A stretch of 64,000 nt of DNA from Nocardioides nitrophenolicus (lineage in GTDB: Bacteria > Actinomycetota > Actinomycetes > Propionibacteriales > Nocardioidaceae), in the NCBI RefSeq assembly GCF_016907515.1, contig NZ_JAFBBY010000001.1:3286001-3350000 (forward strand). Reading direction: 5' to 3'. The position numbers and the translations under genes were made by a program. Shown piece by piece: positions 1-64,000 of the stretch (the first letter of the stretch is position 1; each line of letters opens with the position of its first letter). The notes under the pieces were generated by a model. That model was not told the origin of the DNA, did not search any database, and worked only from the letters and a program-made list of their open reading frames with translations.

Positions 1-788
1 CCGCCGCCTTCACCGTCCCCGAGGACACCGCCCACCGCGAGGTGCTGCTCATCGTCGCGTTCACCGTCGTGGCCGGCACCCTGCTCGGTCAGGGGCTGAC
101 CCTGCCGCTCCTCGCGCGCCGGCTGCGGGTGCCCGCACCCGACCCGCACGACGACGCCCTGGCCCGCGCCACCCTGCTCCAGCAGGCGGCCAAGGCCGGC
201 ATCCACCGCCTCGACGAGCTGGCCGCCGACTGCGACGACCCGCACCAGGTCCGGGCGCTCATCATCCAGCGCATCGAGCAGCGCAACTTCGCCGCCTGGG
301 AGCGGCTCGGGACGACCGAGGGCGAGGAGAGCCCCAGCGACCTGTACTCCCGCTGGCGCGGCGACATGATCGAGGCCGAGCGTCGCCGGGTGCTGGAGAT
401 CCGGTCCACCGGGTCGGTGCCGTCGGAGATCGTCAGCGAGGTGCTGGCCATGCTCGACGTCGAGGAGTCGATGCTCGACGCGGCCGAGGCGGACCGCGCC
501 GAGCTGCGCAACAGCACCCGCATCCAGCGCAACGACGGCTGCGAGCACCTCGCGAGCACGCCGCTCCTCGACCCGCCCGACGAGCTGGTCTGCGCACGCT
601 GTCTCGCCGAGGGCACCCGCTGGGTGGCCCTGCGGATGTGCCTGACCTGCGGCGAGGTCGGCTGCTGCGACTCCTCCCCGAGCCGCCACGCCACCGCCCA
701 CTTCCGCGAGACCCAGCATCCGGTGATGCGCTCGGTCGAGCCCGACGAGGACTGGCGCTGGTGCTACGTCCACCACCAGACCGGCTGA
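1..788 (+). CDS. Na+/H+ antiporter (CPA1 type) with C-terminal UBP zinc finger, 5' truncated by window
   Basis: The reading frame is open from base 3, so this is the C-terminal part of a longer protein. The first ~35 visible residues are the last hydrophobic segment of a cation/proton antiporter of the CPA1 family. They are followed by a cytoplasmic helical tail of about 120 residues typical of bacterial NhaP-like exchangers. The last ~75 residues (bases ~541-780) carry the Cys/His pattern of a UBP-type zinc finger: CEH, CARC, CLTC, GCC and several later His. Antiporters with this appended zinc finger occur in actinobacteria; the role of the finger is unknown. The protein should exchange Na+ for H+ across the membrane. 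The next gene starts 4 nt after the stop. Confidence 0.8.
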   Translation, partial: AAFTVPEDTAHREVLLIVAFTVVAGTLLGQGLTLPLLARRLRVPAPDPHDDALARATLLQQAAKAGIHRLDELAADCDDPHQVRALIIQRIEQRNFAAWERLGTTEGEESPSDLYSRWRGDMIEAERRRVLEIRSTGSVPSEIVSEVLAMLDVEESMLDAAEADRAELRNSTRIQRNDGCEHLASTPLLDPPDELVCARCLAEGTRWVALRMCLTCGEVGCCDSSPSRHATAHFRETQHPVMRSVEPDEDWRWCYVHHQTG

Positions 789-792
789 CGAG

Positions 793-2349
793 ATGGACGA
801 CGACGCGGCGGCCAGCCGGGTTCTCGCGGTGATGGACGGTCTCGCCGCCGACCGGCTGGTCGAGTCGGGCCCGCCGGACAGGTCGCCGGGTGCATCGGCT
901 GTTGCGGCCTACGGCCTTCTCTTCGCTGCGCGGTTCGACGAGGCGCTCGCCAGGGTGGCGATGTCGGAGGGCCACTCGCCCTACCAGCGCGCCGTGCGGC
1001 GCCAGGTCGAAGCGCTCTGTTCCGCCACGATCAGCGACTCCCTCGACACGCACGGCGCCGATCCGGCGACCTTGGGCGGGGCAATGGCGGTGTTTCACAC
1101 CTGCGAGGCCGCGCACGTCGTGGGAGCTCTGCGCGAGTGCGAGCGGCTCGCGTCGGAGGCCCTCCAGTTGGGCGTCCGTGATCGACGGGTGCGGACGTGG
1201 TTGAGGCTGGCACTCGTCCGTGGGCTGCTGTTCCAGGGGGAGATCGCCCGGGCGACCGACGAGCTGGACCTCGCCGCGGCGGACGCGACGACTCCGGTCG
1301 CTGAGCAGGCGGTGCGCTGTCTGCGTGCTCTCGTCGCGGGCCTTCGCGGCGACACCGAGGCCGTGGTCTCGGTGGCCGAGCAGATGCGCGCGCTGATCGT
1401 CGCCCCCGCCACGTACGCCGACAGTGGGCTCGCGCTCGTGGGCGCCTTCGGTCTGGCGTCGTGTGGGTACCCGGCCGCTGCTGCGGAGCTCCTGCGGTAC
1501 GGCAGCGGCGGTGCCGGCCTACCGCTCCTGCCGCCTGCACTGCGCGCCTACGGCTACGACCTGCTCGTCGAGGCAGCGATCGCCGGGGGGAACCTGGAGC
1601 TCGCGGAGTGGATTCTCGCGGACTTCGACCGCCTCGCCCTCGGGGACAACGCTCAGATGATCGCCGCCAGAGAGGCCGCGCACGCTCGGCACCGGGTCGC
1701 CTGTGGCGAGGTCGAGGCAGGCCTGCGGCGTGCTTCGGCGGCAGCCGGTCGGGCGGCGGGCGTGAGCAGTCATCTGATAGGTGTCCGGGCCGTGCTGGCG
1801 GCGGCGCAGGCCGGGACGAACGGAGTCGGGGCGATCGCCGAGGCGGACGTCGCCCGGCTGATGGTCGACGTGGCGGGGGACGACCTGCGCGACTGGCTGG
1901 TCCGCGCGCTCGCCCGATCGGGGCGGCGACCACGACCTCTTCCCGGTGTCGGCTGGGACCGGCTCACTCCCACCCAGACCGTGGTCGCGCGGCTGGCCGC
2001 GCGCGGCTTGCGCAACCAGGAGATCGCCGAGCTGTTGGTGGTCTCCCCCCGCACCGTCGAGGTACATGTCGCGGCGGTTCTCGACGTGCTCGGCGTGACG
2101 AGCCGGGTCGGCATCGTCGGTGCCGCTCGTCCGGCTGCCGTCCTCGACCAGACCGTGCTGGACCGGCTGACGCCGCGTCAGAGGCAGGTGGCAGCGGCGC
2201 TGACCGCCGGTCGCTCGAACGCCGAGATCGCGCTGGAGCTGAGCCTGGGCGTCAAGACCGTCGAGAAGCATGTGTCGGCGGTCCTGCGTTCCCTCCGGGT
2301 CAGCTCGCGAGCCGCCGCCGCGGCCCGCCTGCTCGGCGTCGACGAGTAG
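793..2349 (+). CDS. LuxR-family regulator with two tandem C-terminal HTH domains
   Basis: 518 residues. Residues ~1-380 are Ala/Leu/Glu-rich and look like a helical TPR-type sensor region; no Walker A motif is visible, so it is not a full MalT/LAL protein. Two consecutive LuxR-type helix-turn-helix domains follow. The first is at ~388-445 (LTPTQ...ARLAARGLRNQEIAELL...SPRTVEVHV) and the second at ~456-515 (LTPRQRQVAAALTAGRSNAEIALELSLGVKTVEKHVSAVLRSL, given here in parts). LuxR proteins normally carry one such domain. The ATG lies 4 nt after the antiporter stop, so co-transcription is likely. The target genes cannot be told from sequence. Confidence 0.8.
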   Translation: MDDDAAASRVLAVMDGLAADRLVESGPPDRSPGASAVAAYGLLFAARFDEALARVAMSEGHSPYQRAVRRQVEALCSATISDSLDTHGADPATLGGAMAVFHTCEAAHVVGALRECERLASEALQLGVRDRRVRTWLRLALVRGLLFQGEIARATDELDLAAADATTPVAEQAVRCLRALVAGLRGDTEAVVSVAEQMRALIVAPATYADSGLALVGAFGLASCGYPAAAAELLRYGSGGAGLPLLPPALRAYGYDLLVEAAIAGGNLELAEWILADFDRLALGDNAQMIAAREAAHARHRVACGEVEAGLRRASAAAGRAAGVSSHLIGVRAVLAAAQAGTNGVGAIAEADVARLMVDVAGDDLRDWLVRALARSGRRPRPLPGVGWDRLTPTQTVVARLAARGLRNQEIAELLVVSPRTVEVHVAAVLDVLGVTSRVGIVGAARPAAVLDQTVLDRLTPRQRQVAAALTAGRSNAEIALELSLGVKTVEKHVSAVLRSLRVSSRAAAAARLLGVDE

Positions 2350-2467
2350 GGAGACCACGTAGCTGACGTAGGGCAAGCACTGGTTCGGGCCTGATCGCGC
2401 CCCGGAGTCGCCCATCTGCCGCCACTCTTGCGTCCGAACCGATGGACGACGCAGATGAGGGGCAGCG

Positions 2468-3133
2468 ATGAGAGCATGGCGGAGCAGGGTGCGGTGGAGC
2501 GCTGTCGTGCCGTGGGCCGTGGTGGTGCTGGTGGCGAGCGCCGGCTCCGCGAGCGCCGCCGCGATGATCACCGGCAAGCAGATCCGGAACAACACGGTCA
2601 CCTCGGCGGACATCAAGAACGGCTCGCTCACCGGTGCCGACATCAAGGACGGTTCCGTTCACGGAGCCGACGTGCTGGACGGTTCGCTGAGCTGGGCGGA
2701 CCTGCCGGCCGGTTCTCGTGAGGCGTTGGTGGACACCTCGCCGTGGGAGAGGATTCCCTCCGGCACGACGGTCGTGGGCACCTGGTACACGAGCTATCTC
2801 ACCGGTCCGGTCGCCGGTGGCCACGTGCAGTCGTTCCAGCTGCCCGCACTGCCCAGCGCCCCGTTGGTCGGGAACGACGCAGTCAACATGCAGAACGTGA
2901 TGCCCGTCGACGCCGATCCGGCGTGTAGCGGCTCGTTCGCCGGACCGACCGCTCCCGCGGGCAAGGTCTGTCTCTATGTCTATGGCACCTCGAATGTGGC
3001 CGGGTTCAACGGCAAGGCCTTCGAAGCCGATGTCACGTTCAACAACGCGGGAACCTTCGTGCTCGGCTGGACGGACCTCGCCGCAAGCACTCAGTCGCTG
3101 TTCGCTCTCGCCTGGGCATACACCGCGCCATGA
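2468..3133 (+). CDS. Secreted protein with short ADIK/NGS-type tandem repeats
   Basis: 221 residues. An arginine-containing N-terminus is followed by a hydrophobic stretch and an AGSASAAA-type signal peptidase site near residue 30. Immediately after it are about four ~10-residue repeats of the form (S/G)ADI(K)(N/D)GS(L/V) (residues ~40-75), a motif common in exported actinobacterial proteins of unknown function. The remainder is a beta-rich domain with two Cys (residues ~153 and ~167) that could form a disulfide. A GAGGGGC ribosome-binding site precedes the ATG. The stop overlaps the start of the next gene (ATGA), so the two are translationally coupled. Function not recognised. Confidence 0.7.
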   Translation: MRAWRSRVRWSAVVPWAVVVLVASAGSASAAAMITGKQIRNNTVTSADIKNGSLTGADIKDGSVHGADVLDGSLSWADLPAGSREALVDTSPWERIPSGTTVVGTWYTSYLTGPVAGGHVQSFQLPALPSAPLVGNDAVNMQNVMPVDADPACSGSFAGPTAPAGKVCLYVYGTSNVAGFNGKAFEADVTFNNAGTFVLGWTDLAASTQSLFALAWAYTAP

Positions 3134-3651
3134 GGATGATCGGCGCGCTAGTTGCCGCCGGCCTTCTGATGCTGGCCACCGCCTGCGGTGCGGATACGCC
3201 ACCGCCCGGTCGTCCGGATGCCGAGCCGGCGGACGCATCACCCTCGGCGTCGAACGTCGCGTCGGACCCAGCGCCTTCGGGCCGACCGATGCCCTCAGAC
3301 GTCTGTGCGCTCCTGCGGGAGGAGAACGTGACCGCCGCCATCGGCCCTGCTGAGGTGGACCCGGTCGCGACCTTCGGCGCGGTCGATGACTCGACCGGAG
3401 GGCAGTGCGTGTGGGCCGGGGCGAGTGGCAGTCAGCTCGAGCTGGCGGTCTGGTCCCCGGATGGAGCCAATCCACCACCGCCCGAGGCGCCGGCACCAGG
3501 TAGCGGCGCCGTCGTCGATGTCGAGAACGGACGGTACGCGGCGACGGCCACGCATGTGTTCCTGCTCAGGGTCATTGGTGTCGGCGCGGGAGACCAGGTG
3601 CTCGTCGAGAGGGTACGAGCTCTCGCGCCGGTGGTCGCCTCCGGGCTGTGA
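3130..3651 (+). CDS. Putative lipoprotein, DUF3558-like
   Basis: 173 residues. The N-terminus is a lipoprotein signal peptide with a lipobox ending in LATAC, so Cys19 is the predicted lipidated residue. A Pro/Ala/Ser-rich linker follows (residues 20-55). The folded part begins with CALLREENV and has a second Cys in the GQCVWAG segment, resembling the DUF3558-type lipoproteins of actinobacteria, where these two Cys are usually paired. It overlaps the preceding secreted protein by 4 nt and probably acts with it at the cell surface. It ends 11 nt from the convergent ELWxxDGT gene. The family assignment is by resemblance only. Confidence 0.65.
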   Translation: MRMIGALVAAGLLMLATACGADTPPPGRPDAEPADASPSASNVASDPAPSGRPMPSDVCALLREENVTAAIGPAEVDPVATFGAVDDSTGGQCVWAGASGSQLELAVWSPDGANPPPPEAPAPGSGAVVDVENGRYAATATHVFLLRVIGVGAGDQVLVERVRALAPVVASGL

Positions 3652-3662
3652 GCCGGTGAGCG

Positions 3663-5282
3663 TCAGCCGCAGGCGGCCGCCTGCGCGGCGGCTGCGGCGG
3701 CAGCGGCCTTCTTTGCCTTCCTCAGCTTCCTCTTCGCGGCCTTGACCGCCGCCGCGCGGTGCGCCTTCTTGGCCTTGGCCAGCCGCTTCTTGGCCTTGGC
3801 CACCTCGGCCTGGGCGGTGGTGGCGGCCGCGGTGGCGGGGGCGCACGCCGAGGGGGTCGGCGCACCTGACGGCGGAGTGGTGGGGGTGCCCGGGGTGCCC
3901 GGCGTGGTGGGCACATCGGCCAGGGACAGCGACCAGAGCTCCCGGCCGTGGCTGCCGTCGTCGGCGGTGAAGTACAGCCGGGTCGGCGTGCGCCCCAGGA
4001 CATGGGCCTGGGAGCTGTTGGGGTACTCCCGGCCGTAGCGGGGAGAGGTGCCGGGGTAGATGTCCTGGACCAGTGCCGTGCCGGCCGAGGTGCCGTCGCT
4101 GCGCCACAGCTCGTAGCCGTGGTCGTCGTCGTGGCCCGAGAAGTACAGGGCGTGCTCGGTGGCGATCAGGTCGCCGTACTCGTCGGCGATGTCGTCGACG
4201 GTGTCCGCGTCGGTCACCCGAATCGTGCCCTGCGCGGTGCCGTCGGAGGTCCACAGGGAGCCGAAGGCTTCGAAGTACAGGGCCTGGCCGAACGCGGTCA
4301 GGTTGTTCGGCCGGGTCTTGTTGGGCCCGTACATCGGGTCGCTGCCCGGCGCGAGGTCGACGACCATCCGGGTACCGGCGGGGGTGCCGTCGCTGCGCCA
4401 GAGCTCTTCACCGTTGGTGTCGTAGCCGCTGAAGAACAGGGTGTCGCCCACGGCGGCCAGCCGCCGGGCGTGGAAGAAGTCCTCCGGGGGATGGTCGACG
4501 ACCGGTCGGGTCCCCGCGGCGGTGCCGTCAGTCGCCCACAGCTCGGTCTGGTCGCCGTCGTCGGCGGCGAAGTAGAGCCGGTCGCCGAGCGCGGTGAAGC
4601 TGAACGGCGACGAGCTCTCCGGGTGGGTCGTGCCCTCGTAGGTCTCGGTCCGCGTATTCAGGTCCTTGAGCAGCGCGGTCCCGGCGGGCGTGCCGTCGCT
4701 GGACCACAGCTCGCTACCGTGTGCCTCGTCGTAGCCCTCGAAGTAGAGGCGGCCGCGCCAGGCATACATCTCCCCAACGCCGGCATCCGGGACGACGAGC
4801 GTGGTGCCCGCGGCGGTCCCGTCGGTCCGCCACAGCCCGTCCTCGGTGCCGGGTGCCGACCGGGCGGAGAAGTAGACGACGTCGCCGAAGGTGACGAACG
4901 CGCCGGGCCAGGATCCGTCGGCCCCGGGAGCGAGGTCCTTCACCATCCGGGTGCCCGCGGCCGTGCCGTCGGTGCGCCACAGCTCGCGACCGTGCACGCC
5001 GTCGTCGGCGGCGAAGAGGAGTATCTCCCCCAGGGCGGCGGAGGCGCTCATGTCCCAGTCCTCGAAGGAGTCCCCCGCACCGGGCGCGATGTCCGCGACC
5101 AGCACCGGATCGCCGTCGGCCGCGGTGGCCGGCGGGAGGACCAGCCCACCCCAGGCGAGGGCGGCCACCGTCGCCGCGGCGCCGGACCGGGCCGCCGCCT
5201 TGCGCAGGCGTCGGCGCCGGGCCTTCGCGATCGCTCGCCGTTCCCGGCTCCGGTCCTGTGCCGCACGCTGTCCCTTGCTCAC
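3663..5282 (-). CDS. ELWxxDGT-repeat secreted protein 1
   Basis: 539 residues, GTG start. An Arg/Lys-rich N-terminus (residues 1-30) precedes a hydrophobic signal segment ending near PATAADG. The body consists of about seven repeats of ~50 residues, each with the (E)LW-x-x-DGT-x-x-GT signature, of the ELWxxDGT repeat family, probably forming a beta-propeller-like surface domain. The last ~60 residues are a distinct module: a Cys in SACAPAT, two Lys/Ala-rich amphipathic helices, and a C-terminal AQAAACG with Cys at the second-last position. The same module closes the genes at 6413-8434 and 8518-9984. A TACGCT box 7 nt before the GTG suggests a leaderless mRNA. Function unknown; extracellular location inferred. 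Confidence 0.8.
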   Translation of the reverse strand: MSKGQRAAQDRSRERRAIAKARRRRLRKAAARSGAAATVAALAWGGLVLPPATAADGDPVLVADIAPGAGDSFEDWDMSASAALGEILLFAADDGVHGRELWRTDGTAAGTRMVKDLAPGADGSWPGAFVTFGDVVYFSARSAPGTEDGLWRTDGTAAGTTLVVPDAGVGEMYAWRGRLYFEGYDEAHGSELWSSDGTPAGTALLKDLNTRTETYEGTTHPESSSPFSFTALGDRLYFAADDGDQTELWATDGTAAGTRPVVDHPPEDFFHARRLAAVGDTLFFSGYDTNGEELWRSDGTPAGTRMVVDLAPGSDPMYGPNKTRPNNLTAFGQALYFEAFGSLWTSDGTAQGTIRVTDADTVDDIADEYGDLIATEHALYFSGHDDDHGYELWRSDGTSAGTALVQDIYPGTSPRYGREYPNSSQAHVLGRTPTRLYFTADDGSHGRELWSLSLADVPTTPGTPGTPTTPPSGAPTPSACAPATAAATTAQAEVAKAKKRLAKAKKAHRAAAVKAAKRKLRKAKKAAAAAAAAQAAACG

Positions 5283-5289
5283 GGGCGTG

Positions 5290-5339
5290 AGCGTAGGAAG
5301 GCCGCCGCCGTCGCCCCAGTCGTCCGATCGGTCGACAGC
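5290..5339 (-). promoter_or_regulatory. Leaderless promoter and conserved upstream element of ELWxxDGT gene 1
   Basis: On the minus strand the -10 box TACGCT occupies 5295-5290, 7 nt before the GTG at 5282. A 21-bp element at 5319-5339 (plus-strand reading begins GTCGTCCGATC and ends CGACAGC) matches 19 of 21 bases with the element at 8482-8502 upstream of ELWxxDGT gene 2. The gap from -10 to element is 23 nt here and 34 nt there, a difference of 11 bp, about one helical turn. This pattern suggests an activator site. Confidence 0.5.
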
Positions 5340-5346
5340 GCGCGCG

Positions 5347-6408
5347 TCACGAGGCCAGCCAGACCTCCTGGCCGTCCGGCCCGCTGAGCGCCGGGCTGCG
5401 GACGCCGGGCAGCACCTGCACGTCGAAGATCTCCTCGACCGCCGAGGTGAACTGCAGGGTCGCCACGGTCGTGCCGGTCGCGAGGTCGACGACCCCGATG
5501 CCGCACCTGAGCCGGTCGTGGTGCGCGGCGAGCGGCACCTCCCCGAACACGGCCGTCTCGCGGATCCGCGACAGGCCGACGAAGGCGAGTCCCGCGTGCA
5601 GGGCCAGCCCGCGCGTGTAGCCGGGCAGCGCCGCGACGGTCTCGCGGGCGCCGGAGGCGAGGTCGACGCGCTGGAGCTGGCCCAGGCCCGAGTTCAGCAC
5701 GTGGAGCCGGCCGTCGTACCAGCGCGGGGAGTGGGGCATCACCAGGCCGGACGTGATCACCTCCCCGCTCGGTACGTCGAGGACGACCCCGCTGCTCTTC
5801 GGCAGCCGCCGCCAGCCGTGGGCCTCGTCGGTGGCCGCCATCAGGGTCACCGCCGAGGCGCGGCCGTCGCGCACGGCGACGCCGTTGAGGTGGCAGCGGT
5901 CCTCGGCGGCGGGCCGGGTGATGAAGGGCGGTCGCCACAAGGGCCGGAAGTTGGCAAGGTCGTCGATCTCGGCGAGACAGGAGAAGGCGGTGTTGACCAC
6001 GATCTGTCGCGGCTCGCGTCCCGGCGGGTGCAGCCAGACGAGCTCGTGGGCCTGGATGTCGCCGGTGAAGGTCGACGTACGTGGCAGGTAGCAGGTGTCG
6101 TGGGTGCCGGCCGGCGGCAGCTCGGGCGCGATGCCGGGTGCGCTCCCCAGCAGCCAGACCTGGTCGCGGCTCGCCACCCGCAGCCCCGCGCCGTCGGGGT
6201 CGACCGCCACGCCCATCGGCCGGGGGAGGGCGCGGAAGGAGACGGTGAGGCGCCCGTCGGCCGCGCCGATCGCGGCGAGCTGGCCGGCCTGGTAGGTGCT
6301 GACCAGCAGCGAGCACCCGGCATTGGTCAGGACGTCGGGCAACCCGTCACTGTGGGTCCAGGAGACCCGGGACGGCTCCGCATCCGAGCCCGGAGGAGCG
6401 TCGGCCAC
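5347..6408 (-). CDS. TIGR03032/DUF4915-type protein
   Basis: 353 residues, GTG start 4 nt after the stop of the upstream ELWxxDGT gene (6413-8434), so both are probably on one transcript. No signal peptide is evident, in contrast to its neighbours. The sequence has recurring beta-strand segments (LLVSTYQAGQL near the start, RPMGVAVDPDG, then SPRWYDGRLHVLNSGLGQL) that match the TIGR03032 family, predicted to form a propeller-like fold and sometimes linked to tetratricopeptide or glycan-modifying proteins. The biochemical role is unknown. Its position inside a cluster of repeat-propeller surface proteins is suggestive of a shared process. Confidence 0.7.
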   Translation of the reverse strand: MADAPPGSDAEPSRVSWTHSDGLPDVLTNAGCSLLVSTYQAGQLAAIGAADGRLTVSFRALPRPMGVAVDPDGAGLRVASRDQVWLLGSAPGIAPELPPAGTHDTCYLPRTSTFTGDIQAHELVWLHPPGREPRQIVVNTAFSCLAEIDDLANFRPLWRPPFITRPAAEDRCHLNGVAVRDGRASAVTLMAATDEAHGWRRLPKSSGVVLDVPSGEVITSGLVMPHSPRWYDGRLHVLNSGLGQLQRVDLASGARETVAALPGYTRGLALHAGLAFVGLSRIRETAVFGEVPLAAHHDRLRCGIGVVDLATGTTVATLQFTSAVEEIFDVQVLPGVRSPALSGPDGQEVWLAS

Positions 6409-6412
6409 CGGC

Positions 6413-8434
6413 TCAGCCGCAGGCGGCGGCCTGGGCGGCCTTCGCCGGCGCGGCGGCGGCCTTCGCCTTCTTCAGCTTCTTCCGGGCCTTCTTGATCTTT
6501 GGCGCCGAGTGCGACCTCTTCGCCCTCGTCAGCCGCTTCTTGGCCTTGGTCACATCAGCGGCGGCGTCCGCTGCGGCGCTCGTGGCGGGAGCGCAGGCCG
6601 GGGCGGGAGTCGGGCTGGTCGGGCCGGCGGGAGGCGTCGGCACGGCGACGGTGAAGGTCCGCGCGGCGGGGGTGGGGTCGATGTTGCCGGAGGCATCGAC
6701 CGCGCGCACCTCGAAGGTGTGGGTGGTGCTGCCGAGCCCGGTGGCGGTGTGCGGCGAGGTGCAGGCAGCGAACAGCTGGTCGTCGATCCGGCACTGGAAG
6801 CGGGTGGTGTCGTCGCCGACGGCGGTGAACGCGAAGCTGACGCTGCTCGAGGTGCTCACCGAGCCCGCGGCCGGCCCCGCGGCGATGGCCGTGTCGGGCG
6901 GCGTCACGTCGCCCGGGGAGTCGGCGGTGCTGCCGAGGCGCCACAGCTCGCGGCCGCGCTGCCCGTCGTCGCCTCCGAAGTAGAGGTGACCGTCGTAGAC
7001 GGACGCAGCGACGCTCTCCTCCCAGCCGCCCGATCCGCCCGCGACTCCCGCGCTCCCCGGGTTCAGCTCGGCGACCAGCACCGTCCCGGCGGCCGTGCCG
7101 TCGGAGCGCCAGATCTCCCGGCCGCGGCTGCCGTCGTCGGCGGTGAGGTACAGCTCGGTGCCGAGCACGGCGAGGATCTCGGGCCCGTTGCTCCACGCGC
7201 CCGCCTCGTTGGGGTGGATGTCCTTGACCATGGCCGTACCGGCCTCGGTGCCGTCGCTGCGCCACAGCTCCCGGCCATGGGTCACGTCATCGGCGACGAA
7301 GTAGAGGACGTCCCCCATCACCCGGAACTGGCTGATGAACTTGCCGTCGGTGTCCTCCTCGTCGTCGGGGTCTCCCGCGTAGAGGTCCTTGACCCGCACC
7401 GTCCCCGGTGCGGTCCCATCGGTCTTCCACAGTTCGTTGCCGCCGTCCGGACCGTGGCCGGCGAAGAAGACGGTGTCGCCGAGGACTTTCGCGAAGGAGG
7501 CGCCGCCGTAGTCACGGGTCGCGGGCGCGGGCCCGACGTCGTCGACGGTCGTGCCGTCCGTCGTCCACAGCTCGGAGCCGGTGAACGCATAGAGGGTGTC
7601 ACCGACCGGAACGAGGTAGGGGTCGTCGGCGTAGTACGAGCCTCCGGGAAGCCCCGAGGGGACGGTGCCGGCCGCAGTGCCGTCGGACCGCCAGACCTCG
7701 CGCCGGCCGTCCGCGCGGTCGCTGATGTAGTAGACGTAGCCGCCGGCAGCACGGACCTGTCCGACCCCGGCCCAGGACTCGGTCGCGGGATTGACGTCCT
7801 TGACCAGGACGGTGCCGGACTCGGTCCCGTCGGTGCGCCACAGCTCCTCGCCATGGCCGCCGTCATCGGCTGTGAAATAGAGGGCCCCGCCCATCGGGGT
7901 GAACGAGCGAGGGTAGGACCCCGCGGGTCGGGTGCCGTCCTCGTCGGACGTGGTGCCGGCGCTGATGTCCTTGACCAGCACGGTCCCGGCCGCCGTCCCG
8001 TCGCTCGTCCACAGCTCGCGCCCGTGGCTGCCGTCGTCCGCCGAGAAGTAGAGCGCCCCGCCGAACACGGCGAGGTTCGTGGGCCACGACGAGATCGGGC
8101 AGGCGTAGCTGCGGTCCTCGTCGGTGCACGTCGTCGACCCGGGGGCGATGTCCTTGACCAGGGTGGTCCCGGCGCTCGTGCCGTCCGATCTCCAGAGCTC
8201 GGTGCCGGCGACATCGTCGAAAGCGGCGAAGTACATGCTGCCGTCGAAGGTCACGAACTCGTCAGGCCAGGAGCCGTCGGGGCCGGGCGCGATGTCCTTG
8301 ACCAGCTGTGGAACCAGGTCGTCGTCAGCCGCGCCCGCGGCGTACGGGCAGGTCAGTGCGGCCGCCGCCACGCTTGCGGCGACACCGATCCGGCTGAGTG
8401 CTCTGCGGGTACGTCGGCGCGCGGCTGGACTCAT
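6413..8434 (-). CDS. ELWxxDGT-repeat secreted protein 2 with Ig-like domain
   Basis: 673 residues. The ATG at 8434 was chosen because the longer open frame upstream reads out-of-frame through the neighbouring gene, and because a TAGCAT -10 box lies 7 nt before this ATG. The signal peptide has an RRRTRR cluster, a hydrophobic core and an AAGAA-type cleavage site. About eight ELWxxDGT repeats follow. A Ser/Thr-rich Ig-like domain (residues ~505-600, with CRIDDQLFAAC and VDASGN) is unique to this paralogue. The C-terminal ~60 residues are the shared module: CAPAT, Lys/Ala helices, and AQAAACG at the end. Function unknown; predicted extracellular. Confidence 0.8.
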   Translation of the reverse strand: MSPAARRRTRRALSRIGVAASVAAAALTCPYAAGAADDDLVPQLVKDIAPGPDGSWPDEFVTFDGSMYFAAFDDVAGTELWRSDGTSAGTTLVKDIAPGSTTCTDEDRSYACPISSWPTNLAVFGGALYFSADDGSHGRELWTSDGTAAGTVLVKDISAGTTSDEDGTRPAGSYPRSFTPMGGALYFTADDGGHGEELWRTDGTESGTVLVKDVNPATESWAGVGQVRAAGGYVYYISDRADGRREVWRSDGTAAGTVPSGLPGGSYYADDPYLVPVGDTLYAFTGSELWTTDGTTVDDVGPAPATRDYGGASFAKVLGDTVFFAGHGPDGGNELWKTDGTAPGTVRVKDLYAGDPDDEEDTDGKFISQFRVMGDVLYFVADDVTHGRELWRSDGTEAGTAMVKDIHPNEAGAWSNGPEILAVLGTELYLTADDGSRGREIWRSDGTAAGTVLVAELNPGSAGVAGGSGGWEESVAASVYDGHLYFGGDDGQRGRELWRLGSTADSPGDVTPPDTAIAAGPAAGSVSTSSSVSFAFTAVGDDTTRFQCRIDDQLFAACTSPHTATGLGSTTHTFEVRAVDASGNIDPTPAARTFTVAVPTPPAGPTSPTPAPACAPATSAAADAAADVTKAKKRLTRAKRSHSAPKIKKARKKLKKAKAAAAPAKAAQAAACG

Positions 8435-8441
8435 GGCCGCG

Positions 8442-8502
8442 ATGCTAGGAAGCGTCGTGCCTGACCGGCAGGGGCCGCGGTGTCGTCCGATCCGCCGACA
8501 GC
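8442..8502 (-). promoter_or_regulatory. Leaderless promoter and conserved upstream element of ELWxxDGT gene 2
   Basis: The -10 box TAGCAT (8447-8442, minus strand) sits 7 nt from the ATG at 8434. The 21-bp element at 8482-8502 differs from that at 5319-5339 only at its 12th and 14th positions. Both elements lie further upstream than a -35 box would, consistent with an activator binding site. Confidence 0.5.
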
Positions 8503-8517
8503 AGCTCACGCGCTCGC

Positions 8518-9984
8518 TCAGGCGCAGGCGGCTGCCTGGGCGGCTGCCGCGGTCGCGGCGGCCTTCTTGGCCTTCGCGAGCCTCTTCCTCGCCTTCTTCA
8601 CCTTGGCCGGGTTGCGGGTCTTCTTCGCCTTCTTCAGCTTCACCGTGGCGCTGGTGACCTGGGCGGCGGCGCCTGCCGCCGCGGTGGTGGCCGCGGTGCA
8701 GCCCGGCTTGGTCGTCGGTACGACGGCCGGGGGCGTGGACGGCTCGGCAACCCCCTGCACCCACAGCCCGGCGCCGGTGCCGTCGTCGCCGGTGAGGAAC
8801 AGGGTGCTGCCGGACGCGGCCAGGAAGCTGGGGGAGAGGTCCGCGACGCGGTGGGTGCCGGCGGCGGTGCCGTCGGTGGACCACAGCTGGCCCTTGTCGG
8901 CGGCCGCGAAGTAGAGGGTGCCGTCGACGACGGCGGTGTCGCTCCGCGAGACGCCGAAGAGCGCGCCCGGCCCGTCCGGCTCGAGGTCGGTGACCAGGCG
9001 GGTGCCGCCGGGGGTGCCGTCGGACCGCCACAGCTCGGTGCCGGTCTCGCCGTCGTCGGCCGCGAAGTAGAGGACGTGGTCGATGACGGCGAGCAGCCCG
9101 TCGACCAGCTCGATCGTGGGATCGCTGCCGACGGCCGGGTTCGTGACCCGGCTCGGCGTGCCGTCGACGATCTTCCACAGCTTGGGACCGGTGCCGTCGT
9201 CGGCGACGAAGTAGAGGGTGCTCCCATCAGCCACGAAACCGGCCGGTGTGGAGCTGTTGACGACCGGGCCGTCCTCCCCGGGAGTGGTGCCGGGATAGAG
9301 GTCGGCGACCTCCCCTGCGGAGCCGTCGGTGGCGTCGTAGGCCCAGAGCTCGTAGCCCGTGCCGCCCGGATCCGCCGCGAAGTAGAGCGTGGAGCCGACC
9401 GCCGCCATGGCGGCCGTGGGAGGCAGCCTGCTGCCGGTGTCGTTGCTGCCCCCGACCCGCACGGTCCCGGCCTCACTGCCGTCAGAGCGCCACAGCTCCC
9501 GACCGTGCACGCCGTCGTCGGCGGCGAAGTAGACCTCGCCGCCCAGCGCGGTCAGCCCGGCGCCCTCGCCCGACAACGCGTCCAGGTGGGGGCCGGCGAT
9601 GTCCTTGACCATCCGGGTGCCGCTCGGGGTCCCGTCCGAGGTCCACAGCTCGCGGCCATGGATGTCGTCGCTGGCGGTGAAGTAGAGCTGGCTCCCGACC
9701 ACGACCAGGTCGGTCGGCACGGAGCTGCCCGAGCCGGGATGGGCATCCTCGAGCAGCCGGGTGCCGCCCGACGTACCGTCCGAGGTCCACAGCTCCCGAC
9801 CGTGGATCCCGTCGTCGGCGGAGAAGTAGGCCCGGCCGCCCATCGTCACGGTCGCGGCCGGGTCGATGAAGGCGACGACCTGGTGCAGCTCGGTCCCGGC
9901 CGCGTGGGCGGGTGCCACCGTCAACCCGACCAGCCCCGGCATCCCGAGCGCGACGACCAGTGCCCCACAGCGTCCCCAGTTCAC
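8518..9984 (-). CDS. ELWxxDGT-repeat secreted protein 3
   Basis: 488 residues from the GTG at 9984. This start was preferred over the ATG at 10011 because a TACTGT -10 box (9998-9993, minus strand) lies 8 nt before the GTG, as in the two paralogues; the upstream ATG would overlap the divergent gene's start. A hydrophobic signal segment ends at APAHAAG. About seven repeats are present, two of them degenerate (YELWAYDATDG, PKLWKIVDGT). The C-terminal module is more diverged: GCTAAT, Lys/Ala helices, ending AQAAACA. Extracellular or surface-bound, function unknown. It may be the oldest of the three copies, given the degenerate repeats (inference). Confidence 0.78.
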   Translation of the reverse strand: MNWGRCGALVVALGMPGLVGLTVAPAHAAGTELHQVVAFIDPAATVTMGGRAYFSADDGIHGRELWTSDGTSGGTRLLEDAHPGSGSSVPTDLVVVGSQLYFTASDDIHGRELWTSDGTPSGTRMVKDIAGPHLDALSGEGAGLTALGGEVYFAADDGVHGRELWRSDGSEAGTVRVGGSNDTGSRLPPTAAMAAVGSTLYFAADPGGTGYELWAYDATDGSAGEVADLYPGTTPGEDGPVVNSSTPAGFVADGSTLYFVADDGTGPKLWKIVDGTPSRVTNPAVGSDPTIELVDGLLAVIDHVLYFAADDGETGTELWRSDGTPGGTRLVTDLEPDGPGALFGVSRSDTAVVDGTLYFAAADKGQLWSTDGTAAGTHRVADLSPSFLAASGSTLFLTGDDGTGAGLWVQGVAEPSTPPAVVPTTKPGCTAATTAAAGAAAQVTSATVKLKKAKKTRNPAKVKKARKRLAKAKKAAATAAAAQAAACA

Positions 9985-9992
9985 AAGGCGCA

Positions 9993-10002
9993 ACAGTAGG
10001 TT
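9993..10002. promoter_or_regulatory. Overlapping divergent leaderless promoters
   Basis: TACTGT on the minus strand (9998-9993) and TAGGTT on the plus strand (9997-10002) share two base pairs. Each lies 7-8 nt from its own start codon (GTG 9984, ATG 10010). RNA polymerase cannot occupy both at once, so the two genes probably compete for transcription. Confidence 0.5.
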
Positions 10003-10009
10003 GGACGGC

Positions 10010-10648
10010 ATGCGTCTCACCAAGTTCGGTCACTCCGCGGTCCGCCTCGAGCACGCCGGCACCACCCTCGTCCTCGATCCCGGCGCGTGGAGCCAGCGGG
10101 AGTCGGTCGAGGGCGTCGACGCGGTGCTGATCACCCACGAGCATCCCGACCACTACGCGCCGGACCACCTGCGGGCCACCGACGCGCCCATCTTCACCAT
10201 CGACGCGGTCGCCGCCCAGATCCGCGAGCACGCCCCCGACCTGCTGGAGCGGGTCACCGTGGTGGCGCCCGACCAGGCCTGGACCATCGGCGGGATCGAG
10301 GTGCGGGCGGTGGGCGAGCTGCACGCCGTGATCCACCCGGAGCTGCCGCGCTTCCACAACAGCGGCTACCTGCTCGCTGCGGGGGAGACCACCGTGTTCC
10401 ACCCGGGGGACGCGCTCCTCCCGCCGGGGGTCGCGGTCGACGTACTGCTGGCGCCGGTGTGCGCGCCGTGGATGCGGGTCTCCGAGGGCGTCGACTTCGC
10501 CCGCACGGTCGGCGCGGCCCGCAACGTCGCGATCCACGACCGGGTGTTCTCGCCCGAGGGCCTGGGCGTGGCCGACGCCCAGTTCGGCCGGTTCCTGGAG
10601 GCCGCCGGTCAGGAGTACGCCCGGCTGGCCGACGGCACCGACCTCTGA
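10010..10648 (+). CDS. MBL-fold metal-dependent hydrolase (UlaG-like)
   Basis: 212 residues. The ATG at 10010 begins the conserved N-terminus (LTKFGHSAVRLEH) and is preceded by a TAGGTT box at 7 nt. The metal-binding motif HEHPDH spans residues 43-48 (H43, H45, D47, H48), and further ligands are expected in HNSGYL and the GD of the VFHPGDALL segment. Length and pattern match the UlaG-like, L-ascorbate-6-phosphate-lactonase-related branch of the metallo-beta-lactamase superfamily. The substrate is unknown. Its likely role is cytoplasmic hydrolysis; no signal peptide is present. Confidence 0.8.
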   Translation: MRLTKFGHSAVRLEHAGTTLVLDPGAWSQRESVEGVDAVLITHEHPDHYAPDHLRATDAPIFTIDAVAAQIREHAPDLLERVTVVAPDQAWTIGGIEVRAVGELHAVIHPELPRFHNSGYLLAAGETTVFHPGDALLPPGVAVDVLLAPVCAPWMRVSEGVDFARTVGAARNVAIHDRVFSPEGLGVADAQFGRFLEAAGQEYARLADGTDL

Positions 10649-10702
10649 CCCGCCGGCCGGGGCGATCAGCCGGCGCTCAGGTGGACCCGGCATGATGGCC
10701 TG

Positions 10703-11356
10703 ATGCCGATCGCACGATCCACCGTCGTGGGCGCCACCACCGGCGTCCTCCTCCTCGCCGGAGCCGTGGGCTTCGGCGTCGGCCTCCCCAAGCTGGTCGA
10801 CGACACCGCCGCGGTGCCCTCGCTGCCGACCAAGCTCGACGACCGGTTCGTCGCGCTCCAGAAGGTCACCCAGGAGCAGACGGGCGCCGACGCCGAGCGC
10901 TACGCCACCTTCGTCAAGGAGACCGAGGCGTCCGAGGCCGCGTCGCAGAAGGCCCTCGAGGCGCAGTACGGCGAAGCCGCCGTCCGCGCGTACATCGACG
11001 TGCCCCAGGCGACGAGCGCCGCGCAGTCGGTGCCCGCTCAGATCGCGGTCACCGTGGTCCCCGGCGAGGCCGGCCTGGTCAACCCCAGTGGCCCGTTCGT
11101 CGTCGACGACACCGACTCCGGGACCCACTACGCGCTCGAGGACATCGACGGGAGCCACTGCGCCATCGCGTGGAGCGACCCGGTCGACCAGACCACCGGC
11201 GCGCCCACCGGCGAGAAGCCGACCGGCGCCGACTACCGCGTGCAGTGCCGCAAGGCCGTCAACGGGCTCACCTACGACCTGTTCACCAACGGCCTGACGC
11301 CCGACGAGGTCGCGTCGTACGTCGACAAGGTGCTGGCCCTCACCCACCAGGCCTGA
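10703..11356 (+). CDS. Membrane-anchored or secreted protein of unknown function
   Basis: 217 residues. A single N-terminal hydrophobic segment (residues ~8-30) is followed by an Ala/Glu/Gln-rich, probably coiled-coil region (~45-110) and a C-terminal globular part with two Cys (in SHCAIAW and VQCRKAVNG) that may be paired outside the cell. A CATGAT -10-like box 6 nt before the ATG suggests a leaderless start. I do not recognise a family. The neighbour downstream is a decayed hydrolase and gives no functional clue. Confidence 0.65.
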   Translation: MPIARSTVVGATTGVLLLAGAVGFGVGLPKLVDDTAAVPSLPTKLDDRFVALQKVTQEQTGADAERYATFVKETEASEAASQKALEAQYGEAAVRAYIDVPQATSAAQSVPAQIAVTVVPGEAGLVNPSGPFVVDDTDSGTHYALEDIDGSHCAIAWSDPVDQTTGAPTGEKPTGADYRVQCRKAVNGLTYDLFTNGLTPDEVASYVDKVLALTHQA

Positions 11357-11361
11357 GCGCC

Positions 11362-11765
11362 GTGGAGGCGATGTCCGACCGGATCGCCTCCTGGGGGTAC
11401 GTGGTCCTCGCGCCGCACCTGTTCCACCGCGACGGTGCCGTCGCGGACGGTCCGCTCGGCGTGACCGGCTACTGCATGGGCGGCGCGGTCGCCGTCCGGA
11501 CAGCCCCCACCTCGGGCTCCCGGCCAGCCGGGCGGCGTACGTCTTCGCACACGCCGACCACGACCCGTCGATGGCGCCCGACGCGATCGCGCGGCTCGAG
11601 GAGGCACTGACGGCAGCCGGTCTGGCCCACACCAGCGCCGTCTACCCGGACGCACCCCACGGCTTCACCATGGCCGACACCAGCAGCTACCAGGAGGCCG
11701 GCGCCGAGCGGCACTACCGCGAGCTGCGGGACCTGCTCGACAGGCAGCTGCGAGGCGACGACTAG
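11362..11765 (+). pseudogene. Decayed dienelactone hydrolase-like gene
   Basis: The first part (MSDRIASWGYVVLAPHLFHRDG) and the nucleophile-like motif GVTGYCMGGAVAVRTA lie in one frame. The remaining homology (SPHLGL...AYVFAHADHDPSMAP, then YPDAPHGFTMAD and a C-terminal helix) continues in another frame from about base 11500. Compared with intact dienelactone hydrolases (about 230-250 residues), the N-terminal strand, the segment between HRDGAVAD and the CMGG motif, and the segment between VRTA and SPHL are missing. Several deletions plus a frameshift therefore have destroyed the gene. The catalytic Cys and His motifs are still recognisable, so decay is fairly recent. Confidence 0.7.
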
Positions 11766-11774
11766 GCTGCCGCG

Positions 11775-12464
11775 GTGGCCCGCGCAGAGCTCGACAAGCA
11801 GCCCGCCGACGTACGACGGATGTTCGACACCGTCGCTCGGCGCTACGACCTGACCAACGACATCCTGTCCTTCGGGCAGGACCGCCGTTGGCGGCGGGAC
11901 GTGCTCGCCGCGGTCGACCCGTCGTACGGCGACCGGGTGCTGGACCTCGCCGCCGGGACCGGCACCTCCAGCCAGCCCTTCCTCGACGCCGGCGCCTCGG
12001 TGGTGCCGTGCGACTTCTCGATCGGCATGCTCCAGGTCGGCAAGAAGCAGCTGCCCCACCTGCCGTTCACCGCCGGCGACGGCACCCGGCTGCCGTTCCG
12101 CGACGCCACCTTCGACGCGGTCACCATCTCCTTCGGGCTGCGCAACATCGTCGACCCGCTCGCCGGACTCGCCGAGATGCGCCGGGTCACCAAGCCGGGC
12201 GGGCGGCTGGTGGTCTGCGAGTTCAGCCACCCCACCTGGTCGCCGTGGCGCACCGTCTACATCGAGTACCTGATGAAGGCGCTGCCCGCCGTCGCCCGCA
12301 CCGTCTCCTCGGCCCCCGACGCCTACGTCTACCTGGCCGAGTCGATCCGGGCCTGGCCCGACCAGCGCGGTCTCGCCGACCTGATCGCCGAGGCGGGCTG
12401 GACCAAGCCGGAGTGGCGCAACCTCTCGGGCGGCATCGTCGCCCTGCACCGCGCGACGGCCTGA
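11775..12464 (+). CDS. menG: Demethylmenaquinone methyltransferase
   Basis: 229 residues, GTG start. It methylates demethylmenaquinone with S-adenosylmethionine, the last step of menaquinone synthesis. The UbiE/MenG signature is clear: [22 protein letters not shown] at the start, the SAM-binding loop [10 protein letters not shown] (residues ~55-64), and [23 protein letters not shown]. Length is normal for the family. A TAGGCT box at 11763-11768, overlapping the stop of the pseudogene, lies 6 nt before the GTG, indicating its own leaderless promoter. The product serves the quinone used by the NADH dehydrogenase encoded downstream. Confidence 0.92.
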
Positions 12465-12472
12465 CCCGCCTC

Positions 12473-12943
12473 GTGGACCCGTCCGTCGGCCGCGTGGAGT
12501 GGACCGTCACCGCGGCCGAGCAGGCCACGCTGATCCGTACGACGACCTGGCGGCTGTGGCGCCGGCTCTCGCTCTACCTGGTGCTCCTGTTCGGCTGCGC
12601 CCTGGCGGTGCTCGGCGCGGCCCGCTGGGACACGCCCGGCCTGCTCCTGGGCCCGGTGGCCGCAGGCGCCATGGCTGCCTGGTTCTGGTTCTCCGCGCGT
12701 GGCCCGGTGCGCCGGATGCTCGTCGCGGCGTACCCGGTCGGTGCCACCGTGGCCGCCGAGGCGAGCGCGGAGGCGCTGCGGCTCGAGACGGCGGCGGGGG
12801 CCAGTGAGCTGCCCTGGGAGCGGCTGACCCGGGTGCTGCCCGGGCCGGTCGTCGTCCTCGCTCGCGACGAGGTCGGCCGACAGTGGGTCACCATCCCGCG
12901 GCAGCTGCTGCCGGACGCCTGGCTGGCGCGGCTGCCGGCCTGA
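12473..12943 (+). CDS. Small membrane protein, YcxB-like
   Basis: 156 residues from the GTG at 12473 (8 nt after menG; a second GTG at 12494 is possible). Two adjacent transmembrane helices (residues ~35-80) separate a short N-terminal strand region from a C-terminal domain containing WERLTRVLPGP and an IPRQLLP segment near the end, an arrangement typical of YcxB-like proteins. The role is unknown. It is probably co-transcribed with menG. Confidence 0.6.
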   Translation: MDPSVGRVEWTVTAAEQATLIRTTTWRLWRRLSLYLVLLFGCALAVLGAARWDTPGLLLGPVAAGAMAAWFWFSARGPVRRMLVAAYPVGATVAAEASAEALRLETAAGASELPWERLTRVLPGPVVVLARDEVGRQWVTIPRQLLPDAWLARLPA

Positions 12944-12979
12944 CGAAACCGCTACTGCCGAGCCGACGAAACCGCTACT
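12942..12979 (+). repeat. 15-bp direct repeat at the promoter of the DUF4143 ATPase gene
   Basis: GACGAAACCGCTACT occurs at 12942-12956 and again at 12965-12979, 23 bp start to start, about two helical turns. The second copy runs into the -10 box TACTCT (12976-12981), which lies 7 nt before the GTG at 12989. Tandem binding by a repressor, possibly autoregulation, would explain the arrangement. Confidence 0.55.
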
Positions 12980-12988
12980 CTGGATGGC

Positions 12989-14182
12989 GTGACCTATCTT
13001 CCGCGGATCGCCGACGAGGCTCTGGCTGCCGCGATCGACACCTTCCCGGTCGTCATGCTCGACGGTGCCCGAGCGGCCGGGAAGACCACCTCTGCCGCGC
13101 GGGTGGTCACGTCGGAGCTCCGATTCCCCCGTGACCTCGCATTCGTCCAGGCGGATCCAGGTGGAGTCCTGGCCGACGAGATTCGTCCGGTTCTGGTCGA
13201 TGAATGGCAGTTGGCGGGCACCGAGCTGCTCTGGGCCGCCAAGTCCATCGTCGACGCAGATCCCGCGCCGGGAGGCTTCATCCTCGCCGGCTCGGTCGAG
13301 CCCGAGGCATATGGTCCGACGTACCCGCTGACGGGGCGCAGCGTCCGGATCGCACTGCGTCCGATGACCCGGCGAGAGCTCGAAGGAGGCGGCGCCGAGC
13401 CGCTGTGGCTCGAGCGGCTGCTTGCCGGCCAGGTCGCGACGCCGGGACGCCGACACCCACGATTCGACATCGGGGACCTGGCGATCACCGGGTTCCCCGC
13501 CGCGGCGAGACTCGCTGGGAGTGCTGACTGGCTGCGGTCCTACGCCGGCACGATCGCCGAACGGAGCGTCGAGGACAAGCGCGATCCGGTGCGGGTCAAC
13601 CGGCTGCTGCGGGTGCTGGCCGAGTGTGAGTCACAAGCCGTCCCCGACGAGTACCTGTGGCGTTCTGCCGACATCAACCGGGTGACCCTGGCTGCCTATG
13701 AGCAGATGCTGACCCGCACCCACATCAGAGCGGACCTACCGGCGTGGGAGAGCAACAGGATCAAACGCATCACCACCTATCCCAAGCGGCAGTACGTCGA
13801 CACCGCGCTGGCTCTGGCCCTCGCGCGGATCGGGCCCGACCAGCTGCGCCGCGACCCGGCGCTGGCCGGGCGCTTCCTCGAGTCCTTCGTCGCGACCCAG
13901 CTCCGCCCGGAGTGCGACCGACTCGGCGGCGTCCTGCACCACGTCCGGACCAAAGGCGGCGAACGCGAGGTCGACCTGCTGATCGAGCTCGACCACGGGC
14001 TCGTGGCGGTGGAGGTCAAGGCCGGCGTGGAACCGCGACCCGCTGACGCGCGGCACCTGCTCTGGTTGCGCGAACAGCTCGGGGACCGACTCCTGGCGAC
14101 CGTGGTCCTCCACCGGGGTGAGGCCACCTTCGAGCTGGTCGACGGCGTCTGGGCCGTTCCGGTCACCTCGCTGTGGACCTGA
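12989..14182 (+). CDS. AAA_14/DUF4143 family ATPase
   Basis: 397 residues, GTG start. The P-loop GARAAGKT is at residues 26-33 and a Walker B-like VLVDEWQ near 70. The middle matches AAA_14, and the C-terminal ~150 residues match DUF4143. This part contains a REVDLLIE...VAVEVKAG segment like the active-site strand of PD-(D/E)xK nucleases. Such proteins are widespread, often horizontally acquired, and of unknown function; roles in toxin-antitoxin-like or DNA-related processes have been proposed. Base composition is lower in GC than in the adjacent nuo operon, consistent with transfer. The promoter carries a 15-bp direct repeat. Confidence 0.8.
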   Translation: MTYLPRIADEALAAAIDTFPVVMLDGARAAGKTTSAARVVTSELRFPRDLAFVQADPGGVLADEIRPVLVDEWQLAGTELLWAAKSIVDADPAPGGFILAGSVEPEAYGPTYPLTGRSVRIALRPMTRRELEGGGAEPLWLERLLAGQVATPGRRHPRFDIGDLAITGFPAAARLAGSADWLRSYAGTIAERSVEDKRDPVRVNRLLRVLAECESQAVPDEYLWRSADINRVTLAAYEQMLTRTHIRADLPAWESNRIKRITTYPKRQYVDTALALALARIGPDQLRRDPALAGRFLESFVATQLRPECDRLGGVLHHVRTKGGEREVDLLIELDHGLVAVEVKAGVEPRPADARHLLWLREQLGDRLLATVVLHRGEATFELVDGVWAVPVTSLWT

Positions 14183-14377
14183 CGGGCCGCGCCCCTGCGC
14201 CCGCCGAATTACGCAACCCTCTCGTGCGTTAAATCCCCAGGTCAGGGGCGGTTTTCGGGTTTCCGGGCGGCGCGGAGCCGGCTTTGGGCACCCCCCTGTG
14301 CCGAGGTCTCCGAGCAGTGGCAATATGTGTGGCACGCCACTAGTGATTCTGTTCACAAGATCACGAGAGGGAGTCTC
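14183..14377 (+). promoter_or_regulatory. Upstream region of the nuo operon
   Basis: 195 nt without a gene. Visible elements are an inverted repeat ACGCA/TGCGT (14211-14215 and 14225-14229), a second one GTGGC/GCCAC (14329-14333 and 14336-14340), and a strong ribosome-binding site GAGAGGGAG just before the nuoA ATG at 14378. Unlike most genes here the operon has a leader, so the promoter lies in this stretch. No convincing -10/-35 pair can be fixed. Confidence 0.4.
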
Positions 14378-14734
14378 ATGGAGCTCTACACGCCGGTGCT
14401 GGTGCTGGCGGCTCTGGCCGCGCTGTTCGCGGTCGGGTCGGTCGTCATGAGCACGATGGTCGGGCCACGGCGCTACAACCGCGCCAAGTACGACTCCTAC
14501 GAGTGCGGCATCGAGCCGACTCCCCAGGCGCTGACCGGACGCTTCCCGGTGAAGTACTTCATCACCGCGATGCTCTTCATCGTCTTCGACGTCGAGATCA
14601 TCTTCCTCTACCCCTGGGCCGTGCGCTTCGACGCGATGGCCTGGTTCGGGCTGATCGAGATGGTCCTGTTCATCGCCACCGTCTTCGTCGCCTACGCCTA
14701 TGTCTGGCGTCGTGGCGGCCTGGACTGGGACTGA
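14378..14734 (+). CDS. nuoA: NADH-quinone oxidoreductase subunit A
   Basis: 118 residues. It is a small membrane subunit of respiratory complex I, which transfers electrons from NADH to menaquinone and pumps protons. Three transmembrane helices are visible, with the family signature YECGIEP and the acidic segment [12 protein letters not shown]. The ATG at 14378 was chosen over an upstream ATG because it follows a strong GAGAGGGAG site and matches the family's N-terminus. First gene of the nuoA-N operon. Confidence 0.93.
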
Positions 14735-14749
14735 CCGGAGGGACACACC

Positions 14750-15304
14750 ATGGGTGTCGAGGAGAAGCTCCCCAGCGGAGTCCTGCTGAGCACGGTCGAG
14801 GGACTGGCCGGCTACATGCGCAAGGCCAGCTTCTGGCCGGCGACCTTCGGGCTCGCGTGCTGCGCGATCGAGATGATGACCAGCGGTGGCCCCAAGTACG
14901 ACCTCGCCCGGTTCGGCATGGAGGTGTTCCGGGCCAGCCCGCGCCAGGCCGACCTGATGATCGTCGCCGGGCGGGTCAGCCAGAAGATGGCGCCGGTGCT
15001 GCGCCAGATCTACGACCAGATGGCCGAGCCCAAGTGGGTGCTGGCGATGGGCGTGTGCGCCAGCAGCGGCGGCATGTTCAACAACTACGCGATCGTCCAG
15101 GGCGTCGACCACGTCGTGCCCGTCGACATGTACCTCCCCGGCTGCCCGCCGCGCCCGGAGATGCTGATCGACGCGATCCTCAAGCTCCACGACAAGGTCC
15201 AGCACACGCCCCTCGGCGCCAACCGCCAGGCTCAGATCCGCGAGCTCGAGGCCGAGGGCCTGGTGGCGCTGCCGACCAGCGACATGAGGGGGATGCTGCG
15301 GTGA
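14750..15304 (+). CDS. nuoB: NADH-quinone oxidoreductase subunit B
   Basis: 184 residues. It carries the terminal [4Fe-4S] cluster N2 that hands electrons to quinone. The four ligands are visible: Cys37 and Cys38 (adjacent, in [10 protein letters not shown]), Cys103 (GVCASSGG) and Cys132 (LPGCPPRP). The GGAGGGACA site lies before the ATG. It overlaps nuoC by 4 nt. Peripheral arm, cytoplasmic side. Confidence 0.95.
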
Positions 15305-16031
15305 GCGACGAGAAGCCGGCCGGCCCCGACAAGGCCGTCGAGCAGCCCGCCACCGGGCAGTCGCCCGAGAACGCGCCCGAGTCCCTCGGCGAGCCCGGCG
15401 TCGAGATCCGCGCCGTCGGCGAGCGCCGCGGGATGTTCGGCGTGAAGGGCTCCGGCGACACGAGCGGGTACGACGGCCTGGTGGTCCCCGTGGTGCTGCC
15501 CGGTGCCGCGCAGCGTCCCTACGGCGGCTGGTTCGACACCGTGGCCGACGTGCTCGACCCGCTGATCGAGCAGGTCGTGATCCACCGGGGCGAGATCACC
15601 TTCCACGTCCACCGCGACCACCTGCTCGAGGTGGCGACCAAGCTCCGCGACGACCCGAGCCTGCGCTTCGAGCTGCTCTCGGGAGTCAGCGGCGTCCACT
15701 ACCCGGGCGACGCGGGCCGCGAGCTGCACGCGGTCTACCACCTGATGTCGTTCACCTGGAACCGCCGGGTCCGGGTCGAGGTCGCCGTACCCGACAGCGA
15801 CCCGCACCTGCCGTCGCTCGTGCCGATCTATCCCGCGGCCGACTGGCACGAGCGGGAGACCTGGGACATGTTCGGCCTGCAGTTCGACGGCCACCCGGCA
15901 CTGACCCGGATCCTGATGCCCGACGACTGGCCGGGCCACCCGCAGCGCAAGGACTACCCCCTCGGCGGCATCCCCGTCGAGTACAAGGGCGCGAGCGTGC
16001 CACCGCCGGACCAGCGGAGGAGCTACAACTG

Positions 16032-16032
<1 letters not shown>
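15301..16032 (+). CDS. nuoC: NADH-quinone oxidoreductase subunit C
   Basis: 243 residues from the GTG at 15301, which overlaps the nuoB stop (GTGA). The first ~50 residues are an acidic, Pro/Ala-rich extension. The conserved 30-kDa subunit domain follows, with the signature [16 protein letters not shown] and the RKDYPLGG end motif. It belongs to the connecting module of complex I. NuoC and NuoD are separate here, unlike the fused NuoCD of enterobacteria. Confidence 0.94.
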
Positions 16033-17365
<1,333 letters not shown>

Positions 17366-17369
<4 letters not shown>

Positions 17370-18072
17370 GCACCCCGCCGCTGGACGACAAGACGCTCGC
17401 CGAGCTGCGCGAGATCGCCGGGCGCTACCCCGAGCCGCGCTCGGGGCTGCTGCCGATGCTGCACCTCGTGCAGGCGGCCCAGGGCCGGATCACCCCCGAG
17501 GGCATCGAGGCGTGCGCCGCGATCCTCGAGATCAGCGCCGCCGAGGTCAACGGCGTCGCGACCTTCTACACGATGTACAAGCGCCACGGCGTCGGCGACT
17601 ACCACGTCGGCGTGTGCACCAACACCCTGTGCGCGGTGATGGGCGGCGACGCCATCTTCCAGCGGCTCAAGGACCACCTCGAGATCGGCAACGACGAGGT
17701 CGCCGTCCAGCGCCAGGGCGACTCGCGCACGGTGAGCCTGGAGCACATCGAGTGCAATGCGGCCTGCGACTACGCGCCGGTGCTGATGGTCAACTGGGAG
17801 TTCATGGACAACCAGACCCCCGAGTCGGCGGTCCAGCTGGTCGAGGCGCTGCGCGCCGGCCACGAGGTCAGCTCCACCCGCGGTCCCAAGCTCTGCACCT
17901 GGCGCGAGGCCGAGCGGGTGCTCGCCGGCTTCCCCGACGGCCGGGTCGACGAGGGGCCGTCCGCGGGCGCCGCCTCCCTCGCCGGACTCGAGGTCGCCCG
18001 CCAGCGCGGCTGGCACGCTCCCGACCCGGCGGCCACGCCGGCCGTCGAGGCCCCGCAGAAGGACGGTGACGC

Positions 18073-18076
<4 letters not shown>
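17366..18076 (+). CDS. nuoE: NADH-quinone oxidoreductase subunit E
   Basis: 236 residues. It is the thioredoxin-like 24-kDa subunit binding the [2Fe-2S] cluster N1a. The four ligands are Cys84 and Cys89 (CTNTLC) and Cys130 and Cys134 (CNAAC). Compared with ~160-residue homologues it has a C-terminal extension of roughly 60 residues rich in Ala/Pro, common in actinobacteria. Part of the NADH-oxidising module with NuoF and NuoG, and overlaps both neighbours by 4 nt. Confidence 0.94.
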
Positions 18077-19379
<1,303 letters not shown>

Positions 19380-19383
<4 letters not shown>

Positions 19384-21803
19384 GCGCCGGCGAGATCGAG
19401 AAGACCGACCTGGTCACCGTCACCATCGACGGCGTCCAGGTCAGTGTGCCCAAGGACACCCTGGTGATCCGGGCCGCCGAGCAGATCGGCGTCCAGATCC
19501 CGCGCTTCTGCGACCACCCGCTGCTCGCGCCGGCCGGTGCCTGCCGGCAGTGCCTGGTCGACGTACCCGACGCGGGGAACGGACGCGGCTTCCCCAAGCC
19601 GCAGGCCTCCTGCACGCTGCCGGTCGCCGAGGGCATGGTCGTCAGCACCCAGGTCACCAGCCCGGTCGCCGACAAGGCGCAGCAGGGCGTGATGGAGCTG
19701 CTGCTCATCAACCACCCGCTCGACTGCCCGGTCTGCGACAAGGGCGGTGAGTGCCCGCTGCAGAACCAGGCGATGTCCAACGGCCGCGGCGAGTCGCGCT
19801 TCTCCGACGAGCGCAACCGCGGCGTGAAGCGGACCTTCCCCAAGCCGATCAACCTCTCGCCCACGGTCCTGCTCGACCGCGAGCGCTGCATCGTGTGCCA
19901 GCGCTGCACCCGCTTCGCCGACGAGATCGCCGGCGACCCGTTCATCGCACTCGTCGAGCGCGGAGCCCAGCAGCAGATCGGCATCGCCGAGGACGCGCCC
20001 TTCCTGTCGTACTTCTCCGGCAACGTGATCCAGATCTGCCCGGTCGGCGCGCTCACCTCCGAGCAGTACCGCTTCCGCTCGCGGCCCTTCGACCTGGTCT
20101 CCACGCCCGGTGTCGCCGAGCACGACGCGTGCGGCTCCGCGATCCGCATCGACCACCGCCGCGGCACGGTGCTGCGCCGCCAGGCCGGCAACGACCCCGC
20201 GGTCAACGAGGAGTGGATCAGCGACAAGGACCGGTTCGCGTTCGCCTACCTCCAGGCCGACGACCGGCTCACCTACCCCCAGGTCCGCGACGACGACGGC
20301 AGCCTGCGCCCGGCCTCGTGGCCCGAGGCGTTCACCGTCGCCGCCCGCGGCCTGGCGGCGGCGAAGCAGGCCGGCGGCGTCGGCGTACTGACCGGCGGCC
20401 GGCTCAGCGCCGAGGACGCCTACGCCTACGCCAAGCTGGCCCGGGTCGCGCTCGACACCAACGACATCGACTTCCGGGCCCGCCCGCACTCCGCCGAGGA
20501 GGCCGCCTTCCTCGCCGCTCACGTCGTGCTGACCGGGCCCGGCCACGGCGGCGTCACGTACGACGACCTGGAGTCGGCCGCGAAGGTCGTCCTGGTGGGG
20601 CTGGAGCCCGAGGACGAGGCCGCGACGATCTTCCTGCGGCTGCGCAAGTCGGTGCGCGCCGGCGGCACCCAGGTGGTCGGCCTGGCGCCGTTCACCACCC
20701 GCGGCCTGGCGAAGCTCTCCGCCCGACTGGTCCCGACCCTGCCCGGCGACGAGCCGGCCGCGCTGCGCGCGCTGGCCGGTGAGCTGGACGCCACGTCGGT
20801 CCTGCTGGTGGGGGAGCGGCTCGCGACCGTGCCCGGTGCGCTCAGCGCCGCCGCCGAGGTCGCCGCGGCCACCGGCGCCCGGCTGGCCTGGGTGCCGCGC
20901 CGGGCCGGTGACCGGGGCGCGCTCGAGGCCGGCTGCCTGCCGACCCTGCTGCCCGGCGGCCGCCCGGTCGCCGACGCCCGCGCCCGGGTCGACGTCGCCG
21001 CCGCCTGGGGCGTCGAGCACCTGCCCGAGACCCCGGGCCGCGACGCCGACGGCATCGTCGCGGCGCTCGTCGACGGGACGCTCGGTGGCCTGGTGGTCGC
21101 CGGCGTCGACCCCGACGACACCAGCGACCCGGCCGCCACCCGCGCCGCGCTCGACGCGGCCGGCTTCGTGGTCGCCTTCGACCTGCGCCGCACCGAGGTC
21201 ACCGACCGTGCCGACGTCGTCTTCCCGGTCGCGCCCACCACCGACAAGGCCGGCAGCTTCGTCAACTGGGAGGGCCGGGTGCGCGGCTGGGAGGCCGCGC
21301 TCCACAACCCGGCCTCGCTGCCGGAGCTGCGCGCGCTCGCCGGCATCGCCGAGGAGCTCGCCCAGCTCGGTCAGGGGAGTCCGCTCGGGTTCCGCACGGT
21401 CGACGAGGTGCGCGCCGAGATGGCGCAGCTCGGGCCGTGGGACGGCGAGCGGCCATCGCTCGGCACCACCGACCCGGCCGAGCGACCCGGTGACGGCGTC
21501 CGGCTCGCCACCTGGAAGCAGCTGCTCGACAACGGCTCGCTGCAGGACGGCGACAAGTACCTCAAGGCGACCGCCCGCACGCCCGTCGCCCTGGTCACGC
21601 CGGCCGACTTCGACAGCTACGGCCCGACGGTCACCCTCACCGGCGACCGCGGCTCGATGACGCTGCCGGCCGAGATCTGCGACGACCTCGTCGAGGGCGC
21701 GGTCTGGGTGCCGGCCAACTCGGTCGGCAACGGCGTCCTCGCCGACCTGGCGTCCCCCGGCGCCACGGTCACCATCACGGGAGCGGAAGGGGTGCACGGG
21801 TGA
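19380..21803 (+). CDS. nuoG: NADH-quinone oxidoreductase subunit G
   Basis: 807 residues from the ATG at 19380, which overlaps the nuoF stop; the open frame continues upstream only as a shadow of nuoF. The N-terminal ferredoxin-like domain has the [2Fe-2S] pattern CDHP...CRQCLVDV. It is followed by the His/Cys cluster region [18 protein letters not shown] and two further Cys groups ([13 protein letters not shown] and QICPVGAL). The C-terminal two thirds is the molybdopterin-oxidoreductase-like domain without visible cofactor function. Peripheral electron-transfer subunit. Confidence 0.94.
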
Positions 21804-23110
21804 AGGAGTCGCTCGCACTGTTCGGCAAGGACCCGTGGTGGGTCGTCGGGCTCAAGACCCTGCTGATCTTCGTGATCCTGGTCCTGCTCACGCTGTTCAA
21901 CATCTGGTGGGAGCGCCGGGTCGTGGCCCGGATGCAGCACCGGATCGGCCCCAACGTGCACGGCCCCTTCGGGCTCCTGCAGTCGCTGGCCGACGGCGTG
22001 AAGCTGGCGTTCAAGGAGGACCTGATCCCCAAGGCCGCCGACAAGGTGGTCTTCGTGCTCGCGCCGGTGATCGTGGTGGTCCCGGCGTTCGTGACCTTCA
22101 GCGTGATCCCGTTCGGTCCCGAGGTGAGCTTCTTCGGCCACGACACCCCGCTCCAGCTCACCGACATGCCGGTGGCGGTGCTGTTCGTGATGGCGATCGC
22201 CTCGATCGGCATCTACGGCATCGTCCTCGGCGGCTGGTCCAGCGGCTCGACGTACTCCCTGCTCGGCGGGCTGCGCTCGAGCGCCCAGATGATCTCCTAC
22301 GAGGTCGCGATGGGCCTCGCGCTGGTCTCGGTCTTCATGTACGCCGGCTCGATGTCGACCAGCGAGATCGTCGCCGCCCAGGACAACCTGTGGTTCGGGC
22401 TGATCCTGCTGCCGTCGTTCGTGATCTACACGATCGCCATGGTCGGTGAGACCAACCGCGCGCCGTTCGACCTTCCCGAGGCCGAGGGCGAGCTGGTGGG
22501 CGGCTTCCACACCGAGTACTCCAGCCTGAAGTTCGCGCTGTTCTTCCTCGCCGAGTACATCAACATGGCGACCGTCTCCGCGCTCGCCACCACGCTCTTC
22601 CTCGGCGGCTGGCACGCGCCGTTCTGGATCGACCACGTGTGGGAGGGCGCCAACCAGGGCTACTGGCCGGTGCTGTGGTTCTTCGGCAAGGTGCTCTTCT
22701 TCATCTTCATCTTCATCTGGCTGCGCGGCTCGCTGCCGCGGCTGCGCTACGACCAGTTCATGGCGTTCGGCTGGAAGCGGCTGATCCCCATCTCGCTGGT
22801 GTGGATCGTCGCGGTCGCCACCATGCGCGCGGCCCGCAACGAGGGCGTGTTCGACGAGGGATTCGGCAGCAACCCGCAGTTCTGGCTGATCATCGCCGGC
22901 GTGGTGCTCGTGGCGCTGCTGCTGAGCTTCTTCCTCCCCGAGAAGGACGCCGAGCCCGAGACCGAGGGTGTCGCTCCGCGCGCCGGGGGCTTCCCGGTAC
23001 CGCCGATGCCCGCGGGCGGCGCGGTCCGCGGTGCTGCCGCGCCGCTGGTGTTCCGCTCCGATGCCACCGTCAACGAGACCGTCCGCGATTCAGGGGTGAG
23101 CAATGGCTGA
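21800..23110 (+). CDS. nuoH: NADH-quinone oxidoreductase subunit H
   Basis: 436 residues, GTG start in an overlap with nuoG. It is a multi-helix membrane subunit (about eight transmembrane segments) that joins the peripheral arm to the proton pumps and forms part of the quinone tunnel. Signatures are [19 protein letters not shown] and [19 protein letters not shown] (quoted in short). The C-terminal ~70 residues form a Pro/Gly/Ala-rich cytoplasmic tail common in actinobacterial NuoH. Overlaps nuoI by 8 nt. Confidence 0.95.
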
Positions 23111-23687
23111 CCAGCACGGTTCGAAGAGGACCGGCGAGAAGGGCCCGTCCCTCAAGGAGCAGTTCTGGGACCCGGTCGCCGGCTTCGGCGTCACCTTCCG
23201 GACCATGTTCCGCAAGGTCGTCACCGAGCAGTACCCCAAGGAGAAGCTGCCCACCGCGCCGCGCTTCCACGGTCGTCACCAGCTCAACCGCTGGCCCGAC
23301 GGCCTCGAGAAGTGCGTCGGGTGCGAGCTGTGCGCCTGGGCCTGCCCCGCCGACGCGATCTACGTCGAGGGCGCGGAGAACGACGACAGCGTGGGACCCG
23401 ACGGCGAGACCGGCCGCTACAGCGCCGGTGAGCGCTACGGCCGCGTCTACCAGATCAACTACCTGCGCTGCATCCTGTGCGGTCTGTGCATCGAGGCCTG
23501 CCCGACCCGGGCGCTCACCATGACCAACGAGTACGAGCTCGCCGACGACAGCCGGGCCAGCCTGATCTACGAGAAGTCCGACCTGCTGGCGCCGCTGCTG
23601 CCCGGCATGGAGCAGCCGCCGCACCCGATGCTGCTCGGCAACGACGACGACTACTACCGTGGGGAGTTCAAGGGGGCCGAGCAGTGA
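23103..23687 (+). CDS. nuoI: NADH-quinone oxidoreductase subunit I
   Basis: 194 residues. An 8Fe ferredoxin-like subunit carrying clusters N6a and N6b. The two CxxCxxCxxxCP motifs are [16 protein letters not shown] (residues ~76-91) and [16 protein letters not shown] (~123-138). A Lys-rich N-terminal extension precedes the conserved segment. Sits between NuoH and the membrane-arm genes, as is usual. Confidence 0.95.
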
Positions 23688-24496
23688 CCGCCTTCTGGAT
23701 CCTCGCGCCGATCATGGTGCTCGCCGCGCTCGGCATCCTGTTCGTCCGCAAGGCCGTGCACGCCGCGCTGCTGCTGGCGGTGGTGATGATCAGCCTCGCG
23801 GTGCTCTACGCCGTGCTCGAGGCGCCCTTCCTGTTCGCGGTGCAGATCATCGTCTACACCGGCGCGATCCTGATGTTGTTCCTGTTCGTGCTGATGCTGG
23901 TCGGCGTCGACGCCTCCGACTCCACGGTCGAGACCATCAAGGGCCAGCGCCCGCTGGCCTGGGTGGTCGGCCTGGCGTTCGTCGTGGTGATGGTCGTCGC
24001 CCTGACCCAGCTCACCTTCGGCACCGCCGTCGGCCTCGACGAGGCGAACTCCGGCGGCAACGTGCAGGCGCTCGCCGATCTGCTGTTCTCGCGCTACGTC
24101 TTCATCTTCGAGGCCACCAGCGCGCTGCTCATCACCGCCGCGGTCGGCGCGATGGTGCTCGCCCACCGCGAGCGGCTCACGCCGAAGAAGACCCAGGCCG
24201 ACCTGGCCGCCGACCGGATCCGCGCGTACGGCGAGAGCGGTGCCCACCTCGGCCCGCTGCCCCCTCCCGGCGTCTACGCCCGCCACAACGCGGTCGACAC
24301 CCCGGCCCTGCTGCCCGACGGCAGCCCGGCGCCGGCGTCGGTCTCGCGGGTGCTCGCGGCCCGCGGCACCATGCAGAAGACCGGCCTGCGCGACATCGAC
24401 GCGATCACGGACCAGCTCGGCGTGGATCCCACGGAGAAGCCCGAAACGGCGGGGAAGAGCGCTGCTACCGGCTCCAGTGAGGAGAACGAGGCGTGA
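23684..24496 (+). CDS. nuoJ: NADH-quinone oxidoreductase subunit J
   Basis: 270 residues from the GTG at 23684 (GTGA overlap with nuoI); the open frame upstream is a shadow. Five transmembrane helices occupy the first ~170 residues, with the conserved [19 protein letters not shown] segment (residues ~54-72). The last ~100 residues are a hydrophilic tail found in actinobacterial NuoJ. Membrane-arm subunit. Confidence 0.92.
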
Positions 24497-24786
24497 CCGA
24501 ATACGTGGTGCTCAGCGCCATCCTCTTCACCATCGGCTCGATCGGGGTGCTCACCCGGCGCAACGCGATCGTGGTGTTCATGTGCGTCGAGCTGATGCTC
24601 AACGCCTGCAACCTGGCCTTCGTCGCGTTCGCCCGCCAGCACGGCAACCTCGACGGCCAGATCGCGGCCTTCTTCGTGATGGTGGTGGCCGCGGCCGAGG
24701 TGGTGGTCGGGCTCGCGATCATCATGACCATCTTCCGGACCCGTCGCTCGGCCTCGGTCGACGACGCGAGCCTGCTGAAGTTCTGA
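24493..24786 (+). CDS. nuoK: NADH-quinone oxidoreductase subunit K
   Basis: 97 residues, three transmembrane helices. The essential membrane glutamates are visible in the segments [15 protein letters not shown] and [11 protein letters not shown]. Overlaps nuoJ by 4 nt. Proton-translocating membrane arm. Confidence 0.94.
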
Positions 24787-24793
24787 GGACGGG

Positions 24794-26752
24794 ATGATGC
24801 ACGCACTCACCGCGCTGACGCCGGCCCTGACGCTCAAGGCCAGCGAGACCCACATCCCCGTGGTCGCGCCGACCGAGGCCGACGGGCCGTTCACCCTGCT
24901 CTGGCTGATCATCGCGCTGCCGCTGCTCGGCGCCGCGATCCTCCTGCTCGGCGGCCGGCGTACCGACAAGTGGGGCCACCTGCTCGGTACGGCGACCTCG
25001 GCCGGCTCGTTCCTGATCAGCCTGGTGCTGTTCGTCAACCTGCTCGGTCGCGACGAGGGGGAGCGCCAGGTCTCCCAGCACCTCTACGACTGGATCGACG
25101 CCGGGAAGCTCCACATCGGCATGGATCTGCTCTACGACCCGCTGTCGGCGCTCTTCCTGCTGCTGATCACCGGCGTCGGCTCGCTGATCCACGTCTACTC
25201 CATCGGCTACATGGCCCACGACCCGCGTCGCCGGCGGTTCTTCGCCTACCTCAACCTCTTCGTCGCGGCCATGCTCATGCTGATCCTCGCGGAGAACTAC
25301 GTGGGCCTGTTCCTCGGCTGGGAGGGCGTCGGTCTCGCGTCGTACCTGCTCATCGGGTTCTGGCAGCACAAGCCGTCCGCGGCCGCCGCCGCCAAGAAGG
25401 CCTTCGTCATCAACCGGGTCGGCGACATGGGCCTGAGCCTGGCGATCTTCTTGATGATCGTCACCTTCGGCACCACCAGCTTCAGCGGTGTCAGCGCCCT
25501 GGCGGGCGGCGCGACCGAGACCACGCTGAACTGGATCGGCGTCCTGCTGCTCGTCGGAGCCTGCGGCAAGTCCGCCCAGGTCCCGCTCCAGGCCTGGCTC
25601 CTCGACGCCATGGAGGGCCCGACCCCGGTCTCCGCCCTCATCCACGCGGCGACCATGGTCACCGCCGGCGTCTACCTGATCACCCGCTCCAACTTCGTCT
25701 TCGAGCTGGCGCCGACCGCCCAGACCGCGGTGGTCATCGTGGCCACGGTGACGCTGCTGTGGGGCGCGATCATCGGGTGCGCGAAGGACGACATCAAGAA
25801 GGGCCTGGCCGGCTCCACGATGAGCCAGATCGGCTACATGATGCTCGGCGCCGGTCTCGGCGTCGCGGGCTACGCCTTCGCGATCTTCCACCTGCTGACC
25901 CACGGCTTCTTCAAGGCCAACATGTTCCTCGGGGCCGGCTCGGTGATGCACGCGATGGACGACGACGTCGACATGCGCCACTACGGCGCGCTGCAGAAGG
26001 CGCTGCCCATCACCTTCGCGACCTTCGCCCTCGGCTTCCTGGCGATCATCGGCATCCCGCCGTTCGCCGGCTTCTGGTCGAAGGACAAGATCATCGAGGT
26101 CGCGCTCACCGAGAACCCCGTCGTCGGCATCTGTGCCCTGCTCGGAGCGGGCATCACCGGCTTCTACATGACCCGGATGATGCTGATGACCTTCTTCACC
26201 AAGAAGAGGTGGGAGAAGAACGTCCACCCCCACGAGAGCCCGCTGGTGATGACCATCCCGCTGATGGTCCTCGCCGCGCTGTCGGCCCTCGGCGGCCTGA
26301 TGCTCGCCGGCAACTGGATCGTCGACTGGCTCAGCCCGGTCGTCGGCCACGTCGAGCACGAGGACCCGCCGCTGCCGGTCATCGTGCTCACCCTGATCAC
26401 CATCGCGGTGGTGCTCGCCGGCGTGGCGCTCGCCTGGGTCCTGGTCGGCCAGCGCGACGTACCGCGCACCGCGCCGGCCGACGTCTCCCTCGCCACCAGG
26501 GCCGCTCGCGCCGACCTCTACGGCGACGCGATCAACGAGGGCCTGGTCGTCAACCCGGGCCGCGCCACGGTGCGCGCGCTCACCGACGGTGACCGCACCC
26601 TCGTCGACGGCCTCTTCATGGGCGGCACCACGGTCCTCGCCGGCACCGGCGAGCTGCTCCGGCGGCTCCAGAACGGCTATGTCCGGTCCTACGCCCTCGG
26701 CATCCTCGGTGGCGCACTGCTCGTCGTCCTGACCCTGGTGGTGGTGAACTGA
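24794..26752 (+). CDS. nuoL: NADH-quinone oxidoreductase subunit L
   Basis: 652 residues, about 16 transmembrane helices. It is an antiporter-like proton channel with the long lateral amphipathic helix near the C-terminus. Signatures are [16 protein letters not shown] (residues ~175), the Lys/His-containing pump region [24 protein letters not shown] in part, and the [14 protein letters not shown] segment. It starts 7 nt after nuoK with two tandem ATGs. Overlaps nuoM by one base. Confidence 0.95.
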
Positions 26753-28260
26753 TGTTGCTCAGCCTGCTCGTCTGGCTGCCGATCGCCGGTGCGGTCGCCG
26801 TCGCGCTCGCGCCCCGCACGGTCAGCAAGACCGCCGGCCTCGGCGTCGCGCTGGCGACCCTGGTCGTGGGCATCGTCGTCGCGGCGTCCTACGAGGTCGA
26901 CGGCGGCCGCCAGCTGACCGAGGAGCACGAGTGGATCGAGGCGTTCGGGGTGCACTACGCCCTCGGCGTCGACGGCCTGGGCCTGCTGCTGGTCCTGCTG
27001 ACCGTGCTGCTCGTCCCGCTGGTGCTCGGCGCGGAGTGGTTCAAGGCCGACGCCGCGGGCTCCGCCGGCGCCCGGTCGTTCGTCGCCTGGACCCTCGCCC
27101 TCGAGGGTCTCTCGCTCGCCGTGTTCTGCGCCACCGACGTCTTCCTCTTCTACGTCGTCTTCGAGGCGACGCTGATCCCGGCGTACTTCCTGGTCGGCGG
27201 CTTCGGCCGCGAGGGCCGGGGCGCGGCGGCGCTCAAGTTCTTGATGTTCCAGCTCGCGGGCGGCCTGATCCTGCTCGCCGCGGTGATCGGTCTCTACGTC
27301 GTCTCCGCCCAGCAGGGCGAGCCGTCGTACCTCCTCTCCGACCTAGAGCAGCTCGACATCGGCACCGAGGCCGGCCGCTGGCTGTTCTTCGGCTTCTTCA
27401 TCGCCTTCGCGATCAAGGCGCCGCTGTTCCCGCTGCACACCTGGCTGGCCGACACCACCGAGAAGGCCACGCCCGGCACCGGCGTGCTGCTCGTGTGCAT
27501 CCTCGACAAGATCGGCACCTTCGGGATGATGAGGTTCTGCCTCGGCATCTTCCCCGAGGCCTCGCAGTGGGCGACCCCGCTGGTCATCACGCTCGCGCTG
27601 ATCTCCGTCGTCTACGGCGCGTTCATCGCGATCGGGCAGGACGACATCTTCCGGCTGATCGGTCTCACCTCGCTGAGCCACTTCGGCCTGATCACCCTGG
27701 GCGTCTTCACCATGACCAGCCAGGGCGGCACCGGCGCGATCCTCTACATGGTCAACCACGGCCTCGGCACCGCCGCGCTCTTCCTGGTCGCGGGCTACCT
27801 CTACGACCGCAGCGGCACCTCGTCGATCCGTGAGATGCGCGGCGTCGAGAAGGTCGCCCCGGTCCTGGCCGGCCTGCTGCTCGTCGCCGGCCTGGCCACG
27901 CTCGGGCTGCCGGGCCTGTCGCCGTTCATCAGCGAGTTCCTGGTGTTCGCGGCGGCCTTCGACTACGGCTGGTACGTCGGCGCGATCGCGGTCACCGCGG
28001 TGGTGCTGTCCGCGATATACGTGCTGTGGATGTACCAGCGCACCATGACCGGGCCCACGCCCCCGGAGGCCGAGGCCACCCGCGACGTCGGCGTCCGCGA
28101 GATCGTCGCCGTCGCGCCGCTCATGGCCGCGCTGGTCTTCTTCGGGTTCTATCCCGCACCCCTGCTCGACGTGAGCAACCCGATGGTGGGTGACCTGATG
28201 CACCAGATGGGGATCCAGGACGACCAGCCCACGGTCGTGCAGACGGAGGAGGCGCACTGA
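26752..28260 (+). CDS. nuoM: NADH-quinone oxidoreductase subunit M
   Basis: 502 residues, about 14 transmembrane helices. An antiporter-like proton-pumping subunit with FYVVFEATLIPAYFLVGGFG near residue 130, the pump-lysine segment AIKAPLFPLHTWLADTTEKA (~220) and a conserved MVNHGLGTAALF segment. Overlaps nuoN by one base. Confidence 0.95.
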   Translation: MLLSLLVWLPIAGAVAVALAPRTVSKTAGLGVALATLVVGIVVAASYEVDGGRQLTEEHEWIEAFGVHYALGVDGLGLLLVLLTVLLVPLVLGAEWFKADAAGSAGARSFVAWTLALEGLSLAVFCATDVFLFYVVFEATLIPAYFLVGGFGREGRGAAALKFLMFQLAGGLILLAAVIGLYVVSAQQGEPSYLLSDLEQLDIGTEAGRWLFFGFFIAFAIKAPLFPLHTWLADTTEKATPGTGVLLVCILDKIGTFGMMRFCLGIFPEASQWATPLVITLALISVVYGAFIAIGQDDIFRLIGLTSLSHFGLITLGVFTMTSQGGTGAILYMVNHGLGTAALFLVAGYLYDRSGTSSIREMRGVEKVAPVLAGLLLVAGLATLGLPGLSPFISEFLVFAAAFDYGWYVGAIAVTAVVLSAIYVLWMYQRTMTGPTPPEAEATRDVGVREIVAVAPLMAALVFFGFYPAPLLDVSNPMVGDLMHQMGIQDDQPTVVQTEEAH

Positions 28261-29861
28261 TGGAGTTCGTGAAGCCCGAGCTCGAGTACGTCGAGCTGCT
28301 GCCGCTCCTCATCGTCCTCGGCGGCGCCTGCGTCGGCGTCGCGCTGGAGGCCTTCCTGCCGCGCGGCACCCGCCGGCTGCCCCAGGTGGGCGTGGCGCTG
28401 GCCGCCGTGCTCGCCGCCCTCGTCGCGACCGTCCTCATCGGCATGGACCTCGAGAAGCACCAGGGCGCCGACGGCGCCGAGGGCCGCGGCCTGGTCGGCG
28501 CGATGGGCAGCGTCGTGGTCGACGGCCCGACCGTCTACCTGTGGGGCCTGCTCCTCGTGTTCGCGCTCGGCGGCATCGCGCTCTTCGCCGAGCAGCGGCT
28601 CGAGGGCGGCGTGTCCGCGTTCACCGGCCAGGCGGCGGCGCTGCCCGGCTCCGAGGGGGAGCGCGACGCCTCCACCCGCGGCCTGGAGCACACCGAGGTC
28701 TACCCGCTGCTCCTCTTCGCGGTGGGCGGCATGCTGCTGTTCCCGGCGTCCGGCGACCTGCTCACCATGTTCGTGGCCCTGGAGATCCTCTCGCTGCCGC
28801 TCTACCTGCTCTGCGGCCTGGCGCGCCGGCGCCGCCTGCTGAGCCAGGAGGCGGCGATGAAGTACTTCCTGCTCGGCGCCTTCGCCTCCGGCTTCTTCCT
28901 CTACGGCGCCGCGCTGGTCTACGGCTACGCCGGCTCGGTGAGCTTCGCCGGGATCAACGAGGCGGTCCGCGCCGGCTCGGCCAACCACGGCCTGCTGCTC
29001 GCCGGCATCGGCCTGCTCGCCGTCGGCCTGCTGTTCAAGGTCGGCGCCGCACCCTTCCAGGCCTGGACGCCCGACGTCTACCAGGGCGCGCCCACCGCGG
29101 TGACGGCGTTCATGGCCGCCGGCACCAAGGTCGCCGCCTTCGGCGCGCTGCTCCGGCTGCTGTACGTCGCCTTCGGCGGCGAGCGCTGGAGCTGGCAGCC
29201 GATGCTGTGGGTGATCGCGATCGCCTCGATGGTGCTGGGTGCGGTGCTCGCCATCGTCCAGAACGACGTGAAGCGGATGCTGGCCTACTCCTCGGTCGCC
29301 CACACCGGCTTCATCCTGGTCGGCGTGCTCGGCGTGCAGAGCGCCGACGAGCTCGCGAAGGGGCAGTACACCTCGCTCGAGGGCGTGCTCTTCTACCTCA
29401 CCACCTACGGGTTCGCGATGATCGGCGCCTTCGCGATCGTCACCCTGGTCCGCGACGGGGGCGGCGAGGCGACGGCGTACGAACGCTGGGCCGGGCTGGG
29501 CCGCACCTCGCCGCTGGTGGCCGGGGCGTTCGCCTTCTTCCTGCTCTCCATGGCCGGCATCCCCCTCACGGCGGGCTTCATCGGCAAGTGGGCGGTCTTC
29601 ACCTCGGCGCTGTCCGCGGGGGCCTGGCCGGTGGTCCTGGTGGCCATCGCGTGCAGCATCCTGGCGATCACCTTCTACGTACGCCACATCCGGCTGATGT
29701 TCTTCACCGAGCCCAGCGCCGACGGCGCGGGCGTCGTCACCCGGTCCTCGCTGCTGACCTCGGGCACCATCGCGGTGTGCCTGGTCGCGACCCTAGTCCT
29801 CGGCATCGTGCCGGGCCCGGTTCTCGATCTGGTGGTGAGTACGGGAGACTTCATCAGGTGA
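28260..29861 (+). CDS. nuoN: NADH-quinone oxidoreductase subunit N
   Basis: 533 residues, about 14 transmembrane helices. The third antiporter-like subunit. Signatures are LEILSLPLYLLCGLARR (~175), the pump lysine in LLFKVGAAPFQAWTPDVYQG (~262) and KRMLAYSSVAHTGFILVGV (~340). Longer than the E. coli protein because of an insert near residues 115-145. Its stop overlaps the start of the polyprenyl synthase gene (GTGA). Confidence 0.94.
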   Translation: MEFVKPELEYVELLPLLIVLGGACVGVALEAFLPRGTRRLPQVGVALAAVLAALVATVLIGMDLEKHQGADGAEGRGLVGAMGSVVVDGPTVYLWGLLLVFALGGIALFAEQRLEGGVSAFTGQAAALPGSEGERDASTRGLEHTEVYPLLLFAVGGMLLFPASGDLLTMFVALEILSLPLYLLCGLARRRRLLSQEAAMKYFLLGAFASGFFLYGAALVYGYAGSVSFAGINEAVRAGSANHGLLLAGIGLLAVGLLFKVGAAPFQAWTPDVYQGAPTAVTAFMAAGTKVAAFGALLRLLYVAFGGERWSWQPMLWVIAIASMVLGAVLAIVQNDVKRMLAYSSVAHTGFILVGVLGVQSADELAKGQYTSLEGVLFYLTTYGFAMIGAFAIVTLVRDGGGEATAYERWAGLGRTSPLVAGAFAFFLLSMAGIPLTAGFIGKWAVFTSALSAGAWPVVLVAIACSILAITFYVRHIRLMFFTEPSADGAGVVTRSSLLTSGTIAVCLVATLVLGIVPGPVLDLVVSTGDFIR

Positions 29862-30880
29862 GCCCTGATGCGCGTCCCGCCGACCTGGCCCTGCCGATCG
29901 ACGACACCGCCCTCGCCGACCGGCTGAGGGCGCGGATGGCCACGGTCGAGGAGGCGCTGTACGAGCACGCGTCCAGCCGGGCGCCCTACGTCACCGAGGC
30001 GGCGCGCCATCTGCTCGCCGCCGGCGGCAAGCGCTTCCGCCCGCTGCTCGTGCTCCTCGCCGCCGAGGCGGGGCCGCGGCCCGACGCCGAGGAGGTGCTC
30101 ACCGCGGCCTGCGTCGTGGAGATCACCCACGTCGGCTCGCTCTACCACGACGACGTGATGGACGAGGCCGCCCTGCGCCGCGGCGAGGACTCGGCCAACG
30201 CCCGCTACGACAACCTGGTCGCGATCCTCACCGGCGACTGGCTGTTCGCGAAGTCCTCCGAGCTGACCGCCCGGCTCGGCCCGGACGCCGTACGGATCCA
30301 GGCGGAGACCTTCACCCGCCTGGTCGAGGGCCAGATCCTCGAGACCGTGAAGCCCGGCCCCGGCGAGGACGCGCTGGCCCACTATCTCGAGGTCGTCGCC
30401 GGCAAGACCGGCTCCCTGATCGCCACCTCGGCCCACTACGGCGCGCTCTTCTCCGGCGCCGCGCCGGAGGTCGTCACGGCGTTGACGGCGTACGGCGAGC
30501 TCGTCGGCACCGCCTTCCAGCTCTCCGACGACATCCTCGACGTCGCCTCCGAGAGCGAGGAGTCCGGCAAGACCCCCGGCACCGACCTCAAGGAGGGCGT
30601 CCCGACCCTGCCGGTGCTGCTCGCCCGCGCCTCGACCGACCCGGCCGACGCCCGTCTGCTCGAGCTCCTCGACCCGGCCCGCACCGACCTCGCCGCCGAC
30701 GCCGAGCTGCACGCCGAGGCGCTCGACCTGCTCCGCAAGCACCCCGCCATGGGCCAGGCCCAGGCGTACGTCGTCGCCCGGGCCCAGGAGGCCAAGCAGC
30801 TCCTCCAGGCGCTGCCCGAGGGCTCGGTGCGCACCGCCCTGGAGGACTTCGCCGACGTGGTGGCGGTCCGCTCGGCCTGA
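29858..30880 (+). CDS. Trans-polyprenyl diphosphate synthase (menaquinone side chain)
   Basis: 340 residues from the GTG at 29858, overlapping the nuoN stop. It condenses isopentenyl diphosphate units to make the long prenyl tail of menaquinone. Both aspartate-rich motifs are present: DDVMD at residues 98-102 and SDDILD near 223. The substrate-binding GGKRFRP is at 56-62. The small residues ahead of the first motif fit a long-chain synthase, but the chain length cannot be read with certainty. Coupling to the nuo operon ties quinone supply to complex I; this linkage is frequent in actinobacteria. Confidence 0.88.
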   Translation: MSPDARPADLALPIDDTALADRLRARMATVEEALYEHASSRAPYVTEAARHLLAAGGKRFRPLLVLLAAEAGPRPDAEEVLTAACVVEITHVGSLYHDDVMDEAALRRGEDSANARYDNLVAILTGDWLFAKSSELTARLGPDAVRIQAETFTRLVEGQILETVKPGPGEDALAHYLEVVAGKTGSLIATSAHYGALFSGAAPEVVTALTAYGELVGTAFQLSDDILDVASESEESGKTPGTDLKEGVPTLPVLLARASTDPADARLLELLDPARTDLAADAELHAEALDLLRKHPAMGQAQAYVVARAQEAKQLLQALPEGSVRTALEDFADVVAVRSA

Positions 30881-30917
30881 GGTCATCTGTCAAGCCACTG
30901 GACATGTCGACAGAACG

Positions 30918-30944
30918 TGTTAAGTTTTCTGGAATCTCTTAACA
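30918..30944. promoter_or_regulatory. Inverted repeat upstream of the Fic gene
   Basis: TGTTAAG at 30918-30924 and CTTAACA at 30938-30944 form a perfect 7-bp inverted repeat with a 13-bp spacer in an unusually AT-rich stretch, 32 nt before the Fic ATG. It is a likely repressor site, perhaps bound by the Fic protein's own C-terminal winged-helix domain (inference). Confidence 0.5.
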
Positions 30945-30975
30945 TGTAGCGGCGATGTGGTGAATGAGTTGACCG

Positions 30976-32055
30976 ATGACCTGGCGACCTGAGGTCCCGT
31001 TCAACGACCTGCCGCCATTGCCGCCGGCCCTCGACATCGAGCCCAGGTCGGTGCTGAAGGCGACTGTCGGAGCCCGTGCGGCGCTCGCGACTCTGGCGCA
31101 AGCCGGTCGGCTGCTGCCGAATCCGAACGTGCTCATCCATGCTGTCCCGATCCTCGAGGCGCAGGCGAGCTCCGAGATCGAGAACATCGTGACCACGGCG
31201 GATGAGCTCTTCAAGCACGTCGATACTGGCGGTGGTGACCACGCCACCAAGGAGGCGCTGCGCTATCGCAGTGCCCTGTTCGCAGGTGTCGCCGCGCTGC
31301 GCGAGAGGCCGCTCTCCGCGCGTACCGCTGCCACGATCTGCTCCCAGCTCCAAGGCACGGACATGGATGTCCGCAGTGTGCCGGGAACGCGGATCGCCAA
31401 CCCGCTGACCCGGGAGATCGTCTACGCGCCGCCCGAGGGGGCGGAGGTCATTCGGGACAAGCTGGCCGCGTGGGAGCGCTTCATCCATGCGGACGACGAC
31501 CTCGACCCGCTCGTCCGGATGGCCGTCGCTCACTATCAGTTCGAGGCGATCCACCCCTTTCACGACGGCAACGGGCGCACCGGACGCGTCCTCAACATCT
31601 TGATGCTGATCGAGGCCGGACTCCTCGACGAGCCGATCCTCTACCTGTCCCGGTCGATCATCGCTCGCAAGAACGACTACTACCGACTGCTTCGTGCGGT
31701 GACGGCCGAAGGGGCGTGGATCGAGTGGATCCACTACATGCTCGACGTGGTGCGCGAGTCCGCGGAATCGGCCGTCCGCAAGATCTCGGCGATCCGTGAC
31801 TGTCAGGAGGTGATCGCCGACCGCGCTCGGGCCGCGACCCCGGGTGGTCGTGACGCACAGTTCCTCGACGTCTTGTTCGAACAGCCGTACTGCCGGATCA
31901 GCGGCGTCGTCAGCCGCTGCGACGTCTCGCGACAGACCGCCTCGGTATGGCTCCATGCCCTCGTCGAGGCCGGCCTCCTCCTCGATGTGAAGGTCGGGCG
32001 CGAGCGGCTCTTCGTCAACCACGAGTTCTTGGAGGTCCTCGTCCGCCCGGAGTGA
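30976..32055 (+). CDS. Fic-domain protein (AMPylator family)
   Basis: 359 residues. The Fic catalytic motif HPFHDGNGRTGR is complete at residues 193-204, with the catalytic His193. An N-terminal Fic_N-type region contains SSEIEN (residues 66-71), matching the (S/T)xxxE(G/N) auto-inhibitory motif, so activity is probably self-restrained. The C-terminal ~80 residues look like a winged helix (CRISGVVSRCDVSRQTASVWLHAL region). This is the common Fic family that transfers AMP from ATP to hydroxyl groups of target proteins; the target is unknown. Composition is less GC-rich than nuo, suggesting acquisition. No antitoxin gene is adjacent. Confidence 0.88.
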   Translation: MTWRPEVPFNDLPPLPPALDIEPRSVLKATVGARAALATLAQAGRLLPNPNVLIHAVPILEAQASSEIENIVTTADELFKHVDTGGGDHATKEALRYRSALFAGVAALRERPLSARTAATICSQLQGTDMDVRSVPGTRIANPLTREIVYAPPEGAEVIRDKLAAWERFIHADDDLDPLVRMAVAHYQFEAIHPFHDGNGRTGRVLNILMLIEAGLLDEPILYLSRSIIARKNDYYRLLRAVTAEGAWIEWIHYMLDVVRESAESAVRKISAIRDCQEVIADRARAATPGGRDAQFLDVLFEQPYCRISGVVSRCDVSRQTASVWLHALVEAGLLLDVKVGRERLFVNHEFLEVLVRPE

Positions 32056-32374
32056 TCGGCAGGGCCTGTCAGGGGTTCGGTCGAACCGTGGTTGCCTGGG
32101 CTCGTTGAAGCCGAGTTGTCCAGTTAACTTTGTAGTCGTGGCTCGGGCCACGGACGCTCCGCCCGAGCGCCCCCTGATCGCCTCGTGCGGCGGCGACGTG
32201 CACCCCGTCCGCCGCCGCCCGAGGTTCGGGATGTCTTTGTGTGACATCCGGTTGAGTCTCCCGTCGGGCGCGCCGCGTTGCCTGGACGAAGCGAAGCGAG
32301 CGAGGAACGAGCGAGCGCAGCGGAGGAAGGCGACGCGCAGCAGCGCGCCCGACATGCGAGCGCAGCGAGCCAGA
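32056..32374. other. Intergenic region between fic and rarD
   Basis: 319 nt without a convincing gene. It holds an 8-bp-arm hairpin (32141-32168), a perfect inverted repeat GGATGTC/GACATCC (32229-32235 and 32243-32249), and, next to the rarD stop, a low-complexity stretch built of GCGAGCG and GCGCAGCG units (about 32288-32370). Such AGCG-rich blocks are often seen at gene ends in actinobacterial genomes. Confidence 0.5.
32141..32168 (+). terminator. Possible terminator after fic
   Basis: GCTCGGGC at 32141-32148 and GCCCGAGC at 32161-32168 form a perfect 8-bp stem with a 12-nt loop, 85 nt after the fic stop. No T-run follows, so the role is tentative. Confidence 0.35.
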
Positions 32375-33283
32375 TCACACAGCGCAGCTCTCCGCCGCGA
32401 GCGCGAGCTGGCGGCGGTGATGGCGCAGCGCCTCCACGGTGAGGATGGCGAGCGCGACCCAGACCAGCCCGAACCCGACCCACCGGCCGGGGGGCATGTG
32501 CTCGCCGAGCAGGGTGACGCCGAGGGCGAACTGGATGGTGGGGGTGAGGTACTGGAGCAGCCCGAGCGTGGTCATCGAGACCCGGGTGGCGGCGGCGCCG
32601 AAGCAGAGCAGCGGGACGGCGGTGACGATGCCGCTCGCGAGCAGCAGGACGACGTGGCCGGGGCCCTCGCCGGTGAAGTGGGCGCGGCCGGTGCTGCCGA
32701 GCCAGACGAGATAGCCGAGGGCGAACGGGGCGATGACGGCGGTCTCGAAGGTGAGGCTCTCGATGGCGCCGACGCCGGCGGACTTCTTCGCCAGGCCGTA
32801 GGTGCCGAACGAGAAGGCGAGGACGAGGGCGATCACGGGCGGGCGACCGTAGTCGACGGTGAGCACGACGACGGCGACCAGCCCGATCGCGAGGGCGGTC
32901 CACTGGACGGGCCGGAGCCGCTCGCCGAGGATGAGGACGCCCATCAGCACGGTGACGAGCGGGTTGATGAAGTAGCCGAGCGAGGTCTCGACGACGCGGT
33001 CGCTGTTGACGCCGTAGATGTAGGTGCCCCAGTTCAGGGTGATCGTGGCGGCGGCGACCGCCAACAGCAGCGCGGTACGCCGGGCGCGGAGCACCGCGCG
33101 CAGCGCCCCGGCCCGGCGCAGCGCGAGGACCAGCAGGCTCATCACGACCAGCGACCAGACCATGCGGTGGGCCAGGATCTCGATGGCGCCGCTGGGTTTG
33201 AGCAGCGGCCAGTAGAGGGGAAAGGCACCCCACATCAGGTAGGCGAGGAACCCGAGGGTGAAGCCGCGACGCTGGTCCGACAC
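32375..33283 (-). CDS. rarD: EamA-family transporter RarD
   Basis: 302 residues, GTG start, about ten transmembrane helices in two EamA halves. RarD hallmarks are GFLAYLMWGAFPLYWPLLK at the start, EILAHRMVWSL (~40) and NWGTYIYGVNSDRVVETSLGYF in part (~95). The substrate of RarD proteins is not established; drug/metabolite export has been proposed. A TAGGGT box 6 nt before the GTG (33295-33290) suggests a leaderless promoter. The last residues (~285-302) are a hydrophilic tail. Confidence 0.85.
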   Translation of the reverse strand: MSDQRRGFTLGFLAYLMWGAFPLYWPLLKPSGAIEILAHRMVWSLVVMSLLVLALRRAGALRAVLRARRTALLLAVAAATITLNWGTYIYGVNSDRVVETSLGYFINPLVTVLMGVLILGERLRPVQWTALAIGLVAVVVLTVDYGRPPVIALVLAFSFGTYGLAKKSAGVGAIESLTFETAVIAPFALGYLVWLGSTGRAHFTGEGPGHVVLLLASGIVTAVPLLCFGAAATRVSMTTLGLLQYLTPTIQFALGVTLLGEHMPPGRWVGFGLVWVALAILTVEALRHHRRQLALAAESCAV

Positions 33284-33399
33284 ACTGGGACCCTAGCGAC
33301 GTGGGGCTGCTTCGCGCGGTCGAGGTGGTTTCAGGTCGCGCCAAGGTGGGCACGAAGGCCGTGTCCACGCACGAACCCGATCTCGAGGGGGAGTCCCTG

Positions 33400-33843
33400 A
33401 TGCGATTCACTCGCACCATCACCGTCCTGGTGGCGGCCCTGACCGCCGCTCTGCTGGGCTTGACGCTCGCACCGACCGGCGCCCAGGCCGCCGATTCGAT
33501 CCAGGTCCAGCCGTCCAACAAGGTCGTCGCCGCGAAGGGGGTCACCCCGCGCGAGGTCGGCATCGGCGCCTGCGGCCCGAACCCGCCCGACTGCTACGGC
33601 AAGCGCCTGTGGGCGAAGTTCGCCACGAACCCGCTCGCCCCCGGCGTCAAGATCAAGGTCTACGTCAAGCGCAACGGCAAGTGGGTCCGGATCGCGAAGC
33701 TGAAGACCAAGGCCAGCGGCCTCACCAAGAAGGTCTTCGTCAAGGCCGAGCGCCGCAAGACCACCCGCTACAAGGTCGTCGCCAAGGGCGACGCCGTGTA
33801 CGCCAAGGCGACCTTCAAGTTCAAGGTCTACCCGCGCAGCTGA
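33400..33843 (+). CDS. Small secreted basic protein
   Basis: 147 residues from the ATG at 33400, which follows a GAGGGGGAG site (an in-frame upstream extension lacks one). A clear signal peptide ends at APTGAQAAD. The mature part begins with a short segment and a Cys pair (GACGPNPPDC), then a Lys/Arg-rich beta domain (IKVYVKRNGKWVRIAKLKTK region) that resembles the surface-protein module often seen once or repeated in actinobacterial exported proteins. Function unknown. Confidence 0.7.
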   Translation: MRFTRTITVLVAALTAALLGLTLAPTGAQAADSIQVQPSNKVVAAKGVTPREVGIGACGPNPPDCYGKRLWAKFATNPLAPGVKIKVYVKRNGKWVRIAKLKTKASGLTKKVFVKAERRKTTRYKVVAKGDAVYAKATFKFKVYPRS

Positions 33844-33860
33844 CGCACTCCGTCACCACG

Positions 33861-33905
33861 CAACGCAACGCGCCGCCGAGCTCAGCTCGGCGGCGCGTTG
33901 CGTTG
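33861..33905. terminator. Long perfect palindrome between convergent genes
   Basis: 22-nt arms (33861-33882 and 33884-33905) are exact reverse complements around a single central C; the arms begin CAACGCAACG and end CGCCGAGCT. Located 18 nt after the plus-strand stop and 21 nt after the minus-strand korB stop. It very probably acts as a bidirectional terminator despite lacking a T-run. Confidence 0.75.
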
Positions 33906-33925
33906 TGCCTGGCGTGGGGGGCGGG

Positions 33926-35029
33926 TCAGTCGATGGTCCAGGTGTCGCCCGCGTTGATGAGGGCGGTGAGCCGCTCCTCGGGGGTGCCCTGGGGTGCCGC
34001 GGCCTCGCTGGCGGTGGCGACCTGGGCGCGCGCCTGGTCGTCGTACGTCGGGCGCTCGACCTGGCGGAAGATGCCGATCGGGCTGCGGTTGAGGTAGCCG
34101 GCGTCGGTGAGCCGCGAGATGGCGAACGCCGTCGACGGGTCCGGGTTCTGGGCGTCGTGGACGATGATCTCCTCGGCCGCGACGGAGGCGGTGTCGGCGA
34201 CCTCGACCCCGCCGCCGGCGCCCCGGACCAGGGCCTTGTCGCCGAGCCCGGTCTCCTCCGAGCGCACGCCGAAGGTGATCGGCTCGCCGTGGGTGAGCGG
34301 GATCAGGGCGTGCGCGTTGTCGCGGTCCTTGATCGCGTCGAAGGCGCCGTCGTTGAAGATCGGGCAGTTCTGGTAGATCTCGACGAGTGAGGTGCCGCGG
34401 TGGGCGGCCGCGGCGGCGAGCACGGCGGTGAGGTGCTTGCGGTCGGAGTCGATGGTGCGGGCCACGAAGGTGGCTTCGGCGCCCAGGGCCAGGGAGACGG
34501 GGTTGAAGGGGTGGTCGAGGGAGCCCAGGGGGGTGGACTTGGTGACCTTGCCGACCTCGCTGGTGGGGGAGTACTGGCCCTTGGTGAGGCCGTAGATGCG
34601 GTTGTTGAACAGCAGGATGGTCAGGTTGACGTTGCGGCGCAGGGCGTGGATGAGGTGGTTGCCGCCGATGGAGAGGGCGTCGCCGTCGCCGGTGACGACC
34701 CACACGGAGAGGTCTTCGCGGGCGGTGGCGATGCCGGTGGCGATCGAGGGTGCGCGGCCGTGGATGGAGTGCATGCCGTAGGTGTCGAGGTAGTAGGGGA
34801 AGCGCGAGGAGCAGCCGATGCCGGAGACGAAGACGATGTTCTCGCGGCGCAGGCCGAGGTCGGGGAGGAAGGACTGGACGGCCTTGAGGACGGCGTAGTC
34901 GCCGCAGCCGGGGCACCAGCGGACCTCCTGGTCGCTGGAGAAGTCCTTGGCGGTCTGGGTCTCGCCGTCGGCGAGGGTGGGGACGAGCGCGGTCCCCAGC
35001 GCGGGCATGGGCAGATCGATGGTGCTCAT
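33926..35029 (-). CDS. korB: 2-oxoacid:ferredoxin oxidoreductase, beta subunit
   Basis: 367 residues. It binds thiamine diphosphate and a [4Fe-4S] cluster. The Cys ligands WCPGCGDY (residues ~38-45), GIGCSSR (~70) and NCPIFND, and the TPP motif GDGDALSIGG...NVNLTILLFNN, are all present. With KorA it oxidatively decarboxylates a 2-oxoacid, most likely 2-oxoglutarate, passing electrons to ferredoxin. The start overlaps the korA stop (ATGA). Confidence 0.92.
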   Translation of the reverse strand: MSTIDLPMPALGTALVPTLADGETQTAKDFSSDQEVRWCPGCGDYAVLKAVQSFLPDLGLRRENIVFVSGIGCSSRFPYYLDTYGMHSIHGRAPSIATGIATAREDLSVWVVTGDGDALSIGGNHLIHALRRNVNLTILLFNNRIYGLTKGQYSPTSEVGKVTKSTPLGSLDHPFNPVSLALGAEATFVARTIDSDRKHLTAVLAAAAAHRGTSLVEIYQNCPIFNDGAFDAIKDRDNAHALIPLTHGEPITFGVRSEETGLGDKALVRGAGGGVEVADTASVAAEEIIVHDAQNPDPSTAFAISRLTDAGYLNRSPIGIFRQVERPTYDDQARAQVATASEAAAPQGTPEERLTALINAGDTWTID

Positions 35030-37005
35030 CGGACCGGAGCCTCCTCGTGGTCGGCGGGAAGATTGAGGCCGTGCTCGCCGAGGTCGACCTCGCGACCCTC
35101 GGCATCGCCGACGAGGACGCCGATGGCCTCGGCGAGCTCGGCGGCCTTGAGCGGCAGCCCGTAGACGTGGTTGTAGCCCTGGGCGTCGACGAGGTACTCG
35201 GCGCGCAGCATCTTGGAGAGCTGGCCGAGGTTCATCTCGGGGACGAGGATCTTGTCGTAGCCCCGGAGGATCTCGCCGAGGTCCTTAGGGAACGGGTTGA
35301 GGTGGCGCAGGTGGACCTGGGCGACGTGGTAGCCCGCGCGCCGGACCCGCCGGCAGGCGGCGCCGATCGGGCCGTACGTCGAGCCCCAGCCGATCACGAG
35401 GACCTTGGCCTCGCCCGAGGGGTCGTCGATCTCGAGCGGCGGGAGGGAGTCGGCGATCCGCTGGACCTTCTCGGCGCGGAGCCGGACCATCTGGTCGTGG
35501 TTGGCCGGGTCGTAGGAGATGTTGCCGTGGCCGGTCTGGACGGTGCCGGCCTTCTCCAGGCCGCCGATGCGGTGCTCGAGGCCGGCGGTGCCGGGGATGG
35601 CCCACGGGCGGGCCAGGGTGTCGCGGTCGCGGGCGTAGGGCCAGAACTCCTCGACCTGCTCGCCCTTGGCGTTGGTGGAGGTGTGGTTGGGCGCGGTCGC
35701 GAAGTTCGCCTCGATCTTCGGCAGCTCGTCGATCGACGGGATCGCCCACGGCTCGGAGCCGTTGGCGAGGTAGCCGTCGGAGAGCAGGAAGACGGGGGTG
35801 CGGTAGGTGATCGCGATCCGGGCGGCCTCGACCGCGGCGGCGAAGCAGTCGCCGGGCGACTGGGGTGCGACGATCGGGACCGGCGCCTCGCCGTTGCGGC
35901 CGTACATGGCCTGCAGCAGGTCGGCCTGCTCGGTCTTGGTGGGCAGGCCGGTCGAGGGTCCGCCGCGCTGCACGTTGACGACGACGAGCGGCAGCTCGGT
36001 CATCACGGCCAGGCCGATCGCCTCGGACTTGAGCGCGATGCCGGGGCCCGAGGTGGTGGTGATCGCGAGCTGGCCGGCGAAGGAGGCGCCGATCGCGGCG
36101 CCGATGCCGGCGATCTCGTCCTCGGCCTGCAGCGTGGTCACGCCGAACGCCTTGTGCTTGCTCAGCTCGTGGAGGATGTCGGAGGCCGGGGTGATCGGGT
36201 ACGAGCCCAGGAACACCGGCAGCTCGGAGCGCACGCCGGCGGCGACCAGGCCGTAGGACAGGGCCAGGTTGCCGGTGATGTTGCGATAGGTGCCGGCGTG
36301 CATCCGGGCCGGCTTGATCTCGTACTGGACCACGAAGGTCTCGGTGGTCTCGCCGTAGTTCCAGCCGGCCTTGAAGGCGGCGATGTTGGCGCCGAGGATG
36401 TCGGCGACCTTGGCGAACTTGCGCTCCAGGAAGGCGATGGTCGGCTCGGTGGGGCGGCCGTACATCCAGGACAGCAGGCCGAGGGCGAACATGTTCTTGG
36501 CCCGCGCGGCGTCCTTGCGGGACAGGCCGAACTCCTTGACCGCCTCGACGGTGATGCCGGTCAGGTCGACGGGCTGGACCTGGAAGCCGGCCAGGATGTC
36601 GTCGACCTCACCCAGCTTGTCGAGCGGGTTGGAGGAGTAGCCGGCCTTGTCGAGGTTGCGCTTGGTGAAGTCGTGGGTGTCGACGATGATCGTCGCGCCA
36701 CGGGGCAGGTCGCCCAGGTTGGCCTTGAGGGCGGCCGGGTTCATCGCGACCAGGACGTCGGGGCGGTCGCCCGCGGTGAGGATGTCGTGGTCGGCGAAGT
36801 GGATCTGGAACGACGAGACGCCGGGGATGGTGCCCTGGGGGGCCCGGATCTCGGCGGGGAAGTTGGGCAGCGTCACCAGGTCGTTGCCGAACACGGCCGA
36901 CTCCTGGGTGAACCGGTCACCGGTCAGCTGCATGCCGTCGCCGGAGTCACCGGCGAACCGGATGATCACCCGGTCCAGCTGCTTGACCTGCTTGGTCTGG
37001 CTCAC
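35026..37005 (-). CDS. korA: 2-oxoacid:ferredoxin oxidoreductase, alpha (fused gamma-alpha) subunit
   Basis: 659 residues, GTG start preceded by a GGAG site. Residues ~1-200 are the gamma domain (GDSGDGMQLTGDRF at the start; FPAEIRAPQGT). Residues ~225-600 are the alpha pyrimidine-binding part (GSYPITPASDILHELSKH; VNVQRGGPSTGLPTKTEQ, both in part). Fused KorA proteins of this size are standard in actinobacteria, where KorAB can supplement or bypass 2-oxoglutarate dehydrogenase. A perfect TTCTAGA palindrome lies 38 nt upstream. Confidence 0.92.
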   Translation of the reverse strand: MSQTKQVKQLDRVIIRFAGDSGDGMQLTGDRFTQESAVFGNDLVTLPNFPAEIRAPQGTIPGVSSFQIHFADHDILTAGDRPDVLVAMNPAALKANLGDLPRGATIIVDTHDFTKRNLDKAGYSSNPLDKLGEVDDILAGFQVQPVDLTGITVEAVKEFGLSRKDAARAKNMFALGLLSWMYGRPTEPTIAFLERKFAKVADILGANIAAFKAGWNYGETTETFVVQYEIKPARMHAGTYRNITGNLALSYGLVAAGVRSELPVFLGSYPITPASDILHELSKHKAFGVTTLQAEDEIAGIGAAIGASFAGQLAITTTSGPGIALKSEAIGLAVMTELPLVVVNVQRGGPSTGLPTKTEQADLLQAMYGRNGEAPVPIVAPQSPGDCFAAAVEAARIAITYRTPVFLLSDGYLANGSEPWAIPSIDELPKIEANFATAPNHTSTNAKGEQVEEFWPYARDRDTLARPWAIPGTAGLEHRIGGLEKAGTVQTGHGNISYDPANHDQMVRLRAEKVQRIADSLPPLEIDDPSGEAKVLVIGWGSTYGPIGAACRRVRRAGYHVAQVHLRHLNPFPKDLGEILRGYDKILVPEMNLGQLSKMLRAEYLVDAQGYNHVYGLPLKAAELAEAIGVLVGDAEGREVDLGEHGLNLPADHEEAPVR

Positions 37006-37042
37006 ACCTGCTCCACTTCTCTCGAACGTCGACGAGTGCCGA

Positions 37043-37061
37043 TTCTAGAGCCGATCTAGAA
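37043..37061. promoter_or_regulatory. Palindromic operator upstream of korA
   Basis: TTCTAGA (37043-37049) and TCTAGAA (37055-37061) are exact reverse complements around GCCGA. It is 38 nt before the korA GTG, a position suited to a repressor overlapping the promoter. Confidence 0.5.
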
Positions 37062-37296
37062 CACGTTCCACTTTTTGGCCGGGCGCCCGCCCGGCCGGCG
37101 CTCCGGCCGCCCGATCGGCGCACGTCGGCAACTCCTCACCACGATAGTCCGCCGCGCTCGCGCGCCCGGTCCGGTGCCGCCTGGTGGGCGTCGCGGGCCG
37201 CTCGGGACCCCTGTGACCTCCGTCATCTCGTCGATTTGTCTACGGGCGGAGTCGGGTAACTCGCTAATGTGTATTATTCCGATCTAGTTTGAGAAA

Positions 37297-37315
37297 CCGG
37301 CCCCCGAGAGGCCGG
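37297..37315 (+). promoter_or_regulatory. Leader hairpin upstream of the sulfate-binding protein gene
   Basis: CCGGCC (37297-37302) and GGCCGG (37310-37315) can pair over a 7-nt loop, 12 nt before the AAGGA ribosome-binding site of the next gene. It could tune translation or mRNA stability. I could not match it to a known riboswitch. Confidence 0.35.
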
Positions 37316-37341
37316 CCGAAGCAGAGCAAGGAATGGGTGCA

Positions 37342-38376
37342 ATGAAGCGAGTGATCAAGGCTGCGGCCCTGGCGATGACCGGCGCACTGGCGCTGACCGC
37401 CTGCGCGAGCGCCGACGGTGGCAGCGACAGCGACAGCGGTACGACGATCAACATCGTCGGCTTCGCCGTCCCGGAGGCCGGGAACAAGGCCGCTGCGGTG
37501 GAGTTCAACAAGACCGACGCCGGCAAGGACGTGAAGTTCTCCGGCTCCTACGGCCCCTCCGGTGACCAGAGCCGCAAGGTCGTGGACAGCAAGGGCAAGG
37601 ACGTCGACTACGTCGTCTTCTCGCTCGAGCCCGACATGACCCGCCTGGTCGACGCCGGCCTGGTCGCCGACGACTGGAACGCCGGACCCAACAAGGGCAT
37701 CGTCTCCAGCTCGGTCGCCGTGATCGCCACCCAGAAGGGCAACCCGCTCGGCATCAAGGACTGGGACGACCTGACCCGCGACGACGTCAAGATCGTCACC
37801 CCGGACCCCGCCAGCTCCGGCTCGGCGAAGTGGAACATCCTCGCGCTCTACACCTACGCCAAGCAGAACGGCGCCACCGAGGAGCAGGCGGACGCCTTCC
37901 TCGAGAAGGTCTTCAAGAACGTCACCACCTGGGCCGCCAGCGGCCGCGAGGCGACCGAGGCGTTCAAGAAGGGCGTCGGCAACGTGCTGCTGACCTACGA
38001 GAACGAGGCCATCCTGGCCAAGCAGAACGGCGAGGACCTCGACTACATCGTCCCGAACCACACCTTCCTGATCGAGAACCCGGGCGCCGTCCTCAAGGAC
38101 TCCGACCCGGCCGCGAAGGACTGGCTGGACTTCATCCTCAGCGACGAGGGCCAGACCGCGTTCGTGAAGAAGGGCTTCCGCCCCGTCGGTGACCTCGACA
38201 TCTCCGGCATCGAGGTGGAGGGCGCCAACGACCCGAGCAACCCGTTCCCGACCCCCGCGTCGCTGAGCACCGCCGCCGACCTCGGCGGGTGGAGCGCCAT
38301 CAACGCGGAGTGGTTCGGCAAGGACGGCGAGAAGCTCCGCTTCGACAAGCTGTACGCCGAAGCGACCAAGAAGTGA
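37342..38376 (+). CDS. Sulfate ABC transporter substrate-binding lipoprotein
   Basis: 344 residues from the ATG at 37342. An in-frame ATG at 37333 directly abuts the AAGGA site, whereas 37342 lies 9 nt from it, so the latter is preferred. The lipobox LTAC places the lipidated Cys at residue 21. The Sbp/CysP pattern is clear: TINIVGFAVPEAG, GSYGPSGDQSRKV, VTPDPASSGSAKWNILALY in part, and LLTYENEAIL. It captures sulfate (or thiosulfate) outside the membrane for the permease encoded by the next three genes. The stop overlaps cysT (GTGA). Confidence 0.88.
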   Translation: MKRVIKAAALAMTGALALTACASADGGSDSDSGTTINIVGFAVPEAGNKAAAVEFNKTDAGKDVKFSGSYGPSGDQSRKVVDSKGKDVDYVVFSLEPDMTRLVDAGLVADDWNAGPNKGIVSSSVAVIATQKGNPLGIKDWDDLTRDDVKIVTPDPASSGSAKWNILALYTYAKQNGATEEQADAFLEKVFKNVTTWAASGREATEAFKKGVGNVLLTYENEAILAKQNGEDLDYIVPNHTFLIENPGAVLKDSDPAAKDWLDFILSDEGQTAFVKKGFRPVGDLDISGIEVEGANDPSNPFPTPASLSTAADLGGWSAINAEWFGKDGEKLRFDKLYAEATKK

Positions 38377-39242
38377 CCGACACCCTCGTCACACCCGCAG
38401 GGCCGGCTCCGACACGGGGCCGGCCCTCGGGCTCTGCCAAGGGCAGCTCCGGGCTGTTCCGGCTGACGCCGACCTCGGGCCTCGGGCTCGGCGTGGCGCT
38501 GGTCTGGTTCAGCCTGCTGGTGCTGCTCCCGCTCGCCGCCGTCGTGGGCGCGGCCGCCGACGGCGGCTTCGGCCGGTTCTGGGACACCCTGACCGACGCC
38601 CAGACGTTCGCGGCGCTGCGCCTGACCGTCGTCGAAGCGCTCCTGGTCACCCTGGTCAACGCGGTCATCGGGACCGTCGTGGCGTGGGTGCTGGTCCGCG
38701 ACCAGTTCCCCGGCAAGCGGATCCTCGACGTCGTCATCGACATCCCGTTCGCTCTCCCGACCATCGTCGCCGGCCTGGTGCTGCTCAGCCTGTGGGGACC
38801 GGAGAGCCCGGTGGGGGTCAACATCGTGAACACCCGGCAGGGCATCTTCCTCGCCCTGCTCTTCGTCACGCTGCCCTTCGTCGTACGAACGGTCCAGCCG
38901 GTGCTGCTCGAGCTCGACGCCGACGTGGAGGAGGCGGCGGCGTCCCTCGGGGCCTCGCGGGTCACGACCTTCCGCCGGATCATCCTGCCGAGCCTGGTCC
39001 CGGCGATCGCCGCGGGCTCCTCGCTCGGCTTCGCGCGGGCGATCAGCGAGTTCGGCTCGCTGGTGCTCATCTCGGGCAACACGCCGTACGAGACCGAGGT
39101 CGCGTCGCTGAAGATCCTCAAGTTCCTCGAGGGCGACAACCAGGCCGGAGCGGCCGCGGTCGCCGTGCTCCTGCTGATCGTGGCGGTGCTGACGATCGTG
39201 CTGCTCGACGTGATCTCGAGGCGGGTGGCGCGCCGTGGCTGA
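38373..39242 (+). CDS. cysT: Sulfate ABC transporter permease CysT
   Basis: 289 residues from the GTG overlapping the binding-protein stop. After a Pro/Gly/Ser-rich cytoplasmic N-terminus (~30 residues) there are six transmembrane helices. The ATPase-contact EAA loop is visible as EEAAASLGASRVTTFRRIILP (quoted in part: EEAAASLGAS...ILP). Overlaps cysW by 8 nt. Confidence 0.88.
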   Translation: MTDTLVTPAGPAPTRGRPSGSAKGSSGLFRLTPTSGLGLGVALVWFSLLVLLPLAAVVGAAADGGFGRFWDTLTDAQTFAALRLTVVEALLVTLVNAVIGTVVAWVLVRDQFPGKRILDVVIDIPFALPTIVAGLVLLSLWGPESPVGVNIVNTRQGIFLALLFVTLPFVVRTVQPVLLELDADVEEAAASLGASRVTTFRRIILPSLVPAIAAGSSLGFARAISEFGSLVLISGNTPYETEVASLKILKFLEGDNQAGAAAVAVLLLIVAVLTIVLLDVISRRVARRG

Positions 39243-40083
39243 CACTCGTGCGATCCGCAGCCGCAAGGGACCGGTCGCCTACACGCTGCGCGTCTTCGTC
39301 ATCGTCTACCTCGCCGTGCTGGTGATCTGGCCGCTGTTCGAGGTCGGCAAGCAGACCTTCGCCCCGGCCGGTGCGGGCGACGAGGGCGGCTTCGGCGCCT
39401 TCTGGGAGCGGCTCACCGACCCCTCGGTGACCTATGCGTTCAGCCTGACGCTGACCGTGGCGTTCTGGGCGGTGCTGATCAACACCCTGTTCGGGGTGGG
39501 GATCTCGCTGCTGCTGGTGCGCTACCAGTTCCCGGGCCGCCGGATCCTGTCCGTGCTCGTCGACCTGCCGATGTCGGTCTCCCCGGTCGTCGTCGGTCTC
39601 GCGCTGGTGCTGGCCTACAGCACCGGCAAGGGCTGGTTCGGCGGAGCGCTGGAGTCGATCGGCTTCTACGTCATCGGCACCACGCCCGGCCTGATCATGG
39701 CCACCGCGTTCGTCAGCCTGCCGCTGGTGATCCGCGAGATCGTGCCCGTGCTGGAGGAGATCGGCACCGACGCCGAGCTCGCCGCCAGCAGCCTCGGAGC
39801 CAGCGGCTGGCAGACCTTCCGGCGGATCACGCTGCCCAGCATCAAGTGGGCCGTCGTGTACGGCGTCGTGCTCAGCATGGCCCGCTCGCTCGGCGAGTTC
39901 GGCGCGGTCAAGATCGTCAGCCCCGGCGCCGAGATGCGCGGCGAGACCGCCACCCTTCTCATCCAGAACCGCTACAACAACTACGAGGAGCCCACGGCGT
40001 ACGCCGCCGCGTTCGTGCTCGTGCTGGTCTCCGTGCTGGCCCTCGTCGTCGTCTCTCTGATCCGCAAGGAGGATCACGCATGA
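39235..40083 (+). CDS. cysW: Sulfate ABC transporter permease CysW
   Basis: 282 residues, GTG start within the end of cysT. Six transmembrane helices; the EAA loop reads [21 protein letters not shown] in part. The [14 protein letters not shown] segment is typical of CysW. It pairs with CysT to form the channel. Overlaps cysA by 4 nt. Confidence 0.88.
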
Positions 40084-41078
40084 GCATCGAAGTGAGAGGG
40101 ATCGGCAAGCGCTACGGCGACTTCGTCGCCCTCGAGGACATCAACGTCTCCCTCCCGACCGGCCAGCTGACCGCCCTGCTCGGGCCCAGCGGCGGCGGCA
40201 AGTCCACCCTGCTGCGGATCATCGCCGGGCTCGAGGGAGCCGACTCCGGCTCGGTCGAGATCGAGGGCGTGGACGCCACCAGGCTGCCCCCGCAGAAGCG
40301 CAACGTCGGCTTCGTGTTCCAGCACTACGCCGTGTTCAAGCACATGACGGTCGCCAAGAACGTCGCCTTCGGCCTGGAGATCCGCAAGCGGCCCAAGCCC
40401 GAGGTGAAGGCGAAGGTGGCCGAGCTGCTCGAGCTGGTGCACCTCTCGCAGTTCGCGCACCGGCTGCCCTCCCAGCTCTCCGGCGGTCAGCGCCAGCGGC
40501 TCGCGCTCGCGCGGGCGCTCGCCGTCGAGCCGTCGGTGCTGCTGCTCGACGAGCCGTTCGGCGCGCTTGACGCGAAGGTGCGCAAGGAGCTGCGTGACTG
40601 GCTGCGCCGGCTGCACGACGAGGTGCACGTGACCACCGTCTTCGTGACCCACGACCAGGAGGAGGCGCTCGAGGTCGCCGACGAGATCGTCGTCATCAAC
40701 GAGGGGCGGATCGAGCAGATCGGCACCCCCGACCAGCTCTACGACGAGCCGGCGAACGACTTCGTGATGGGCTTCCTCGGTGCGGTCACCCAGCTCGGCC
40801 CGGTCGCACTGCGCCCGCACGACATCGAGGTCGCCGTCGAGCCCGGCGTACCCGGTGCGGCGGCGGGCGTCGTCCAGCGGGCTCTGCGGGTCGGCTTCGA
40901 GGTGCGCCTCACGGTCGACGTCGAGGGCCAGGCGGAGCCGGTGCTGGTGGTGCTCTCGCGCACCCACGCGCGGGCGCTGGACCTGGAGCTCGGCAGCCGG
41001 GTCTGGCTGAGCCCCACCACCGGTGCGACGACGGTGCCGGTGCTCGGGGTTCCGCGGGATGCGGTGGCGTCCGCCTAG
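40080..41078 (+). CDS. cysA: Sulfate/thiosulfate ABC transporter ATP-binding protein CysA
   Basis: 332 residues from the ATG at 40080. Walker [10 protein letters not shown] at residues 35-43, signature LSGGQRQR, Walker [14 protein letters not shown] near 153 and the switch His in [13 protein letters not shown] are all present. A C-terminal TOBE-like domain follows from ~235. It hydrolyses ATP to drive uptake by CysT/CysW. Last gene of the four-gene operon. Confidence 0.9.
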
Positions 41079-41087
41079 TCTGGGCGG

Positions 41088-41537
41088 GTGAGCTATCTCC
41101 GCGCGACGAGGGTCCTGTGCTGGCTGCTCGGGATCGCGGTGCTGGTGTCGGTCGTCCACTACGTCGACAACTACGTCAACTACGACGACTACCCGGTGCC
41201 CGGTCCCGACGCGGCCGTGCCGGCGCCGTCCGCGACCCTGGTCGCCGTGGGCTGGTTCGTGTTCACGGCGTTCGGGGCGGTGGGCCTGCTGCTGTGGTTC
41301 CGTCGCCACATCACCTCGGCGGCGGTGGCGCTCACCGGCTACTCGGTGTCGGGCCTGATCGGCGTCGCCCACTACACGGTGCCGGGCGCCACCGACATGG
41401 TCTGGTGGCGCCAGGCGCACGTGCTGGCCGACATCGTCTGTGGGGCGGCGGTGCTGGGCTTCGCGCTGTGGGCGGCGAAGAACTCCGACGAGCTCATCCC
41501 TCCCGGCGCGAAGCCTCCTGCTCCGCCCGCTGCTTGA
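41088..41537 (+). CDS. Small membrane protein, four predicted helices
   Basis: 149 residues, GTG start. Four hydrophobic segments (about residues 10-27, 47-68, 78-98, 112-130). Conserved-looking HYVDNY and AHYTVPG segments contain His that might bind a metal or haem, but no family is recognised. A TAGTCT box at 41076-41081 overlaps the cysA stop and lies 6 nt before the GTG, indicating a separate leaderless mRNA. Its last 44 nt overlap the convergent SRPBCC gene. Confidence 0.65.
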   Translation: MSYLRATRVLCWLLGIAVLVSVVHYVDNYVNYDDYPVPGPDAAVPAPSATLVAVGWFVFTAFGAVGLLLWFRRHITSAAVALTGYSVSGLIGVAHYTVPGATDMVWWRQAHVLADIVCGAAVLGFALWAAKNSDELIPPGAKPPAPPAA

Positions 41538-41976
41538 GCCCCTCGGCGTGGCGGCGGAAGCCGTCGGCCACCCGGGCCGGACCGGCCAGGCGGACGAGCG
41601 GGCCGCGGAACTCCTCGACCGTCGCGTACGTCGTGGGCCCGCCCGGCCGCTGCGTGAGGCGCTGGTGCCGCACGCCCCGGACCAGCCCGAGCCGGGCCGG
41701 CAGGCCCTCGTAGACGTAGGACATGAGCGCGCTCGTCGCGCCGGTCGCCGGGTCGGTGGCCGGGGCGTCCAGCGCGGTGATCCGCTCGGGGGAGCGGGTC
41801 CGGCGGCCGTCGGCCCACACGACGTGGAGCAGGATCGGATTGCCGACGGCGGCGGGCTGCGCGGTCTCGGCGCGCTCGACGAAGGGGTTCCACTCGCCGT
41901 ACCGCTCGGTGTCGGTCATCACCGCCCACACCACGGCGAGCGGGGCGTCGATGTCGATCTGTGCGGAGGGGTTCAC
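41494..41976 (-). CDS. SRPBCC-fold protein
   Basis: 160 residues, GTG start. The N-terminus IDIDAPLAVVWAVMTDTERYGEWNPFV in part is the hallmark of the START/SRPBCC (Bet v 1-like) ligand-binding fold, and the C-terminal long helix (VADGFRRHAEGLKQRAEQE) closes the pocket. The ligand is unknown. It is divergent from the L-2-hydroxyglutarate oxidase gene (34 nt apart) and overlaps the end of the convergent membrane-protein gene by 44 nt. Confidence 0.75.
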   Translation of the reverse strand: MNPSAQIDIDAPLAVVWAVMTDTERYGEWNPFVERAETAQPAAVGNPILLHVVWADGRRTRSPERITALDAPATDPATGATSALMSYVYEGLPARLGLVRGVRHQRLTQRPGGPTTYATVEEFRGPLVRLAGPARVADGFRRHAEGLKQRAEQEASRREG

Positions 41977-42010
41977 GGCGCCATCATGACCGACCCGCGA
42001 TCATGGGGTC

Positions 42011-43207
42011 GTGAGCGCGGGCACGATCGGCATCGTCGGCGGCGGCATCCTGGGCCTGGCGGTGGGCCGGGAGCTGACCCGCCGCCGCCCGGGCGTGCGG
42101 GTCGTCGTCCTCGAGAAGGAGGACCGGCTCGCCGCGCACCAGACCGGGCACAACTCGGGGGTGGTGCACGCCGGCATCTACTACCGGCCGGGCAGCCTCA
42201 AGGCCGAGCTGTGCACCCGCGGACGCGCGCTGCTGCGCGACTACTGCGCCGAGCACGCGATCGCGTACGACGAGTGCGGCAAGCTCGTGGTCGCGGTCGA
42301 CCCGGACGAGCTGCCGCGCTTCGAGGCGCTGGCCCGCACGGCGCGGGACAACGGCGTCCCCGGCCTGCGCCGCCTCGACGGGGCGGCGCTGCGGGAGGTG
42401 GAGCCGCACGCCGCGGGGCTGGTCGCGCTGCACTCGCCGCGCACCGCGATCACCGACTACGTCGCCGTCGCGGAGGCGCTCGCCCGGGAGATCGTGGCGG
42501 CCGGCGGGTCGGTGCGGCTCGGCGCCGAGGTCACCGACGTGGCGCGGGTGCCGGGCGGGGTGTCGGTCAGGGCGGGGGAGGACGCGCACCTGGTGGACCG
42601 GCTGGTGGTGTGCGGCGGGCTGCAGTCCGACCGGCTGGGTCGGCTGGCGGGAGGTCCGGCGACCCCGCGGATCGTGCCCTTCCGAGGCGAGTACATGCAG
42701 GTGTCGCCGGCCAAGGCCGACCTGGTCCGCGGCATGGTCTATCCGGTGCCGGACCCGGCCTACCCCTTCCTCGGCGTGCACTTCACCCGCCGGGTCGGCG
42801 GTGGCCTCGAGGTCGGCCCGAATGCCTTCCTCGCGTTCAGCCGCGACGACTACGGCCGTGCCGCACTCTCGCCGCGCGACCTCGCCGACACGCTGGGCTA
42901 CGCCGGCTTCTGGCGCTTCGCGCGCCGCCACTGGCGCACCGGGATCGGCGAGCTGCGCGGCGTGCTGTCGCGCACGGCGTACCTGCGCGGCGCCCAGCGC
43001 TATGTCCCCGCCATCGGGCCCGGCGACGTCACCCGCGCCGGGCTCGGGCTGCGCGCCCAGGCGGTCGAGGCGGACGGGTCGCTGGTCGACGACTTCGTGA
43101 TCCAGCACGGCGACGGGGTGACGGTCGTCCGGAACGCGCCGTCACCCGCCGCGACCTCCAGCCTGGCGATCGCCGAGCACGTCGTTCAATCGATCAGCTT
43201 GGCGTAG
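42011..43207 (+). CDS. lhgO: L-2-hydroxyglutarate oxidase
   Basis: 398 residues, GTG start. It is an FAD-dependent DAO-family enzyme oxidising L-2-hydroxyglutarate to 2-oxoglutarate. The dinucleotide motif IGIVGGGILGLAVGREL begins at residue ~6. LhgO hallmarks follow: TGHNSGVVHAGIYYRPGS (~45-62), PFRGEYMQV (~223) and GVHFTRRVGGGLEVGPNA in part (~257). Family-normal length. The 3' end overlaps the convergent surface-protein gene by 22 nt. Its product feeds 2-oxoglutarate, the likely substrate of KorAB. Confidence 0.88.
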   Translation: MSAGTIGIVGGGILGLAVGRELTRRRPGVRVVVLEKEDRLAAHQTGHNSGVVHAGIYYRPGSLKAELCTRGRALLRDYCAEHAIAYDECGKLVVAVDPDELPRFEALARTARDNGVPGLRRLDGAALREVEPHAAGLVALHSPRTAITDYVAVAEALAREIVAAGGSVRLGAEVTDVARVPGGVSVRAGEDAHLVDRLVVCGGLQSDRLGRLAGGPATPRIVPFRGEYMQVSPAKADLVRGMVYPVPDPAYPFLGVHFTRRVGGGLEVGPNAFLAFSRDDYGRAALSPRDLADTLGYAGFWRFARRHWRTGIGELRGVLSRTAYLRGAQRYVPAIGPGDVTRAGLGLRAQAVEADGSLVDDFVIQHGDGVTVVRNAPSPAATSSLAIAEHVVQSISLA

Positions 43208-46200
43208 GCCAGGCTGCGGTACCTGTACCGGCCGCTCCCGTCGAGCGCCCACCGGTTGCACGTGGTCAGCACCAGCTGCGAGGGACCGAGATTGCTCTGC
43301 AGCTCGGCCATCCGCTTCTCGGAGAGGTTCAGCGGGGCCCGGGCGATCGCCCGGGTCACCCGGTAGGTCAGCACCTTGCCGGAGGCCAGCTCGACCTGCA
43401 CCGTCGCGCTCTTGCGCAGTCTCGGCAGCTTGTTGCCGGCGGCCCACCCGCTGCGGTTGGAGTGCAGTGCCACCAGCACCGAGCCGGGGCCGCCCGGCTC
43501 GCCGTCGCCCTGCCAGAAGTAGGCCTGGCCGAGGGCGGTCCGGTTCAGCGGGACCCGCTGCGTGGCCGTCGCCCGCAGCTCGGCCGACACCCCGGCCGAC
43601 GGCACCAGCAGCCGCCCGCCGCCCCAGGCGGCCTGCCGCACGCCGGTGGTCGGCGCGACCGCCTTGACCTTGCAGCCGCCCTTCACCTTCGCCTTCGCCA
43701 GGACCGCGCCGCCGTCCATCACCACGCGCACCACCTTGCCGATCCGCAGGCCGGCGAGATGGAGGTCGCGGGTCAGGCCCGGGGCGACCTCCGCCGTGGC
43801 CCGCACCTTCTTGCCGACGCGGACCCGGACCGTGCCCGCGATGGTGGAGGAGATCGGGTTGGTCGCCGTGACCAGCGCCTCGCCGTACCGCTTGGTCACG
43901 CAGGCGGTCTTGACCGAGGCCTGCATCGACAGCTGGACGCCGCCGACCTGCCCCGGCGTGCAGACCCGGACCTGCTCGTTCGCCGACTGCTGGGTCTCCA
44001 CGATGGTCGCGGTGTTGGTCCAGGTCTGACACTGGCCGGGCGTGGCCGACAGGGGCAGCGTGTAGTCGAACGCGGTCGGCTGGCCCTGGGCGTTCCAGTT
44101 CGCCGTCCCGAGCGTCGCGGGAGCGCCGACGGTGCCGGCCTTGTCGTCGGTGACGGTGACCGTCCGGTTCGTCTCAGCGTCCAGCACGAAGGCGACCGGC
44201 ACCTGGGTCACGACCGGCGAGCCGGCCGCCCAGGCGACCGACACGGTGGCCGTCCCGTCGACGTAGCCGCTGTCGGGAAGGTCGCAGGCGATGGGTACGT
44301 CGACCGTCTGCCCGGCTGGCACGGTCACCGGCGAGCCGGTCGCGACGCAGGTGGCCGGGCCGCCGACGTCGAGGGTGACCGTGATGCCGGCCGAGAGGTC
44401 CTTGAAGTCGTTCGGGTTGGTCACCTGCACCGAGCCCGCCGCCGTCCAGCCGCTGTCGGTGGCCGCACCCGGGACCGCCGAGACGACGTAGCGCGCGGTG
44501 GCCTTGCCGTCGGGGCCGGCCTGGAGCTGGGTCTGGTCGGCCTCCTTGGTGATCGACCAGGCGTAGGACCGGTCGAAGTCGCCGTCGACCGCGGCCGCCG
44601 CGGCGGGCGTCCTCACCACGCACAGCTCGACCGACTCGTCGGCGGACTGGTCGGTCTGCACGATGACGGCGGTGTTGTCGTAGGTCGTGCAGGTCCCGGC
44701 GACGCCGGACTTGGTGACCGTGTAGGTGTAGGAGAACGGCCCGTTGTCCCAGGTGCTGGTGCCGAGCGGGTGGCTGGCTCCCGGCTCGGTCTTGTCGTCG
44801 TTGACGTCGACCGACTTGTCGACCTCGTCGTCGACCTCGAGGCTCAGCGCCGCGCTGCCGGTGGCCGTCGCGGGCTCGTCGTCCGGGTCGGTCCAGCTCG
44901 CGGTGGCGGTGTTGGTGCCCGTGTACGACGCGGGCTTCGCCTGGAAGGTGCAGGCGTAGTCGAGCTCCTTCGTCGCGCCCGGGGCGAGCTCGACGTCGGT
45001 GCCGCCGGTGACCGTGCAGACACCGCCGGTCACGCCCGACAGGTCGTCGGTGACGTCGGCGACGATGCCGCCGTCGGCGTAGGTGTTCGGGTTGTGCACG
45101 GTGATCACGCCGTGCGCCTCCCAGCCGGAGTCGGTGAACCCGTCCTTGGCGACGTCGACGGTGTAGTGGAAGTCGTGGCTCTGCCCGTCGCGGATCTCCG
45201 CCGTGGTCTGGTCGGCCGCCTTGGCGATCGTCCAGTGGTAGGTGCGGTCGAAGGTGCCCTCGGCGGTCTTGGTGACGGTGAGCGGCGCCTCCCGGCACAC
45301 CTCCACCTGCGCGCTCGCGGTCTGGGCGGTCTCGGTGATCGTGGCGGTGTTGTCGTAGGTCTCGCAGACGCCGAGGGTGCCCGCGGGAGCCGTCCAGTCG
45401 TACTCGAAGGTGGTCGCCTGGGTGCCGTCACCCCAGTCGGCGGTGCCGAGCGTGGTGCTCGGGGCCTTGGGGTCGGTCACCGTCACCGTCTTGTCGACGT
45501 CGGTGACCTTGGTGAAGCTCACCGGCACCTGGGTCGCGACGGTCTTGCCGCCGAAGGCCGCCGTCGCGGTGTTCGTACCGCTCGGGTGGGTGGTCACGTC
45601 GCCGGTGCAGGTGTACGGGACGACGGCCGTGTCGCCGATCGCCACGACGACCGTGGGATCGCCCGTGATCGCGCAGGTCCAGCCGGGGACCCCCGACACG
45701 TCGGACACGGTCGTGGTCAGCGCCGTCGTGGTCGACGGGTTGGTCACCGAGATCGTCCCCGACCAGGACGCCGTCCCGTCGGTGAACCCGTCGGGCGTGG
45801 CGGTCACGCCGTAGTGGAAGGTCGCGCTGCCGTCGGGCCCGATCTCGACGGAGTCCTCGTCGACGGTCTTGGCGAGCTTCCACTTGTAGGTGCGGCCGTA
45901 CTCCGCCTTCACGGACTTGGTGATGCCCGGACGGCACACCTCGGTGGTCGCCGTGCTGGACTGGCCGGTGCCGGTGATCGACACCTCGTTGTCGTACGTC
46001 GTGCACGCACCTGCCGCGAGGCCGGTGTCGAGCTGCACGGAGGCGTCGATGGTGACGGTGTGCTGGGCGTTGGCGTTCCAGACGTCGACCCAGTTGAGGG
46101 TGGCCGGGGTGAGGGTCACTCCGGCCGGGCTGCCGCCGGCCTCGGTGATCTCGTCGACCAGGTCGATGTCCTTGTGGGCCGGCGTCTCGGTGGTCTCGCT

Positions 46201-48534
46201 GTCCTCGACCGCGTTGTCGTAGGTCGCGGACCCGTGGGGGGAGAAGTAGGCGCTCTCGTCCCAGGCGACCTCGGCGGTGTTGGTGCCGTGGTAGTCGTCG
46301 GGCCACGAGCCGGCGTCGATGGTGCACGTGTAGTCGAGCACCAGCGTGTCCTTCGCCGGCACCACCGCGTCGTCGCCACCGGTGACGGCGCAGGCATAGG
46401 TGTCGCCGTTGAGCGCGAAGGTGTCCGTGACGTCGGCAGTCACGTCCCAGTCGTTGGGATTGCTGACCGTGATCTTGCCGGCGAGGATCGGCTTGGAGTC
46501 CGAGGTCGGTTTCGCCTCGACCGCGATCTGGTAGTCGACGGTCGTCTTGCCGTCGTCGCCGACGAAGACGCTGGCCGGGCCGGTCTTCTCGACGTCCCAG
46601 TTGTAGGTGCGCTCGTAGGCCACGGCGACGGTCTTCGTGATCGACAGGTCGAGCCCGACGCAGACCGCGACCGACGCGCTGTCGGTGCGCGGCGTCCCGG
46701 AGTCGGTCTCGGTGAGCGTCGCCGTGTTGTCGTACGACGTGCACGTGCCCGGCGTACCGGCGAGCTCGAGCTGGTAGTCGAAGACCCGCTGGTGGCCCGG
46801 CAGCGCCCACACGTCGTCCCACGCCAGGGTGCCCAGCGCGCCCTGGCGGGAGTCGGTGACGGTGACCGACTCGTCGGTGCGGGAGGTGCGCTGGAAGGTG
46901 TAGTCCTTGGTCGCCACGGCGCTGCCCTGGGGCGCGTTGGCCGGGTCGTTGACGTCGCTCTGCTGCTGCGGGTAGGCGGCGCGGCTCCAGGTCAGGGTCG
47001 CGGTGTTGGTGCCCTGCAGGCTCGCCGGCGCGGCGGCGTAGCTGCAGGTGTAGCCGAGCGTCGTCGGGCCCGGGGGCAGGGTGCGCTGCTCGCCGGCCAG
47101 CCCGGCGTCGGCGTCGGTGCCGGCGACCGTGCAGGCCGTGCTGTCGCTGAGCAGGTCGGTGACGGTGACGACCATGGGGCGGGCGTTGGGGTTGGTGATG
47201 CTGAGGGAGCCGACGACCTGGTAGTCGCTGGTCTGCTCGGGACCGGCGGTCACGGTCACGGTGTACGACGGCTTGGCCGTGGTCCCGGCGGGCACCTGCC
47301 AGGTGTCCTGGTCGACGGCCTTGGCGATGGTCCAGTCGTAGCTGGCGGCGTACGACGCCACGGCGGTCTTGGTGAGGGTCGGGGGCAGCCACCGGTGCGG
47401 GTCGGCGAAGTTGACCGTGACGCTCGCCGCCTCGCCGACGCTCACCTGCTGGGTGCGGTCGGCGGGTGGCGGCAGCAGCATGCCGGTGGGCGGGGCGGTC
47501 TCGGTCACGGTGTAGCTGCCGGGCTCGACCGGGTCGATCACGATCACGCCGTTGGCCGCGCCGTCGTCGTCGCCCGCTCCGCCGTCGGTCACGCTCAGGT
47601 TCGGGGCGGCGCTGCCGGGCGTCGGGTCCGGGGTGATCTGGAAGGTGGCGCCCGGAGCCGGGTTGCCCTGCGGGTCGCGCTTGTTGATGGTGAGCCTGCC
47701 GCACGTGGAGGGCACGGAGAGATCGGCGACCACGTAGTCCTTGAGGGCGGAGGACGGGGAGTCCGAGGACCGCGAGCGCATGTTGATGGTGCCGAACTCG
47801 TTGGAGCAGGTGCCCGCGGGGAAGAGGGCCGACAGGTTGAGCGCGCCCTCGCCGAAGAGGTCGTCGGCGCTGGTGGCGCCCTCGAAGGCCGCTCCCGGGA
47901 CGGGGATCTCGCACCAGCCGGCCGCCGGGACGTAGGCGGGGCCGGTGACCTCGGTGCAGCCGGCGCCCCAGGCGCCACTGCTCTTCAGGGTCCAGGTGTA
48001 GGCGTGGGCCACGGAGAAGTCGCCGCCGCCGTGCTGCTGGACGTCGATCATCAGGTCGCCGACCGAGCGGACCGGCCGGGCGGGCGGACCGGCGGTGTCC
48101 TTGAGCTGGTTGAACTCGACGTCGTAGTTGACGGTGCCGTTGTTGGAGTCGCGCTGGAAGGCGAAGTAGGCGTAGACGGTGCCGCCGACGGTCCGGGTGT
48201 GCACCCATGCGTCGGTGATGTCGCCCTTCGGCTGGGCGACCCCGCTCGCCGCCGACCAGCTGGACGGGTTGTCGAACTCTCCGGGGTTCTGGTACTGCGT
48301 GCCGTCCTTGACCCCGTCGACGATGTGCGTGCCGACGGTGTCCCAGTCGAGCCCGCCGTTCGACACCGTGTTGCCGTCGATCTCGAAGCCCCCGACGACG
48401 CCCATGGCGACGGTCGTACCCACCCGGGCCGGGGCCGCGGCCGGGGCCGTGGCCGGTGCCGCGGCCGCGGGAACCGCGACCGAGACGCAGGCAAGAGTCG
48501 TGGCAGCGATCAGTCCTCGCCGGAAAAATGACAT
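43186..48534 (-). CDS. Giant repeat surface protein with C-terminal sortase-like domain
   Basis: 1782 residues from the ATG at 48534, 7 nt after a GGGGGAC site; a GTG five codons upstream lies inside that site. Order: signal peptide (residues 1-~26, ending AAAA); an N-terminal beta domain (~40-260); a SpaA/prealbumin-type pilin domain (~270-375, LTINKRDPQGNPAPGATF at its start); five tandem ~220-residue repeats starting near 383, 631, 870, 1084 and 1311, each opening with a (T)K(T/S)V...Y.R(T/S)Y.W.(I/V).K pattern; a beta/Lys-rich linker (~1520-1630); and a sortase-like domain (~1640-1782) with His1691 (VALHSNRSG), Cys1759 (LVLTTCN) and Arg in GRYRYR. No LPxTG plus membrane anchor is visible. 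Predicted extracellular adhesin; self-anchoring is speculative. Confidence 0.8.
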   Translation of the reverse strand: MSFFRRGLIAATTLACVSVAVPAAAAPATAPAAAPARVGTTVAMGVVGGFEIDGNTVSNGGLDWDTVGTHIVDGVKDGTQYQNPGEFDNPSSWSAASGVAQPKGDITDAWVHTRTVGGTVYAYFAFQRDSNNGTVNYDVEFNQLKDTAGPPARPVRSVGDLMIDVQQHGGGDFSVAHAYTWTLKSSGAWGAGCTEVTGPAYVPAAGWCEIPVPGAAFEGATSADDLFGEGALNLSALFPAGTCSNEFGTINMRSRSSDSPSSALKDYVVADLSVPSTCGRLTINKRDPQGNPAPGATFQITPDPTPGSAAPNLSVTDGGAGDDDGAANGVIVIDPVEPGSYTVTETAPPTGMLLPPPADRTQQVSVGEAASVTVNFADPHRWLPPTLTKTAVASYAASYDWTIAKAVDQDTWQVPAGTTAKPSYTVTVTAGPEQTSDYQVVGSLSITNPNARPMVVTVTDLLSDSTACTVAGTDADAGLAGEQRTLPPGPTTLGYTCSYAAAPASLQGTNTATLTWSRAAYPQQQSDVNDPANAPQGSAVATKDYTFQRTSRTDESVTVTDSRQGALGTLAWDDVWALPGHQRVFDYQLELAGTPGTCTSYDNTATLTETDSGTPRTDSASVAVCVGLDLSITKTVAVAYERTYNWDVEKTGPASVFVGDDGKTTVDYQIAVEAKPTSDSKPILAGKITVSNPNDWDVTADVTDTFALNGDTYACAVTGGDDAVVPAKDTLVLDYTCTIDAGSWPDDYHGTNTAEVAWDESAYFSPHGSATYDNAVEDSETTETPAHKDIDLVDEITEAGGSPAGVTLTPATLNWVDVWNANAQHTVTIDASVQLDTGLAAGACTTYDNEVSITGTGQSSTATTEVCRPGITKSVKAEYGRTYKWKLAKTVDEDSVEIGPDGSATFHYGVTATPDGFTDGTASWSGTISVTNPSTTTALTTTVSDVSGVPGWTCAITGDPTVVVAIGDTAVVPYTCTGDVTTHPSGTNTATAAFGGKTVATQVPVSFTKVTDVDKTVTVTDPKAPSTTLGTADWGDGTQATTFEYDWTAPAGTLGVCETYDNTATITETAQTASAQVEVCREAPLTVTKTAEGTFDRTYHWTIAKAADQTTAEIRDGQSHDFHYTVDVAKDGFTDSGWEAHGVITVHNPNTYADGGIVADVTDDLSGVTGGVCTVTGGTDVELAPGATKELDYACTFQAKPASYTGTNTATASWTDPDDEPATATGSAALSLEVDDEVDKSVDVNDDKTEPGASHPLGTSTWDNGPFSYTYTVTKSGVAGTCTTYDNTAVIVQTDQSADESVELCVVRTPAAAAAVDGDFDRSYAWSITKEADQTQLQAGPDGKATARYVVSAVPGAATDSGWTAAGSVQVTNPNDFKDLSAGITVTLDVGGPATCVATGSPVTVPAGQTVDVPIACDLPDSGYVDGTATVSVAWAAGSPVVTQVPVAFVLDAETNRTVTVTDDKAGTVGAPATLGTANWNAQGQPTAFDYTLPLSATPGQCQTWTNTATIVETQQSANEQVRVCTPGQVGGVQLSMQASVKTACVTKRYGEALVTATNPISSTIAGTVRVRVGKKVRATAEVAPGLTRDLHLAGLRIGKVVRVVMDGGAVLAKAKVKGGCKVKAVAPTTGVRQAAWGGGRLLVPSAGVSAELRATATQRVPLNRTALGQAYFWQGDGEPGGPGSVLVALHSNRSGWAAGNKLPRLRKSATVQVELASGKVLTYRVTRAIARAPLNLSEKRMAELQSNLGPSQLVLTTCNRWALDGSGRYRYRSLAYAKLID

Positions 48535-48689
48535 GACAACGTCCCCCACGACGTGTCGACCCGAGAGCGCGTCAGGACCGCTCCAACACCGTCACACCTG
48601 ATCCGCCGGTACCTCCGGCGCCGGTTCCCCTTGGCGAGACCCCGAACAGGTGGCGCCACTTGGGACCATAGGCCCGGGTCGGGCCGCGC

Positions 48690-48709
48690 GGTGTCGCTTT
48701 GTCGACACC
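48690..48709. promoter_or_regulatory. Inverted repeat between the transglycosylase and surface-protein genes
   Basis: GGTGTCG (48690-48696) and CGACACC (48703-48709) are exact reverse complements over a 6-bp spacer. It lies 43 nt after the transglycosylase stop and about 155 nt before the surface-protein start, so it may be a terminator of the former or an operator of the latter. Confidence 0.4.
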
Positions 48710-48751
48710 GATCGGTAAAATCTCCGTGGCTCCGCCGTGGGGACGACGACC

Positions 48752-49549
48752 TCAGCCGGCGCCGGTCCGCGCGGCGTACACGTTCGCCAGCTCGGCGATG
48801 TCGGCCACATAGGCGTCGGAGTGGTTGAAGCTGAAGATCGCGCGCCGCCAGGTCTCGGGGGAGGCCAGGTCGCCGGCGTGGCACAGGTAGCGTGCCGCCG
48901 CCAGCGCGGCGTCGTCGATCTGGTTCGGGTCGCTGGTCCCGTCGCCGTTGCCGTCGGCGCCCCAGCGGGCCCAGGTCGACGGGATGAACTGCAGCGGCCC
49001 GATCGCCCGGTCCCAGGTCGCGTCGCCGTCGAGCGCACCGCCGTCGGTGTCGTGGACCGCGCCGAACGCGCCCCCGTCGAGCACCGGCCCGAGGATCGTG
49101 GGCCGCGGCACGCCGTCGTCGCCGAGCACCGAGCCGTGCACGCTGCCGTGGAGCGACTCGATGCCGCCGATCGCGGCCAGGCTGTTCCAGGCGACCCGGC
49201 AGCCGGGCTGCTCGGCCGCCACCCGCAGGTGCGCCCGCGCGTACGCCGCCAGCGCCCGCGGCGGGATCCCGGTCTGCCCGGCCACCCGGGCCAGCCAGGC
49301 GTCGTCGGGCCGGTACGGGTCCGCGGCGGGCGCGGCCGGCGCGGCGCCGGTCACCGCGGGGGCGAGCGGCGCGACCGCTCCGGTGGCCGGCGGCGGCGGG
49401 GTACGGCGCCGGGGCGCGCCGGCGTCGTACGCGAACGCCACGCCGACGCCGATCACCAGCGCGACCATCACGACCGCGAGGGAGACCGCGCCGACCAGGT
49501 AGCGGTCGGGTCGGGGCATCGGGTCAGCGGTAGTTGGTGAAGCGGGCAC
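48752..49549 (-). CDS. Lytic murein transglycosylase (MltB-like)
   Basis: 265 residues from GTG 49549; an ATG at 49519 (MPRPDRYLVG) is an equally possible start. One N-terminal membrane helix (about residues 20-42) is followed by a Pro/Ala-rich linker (~45-80) and the catalytic domain. The catalytic Glu sits in AIGGIESLHGS. The MltB signature AIGPLQFIPSTWARWGADGNGDG, in part, and the YLCHAGDL segment follow. It should cleave the peptidoglycan glycan strand outside the membrane. Last recognisable host gene before the accessory region. Confidence 0.85.
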   Translation of the reverse strand: MPASPTTADPMPRPDRYLVGAVSLAVVMVALVIGVGVAFAYDAGAPRRRTPPPPATGAVAPLAPAVTGAAPAAPAADPYRPDDAWLARVAGQTGIPPRALAAYARAHLRVAAEQPGCRVAWNSLAAIGGIESLHGSVHGSVLGDDGVPRPTILGPVLDGGAFGAVHDTDGGALDGDATWDRAIGPLQFIPSTWARWGADGNGDGTSDPNQIDDAALAAARYLCHAGDLASPETWRRAIFSFNHSDAYVADIAELANVYAARTGAG

Positions 49550-49621
49550 GCGGGAACGGGTGCCGACGGTTGCCGATGGACATGTGGGTTGACCTGCACA
49601 GACGTCGTTGGGGGCGTTGAG

Positions 49622-49665
49622 TGTCGATGGTATCGACTCGACATCCTGCGGACTGCTTGCGGACT
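49622..49665. repeat. Nested repeats at the inferred left edge of the element
   Basis: GTCGAT/ATCGAC (49623-49628, 49632-49637) form an inverted repeat enclosed with TGTCGA/TCGACA (49622-49627, 49638-49643). The octamer TGCGGACT then occurs twice within 20 nt. Such clustered sites adjoin attachment sites in many integrative elements, but no second copy can be seen in this window to confirm an att site. Confidence 0.3.
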
Positions 49666-49667
49666 GG

Positions 49668-49868
49668 CTAGTACTCGCGCGACTCGACAGTCGGGATCCG
49701 CTTCAACAGGCCCTCGACGTCGGTGCGCTTGACCCTGATCAGCTTGGAGCCGGCGATCCTGTACGCGGGGAGAGTGCCCAGGCCGACGTATCGACGGACC
49801 GTGGAGGCGGAGACCCCGAGATAGTCCGCGGCTTCCTGGAGGCTGATGTGCGCCCGCTTCGAGGTCAC
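49668..49868 (-). CDS. Excisionase-like HTH protein
   Basis: 66 residues from the GTG at 49868, chosen because it forms a GTGA overlap with the upstream gene's stop. The sequence SLQEAADYLGVSASTVRRYVGLGTLPAYRIAGSKL, in part, is a typical excisionase/MerR-like winged helix: a first helix plus turn, a recognition helix and a beta wing ending in RVKRTDVEGLL. Such proteins bind att sites or promoters. The leftward operon of two small HTH genes faces away from the divergent control region at 50.07-50.12 kb. Confidence 0.75.
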   Translation of the reverse strand: MTSKRAHISLQEAADYLGVSASTVRRYVGLGTLPAYRIAGSKLIRVKRTDVEGLLKRIPTVESREY

Positions 49869-50047
49869 TCGATACGTCCTGTCTCCCGCGCCCATTTCTC
49901 GATGTCGGCCTTGAGCCAGACGGGACCCATGGCAACGACGCCGAGCGGCTCGGGCAGCTTTCCGGCCTTGTAGAGCTGCTGAGCGCGTTGCTTGGTGACG
50001 CCGAGCAACGCGGCAATCTCGGCCTGCCCCATCAGGTCTTCTGGCAT
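49865..50047 (-). CDS. Small HTH protein (AlpA/excisionase-like)
   Basis: 60 residues from the ATG at 50047 (a second ATG at codon 6). It contains MGQAEIAALLGVTKQRAQQLYKAGKLPEPLG, in part, a helix-turn-helix with the wing GVVAMGPVWLKADIEKWA of AlpA-type regulators. Transcribed left from the promoter arm at 50118-50091. It could be the regulator binding the 14-bp inverted repeat immediately upstream (24 nt from its start). Confidence 0.75.
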   Translation of the reverse strand: MPEDLMGQAEIAALLGVTKQRAQQLYKAGKLPEPLGVVAMGPVWLKADIEKWARETGRIE

Positions 50048-50070
50048 GTGCCCCAGTTTCCCAGAGGGCC

Positions 50071-50118
50071 TTGACTTTGACAAGCGCCGGGACCTAGCGT
50101 TCCTCTTGTCAAAGTCAA
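50071..50118. promoter_or_regulatory. Divergent face-to-face promoters within a 14-bp inverted repeat
   Basis: TTGACTTTGACAAG (50071-50084) is exactly inverted at 50105-50118 across a 20-bp spacer. Each arm begins with TTGACT, a consensus -35 box. Rightward, TAGCGT (50095-50100) follows at 18 bp; leftward, TAGGTC (50096-50091) follows at 16 bp. The two promoters therefore cover the same DNA, and each start site falls in or beside the opposite arm. A protein binding the arms would control both operons, as in a lysogeny-type switch. Confidence 0.65.
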
Positions 50119-50188
50119 TAGCGGCCCTCGGTGGGTGCGGGAACACCAACCGAGGGCCTCGGCACCACGTCGCGAGAGGACGTAGACC

Positions 50189-50695
50189 GTGACCGAATCA
50201 TCCAGCAACCAGGGGCGGGGAAGCCACCTGGATGCCAACAGCAACCCTGAAGACCAGATCCCGTCCGCGATCACGAAGGCCGACCAGATGGCCTGGGAGA
50301 GGCCGGAGCTCCGTCCGACCTTCACGCCGGACGGGAAGCGCGAGAAGTGGGCCCACCCGTGCCCGCCTTGGTGTGACCAGGACGGCGATCACCACGATGT
50401 CCTTCGGCTAATCGATGGCGCTCGCGGACACATGGGCACCCCGATCCTGATCCGCACCGACGGCGGGAGGGGCTACTACGACGACGTGGCCGGCGTCGAG
50501 GGGATCCGCAACCCCCACCTGGAGGTTCGCCTAGGGGCCGCGAGTCGAGCGCTGGAGCCTCGCATCCAGATCACCCGGGTCTGGGGTGAGGACGGTGAGC
50601 GCAGGAGCAACACGATTCCGGCGATGTACTTCGACGAGGTCCGTGAGCTGATCACCGTTCTGCAGCACCTGATGAAGGTCGGGCAGGAGTCGTGA
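50189..50695 (+). CDS. DUF6907-like protein 1
   Basis: 168 residues, GTG start after a GAGAGGA site. After a polar N-terminus of ~50 residues comes the CPPWCDQDGDHHD motif (about residues 59-72), characteristic of the DUF6907 family found on actinobacterial chromosomes, plasmids and phages. The Cys/His set suggests metal binding. The C-terminal helix (FDEVRELITVLQHLMKV) is typical of the family. Function unknown. First gene of the rightward operon; overlaps the next by 4 nt. Confidence 0.7.
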   Translation: MTESSSNQGRGSHLDANSNPEDQIPSAITKADQMAWERPELRPTFTPDGKREKWAHPCPPWCDQDGDHHDVLRLIDGARGHMGTPILIRTDGGRGYYDDVAGVEGIRNPHLEVRLGAASRALEPRIQITRVWGEDGERRSNTIPAMYFDEVRELITVLQHLMKVGQES

Positions 50696-50991
50696 GCACG
50701 CCGCCTGTCCTCGCGGTCAAGCCCGGCATGAGGCCGGAGATCGTCTGCCCGTCATGGTGTGTCCACACCTACGAGATGCACTACGAGGAACTGGGCGAGC
50801 TCGAAGGGTTCGTCATCCACCACTCGGAGCCGACCGCCGGGATCTCGCACACTCGTCACGCGTACCCGGACAACACGGTCTCCGGCGACGAGCCACTGAT
50901 CCACATGGAGGCGCAGCAGCAGCTCACCCTCGCCGAGGCCATGACAGTCGCTCGCAGCCTCCTCGCGGTCATCGAAGAGGTGCAGTCGTGA
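50692..50991 (+). CDS. DUF6907-like protein 2
   Basis: 99 residues, GTG start overlapping the preceding stop. A shorter relative of the previous protein with CPSWCVHTYEMHYEE near residue 19 and the C-terminal helix LTLAEAMTVARSLLAVIEEV. Two such proteins side by side suggest duplication. Function unknown. Confidence 0.65.
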   Translation: MSTPPVLAVKPGMRPEIVCPSWCVHTYEMHYEELGELEGFVIHHSEPTAGISHTRHAYPDNTVSGDEPLIHMEAQQQLTLAEAMTVARSLLAVIEEVQS

Positions 50992-51131
50992 CCGGGCAGG
51001 AGCAGGTGACGCCGGAGGTCCTTGCCGCCCTGGCTGACTTGCGGGCCGAATGGGAAGCGACGTGCGAACGCCTGGAGCGCCGGATCGACGAGTTGGAGCA
51101 GCGTCAGGCCAACAGGGAGGCTCGCGCCTGA
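50988..51131 (+). CDS. Small coiled-coil protein
   Basis: 47 residues, GTG start in a GTGA overlap with the upstream gene. Almost entirely helical, with heptad spacing in LADLRAEWEATCERLERRIDELEQR (quoted in part: ERLERRIDELEQR). No family recognised. The tight coupling supports its being real. Confidence 0.5.
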   Translation: MTGQEQVTPEVLAALADLRAEWEATCERLERRIDELEQRQANREARA

Positions 51132-51159
51132 CGCACCACGCCTTCTGAGGGGCCACGGA

Positions 51160-51189
51160 GCCGCCCCCGTCCATCTCGACGGGGGCGGC
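51160..51189 (+). terminator. Perfect 12-bp hairpin between two small genes
   Basis: GCCGCCCCCGTC (51160-51171) pairs exactly with GACGGGGGCGGC (51178-51189) over a 6-nt loop. It follows the rightward operon's last stop by 28 nt and ends 12 nt before the next ATG (51202). Probably the operon terminator, or a leader hairpin limiting access to that ATG. Confidence 0.5.
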
Positions 51190-51201
51190 GACACTGGCCG
51201 G

Positions 51202-51396
51202 ATGCTCATGATCGCGTACACCATTGAGGGCGCGGCTGCGGTCACGCCGTTCGGGGAGAAGGTCATCCGGGAGGCGATCCGGGAGGGCGAGCTGCTCGTC
51301 CACTACCGCCGCGATGGCGGTCAGCATCCGATCATCCTGGCCGAGGACTTGGTCGAGTGGATCCGGTCGCTGCCGACGGAGCGACCGCCGCGCTAG
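51202..51396 (+). CDS. Small excisionase-like DNA-binding protein
   Basis: 64 residues from ATG 51202 (a second ATG two codons later). The pattern TPFGEKVIREAIREGELLVHYRR...IILAEDLVEWIRSLP resembles excisionase-family small winged helices that end in a DLxxWIxSLP helix. The first HTH helix is shortened (AAVTPFGEKVI). Similar ends occur in the protein at 52613-53368. Role unknown; DNA binding is inferred. Confidence 0.55.
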   Translation: MLMIAYTIEGAAAVTPFGEKVIREAIREGELLVHYRRDGGQHPIILAEDLVEWIRSLPTERPPR

Positions 51397-51438
51397 AAAC
51401 GACTGCGGCGGTCGGTCGGGCCGTCGTAGCCTGCCGGG

Positions 51439-51885
51439 GTGAAGTCACATCGGATCCTTGCCGCTCTCGCGCTGGCGTGCGCCCTGCTTCTCGGGGCAGG
51501 TTCGCCGTCATCCGCGGACTCGGTTCCGCCGATCACGAAGAAGCTGGCAAAGAAGCTGAAGTGCAAGTGGCCCCATTCGGAGACCCTGGCGGGAGGTGGG
51601 AAGAACAGCGGAGTCGAGTGCCGCGTCAACAACGGTGCCGGCCGACAGGACATCTACGTCCTCAAGTACCGCAACATGACCCGTGCCCTCGATTTCTGGC
51701 AGGACTGGTTGCAGGTGGGCGCTGAGGCCGAGGTCCCGCCCGGCTGCATCGTGAAGAAGAAGGCGATACTCATCATCCCGATGGGCGGCGGTTCCGGGGT
51801 CGACTACGACGCCTACGCCGAGAAGTGGTGCCAGTACATCGCGGTTCGAGTGGGCGGACAGATCATCTACGGCTATCCCTCCTAG
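51439..51885 (+). CDS. Secreted protein of unknown function
   Basis: 148 residues, GTG start. Signal peptide with core LAALALACALLLGAG and a cleavage site near SSADS. The mature protein has four Cys (KCKW, VECRV, PGCIV, KWCQY), probably two disulfides. A TAGCCT box (51427-51432) lies 6 nt before the GTG, so it has its own leaderless promoter. No family recognised. An exported protein expressed independently within a prophage is a typical cargo-gene arrangement. Confidence 0.6.
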   Translation: MKSHRILAALALACALLLGAGSPSSADSVPPITKKLAKKLKCKWPHSETLAGGGKNSGVECRVNNGAGRQDIYVLKYRNMTRALDFWQDWLQVGAEAEVPPGCIVKKKAILIIPMGGGSGVDYDAYAEKWCQYIAVRVGGQIIYGYPS

Positions 51886-52010
51886 GGACCTGCTCGGGTC
51901 GAATGATGAGGGGTGTCCAAATTGGACAGTGGGACGGTCTGGCGCGCGCAGGGCGCGGGGAGTTCCACGTTCAAGCGCGGCCGCCGGCCGCTCGCCGATA
52001 CGCTCGTCAG

Positions 52011-52244
52011 ATGACTGCCGGAGAGATCGAATACGTCATCGTCGAGACCGGGGCTCCGGGGCGCAAGGAGTTGGGGGTCATCTCGGCTCGATCGGTGGCA
52101 GAGGCGGCCGCCGAGGCCGAACAGTGGGTATCGGGCCTCGACGACTGGTCGGCGTGGGAGTTGTTGAAGCGCAGCACCCGAGAGCAAGTGGCGTACTCCT
52201 CTGTCGAGGACGGCTTCGTTCTGGTCGATCTCTCCGGCTCATGA
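52011..52244 (+). CDS. Small acidic protein of unknown function
   Basis: 77 residues, ATG start with a TACGCT box (51999-52004) 6 nt upstream, indicating a leaderless mRNA. The chain begins with a beta strand (EIEYVIVETG), then an Ala/Glu-rich helix (SVAEAAAEAEQWVSGL). No family recognised. It ends 39 nt from the convergent gene. Confidence 0.55.
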   Translation: MTAGEIEYVIVETGAPGRKELGVISARSVAEAAAEAEQWVSGLDDWSAWELLKRSTREQVAYSSVEDGFVLVDLSGS

Positions 52245-52283
52245 CGAGCAACCGCCATCGCGAGGTGGCGTGGGAGCGTGAGC

Positions 52284-52619
52284 CTAGGAGTGCCTCCAGC
52301 GTCGCCGACGCTCCCAGTAGGTCGGCGGTGGCGGCGTCCGTGCCGTCTGACGCAGATTGGTCCGTCGAGCAGCAATCCGTCGCGGTTCCATCACGGCAAC
52401 GGGGTCACCGCCGGCCTCTCTGATGTCGATGAACTCTTCTATCGATGCCATGGAGATTCTCGGAGCGCCACCCTTCTCGCCGAAGTACCGCGTCTCGAGT
52501 ACGAAGCCGAGCCGATGCATGCGCCAGTAGGGAACGTCGAGCAGCTCCGCCGCCCTCGTGAATGTGACGTAGAGGGGCTTGGCCAGTGGCTCCTCCCAAC
52601 GGTGACGGTTGGTCACCAC
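52284..52619 (-). CDS. Small HTH-like protein
   Basis: 111 residues. YVTFTRAAELLDVPYWRMHRLGFVLETRYFGEKGG, in part, has the shape of a MerR/excisionase-like helix-turn-helix with wing, followed by a helix (ISMASIEEFIDIREAGGD) and an Arg-rich tail (~80-111). Downstream partner of the longer protein at 52613-53368, whose stop it overlaps by 7 nt. Likely DNA binding, by motif only. Confidence 0.6.
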   Translation of the reverse strand: MVTNRHRWEEPLAKPLYVTFTRAAELLDVPYWRMHRLGFVLETRYFGEKGGAPRISMASIEEFIDIREAGGDPVAVMEPRRIAARRTNLRQTARTPPPPTYWERRRRWRHS

Positions 52620-53368
52620 GAGCGAACGGGTTCCGTTGGCATCGAGTTCACCCAGGCGAGAACCGAGTCGTAGACCAATCGGTAGTTGGTGGTCCCTTGG
52701 CCGATGAACACTCGATCGATGTCACCGTTCCGAACCGCTTCGTAGACCATGCGCGTACTCAGGCTCAGGACCCACGCAGCCTCCTTGACGGAGATGAGAA
52801 CTCGGTCTTCCCAGGGGTGTCCGACAGAGGTCGTGCTGCCCTCTACCTCGGAACGCTGCTTGATGCGTCGGGGGCTATCGATCGGGAAGTCTTGGGAAAC
52901 CGCCTGATGCGTCTCGTTGCTGCCATCGGGCCTTGGGGTTTCCGGGGTTTCGGGTTCAACCCCAGCCGCGGCTGATTTGTGCCCTCGCTTGTGGGGCGCG
53001 AAGCGATGCCCGGGCGGATAGGCACCGTGCTCCAGGTAGTAACTGCCGTCGTCGGTGATCGTGGCCGACCAGCGTGGCCCTCTGCCCTTCACGGTGACCA
53101 AGCCCCGATTTGCTAAGGCGGAGGCGCTCAGCGTGTGGCTGTAGTCGTCCGGTGGCCAGCGCCCAGGCAGGCAACCCTCATCGATCCATTTCAGCACGTC
53201 GAGCTGGCGCGAATTCACCCGAGGATCCACGCCGGCGAGGCTACTGCGCTCGACACGTCGACCTGCGGTGGGTACTGCACGGGCCGACAGATCGACCGTC
53301 CCGAGGCGCTCGCTCACGACCCGATGCTGGTGCGTCGGTTGCGGCGGCTTCGGTCCCATCGAGCGCAC
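52613..53368 (-). CDS. Two-module protein with C-terminal excisionase-like HTH
   Basis: 251 residues from GTG 53368 (ATG 53359 possible). The first ~45 residues are disordered-looking. A compact domain at ~48-120 (RQLDVLKWIDEGC, then ALANRGLVTVKGRGPRWSATIT) looks winged-helix-like but is not one I can name. A Pro/Glu/Ser-rich linker runs ~125-190. The C-terminal part (VKEAAWVLSLSTRMVYEAVRNGDIDRVFIG, in part, ending VLAWVNSMP) is an excisionase-type HTH. It faces the OLD-like gene across a palindrome-rich region and may regulate it (inference). Confidence 0.65.
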   Translation of the reverse strand: MRSMGPKPPQPTHQHRVVSERLGTVDLSARAVPTAGRRVERSSLAGVDPRVNSRQLDVLKWIDEGCLPGRWPPDDYSHTLSASALANRGLVTVKGRGPRWSATITDDGSYYLEHGAYPPGHRFAPHKRGHKSAAAGVEPETPETPRPDGSNETHQAVSQDFPIDSPRRIKQRSEVEGSTTSVGHPWEDRVLISVKEAAWVLSLSTRMVYEAVRNGDIDRVFIGQGTTNYRLVYDSVLAWVNSMPTEPVRSW

Positions 53369-53395
53369 CAGCGGTCCGCGCGCCGGCTCGGGTTC

Positions 53396-53472
53396 TAAGC
53401 GTAAGGCGGCAAGAGACCCGGACCTATGCCGGGTAGTCCCGGCACAGCGGGTCGCTTAATGCCGGTTATGCT
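53396..53472. promoter_or_regulatory. Palindrome-rich divergent control region and promoter of the OLD-like gene
   Basis: TAAGCG (53396-53401) and CGCTTA (53453-53458) enclose ACCCGG/CCGGGT (53416-53421, 53429-53434) and GCCGGG/CCCGGC (53428-53433, 53438-53443), the inner repeats sharing bases so that alternative pairings exist. TATGCT (53467-53472) is a good -10 box for the rightward gene, giving a leader of about 45 nt before the GGAGG-preceded ATG at 53523. Confidence 0.5.
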
Positions 53473-53522
53473 GCCGTGCGGCGGCTGTGGCTGCCATCGA
53501 GATCGACACGGAGGACCCTCAA

Positions 53523-55043
53523 ATGACTCGTGGCCTGGCGCGCACTCTCCCTCGATTGTCGTCAGACTGGGCGACGCATCGTCATGACGGTCCAGGCTGG
53601 CCCCAGTTTCTTGAGGGGGTTCAACTCGACGGGATTCGAGGCTGGACAGGCCAGTGGATCGAGTTCCGATTCCCGGTCGTGGCGATCGCCGGCGAGAACG
53701 GCTCTGGGAAAAGCACCGTAATCAAGGCGGCGGCTGCAGCCTACGGTCCCACGGGCGGCGCCGGAACGCGCGACTTCTCGCCGGACGACTTCTTCCCCAC
53801 GACCCCTTGGGAGGACGTGAGCGGCGTTCGGCTTGAGTACCGCATTCGACAAGGCGCCAAGGTCACCTCGCCGTCGCTGCGAAAGAAGAGCACTCGCTGG
53901 CGAGGAATGCCCGAGCGCGTCAAGAGGAACCTACATTTCTTGGACATCTCCCGCACGCAGCCGATCGACACGTTGATCGGCTACGGACGCGTAGCCCGAG
54001 TTGACCTCGCCGCAAACGCTGACACCGTCGCCCTCGATGAGGACAGTGTCGTGATGCTGTCTCGTGTGCTCGGTCGCACCTACAACCGGGGCGAACTCGT
54101 CCGCGATGACCGCGGGAAGCAGGTCGGCATCGTCGGCACGGGCGACGTGACGTACTCCAACTTTCATCAGGGCGCCGGAGAGGACGCCACGACAGACCTT
54201 GTTGCGCTCCTCCAGGAGGCGCAGCCGAACTCTCTCGTCTTGATCGACGAGGTGGAGGCGTCCCTGCACCCACGTGCGCAACGCCGGCTGATGACAGAGC
54301 TGATTGACATCGCGCGCCGACGTCGACTCCAACTCATCGTCACAACCCATTCGCCTTACGTCCTCGAGCAACTGCCCGCCGAGGCCAGGATCTATCTTCG
54401 CTCCCGTCGGGATGGCCACCGCGAAGTCATTTACGGGGTAACGCCTCAGTATGCGCTCTCGCTTATGGACGACGAACAGCATCCCGAACTCGTGCTCTAC
54501 TGCGAGGATTCCGAATCGGCATCCATGATCGACGCGGTCATCCGAAAGGTTGACCCGGGCCTTCTTCCCCGTCTCTCTGTGGTCGAAGTCGGCCCTGCTG
54601 GCACGGTTCGCGCGGTGGGAGAGCTTGCGGGGTCTGGAGTCCTCGCCGAAGACGGCATGGGGGTGCTCGATGGTGACCAAGCCGAGGCACCCTCATGCAT
54701 TGTTCTTCCCGGCGAGGAAGCGCCCGAACGCGTCATCTTCGCCGCCATCTGTCGCTCGGACGAGGCCCTCGAGATCGCCGCAGAGCGCCTCGGGGTGGAC
54801 TTCAACGACTTGGCTACTGCCGTAGAAGACGCGTTGACCATTCCCAACGCCCACACATGGGCGGCCGAGATCGCGAGGCGGCTCGCTGGCCGTCACCGCA
54901 CCTCGCGAGTCTGGGACTCCTTCCTTGACGTTTGGTCCACAGATGTTCTCGCGGCAGAGGAAGCGGAGGCGTTCGTCGAGAAGATCCGGGGCCGCCTCCC
55001 CACCATGAGCGCCACTGCCACGGCGGAACCCGCTACTCCCTAG
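53523..55043 (+). CDS. OLD-like ATPase with C-terminal TOPRIM-like region
   Basis: 506 residues. The ATG at 53523 follows GGAGG by 8 nt and is preferred to a GTG 12 codons earlier without such a site. Walker A GENGSGKST at residues 57-65; a Walker B/signature region SLVLIDEVEASLHP at ~237-250; switch His in TTHSPYVLEQL (~272). From ~322, LVLYCEDSESASMIDAVIRK, in part, and VLDGDQ (~380) match the E and DxD positions of a TOPRIM domain, as in OLD-family nucleases. Such ATPase-TOPRIM proteins act in phage exclusion and in Gabija- or retron-type defence. No second defence subunit is adjacent, so a class 1 (stand-alone) OLD is likeliest. Confidence 0.72.
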   Translation: MTRGLARTLPRLSSDWATHRHDGPGWPQFLEGVQLDGIRGWTGQWIEFRFPVVAIAGENGSGKSTVIKAAAAAYGPTGGAGTRDFSPDDFFPTTPWEDVSGVRLEYRIRQGAKVTSPSLRKKSTRWRGMPERVKRNLHFLDISRTQPIDTLIGYGRVARVDLAANADTVALDEDSVVMLSRVLGRTYNRGELVRDDRGKQVGIVGTGDVTYSNFHQGAGEDATTDLVALLQEAQPNSLVLIDEVEASLHPRAQRRLMTELIDIARRRRLQLIVTTHSPYVLEQLPAEARIYLRSRRDGHREVIYGVTPQYALSLMDDEQHPELVLYCEDSESASMIDAVIRKVDPGLLPRLSVVEVGPAGTVRAVGELAGSGVLAEDGMGVLDGDQAEAPSCIVLPGEEAPERVIFAAICRSDEALEIAAERLGVDFNDLATAVEDALTIPNAHTWAAEIARRLAGRHRTSRVWDSFLDVWSTDVLAAEEAEAFVEKIRGRLPTMSATATAEPATP

Positions 55044-55524
55044 CGCGTTCGACCCTGACCCCGAGCAGCACCCAGCCCTCGGGGATGTCGCTGCGGATCT
55101 GCTCGGGTGACGGGCGGGCGTTCGCTCGGGGCGGAAGGGGTACTGTGAGGTCACCCCCTCTTCCCAAGCAGAGGCGTGGCGGGGGTAGGCGTCTCACTCG
55201 TACTGCAGTGCGAGGGGGGCGCTTCCGCACCGGTGACACTGGCTTCCTCGCTCCTCGTTCCGATGCTCTGTCATATCTGCGGCCAGGTTGGGGCGCCCCA
55301 TGATGGCACTCCGGCGGTCTCGGCAGGCGCAGGATGGATCGCGGGTGGGTGCGAGTTGGCGGCACAGCCCGCCCGGTTGACAGTGCTGTCCGTTGCGAGG
55401 ACCGTCATAGGGACAAGTCTTCGAGCCGAAGCACTCTTGTCGGTCGCGACGATTCTCGGGTCGTGGGCGCCGTGGGCGCGCCTGACCCGAGGTCGAACTC
55501 CCGACCGTCAGGACCGGTGGGCTT
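55044..55524. other. Intergenic region, no supported gene
   Basis: 481 nt. Short open frames exist on both strands, but none has a ribosome-binding site, leaderless box or recognisable product. One minus-strand frame ending just past the OLD-like stop reads PEQIRSDIPEGWVLLGVRV, which looks protein-like and could be a gene remnant. A promoter for the response regulator is expected near the right end. Confidence 0.45.
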
Positions 55525-56205
55525 ATGTCGCTTCCAGCAGCGATGCGGATCACGATTGTCGATGACCATGTGCTGTTCGCCGAGGCGGTGGCGCTGACCT
55601 TGGAGCATCACGGGTACGCGGTGCGTCGTGTCGACCTGACCGATCCTGGCGCGACACTGGCGTCGGTATTGTCAGCGACGCTGCGCACCGTTCCGCGTCT
55701 GGTGTTGCTCGACCTGTGTCTTGGTCGCGTCGGTGACGGGACGAGGCTGGTGGCGCCGTTGGCGGCGTCGGGGGCTGTGGTCGTCGTGCTCACAGGGAGC
55801 CTTAGTCGACCGGAGTGGGGGGAGTGTCTGCATCGAGGAGCCCGAGCGGTACTGCTGAAGTCGTCGTCGTTGAACCAGATCATCGGAACCATGCGACGGG
55901 CCCGCGACGGCCTTGCGTTGATGCCGGCGGGCGACCGCGCTGAGTTGATTGCGGTCGCTGCCCGACACCGGTCGGACACCCACGACATCTCGAGCCGTCT
56001 TGAGCGGCTCACGCGTCGGGAGGCAGAGGTCTTGGGGGCCTTGATGCGAGGTATGCAGGTTCGTGACATCGCTCGGGTCGGTGTGGTCTCCGAGGCGACG
56101 GTCCGCACCCAGGTGAAGACGATCCTCGCCAAGCTCGACTTGACGTCGCAGCTGGCCGCGGTCGGTGCCGCGCACAAGGTCGGCTGGCGAAGCCCCGGAC
56201 CCTAG
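55525..56205 (+). CDS. Orphan NarL/LuxR-type response regulator
   Basis: 226 residues (a second ATG at 55543 would trim six). The receiver domain keeps the acidic pair VDDH near residue 13, the phospho-acceptor Asp in LVLLDLCLG (~61), the Thr of VVVLTGS (~90) and the Lys of VLLKSS (~111). The C-terminal LuxR HTH is complete (LTRREAEVLGALMRGMQVRDIARV...ATVRTQVKTILAKL). No sensor kinase is adjacent, so its input is unknown. Confidence 0.8.
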   Translation: MSLPAAMRITIVDDHVLFAEAVALTLEHHGYAVRRVDLTDPGATLASVLSATLRTVPRLVLLDLCLGRVGDGTRLVAPLAASGAVVVVLTGSLSRPEWGECLHRGARAVLLKSSSLNQIIGTMRRARDGLALMPAGDRAELIAVAARHRSDTHDISSRLERLTRREAEVLGALMRGMQVRDIARVGVVSEATVRTQVKTILAKLDLTSQLAAVGAAHKVGWRSPGP

Positions 56206-56308
56206 CCCGCGATGGGGACGATTCCGGTCAGGCTCTCCGAGATACCGTTGTGATCAGAAGCCCCTGCAGTACGTCCGGTGCGGTAGGAGCGCGACGAGAG
56301 GCGGCGCC

Positions 56309-56758
56309 ATGAGAGCGCCCGGGGGCCACTACCCGCACCGATACCCTGATGCGCTCGGGCTTCTTCGACTGCGGTTGACCGAGGAGTCGCACCTCGCTGT
56401 CGCGGACGGGATCTGGTTGCCCTACGGCAGGGATCTGGTCCGGGAGGGGGCGCACCTGGTCGACGAGTTCCCGGAACGTCGGGGGCGGATCGACCGTCTG
56501 GCGTACCCGCGCAGCGATTGGGAGGATGCTGCGAGCGAGATCTTCACCCGACACGGCAGGATCAAGGTGGGGCTGCTGCCGCAGGCACGGGGCGGGGGGA
56601 TCGTTCTGGTCCGCCTGCACACCTCCGAGGTCCTACGTATCCGGGCCGCCTGGCCAGGCCGGATCGTCGCGGAGAGGTTCGAGCAGGAACTCCGCTCGGC
56701 GGCGGCTGAGGAGGAGTGGGGGCCGCGGGGTACCGTGGGTGGTGACTGGTCGCCCTGA
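56309..56758 (+). CDS. DUF5994-like protein 1
   Basis: 149 residues from ATG 56309, preceded by a GAGAGGCGG site. The layout LRLRLTEESHLAVADGIWLPYGRDL, in part, then WEDAASEIFTRHGRIKVGLLP matches the DUF5994 family of actinobacteria, in which W-x-P and a late strand are conserved. Function unknown. A second family member follows 42 nt later. Confidence 0.65.
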   Translation: MRAPGGHYPHRYPDALGLLRLRLTEESHLAVADGIWLPYGRDLVREGAHLVDEFPERRGRIDRLAYPRSDWEDAASEIFTRHGRIKVGLLPQARGGGIVLVRLHTSEVLRIRAAWPGRIVAERFEQELRSAAAEEEWGPRGTVGGDWSP

Positions 56759-56800
56759 GGCCTCCATTCGGACACCCGGACCGGTCGAGAGGTGGCCGTC

Positions 56801-57394
56801 ATGACGACGCCCGACAGAACCGTCCCCTCCGCCCGACCTGCAGCTCCCGCCGCATCTGGGGCACCGAACCCGGTGCAGGTGCTCGAGCGGCGTCCGCTCC
56901 GTCTTCGCATGGCCCAATCGATGGGAGTCGACCGGCTTGATGGAGGCTGGTGGCCACAAAGCCGCGACCTCGCCGTGGAACTGGCGGACCTGGTGGACCA
57001 CTTCCCGGTCGAATGCGGTCGAGTCGTCCGGGCCTTGTTCTCACCGCCCGACTGGGATCCCGCACCGCGACGTATCCCGGTCGAGGGTGGCTACATCAAG
57101 GTCGGATCCTTCCCCCGCGACGACACCCACCTGATCGAGTTGAAGACGTCCGACCGCACTGTGCTCCACGTGCTCGTCGTGCCGCCGACGTTCACCGACG
57201 CCCAGGGTGCAGAGGCACTCTTGGCGGCGGTGACCCGCGGCAACGTGCATGCCGCCGGCGACCTGTTGGCCGTCGTCGACGAACAGCTCGAGGTCGACCC
57301 GGCCGACCACTGGGAGGACGACGGCGGCCACTGGTGGGGAGACGGCCAGGTAGCGCCGTCCTTCCGTACCGCGGCCGAGACGACCGACCGATGA
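56801..57394 (+). CDS. DUF5994-like protein 2
   Basis: 197 residues from ATG 56801. After a Pro/Ala-rich N-terminus (~30 residues) comes the DUF5994 core: LRLRMAQSMGVDRLDGGWWPQSRDL, in part, then RVVRALFSPPDWDPAPRRI and LHVLVVPPTFTDAQGA. It keeps the GGWWP motif that is reduced in its neighbour. A Trp/Asp-rich tail follows (DHWEDDGGHWWGDG). Function unknown. The stop overlaps the next gene (ATGA). Confidence 0.7.
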   Translation: MTTPDRTVPSARPAAPAASGAPNPVQVLERRPLRLRMAQSMGVDRLDGGWWPQSRDLAVELADLVDHFPVECGRVVRALFSPPDWDPAPRRIPVEGGYIKVGSFPRDDTHLIELKTSDRTVLHVLVVPPTFTDAQGAEALLAAVTRGNVHAAGDLLAVVDEQLEVDPADHWEDDGGHWWGDGQVAPSFRTAAETTDR

Positions 57395-57711
57395 GGTTCG
57401 TTGTCGAGTCGGTAGTGGCCGGCCATCCCGCGTGGTGGCTGATCGACAACGACGGCCTGGTCCTCGCCTGGTCGGGCACGACCTACGCCAGTCTGGCGAT
57501 CGCCGACCACGCGGCCCACCGGTTCCGCGTGGATCCAGAGGGTCGGGAGTACCGCACCGAGGTGCGGGGCGATGACTCGTGGCGGTGGACCGCGTGGAAC
57601 CCAGCCGGAGAGCGGGTCGCTGTCTCGGGCGACTACTTCACCACGAGTGTCGAAGCCAGCGATGCGGCCGACCGGATGTCTGCGTTGGCCGGAGACTCGA
57701 TCGGCCCATAG
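57391..57711 (+). CDS. DUF1508/YegP-like protein
   Basis: 106 residues, translationally coupled to the DUF5994 gene. The chain FVVESVVAGHPAWWLIDNDGLVLAWSG, in part, then SWRWTAWNPAGERVAVSGDYFTT, resembles the small beta-beta-beta-alpha DUF1508 fold (usually the FYW-x-NG/N-pattern) with conserved aromatic residues. Function unknown. Confidence 0.6.
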   Translation: MRFVVESVVAGHPAWWLIDNDGLVLAWSGTTYASLAIADHAAHRFRVDPEGREYRTEVRGDDSWRWTAWNPAGERVAVSGDYFTTSVEASDAADRMSALAGDSIGP

Positions 57712-57732
57712 CCGAGCGGAACGACAACGAAA

Positions 57733-57768
57733 GCCGCCCCGCCTCCAGGTAGTCGGAGACGGGGCGGC
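57733..57768. terminator. Bidirectional terminator hairpin
   Basis: GCCGCCCCGCCTCC (57733-57746) pairs with GGAGACGGGGCGGC (57755-57768) with one mismatch over an 8-nt loop, between the convergent DUF1508-like gene (ends 57711) and the tail-fibre gene (ends 57789). An AAA run precedes it, giving a short T-run for minus-strand transcripts. Confidence 0.7.
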
Positions 57769-57788
57769 GGTCGGCCTGCGGTAGCGGG

Positions 57789-59129
57789 TCAGAGGGCGGT
57801 GCCGGGGAGCGTGGTGGGCCATGGTGCGGTGATGGGCCAGGTGGCTGAGCCGGAGAAGTAGTGGTCGGAGCCCGGGGCGATCTCGCTGTTGAGGCTCAGG
57901 AGGTACGCGGTGGCCATGCCGGCTCGGGCGTTGATAGTCCACTGCTGCCCGGGCTCGGGAGCGCCGGTCGGCACGAGCGCAAAGTTGGTGCCGACGGGCG
58001 ACCCGCTACTCGCGTCTTGGAACCCGGCGATCCCGGAGATGGCGATGGAGCCGGGCGAGGGGCCTGACGTGGTGAGCGAGGAGACCTTGAGGTGGACCAG
58101 GTTGTTGACGCGCCGGACCGCGACGACGTCCTCTGCGTAGTAGGGGGCGAGGAGCAGGCCGCTGAGGTCGCGCCATCCGGTGTCGCCGTGGGTGACTCGC
58201 CAGCCGGTGTTCCCGGTGGCGGTGGTCTTGATCCACTCGATGGCGCCGTTGGTGGCTGCGAGGTCGGTGTACTTCTCCCCGATCGGCGCGGTGACGACGC
58301 CCTCGGGGGATCCGGTCCCGGCGCCGGGCGTGGCGATGCGGGTCCAGGGCTGCCAGGTGGTGCTGAAGGTGCGGTACCAGGCGTTGCGCTGGGTCGCGCC
58401 GACTCCGGGCGCGGAGGAGAGCGAGAACGCGATCTGGATGACGACGCCGGGGTTGGGGGCCATGACCAGCAGGTAGCCCCCCCAGTCGGCGATGGGGTAC
58501 CCGAGCGCGGTGGTGTTGTTGGAGATCGTCTGGCGCAGGTAGAGGCCGGGGGTCTTGATGGTGTCGAGGTTGGTGCCGGTCGCGATCAGGGTCGAGGCGG
58601 GCAGCTCGCCGGCCGAGCCCCACCGCAGCCCGCTGGCCTGGTTGAGGTCGGTGAGCAGCAGGGTCCCGTGGTTGCCGACGGGGAGCCGGGTCACGGTGTC
58701 GTTGGCGGTGCCGACGAGGAGGTCGCCCTTGGCGTCGAACAGGGTCTTGGAGAGGTACTCGTTGGCCAGCACGGGAGGCACGCCGGCCGCGACGACGTCG
58801 GAGAGATCCTGTGTGGCGGTGTGGGCGAACAGGCCGGAGTCCCAGGTGCGGGTCTGGCCGTTGGGGTCCTTGTAGACGACCGTGACCCGGTAGCGCAGGG
58901 TGCCGCCGGAGATGTTGGTGCCGGTGGAGTTGGTCGCGATGAGGCTGGTCGTGAACGTCCCGCCGGCGGCGAGCGGGATCCGCTTGCTCCCGGCGAGGCG
59001 GACCTGGTTGGCGTCGAGGTCGACCAGGGCGACGTCGCCGAGGTTGGTCGACAGGTACGCGGTCGCCGACTTGGAGGTCTCACCGATCAGGTCGCGGATG
59101 TTGCCGGTCAGGTTGTACGACGTGGTCAT
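57789..59129 (-). CDS. Phage tail fibre/baseplate protein with pyocin-knob-like region
   Basis: 446 residues. The N-terminal ~115 residues are a beta domain (TAYLSTNLGDVALVDLDANQV). A short DAKGDLLVGTANDTVTRLPVG segment (~133-155) is typical of phage fibres. Residues ~189-270 (NLDTIKTPGLYLRQ, then NAWYRTFSTTWQPWTRI) match the pyocin-knob/phage-fibre domain. The C-terminus is Gly/Ser-rich with beta repeats and probably forms the receptor-binding tip. Last gene of the minus-strand late operon. Confidence 0.75.
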   Translation of the reverse strand: MTTSYNLTGNIRDLIGETSKSATAYLSTNLGDVALVDLDANQVRLAGSKRIPLAAGGTFTTSLIATNSTGTNISGGTLRYRVTVVYKDPNGQTRTWDSGLFAHTATQDLSDVVAAGVPPVLANEYLSKTLFDAKGDLLVGTANDTVTRLPVGNHGTLLLTDLNQASGLRWGSAGELPASTLIATGTNLDTIKTPGLYLRQTISNNTTALGYPIADWGGYLLVMAPNPGVVIQIAFSLSSAPGVGATQRNAWYRTFSTTWQPWTRIATPGAGTGSPEGVVTAPIGEKYTDLAATNGAIEWIKTTATGNTGWRVTHGDTGWRDLSGLLLAPYYAEDVVAVRRVNNLVHLKVSSLTTSGPSPGSIAISGIAGFQDASSGSPVGTNFALVPTGAPEPGQQWTINARAGMATAYLLSLNSEIAPGSDHYFSGSATWPITAPWPTTLPGTAL

Positions 59130-59144
59130 CGAGGCTCCTCGGGG

Positions 59145-59297
59145 TCAGCGGAGGGTCCGGCTGCAACGCAGGCAGATCCGGAACGCCGGGGCGGCGTGGT
59201 GGCGGAACGAGTACGGGCGGTGGCGGCCGGTGATCCGGCAGACGACCGGGCCCAGCAGCAGGCCGGGCACCTCGAGCAGAGCCCGGGCGGGGAGCAC
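59145..59297 (-). CDS. Small Cys-containing phage protein
   Basis: 50 residues from GTG 59297, 5 nt after the holin-like gene's stop. Basic, with three Cys and several His/Arg (VVCRITGRHRPYSF; ICLRCSRTLR), suggesting a metal-binding knuckle. Tight packing between two phage genes supports it, but no family is recognised. Confidence 0.5.
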   Translation of the reverse strand: MLPARALLEVPGLLLGPVVCRITGRHRPYSFRHHAAPAFRICLRCSRTLR

Positions 59298-59302
59298 GGG
59301 AC

Positions 59303-59566
59303 CTACTCGGTCTCGCCGGTGTAGTCCTCGGGGATGCCGTCGCCGAGGATCGAGAAGTACGACGCCGCGCCGGCCACGACCGGGGCGACCAGCGAGACGG
59401 CCATCGTGACCAGGGTCGGGATGAGCTGGACCTCGCCGGTCACGACGCCGAGCACGACCGAGGCCGAGATGCCGGTGGTCAGGGTCGCGCCGTAGGACTG
59501 AGCGGTGGTGCGGAGGAAGCCGCGCTTGGCGGCGATCTTGGTCTTGTCGGGGACGAGCTCGGTCAT
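59303..59566 (-). CDS. Holin-like membrane protein
   Basis: 87 residues. A charged N-terminus (KTKIAAKRGFLRTTAQSYG) is followed by two transmembrane helices (about 28-48 and 50-70) and an acidic C-terminus (DGIPEDYTGETE). This topology suits a phage holin or a holin-associated protein. It lies downstream of the endolysin gene in the late operon. Confidence 0.6.
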   Translation of the reverse strand: MTELVPDKTKIAAKRGFLRTTAQSYGATLTTGISASVVLGVVTGEVQLIPTLVTMAVSLVAPVVAGAASYFSILGDGIPEDYTGETE

Positions 59567-59599
59567 GGTGTTGCTCCAATCCTTGGCGAAGCTGGGAGG

Positions 59600-60367
59600 T
59601 CAGTTGGCGATCGGGGTGAGTCGGGCGCGGAACCAGCCGTGCATCCCGAGCGGGGACCGGAGCCGGCGCAGGGCGATGCGCAGGCCCTTGGCCACCACGC
59701 CGTCGACGCCGGAGGCCATGGCGACCTGGCCGTCGGCGGGCATCATGTGCTCGCGCAGCTCGGCGCCCTTGGCGTTCCCGTCGCCGACCGCAGCGCCCCG
59801 CACGACGCCGGTCAGGACGTGGCGGACGTGGTCGGCGTACTCGGCCCAGGCGGGCGCGTTCCGGCCGCGGGTGCTGGTGCCGCCCTTCGGACCGCCGGAC
59901 GGTGCGTGCATCCCGATGACGACGTAGATCATGCCGGCCTTGCGCAGGGTGAGCACCGGGACCAGGCGCGGCTTCTTCCGCGAGTGTGGGTAGCGGAACG
60001 GGCCCCACCACTCCTTCGTCATCTCGACGAGTTCGTAGTCGAGGATCTCGATCCCGTGCCGGACGAGGACCGCGACGTCGGGTCCCTCGGGTCCGTGCTT
60101 GGCCCGGGTGGCGTGGCGCAGCTCGTAGCCGAACCGCTCGGCCCACCGCTTCAGGTAGGGCCGGGCGTTGTACGCCTCGGTGAGGATGAGGACGTCGTCC
60201 TTGTGCTTGCGCATCCGGCGACGGATCCGGCGGACCTTGCGGCGCCCGGCGATGTTGCCGTGGAACACGTCCAGGCTCGGCGCCACGGCGGCGAGAGGAC
60301 CGAGCACAGCGAGCTGGGTGGCCAGCCACCGGAGCCGGCCGGAGAACTCAGCGACCGCGGCGCTCAT
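59600..60367 (-). CDS. Endonuclease/exonuclease/phosphatase-fold protein in the lysis region
   Basis: 255 residues from ATG 60367 (ATGA overlap with the endolysin stop). Fold markers: Asn38 (FHGN), Glu64 (LILTEAYN), His152 (VIGMHAP) and Asp194/Asn196 (VGDGN). The usual terminal Asp-His pair appears as Asp220-Gly221 (SGVDGVV), so the catalytic His is missing or displaced. A Lys/Arg-rich stretch lies at ~42-56. It could be an altered nuclease or phosphatase. Its placement between endolysin and holin is unusual. Confidence 0.6.
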   Translation of the reverse strand: MSAAVAEFSGRLRWLATQLAVLGPLAAVAPSLDVFHGNIAGRRKVRRIRRRMRKHKDDVLILTEAYNARPYLKRWAERFGYELRHATRAKHGPEGPDVAVLVRHGIEILDYELVEMTKEWWGPFRYPHSRKKPRLVPVLTLRKAGMIYVVIGMHAPSGGPKGGTSTRGRNAPAWAEYADHVRHVLTGVVRGAAVGDGNAKGAELREHMMPADGQVAMASGVDGVVAKGLRIALRRLRSPLGMHGWFRARLTPIAN

Positions 60368-60978
60368 CGCTTCGCCGCTCGCTTCGCGGCCCGGCGCGCG
60401 GCGCGGGTCTTCTTGATCGCGGTGGTGTACGGCTCGGGGTTCTCGCCGTGGGTGATCGCAGCGGCGCGGGCGGCGCGCAGGCGCTGGATCTCGCGCTTGG
60501 CCTCGGCGAGGAACCGGATCACGCGCTTCGGGAGCTGCAGGAGCGCCATGACGCCCCAGGGCGCGGTCGAGTCGTAGCCGAAGGCGGCGGTGGCGACCGA
60601 GAGGTGCAGGTGCTTGGTGTGCGGGTTGGTGCCGCGGTAGACGCGCCAGCCCTCGGCGCGGCGGTCGTAGGAGAAGATCGCGCCGTTCCAGATGACGTAG
60701 GCGCCCGACCGGAGCGCGGGGTGGGTGCCCTTGAGCATGAGCGCGACGAGGCGTCGGGCGAGCTCGTTGCAGTCGAGGCCGCCAACGGGGTCGTGGGTGA
60801 AGTCGCGGGCCCGGACCACACCGACGCCCTTGTCGTCGATGACCCAGGGGTTGTGGTCGGACTCGCGGGTGGCGTGGGCATCGTCGCCGATCCATCCGTC
60901 GGAGGCGGTCGAGCGCCGCGGGGCGGCGGCGTTGATCTCGGCGAGCAGGGTCTTGAGGGACTTGGCCTCGCGGTACAT
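60364..60978 (-). CDS. Phage endolysin, M15-type peptidase
   Basis: 204 residues from ATG 60978; the open frame extends upstream only as a shadow. It resembles the peptidase M15-like lysins of actinophages: His42 in ESDHNPW, Asp59 in RARDFTHD, and His123/His125 in HTKHLHLSV would form the zinc site. A Lys/Arg/Ala-rich C-terminal tail (~160-204) could bind anionic wall polymers. It would cut peptide cross-links of host peptidoglycan. Confidence 0.78.
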   Translation of the reverse strand: MYREAKSLKTLLAEINAAAPRRSTASDGWIGDDAHATRESDHNPWVIDDKGVGVVRARDFTHDPVGGLDCNELARRLVALMLKGTHPALRSGAYVIWNGAIFSYDRRAEGWRVYRGTNPHTKHLHLSVATAAFGYDSTAPWGVMALLQLPKRVIRFLAEAKREIQRLRAARAAAITHGENPEPYTTAIKKTRAARRAAKRAAKR

Positions 60979-61340
60979 CAGGTGTTCTCCTGTCGGGTCT
61001 CCAGCGCTACGAGCCGGGCGTGGACGGCGGCGTCGGTGGTGGATGCGCTGATGAGGTGGGCGTCGAGCTGGCCGCCGATCCGCGCGACCGCGCGCGAGGT
61101 GTCGTCGCCGGTGGTCTTGACCTCGGCGATCTGGGCGGCGAGGGCGTCGATGTCGGCGCGCAGGTTGGTCTGGTGGGAGTTCGCGACGTGATCGCGGGTG
61201 ACCTGGACGGGCTTGACGATCTGCTCGCGCAGCCACGGGAGCGCGACCTTCCAGATTGCTGCGAGGAGGCCGAGGATCGCGAGGAGGGCGCCGCACACGG
61301 CTCCGGCTCCGAGGAGGGCGGCCTGGGTGGTGTCGGTCAT
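60978..61340 (-). CDS. Phage DUF2746-like membrane protein (holin candidate)
   Basis: 120 residues. One N-terminal transmembrane helix (about 8-32) is followed by a long helical, coiled-coil region (~50-120), the layout of the DUF2746 proteins of mycobacteriophages. It abuts the endolysin gene with a one-base overlap, so it is probably part of the lysis cassette. Confidence 0.65.
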   Translation of the reverse strand: MTDTTQAALLGAGAVCGALLAILGLLAAIWKVALPWLREQIVKPVQVTRDHVANSHQTNLRADIDALAAQIAEVKTTGDDTSRAVARIGGQLDAHLISASTTDAAVHARLVALETRQENT

Positions 61341-61352
61341 CGGGTCGGCCTC

Positions 61353-62750
61353 TCAGTCGACGAGGTAGGTGATCGGGGATAGGTCGATCCAGGCCGGGTC
61401 CCCGGCCACGGGGACGAAGTTGCCGTTGCTGCCGTCGGCCGAGACCACGCCGAGCGCGTTGCCGTTCGACATGACAGGCCAGGCGTGGTCGGCGTACAGG
61501 CGCGCGACCGGGCGGAAGCCGGCGGGCAGGGTGAACGCGACCGCGTTGATCGCCCCGGAGCGCATGAAGCCACGCAGTTGGACGCGGGTCCCGATGCGGC
61601 GGTACTGGACGGGGCGGGGTGCGTCGAAGTGGGTCCAGCCGTTCTGGAACGTCGTGACAGTGATCCATCCGGTGTCCCCGGAGCGTCCAGCGGTCGCGGC
61701 CGCCATGGCGTCGACGGCGAGGTTGCCGACCTGCTCGAGAGCTGCCTCGGGGTCGCGGGCAGCGAGGCCGCGGGGGGTGGCGGTGAGGTCGTCGTCGTCC
61801 CAGTCGTACTCGGCCTCGTCGAGGATGATCGCGGTGTTCAGCGCGAGGCCGCGGGTGTCGCGGACGTCGCGCAGGACCATGGCCTGCGGGGCCCGGACGG
61901 TGGCGCAGTCGGCCTTGGTGCCGCCGAGGTTGGTGATGACGCCGTGGTGCAGGGACAGCCGGTTGACCCATCCGGGGCGGCCCTGCATCTCGGCCCAGAT
62001 GTTCTGCGCGGTCGTGGTCGCGTCGGCCGCGGTCATGGCGCCACGGCCGGTGAGGTCGGTCGGCTCCTCGTTGGGCCGGACCGGCGAGGTCGACGGGTAC
62101 CACGCCGAGTCCCGCCGACCGGTGGCCGCGTTGATGAACCGGACGAACACGACGTCGACCTGCTGGTCACCGGCGGCGCCGAGGACCCCGGAGCCGGGGG
62201 TGACCAGCCACGAAGGCGCGGCCTCGGAGGGCTCGATGATGATGAGCTGCCGGCGAGCGTTGACGTGCCAGGTCTTCCCGGTCTTCTGCGCCCAGGCGTC
62301 GAGCACGGAGCGGAGCTTGACCAGCCCGCCGGTGGTCTCGCCCATCGGGGTGTTGCCGAAGTCCCCGACCCGGGTCCACGACAGGGCACCGCGGGCGATC
62401 GCGGCGTCGATGACCTCGTTCGGCTTCGTCGAGGCGTTGCCCGCGGCGTCGAGCGCGATCGCGTCGTCGGCCTCGCGGGAGGCGCCGATGACGGTCATCG
62501 ACCCGTCGTCCCAGTTCGGCTCGGACATTGAGCCGGCGAACAGGCAGGTCGGCCCGTACATCAGGTCCGTCAGGGCCCGCTTGGTGAGCGCGGGGTGGCG
62601 CCAGTGAGCGTCGGCCGCGATCCGGAATGACAGCTCCCAGTCGCCGTTGGGCCGGCTGGAGTGCTTGAGGGAGTCCCAGTGCGGGACGATCGCGGACAGG
62701 CGGTAGCCCCCGATCCGGAGCTCCGGTCGGGTCGCGGTCGTGCGCATCAT
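61353..62750 (-). CDS. Phage minor tail protein
   Basis: 465 residues, ATG-ATG start coupled to the tiny upstream ORF. It matches the siphovirus Gp37-like tail proteins of actinophages: WELSFRIAADAHWRHPAL near residue 38, a long central part with IIDAAIARGALSW-type helices and a C-terminal beta region (ITVTTFQNGWTHF; WPVMSNGNALGVVSADG) resembling a fibre tip. Structural component of the tail end. Confidence 0.7.
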   Translation of the reverse strand: MMRTTATRPELRIGGYRLSAIVPHWDSLKHSSRPNGDWELSFRIAADAHWRHPALTKRALTDLMYGPTCLFAGSMSEPNWDDGSMTVIGASREADDAIALDAAGNASTKPNEVIDAAIARGALSWTRVGDFGNTPMGETTGGLVKLRSVLDAWAQKTGKTWHVNARRQLIIIEPSEAAPSWLVTPGSGVLGAAGDQQVDVVFVRFINAATGRRDSAWYPSTSPVRPNEEPTDLTGRGAMTAADATTTAQNIWAEMQGRPGWVNRLSLHHGVITNLGGTKADCATVRAPQAMVLRDVRDTRGLALNTAIILDEAEYDWDDDDLTATPRGLAARDPEAALEQVGNLAVDAMAAATAGRSGDTGWITVTTFQNGWTHFDAPRPVQYRRIGTRVQLRGFMRSGAINAVAFTLPAGFRPVARLYADHAWPVMSNGNALGVVSADGSNGNFVPVAGDPAWIDLSPITYLVD

Positions 62751-62794
62751 CCGCCGACCACCACACCCATCAGCCGGGCCATCGGGCGGCTCAT
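62747..62794 (-). CDS. Tiny translationally coupled ORF (15 codons)
   Basis: MSRPMARLMGVVVGG. Its ATG overlaps the stop of the upstream tail gene (ATGA at 62794-62791), and its stop overlaps the start of the downstream tail gene (ATGA at 62750-62747). Either a real small phage peptide or a device to pass ribosomes on. Confidence 0.35.
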   Translation of the reverse strand: MSRPMARLMGVVVGG

Positions 62795-64000
62795 CAGGCG
62801 GCCTCGGTGAGGACGTGGGAGTGGTAGCGCGGGTAGAACTCCAGCACCGACTGGGAGACCAGCGAGGTGGTGCAGATCGTGAAGACCTGCATCAGCCCGG
62901 GCTCGGTGATGTGCTGGCCACAGGCCCCGAACCCGGGGACGGCGGCGGCCTTCCAGTCGATGCACACCGGGTTGGTGCCCAGCGCGCCGGTGCCGCCGTA
63001 GATGGTGGGCCGGTCCGAGCCGATCTCGGGGGAGCGGATCTCGATCCAGGTCAGGGAGTCGGTGTCCGGGATCCAGGTCAGCACGCCGTCGGTCTGCGAG
63101 CACAGCCAGCCCTCGTCGAACGTCATGTTCGCGGTCCCGGTCAGGGTGAGCTCGACCATCTGGTCGCCCTCGGCCGCCACCGGCGGGAGGAGCATGGCCG
63201 CGAGGTTGAGCACCTTCTGGCCGCCGGTCACGCCGAGCGCGATCGACCCGGACTGGGTGATCGAGGACCCGACGGTCGCCGCGCCGGTCGAAGACACGAT
63301 CCGGGTGGCCCAGTTCAGGGTGCCGGCGGTGGTGACGTTCATCTTCGCGAGCAGCGAGTAGGTGCCCTCGGTCAGCAGGTTCGCCGGGATCAGGAACTTC
63401 ATGGTCGTGGCCATGGTGTTCCGGCCGCCCGAGACCATCGTGGCGTCGGCGGTAACTGCCGAGGACGCCGCGAGCCACTTGCGCAGCGGCGGCTGCCACA
63501 GCGGGTTCTGCGAGGTGTAGACCAGGATGTCGGCGCCCAGCGGGCCCGGGGTGGCGTCGTAGAGCCGGATCTCGGCCTGGGTGGGCGCCGAGCCGATGAT
63601 GTTCGCGGTGCGCCGCTGCTGGCGCAGCGTGCTGTTGGCCTTGTCGCCGATCGTGTCGGTGCGGGCGACGTGGGTGATCGACAGCCCCACGTTCTCCGAC
63701 CACGGCGGACCCCAAGGAACCTTCACCGCCAGTTTCTCGACGGTCGCGAACCCCGGCTGGAAGTAGTAGTCCACCCACAGCCCGCCAAACGCGGAGGGCT
63801 CCGATGCGATCGGGAACAGCTCTGCGGTCATGGCGCCACCGGCGCCGGTGAAGATGGCCCGCGGGGTGGTTGGAGTCCCAGAGTAGGCAGTGATCGCAGT
63901 GACGCGAATGTAAGGCGTGGCGCCCATCGCGACAGTGCCGGTGCGCCTCAGCTCGTAGGCGTAGTCGTTCGAGGCGCCCGAGCCAGTCGAGTAGAGCCAT
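62794..64000 (-). CDS. Phage tail protein, 5' end outside window
   Basis: The frame stays open through base 64000 (WLYSTGSGASNDYAYELRR precedes the internal ATG at 63927), so the start lies beyond the window and at least 402 residues are visible. It is a beta-rich structural protein with an Ig/carbohydrate-binding-like middle (TYSLLAKMNVTTAGTLNWATR in part; IALGVTGGQKVLNL). The C-terminal ~90 residues, DSLTWIEIRSPEIGSDRPTI in part, are typical of distal tail or minor tail proteins of siphoviruses. Coupled to the tiny ORF downstream. Confidence 0.65.
   Translation of the reverse strand, partial: WLYSTGSGASNDYAYELRRTGTVAMGATPYIRVTAITAYSGTPTTPRAIFTGAGGAMTAELFPIASEPSAFGGLWVDYYFQPGFATVEKLAVKVPWGPPWSENVGLSITHVARTDTIGDKANSTLRQQRRTANIIGSAPTQAEIRLYDATPGPLGADILVYTSQNPLWQPPLRKWLAASSAVTADATMVSGGRNTMATTMKFLIPANLLTEGTYSLLAKMNVTTAGTLNWATRIVSSTGAATVGSSITQSGSIALGVTGGQKVLNLAAMLLPPVAAEGDQMVELTLTGTANMTFDEGWLCSQTDGVLTWIPDTDSLTWIEIRSPEIGSDRPTIYGGTGALGTNPVCIDWKAAAVPGFGACGQHITEPGLMQVFTICTTSLVSQSVLEFYPRYHSHVLTEAA

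What the first reader, a model, noticed from the sequence alone, without database searches (positions are those of the whole stretch)
3663..9984. Shared Cys-capped Lys/Ala helical module at the C-terminus of three ELWxxDGT proteins
All three proteins end with the same ~60-residue layout: a Cys (CAPAT or CTAAT), a helix, a Lys-rich helix (KAKKRL type), a second Lys-rich helix (RKLKKAK type) and a terminal AQAAAC(G/A) with Cys at the second-last position. Two terminal Cys joined by a disulfide would lock a basic helical hairpin. This looks like a surface-retention or wall-polymer-binding module distinct from LPxTG. The three propeller parts differ more than the tails do.
Basis: partly seen in the sequence, partly recalled or inferred. 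Interest (0 to 1): 0.75.

Follow-up and report, generated by a model that had tools for sequence, protein, structure and literature searches.

The report
Heptad-laddered, Cys-paired basic helical hairpin tail
Many exported proteins of the soil bacterium Nocardioides begin or end with the same small part, a positively charged two-helix hairpin with a cysteine at each end, whose length mostly changes by whole helical repeats on both sides together; it looks like an undescribed portable tag, perhaps for holding proteins at the cell surface.

Summary
The three ELWxxDGT proteins share a gap-free 60-residue tail (35-39 of 60 identical; shuffles average 15-18), and a fourth copy lies just outside the window. 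The tail is one case of a portable module on exported actinobacterial proteins, nearly always at a protein end: of 129 Cys-paired modules, 58 are C-terminal and 69 follow a signal-like stretch. Cargo includes propellers, trypsin-like proteases, alkaline phosphatase and choice-of-anchor J proteins. AlphaFold predicts two helices, with the Cys at the helix ends.

The new finding is a ruler: Cys-Cys spacing clusters at 44, 58, 72, 86 and 100 (14n+2; 111 of 129), so both arms gain whole heptads together. A 33-column model without Cys or arms gave 41 hits, all on the ladder (24 non-seeds); so are 9 of 10 modules from another class. Basic residues sit near the loop; added heptads are neutral. This supports an antiparallel, disulfide-clasped coiled-coil hairpin with a basic tip. 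The disulfide itself is inferred.

A distant tie to half of DUF1090 is possible. Surface retention by polyanion binding is plausible but untested.

The parts
3663..5282 (-). ELWxxDGT protein A (539 aa), N-terminal basic stretch plus signal peptide, propeller body, P/T-rich linker, hairpin tail
   Evidence: TIGR04534 342 bits
3666..3845 (-). hairpin module of A: 60 residues, Cys480 to Cys538, spacing 58
5347..6408 (-). TIGR03032 / DUF4915 gene between B and A in the same run of genes; neighbour, not part of the module
   Evidence: also near the fourth copy, in G034 and G145 and in 8 of 80 other ELWxxDGT loci
6413..8434 (-). ELWxxDGT protein B (673 aa, P0002)
   Evidence: TIGR04534 406 bits; AlphaFold model
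6416..6595 (-). hairpin module of B: Cys614 to Cys672, spacing 58; predicted helices 614-640 and 644-672
8518..10023 (-). ELWxxDGT protein C (501 aa from a TTG start)
   Evidence: TIGR04534 310 bits
8521..8700 (-). hairpin module of C: Cys442 to Cys500, spacing 58

Best explanation
The tail is a portable terminal module of exported proteins: an antiparallel two-helix coiled coil of the large-residue/Ala-alternating (Alacoil-like) type, its two ends joined at the base by a disulfide between the first and last Cys, with a strongly basic tip around the loop. Because both chain ends meet at the clasp, it can be attached with the same outward-pointing tip after a signal peptide or at the C-terminus. 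Its length is mostly set in whole heptads added to both arms at once, and the added heptads are neutral, so the tip keeps its charge while the stalk varies. Most likely function (inferred): the basic tip binds a polyanion of the envelope (wall glycopolymer, membrane phospholipid or extracellular DNA) and holds the cargo, a propeller here, at the cell surface without sortase. Shown by computation: module, heptad ladder, terminal placement, export of most carriers, predicted fold. Inferred: disulfide, binding partner, retention.
For: Ladder: a 33-column model with no Cys and no arms (A8) gave 41 hits in 25 of 147 Nocardioides genomes. All 41 have a flanking Cys pair, at 44 (3), 58 (8), 59 (2), 71 (7), 72 (4), 73 (2), 85 (4), 86 (6), 99 (1), 100 (4); period-14 resultant R=0.965. 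17 of the 41 are seeds of the model; the 24 non-seeds are all on the ladder (one of them, in G075, had not been met before). In the wider set 111 of 129 modules and 59 of 74 clusters lie within 1 of 14n+2; 14 gives the highest R among the periods tried (0.72 by clusters). Ten modules from an order of another class, none of them a seed: 9 of 10 on the ladder. Arms: for the 53 of 74 clusters whose loop could be placed, N and C arm agree within 2 residues in 46, against 14 by permutation. Seven choice-of-anchor J carriers that I scanned have spacings 57, 57, 71, 72, 85, 100, 101. On modules with matched arms (100 rows, 47 clusters), large apolar residues fill 80% of position 0 mod 7 from Cys1 and mostly Ala position 3 mod 7; K/R fraction 0.50-0.58 at 4-12 residues from the loop, at most 0.10 beyond 28; D/E at most 0.05. 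Fold: helices with Cys at their outer ends. Placement: 58 C-terminal (57 within 5 residues of the end), 69 after a signal-like stretch, 2 elsewhere, of 129.
Against: Nothing here shows binding or surface location. 15 of 74 clusters and 18 of 129 modules are off the ladder; leaving out every cluster that holds a model seed gives 33 of 48 on it, R=0.59. In the own genome 6 of 8 Cys-paired modules are on it; the two off are L085 (54) and L089 (70). 17 of 146 hit frames have no Cys pair within 35 residues of the match: three DUF349 proteins, long coiled coils, and C-terminal relatives without Cys, some with signal-like starts (L075, L078, L088, L099), so the clasp is not indispensable. Members were collected with models built from members and are related, so p-values overstate independence (the loci of the 41 give about 11-18 clusters). 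The heptad and charge profiles were made on modules chosen for matched arms. The register of the second arm is weaker. The structure tool gives no coordinates, so the S-S distance was not measured, and the alignments were shallow (7 and 3 rows). 141 of 215 Nocardioides genomes had no match at E<=0.001, so it is dispensable for the genus. The own genome has 8 sortase-family matches, so another anchoring route exists.
Confidence: 0.5

Rival explanations
1. Structural or oligomerisation module: the clasped hairpin only caps, spaces or assembles exported proteins (hairpins packing side by side, as in coiled-coil adaptors), and its charge is for solubility; no surface ligand.
For: The heptad ladder is a length ruler, which suits a spacer or packing element; among the solved structures that Foldseek lists are coiled-coil hairpins of AcrA, MexA and KpsE (TM by query length about 0.7-0.84 for most of those chains, all E-values near 1 or above).
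Against: Terminal placement on many unrelated cargos including enzymes and a charge confined to the tip while the added heptads are neutral fit an outward-facing binding tip better.
Confidence: 0.27
2. Secretion or sorting signal: a terminal hairpin recognised by a dedicated export, processing or attachment system, possibly through the terminal Cys.
For: Position at a protein end, varied cargo, presence on choice-of-anchor J proteins and one choice-of-anchor I-like protein, where sorting signals usually sit (recalled).
Against: Most carriers already have ordinary signal-like starts; about half of the modules are N-terminal; no partner gene was searched for.
Confidence: 0.1
3. Low-complexity artefact: GC-rich Ala/Lys codon runs and 21-bp slippage make similar tails with no selected structure.
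For: Tails are Ala/Lys-rich and the window is 65-75% GC in 2-kb steps; spacings inside homologous clusters change by about multiples of 14.
Against: Identity is about twice that of shuffles; arm lengths match each other; D/E are nearly absent although their codons can be GC-rich; Lys is 1.7% in the bodies of the C-terminal carriers; 41 of 41 core hits have Cys on the ladder.
Confidence: 0.03
4. A far-diverged relative of the second half of DUF1090 (as some database names suggest), sharing ancestry with that family's Cys-helix-loop-helix part. This says what it descends from, not what it does, so it can hold together with the others.
For: 8 of 29 module rows hit PF06476 at E<=0.01; L055, P0016 and P0018 score 26.6, 26.8 and 26.1 bits against a cut-off of 24.4. 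The match of L055 starts with its first Cys at profile position 55, which is where YqjC has its second Cys (C61; YqjC 10-116 matches 4-110); from there to the loop is about 35 residues, as in the 72-spacing modules (my count).
Against: No match to profile positions 1-54; YqjC has no Cys after the second hairpin, so the module's Cys pair is not there; its own pair is C24-C61, spacing 37; profile comparison with YqjC gives 1.3% probability; P0002 (17.7), L063 and L065 are under the cut-off.
Confidence: 0.15

Closest known systems
ELWxxDGT repeat proteins (TIGR04534)
   Same: The bodies of the three window proteins are members; Foldseek pairs the model with large propeller-containing chains, at low TM.
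   Different: None of the best 80 other ELWxxDGT loci, seven of them in Nocardioides, shows the hairpin tail (C-terminus seen in 69).
DUF1090 (PF06476, E. coli YqjC)
   Same: Small protein with a signal-like start; its second half (from C61: helix, loop, helix) matches the module from the first Cys onward, and several carriers pass the Pfam cut-off.
   Different: First half not matched; no Cys at the end of the second hairpin; profile comparison with YqjC 1.3%; YqjC is one small protein, not a terminal module on larger cargo.
C-terminal sorting tails: LPXTG/sortase, and the PEP-CTERM and T9SS tails (the last two recalled)
   Same: Extreme terminal position, varied exported cargo, presence on choice-of-anchor J proteins.
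   Different: No LPXTG followed by a membrane helix seen; a predicted folded hairpin rather than a short signal; also used N-terminally.
Alacoil and alpha-hairpin coiled coils (AcrA/MexA type; Alacoil definition recalled)
   Same: Antiparallel hairpin; large-residue/Ala heptad alternation; Foldseek lists AcrA/MexA chains at TM about 0.8, E above 1.
   Different: Terminal, with Cys at both ends, basic tip, quantised length; best PDB profile match is a designed protein, E 0.0017.
CHCH and alpha-hairpinin folds (recalled)
   Same: Helical hairpins held by disulfides.
   Different: Those have two disulfides with fixed CX9C or CX3C motifs; here one Cys pair at a variable, heptad-stepped distance. 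Not tested here.

Membership tests
ELWxxDGT repeat protein (TIGR04534), body only | Repeat-model score above curated cut-off of 65 bits | tested here: met
   342, 406, 310 bits
DUF1090 (PF06476) | Gathering score of 24.4 bits | tested here: inconclusive
   L055 26.6, P0009 26.7, P0016 26.8, P0018 26.1 pass; window B 17.7, L063 23.0, L065 22.5 fail; 8 of 29 module rows at E<=0.01
DUF1090 (PF06476) | Match over the whole profile (1-110) | tested here: not met
   Matches begin at profile position 55 or later in every case seen
DUF1090 (PF06476) | Profile-level homology to YqjC | tested here: not met
   hhalign probability 1.3% against the single sequence
LPXTG sortase substrate | LPXTG-like motif followed by membrane helix and basic tail at the C-terminus | tested here: not met
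   2 of 127 motif-like matches, neither with a C-terminal membrane helix; 1 of 127 with a membrane helix in the last 60 residues
Antiparallel coiled-coil (Alacoil-like) hairpin | Heptads alternating large apolar and Ala, two helices joined by a short loop | tested here: met
   Register of arm 1 sharp, arm 2 weaker; predicted helices 6-32 and 36-64
Disulfide-clasped hairpin | Covalent Cys1-Cys2 bond | not testable with these tools
   Only inferred from ladder, matched arms and predicted fold
Surface-retention module | Binds an envelope component and holds cargo at the cell | not testable with these tools
   No binding data
Portable module of exported proteins | Same module on unrelated exported cargo, not on cytosolic proteins | tested here: met
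   Cargo families; signal-like starts (14 of 129 not shown to be exported); the four signal-less hits scanned are Cys-less DUF349

The most novel reading that the evidence does not exclude
A sortase-independent surface-display system in Nocardioides and relatives: a disulfide-clasped coiled-coil hairpin, usable at either end of a protein, whose constant basic tip docks on an anionic envelope polymer and whose stalk length is set in whole heptads, so that reach is adjustable per cargo.
Probability: 0.35. Interest if true: 0.78.

Novelty: new variant of a known kind. Interest (0 to 1): 0.62.

Why it matters
The libraries scanned here either did not name the module or labelled it DUF1090. It links dozens of exported actinobacterial proteins, many without a recognised domain, and makes a testable prediction of where they sit. 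The heptad ladder with matched arms is natural evidence, from sequence alone, for an antiparallel clasp, and the module is a candidate length-adjustable display tag to test in harmless soil bacteria.

Tried and rejected
Full DUF1090 membership: not met, though a distant tie to its second half stays open. LPXTG or membrane anchor: rejected. Low-complexity chance: disfavoured. Laying the whole genome for an HMM scan was not possible, so searches went through the genome search. The first arm-symmetry run mixed mis-placed loops with good ones (Pearson 0.03, Spearman 0.49, median difference 1.0 over 68); I then required a core alignment covering the loop (61 rows, Spearman 0.77; 53 of 74 clusters, Spearman 0.70). 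A named-genome scan with the tail alone gave 592 pattern matches but no confirmed relative, perhaps because of low complexity. A profile search of the PDB gave 29 matches at E<=1, the best a designed protein at 0.0017. Paper searches gave listings with abstract starts only, or nothing; no paper was opened, and none listed describes this module.

Rows dropped: hits sharing an identical 30-residue core (167 to 146); 17 without a Cys pair within 35 residues; placement counted only for the 129 with a pair; the 2 mid-protein ones were left out of the 127; for heptad and charge profiles only 100 rows and 47 clusters with matched arms were used, which selects for symmetry. Loci fetched were a part of the matches listed: I took most of those and a choice of those.
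Full report
WHAT IS THERE. Three minus-strand genes in window 3663-10023 encode ELWxxDGT repeat proteins (TIGR04534, 310-406 bits against a cut-off of 65); a TIGR03032/DUF4915 gene lies between B and A. The genome is held as a single 5.8-Mb contig. The genus is Nocardioides by inference: a protein named from Nocardioides daeguensis (P0006) has the same tail as same-genus locus L009, and N. carbamazepini (L197), reached by name, gave matches at the same coordinates as same-genus G014. The 60-residue tails align without gaps with 29 invariant columns, at 35-39 of 60 identities against averages of 15-18 in shuffles, while the propeller parts are 42-46% identical. A fourth ELWxxDGT protein with the same tail ends at C1:3282217, again followed by a TIGR03032 gene.

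BEYOND THE THREE. With profile A4 at E<=0.001, 74 of 215 genomes of the genus match, 8 of 24 of a sister genus and 10 of 121 in one order of another class. At E<=1e-4, 16 of 149 in the family match and 3 of 396 across the phylum: the own genome, one real match in another class (G222) and one DUF349 false positive (G252). Some DUF349 and long coiled-coil false positives also occur in the other counts, mostly near the thresholds. Of 49 genomes reached by name, 2 match, both titled Nocardioides; 40 titled as other phyla gave none. Only candidates of a loose first look are scored, so absences are not proof.

WHERE IT SITS. From fetched loci (a part of the listed matches), 146 frames with different cores match; 129 have a Cys on each side of the loop. 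Of these 58 are C-terminal, 57 of them with the second Cys 0-5 residues from the end; 69 have a hydrophobic signal-like stretch in the 70 residues before the first Cys; 2 are elsewhere. Of the 58, 46 have a signal-peptide-like start, 8 are cut on the N side by the fetched stretch, and 4 have none by this crude rule. Of 20 C-terminal carriers scanned with Pfam at E<=0.001, matches include two trypsin-like proteases, a subtilase, alkaline phosphatase, a phytase-like/choice-of-anchor I protein, an M23 match just under its cut-off, a phosphate-binding-like protein, carboxypeptidase-regulatory repeats, Ig-like repeats and a PD40 propeller; five (L069, L091, L084, L062, L093) had no Pfam match. NCBIfam added choice-of-anchor J in L069, L087, L279, L102, L218, P0014 and P0017. 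The linker before the module is Pro-rich (16% against 6.6% in the bodies). LPXTG-like motifs occur in 2 of 127 and a membrane helix in the last 60 residues in 1 of 127, though the own genome has 8 sortase-family matches.

THE RULER. Cys-Cys spacing is not continuous. Of the 129 modules 111 lie within one residue of 14n+2; by 55%-identity clusters 59 of 74; by placement 51 of 58 C-terminal, 58 of 69 N-terminal and 2 of 2 others. Among the periods tried, 14 has the largest resultant (0.72 by clusters), followed by 13 (0.69) and 7 (0.68). Because those search models contained Cys and arms, I built a 33-column core model without either (A8) and searched 147 genomes of the genus: 41 hits in 25 genomes, and 41 of 41 have a flanking Cys pair at 44, 58-59, 71-73, 85-86 or 99-100 (R=0.965). 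Seventeen of the 41 are the seeds, chosen when their Cys were known to me; the other 24 are all on the ladder, though all but one of these had already been met with the earlier models. The loci of the 41 give roughly 11-18 clusters, in which 11 of 11 and 17 of 18 representatives are on the ladder; rows were drawn by locus, and the one exception is a neighbouring protein that is not among the 41. In an order of another class, with no seed, 9 of 10 Cys-paired modules are on the ladder. Sixteen proteins returned by the two protein searches (two of them the window's own) have spacings of 57, 58, 71 or 72, all on the ladder. Where the loop could be placed (53 of 74 clusters), the two arms agree within two residues in 46, against 14 expected by permutation. 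Seven choice-of-anchor J carriers have spacings of 57, 57, 71, 72, 85, 100 and 101. Against it: 18 of 129 are off the ladder, including L085 (54) and L089 (70) of the own genome, and after removal of all seed-bearing clusters 33 of 48 remain on it, R=0.59.

ANATOMY. On modules with matched arms (100 rows, 47 clusters): counted from the first Cys, large apolar residues fill 80% of position 0 mod 7, and mostly Ala fills position 3 mod 7; the second arm shows a similar alternation less sharply. K/R make up 50-58% of positions 4-12 from the loop and at most 10% beyond 28; D/E stay at or below 5%. Median net charge of the 129 is +19. Extra heptads are therefore neutral stalk, and the basic tip is constant. 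AlphaFold gives helices 614-640 and 644-672 in P0002, with 10-residue block pLDDT of 79-92 from 611 to 670 and 70 for the last three residues; the whole model has mean pLDDT 66.7. The tail alone gives helices 6-32 and 36-64, mean pLDDT 83.9, pTM 0.63. The Cys are the outer ends of the helices in both (614/672; 6/64). Coordinates are not given by the tool, so the S-S distance was not measured. Alignments were shallow (7 and 3 rows). The body matches large propeller-containing chains, at low TM; the hairpin alone matches coiled-coil hairpins such as AcrA at TM about 0.8 but with no significant E-value.

HOW IT PROBABLY WORKS. A clasped antiparallel hairpin brings both chain ends together, so the module can hang from either terminus with its basic tip outward; this would account for the two placements (inference). 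The tip would bind an anionic partner: wall glycopolymer, lipid head groups or extracellular DNA. The varied cargo, which includes choice-of-anchor domains that elsewhere precede recognised sorting tails (recalled), and the lack of other anchors favour surface retention. I put about 0.85 on the structural account (portable, clasped, laddered hairpin), about 0.45 on retention by polyanion binding, and 0.5 on the statement as a whole.

WHAT IS KNOWN. In my scans no Pfam or NCBIfam model covers the whole module. Partial DUF1090 matches have given one carrier that name in public records (P0009), and several carriers pass the Pfam cut-off. The match starts at profile position 55. In YqjC that position is its second Cys, followed after about 35 residues by a loop, the same geometry as the first arm of the 72-spacing modules; but YqjC lacks the closing Cys, its first half is not matched, and comparison of the module profile with YqjC fails (1.3%). 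A distant tie is possible; membership is not met. Ten literature searches in the held library listed no description; I saw listings and abstract starts only.

Noticed in passing
window 5347-6408; L007 11113-12162; other ELWxxDGT loci: A TIGR03032/DUF4915 gene lies beside ELWxxDGT genes in both own loci, in G034 and G145, and within the fetched flanks of 8 of 80 other ELWxxDGT loci, four of them titled Planctomycetes (many flanks are cut, so this is a lower bound). The label gave no paper.
   Followed up: partly
L075, L078, L088, L099, L268, L270, L271: C-terminal Lys/Ala hairpins without Cys (the last three end in Ala-Ala-Ala-Ser); the first four have signal-like starts. A Cys-less form seems to exist.
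   Followed up: no
L008 2123-2947 and 3052-3696; L059; L053: Small module-first proteins occur as neighbouring paralogues and often end in Leu/Gly/Pro-rich stretches; three scanned had no Pfam match.
   Followed up: no
L217-L226, L286-L296 (an order of another class of the phylum): The module recurs in 10 of 121 genomes at E<=0.001, including a C-terminal tail on a trypsin-like protease, and 9 of 10 Cys pairs keep the ladder.
   Followed up: partly
E. coli YqjC (L346 5970-6338) and PF06476: DUF1090 carries a short Cys-hairpin-Cys (C24-C61, spacing 37) followed by a second hairpin whose first arm, from C61 to the loop, is about 35 residues, like the first arm of the 72-spacing modules.
   Followed up: partly
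window 43195-43608: Sortase-family (PF04203) match inside an 1801-residue open frame (G000:C1:3329195-3329608).
   Followed up: no
N-termini of A (window 5282 downward), L007, L054, L259, P0003, P0004, P0006, P0007: Several tail-bearing ELWxxDGT-type proteins share a long basic stretch ending in RRRRLR or RRRRIR before the hydrophobic part of the signal peptide; B and C of the window do not.
   Followed up: no
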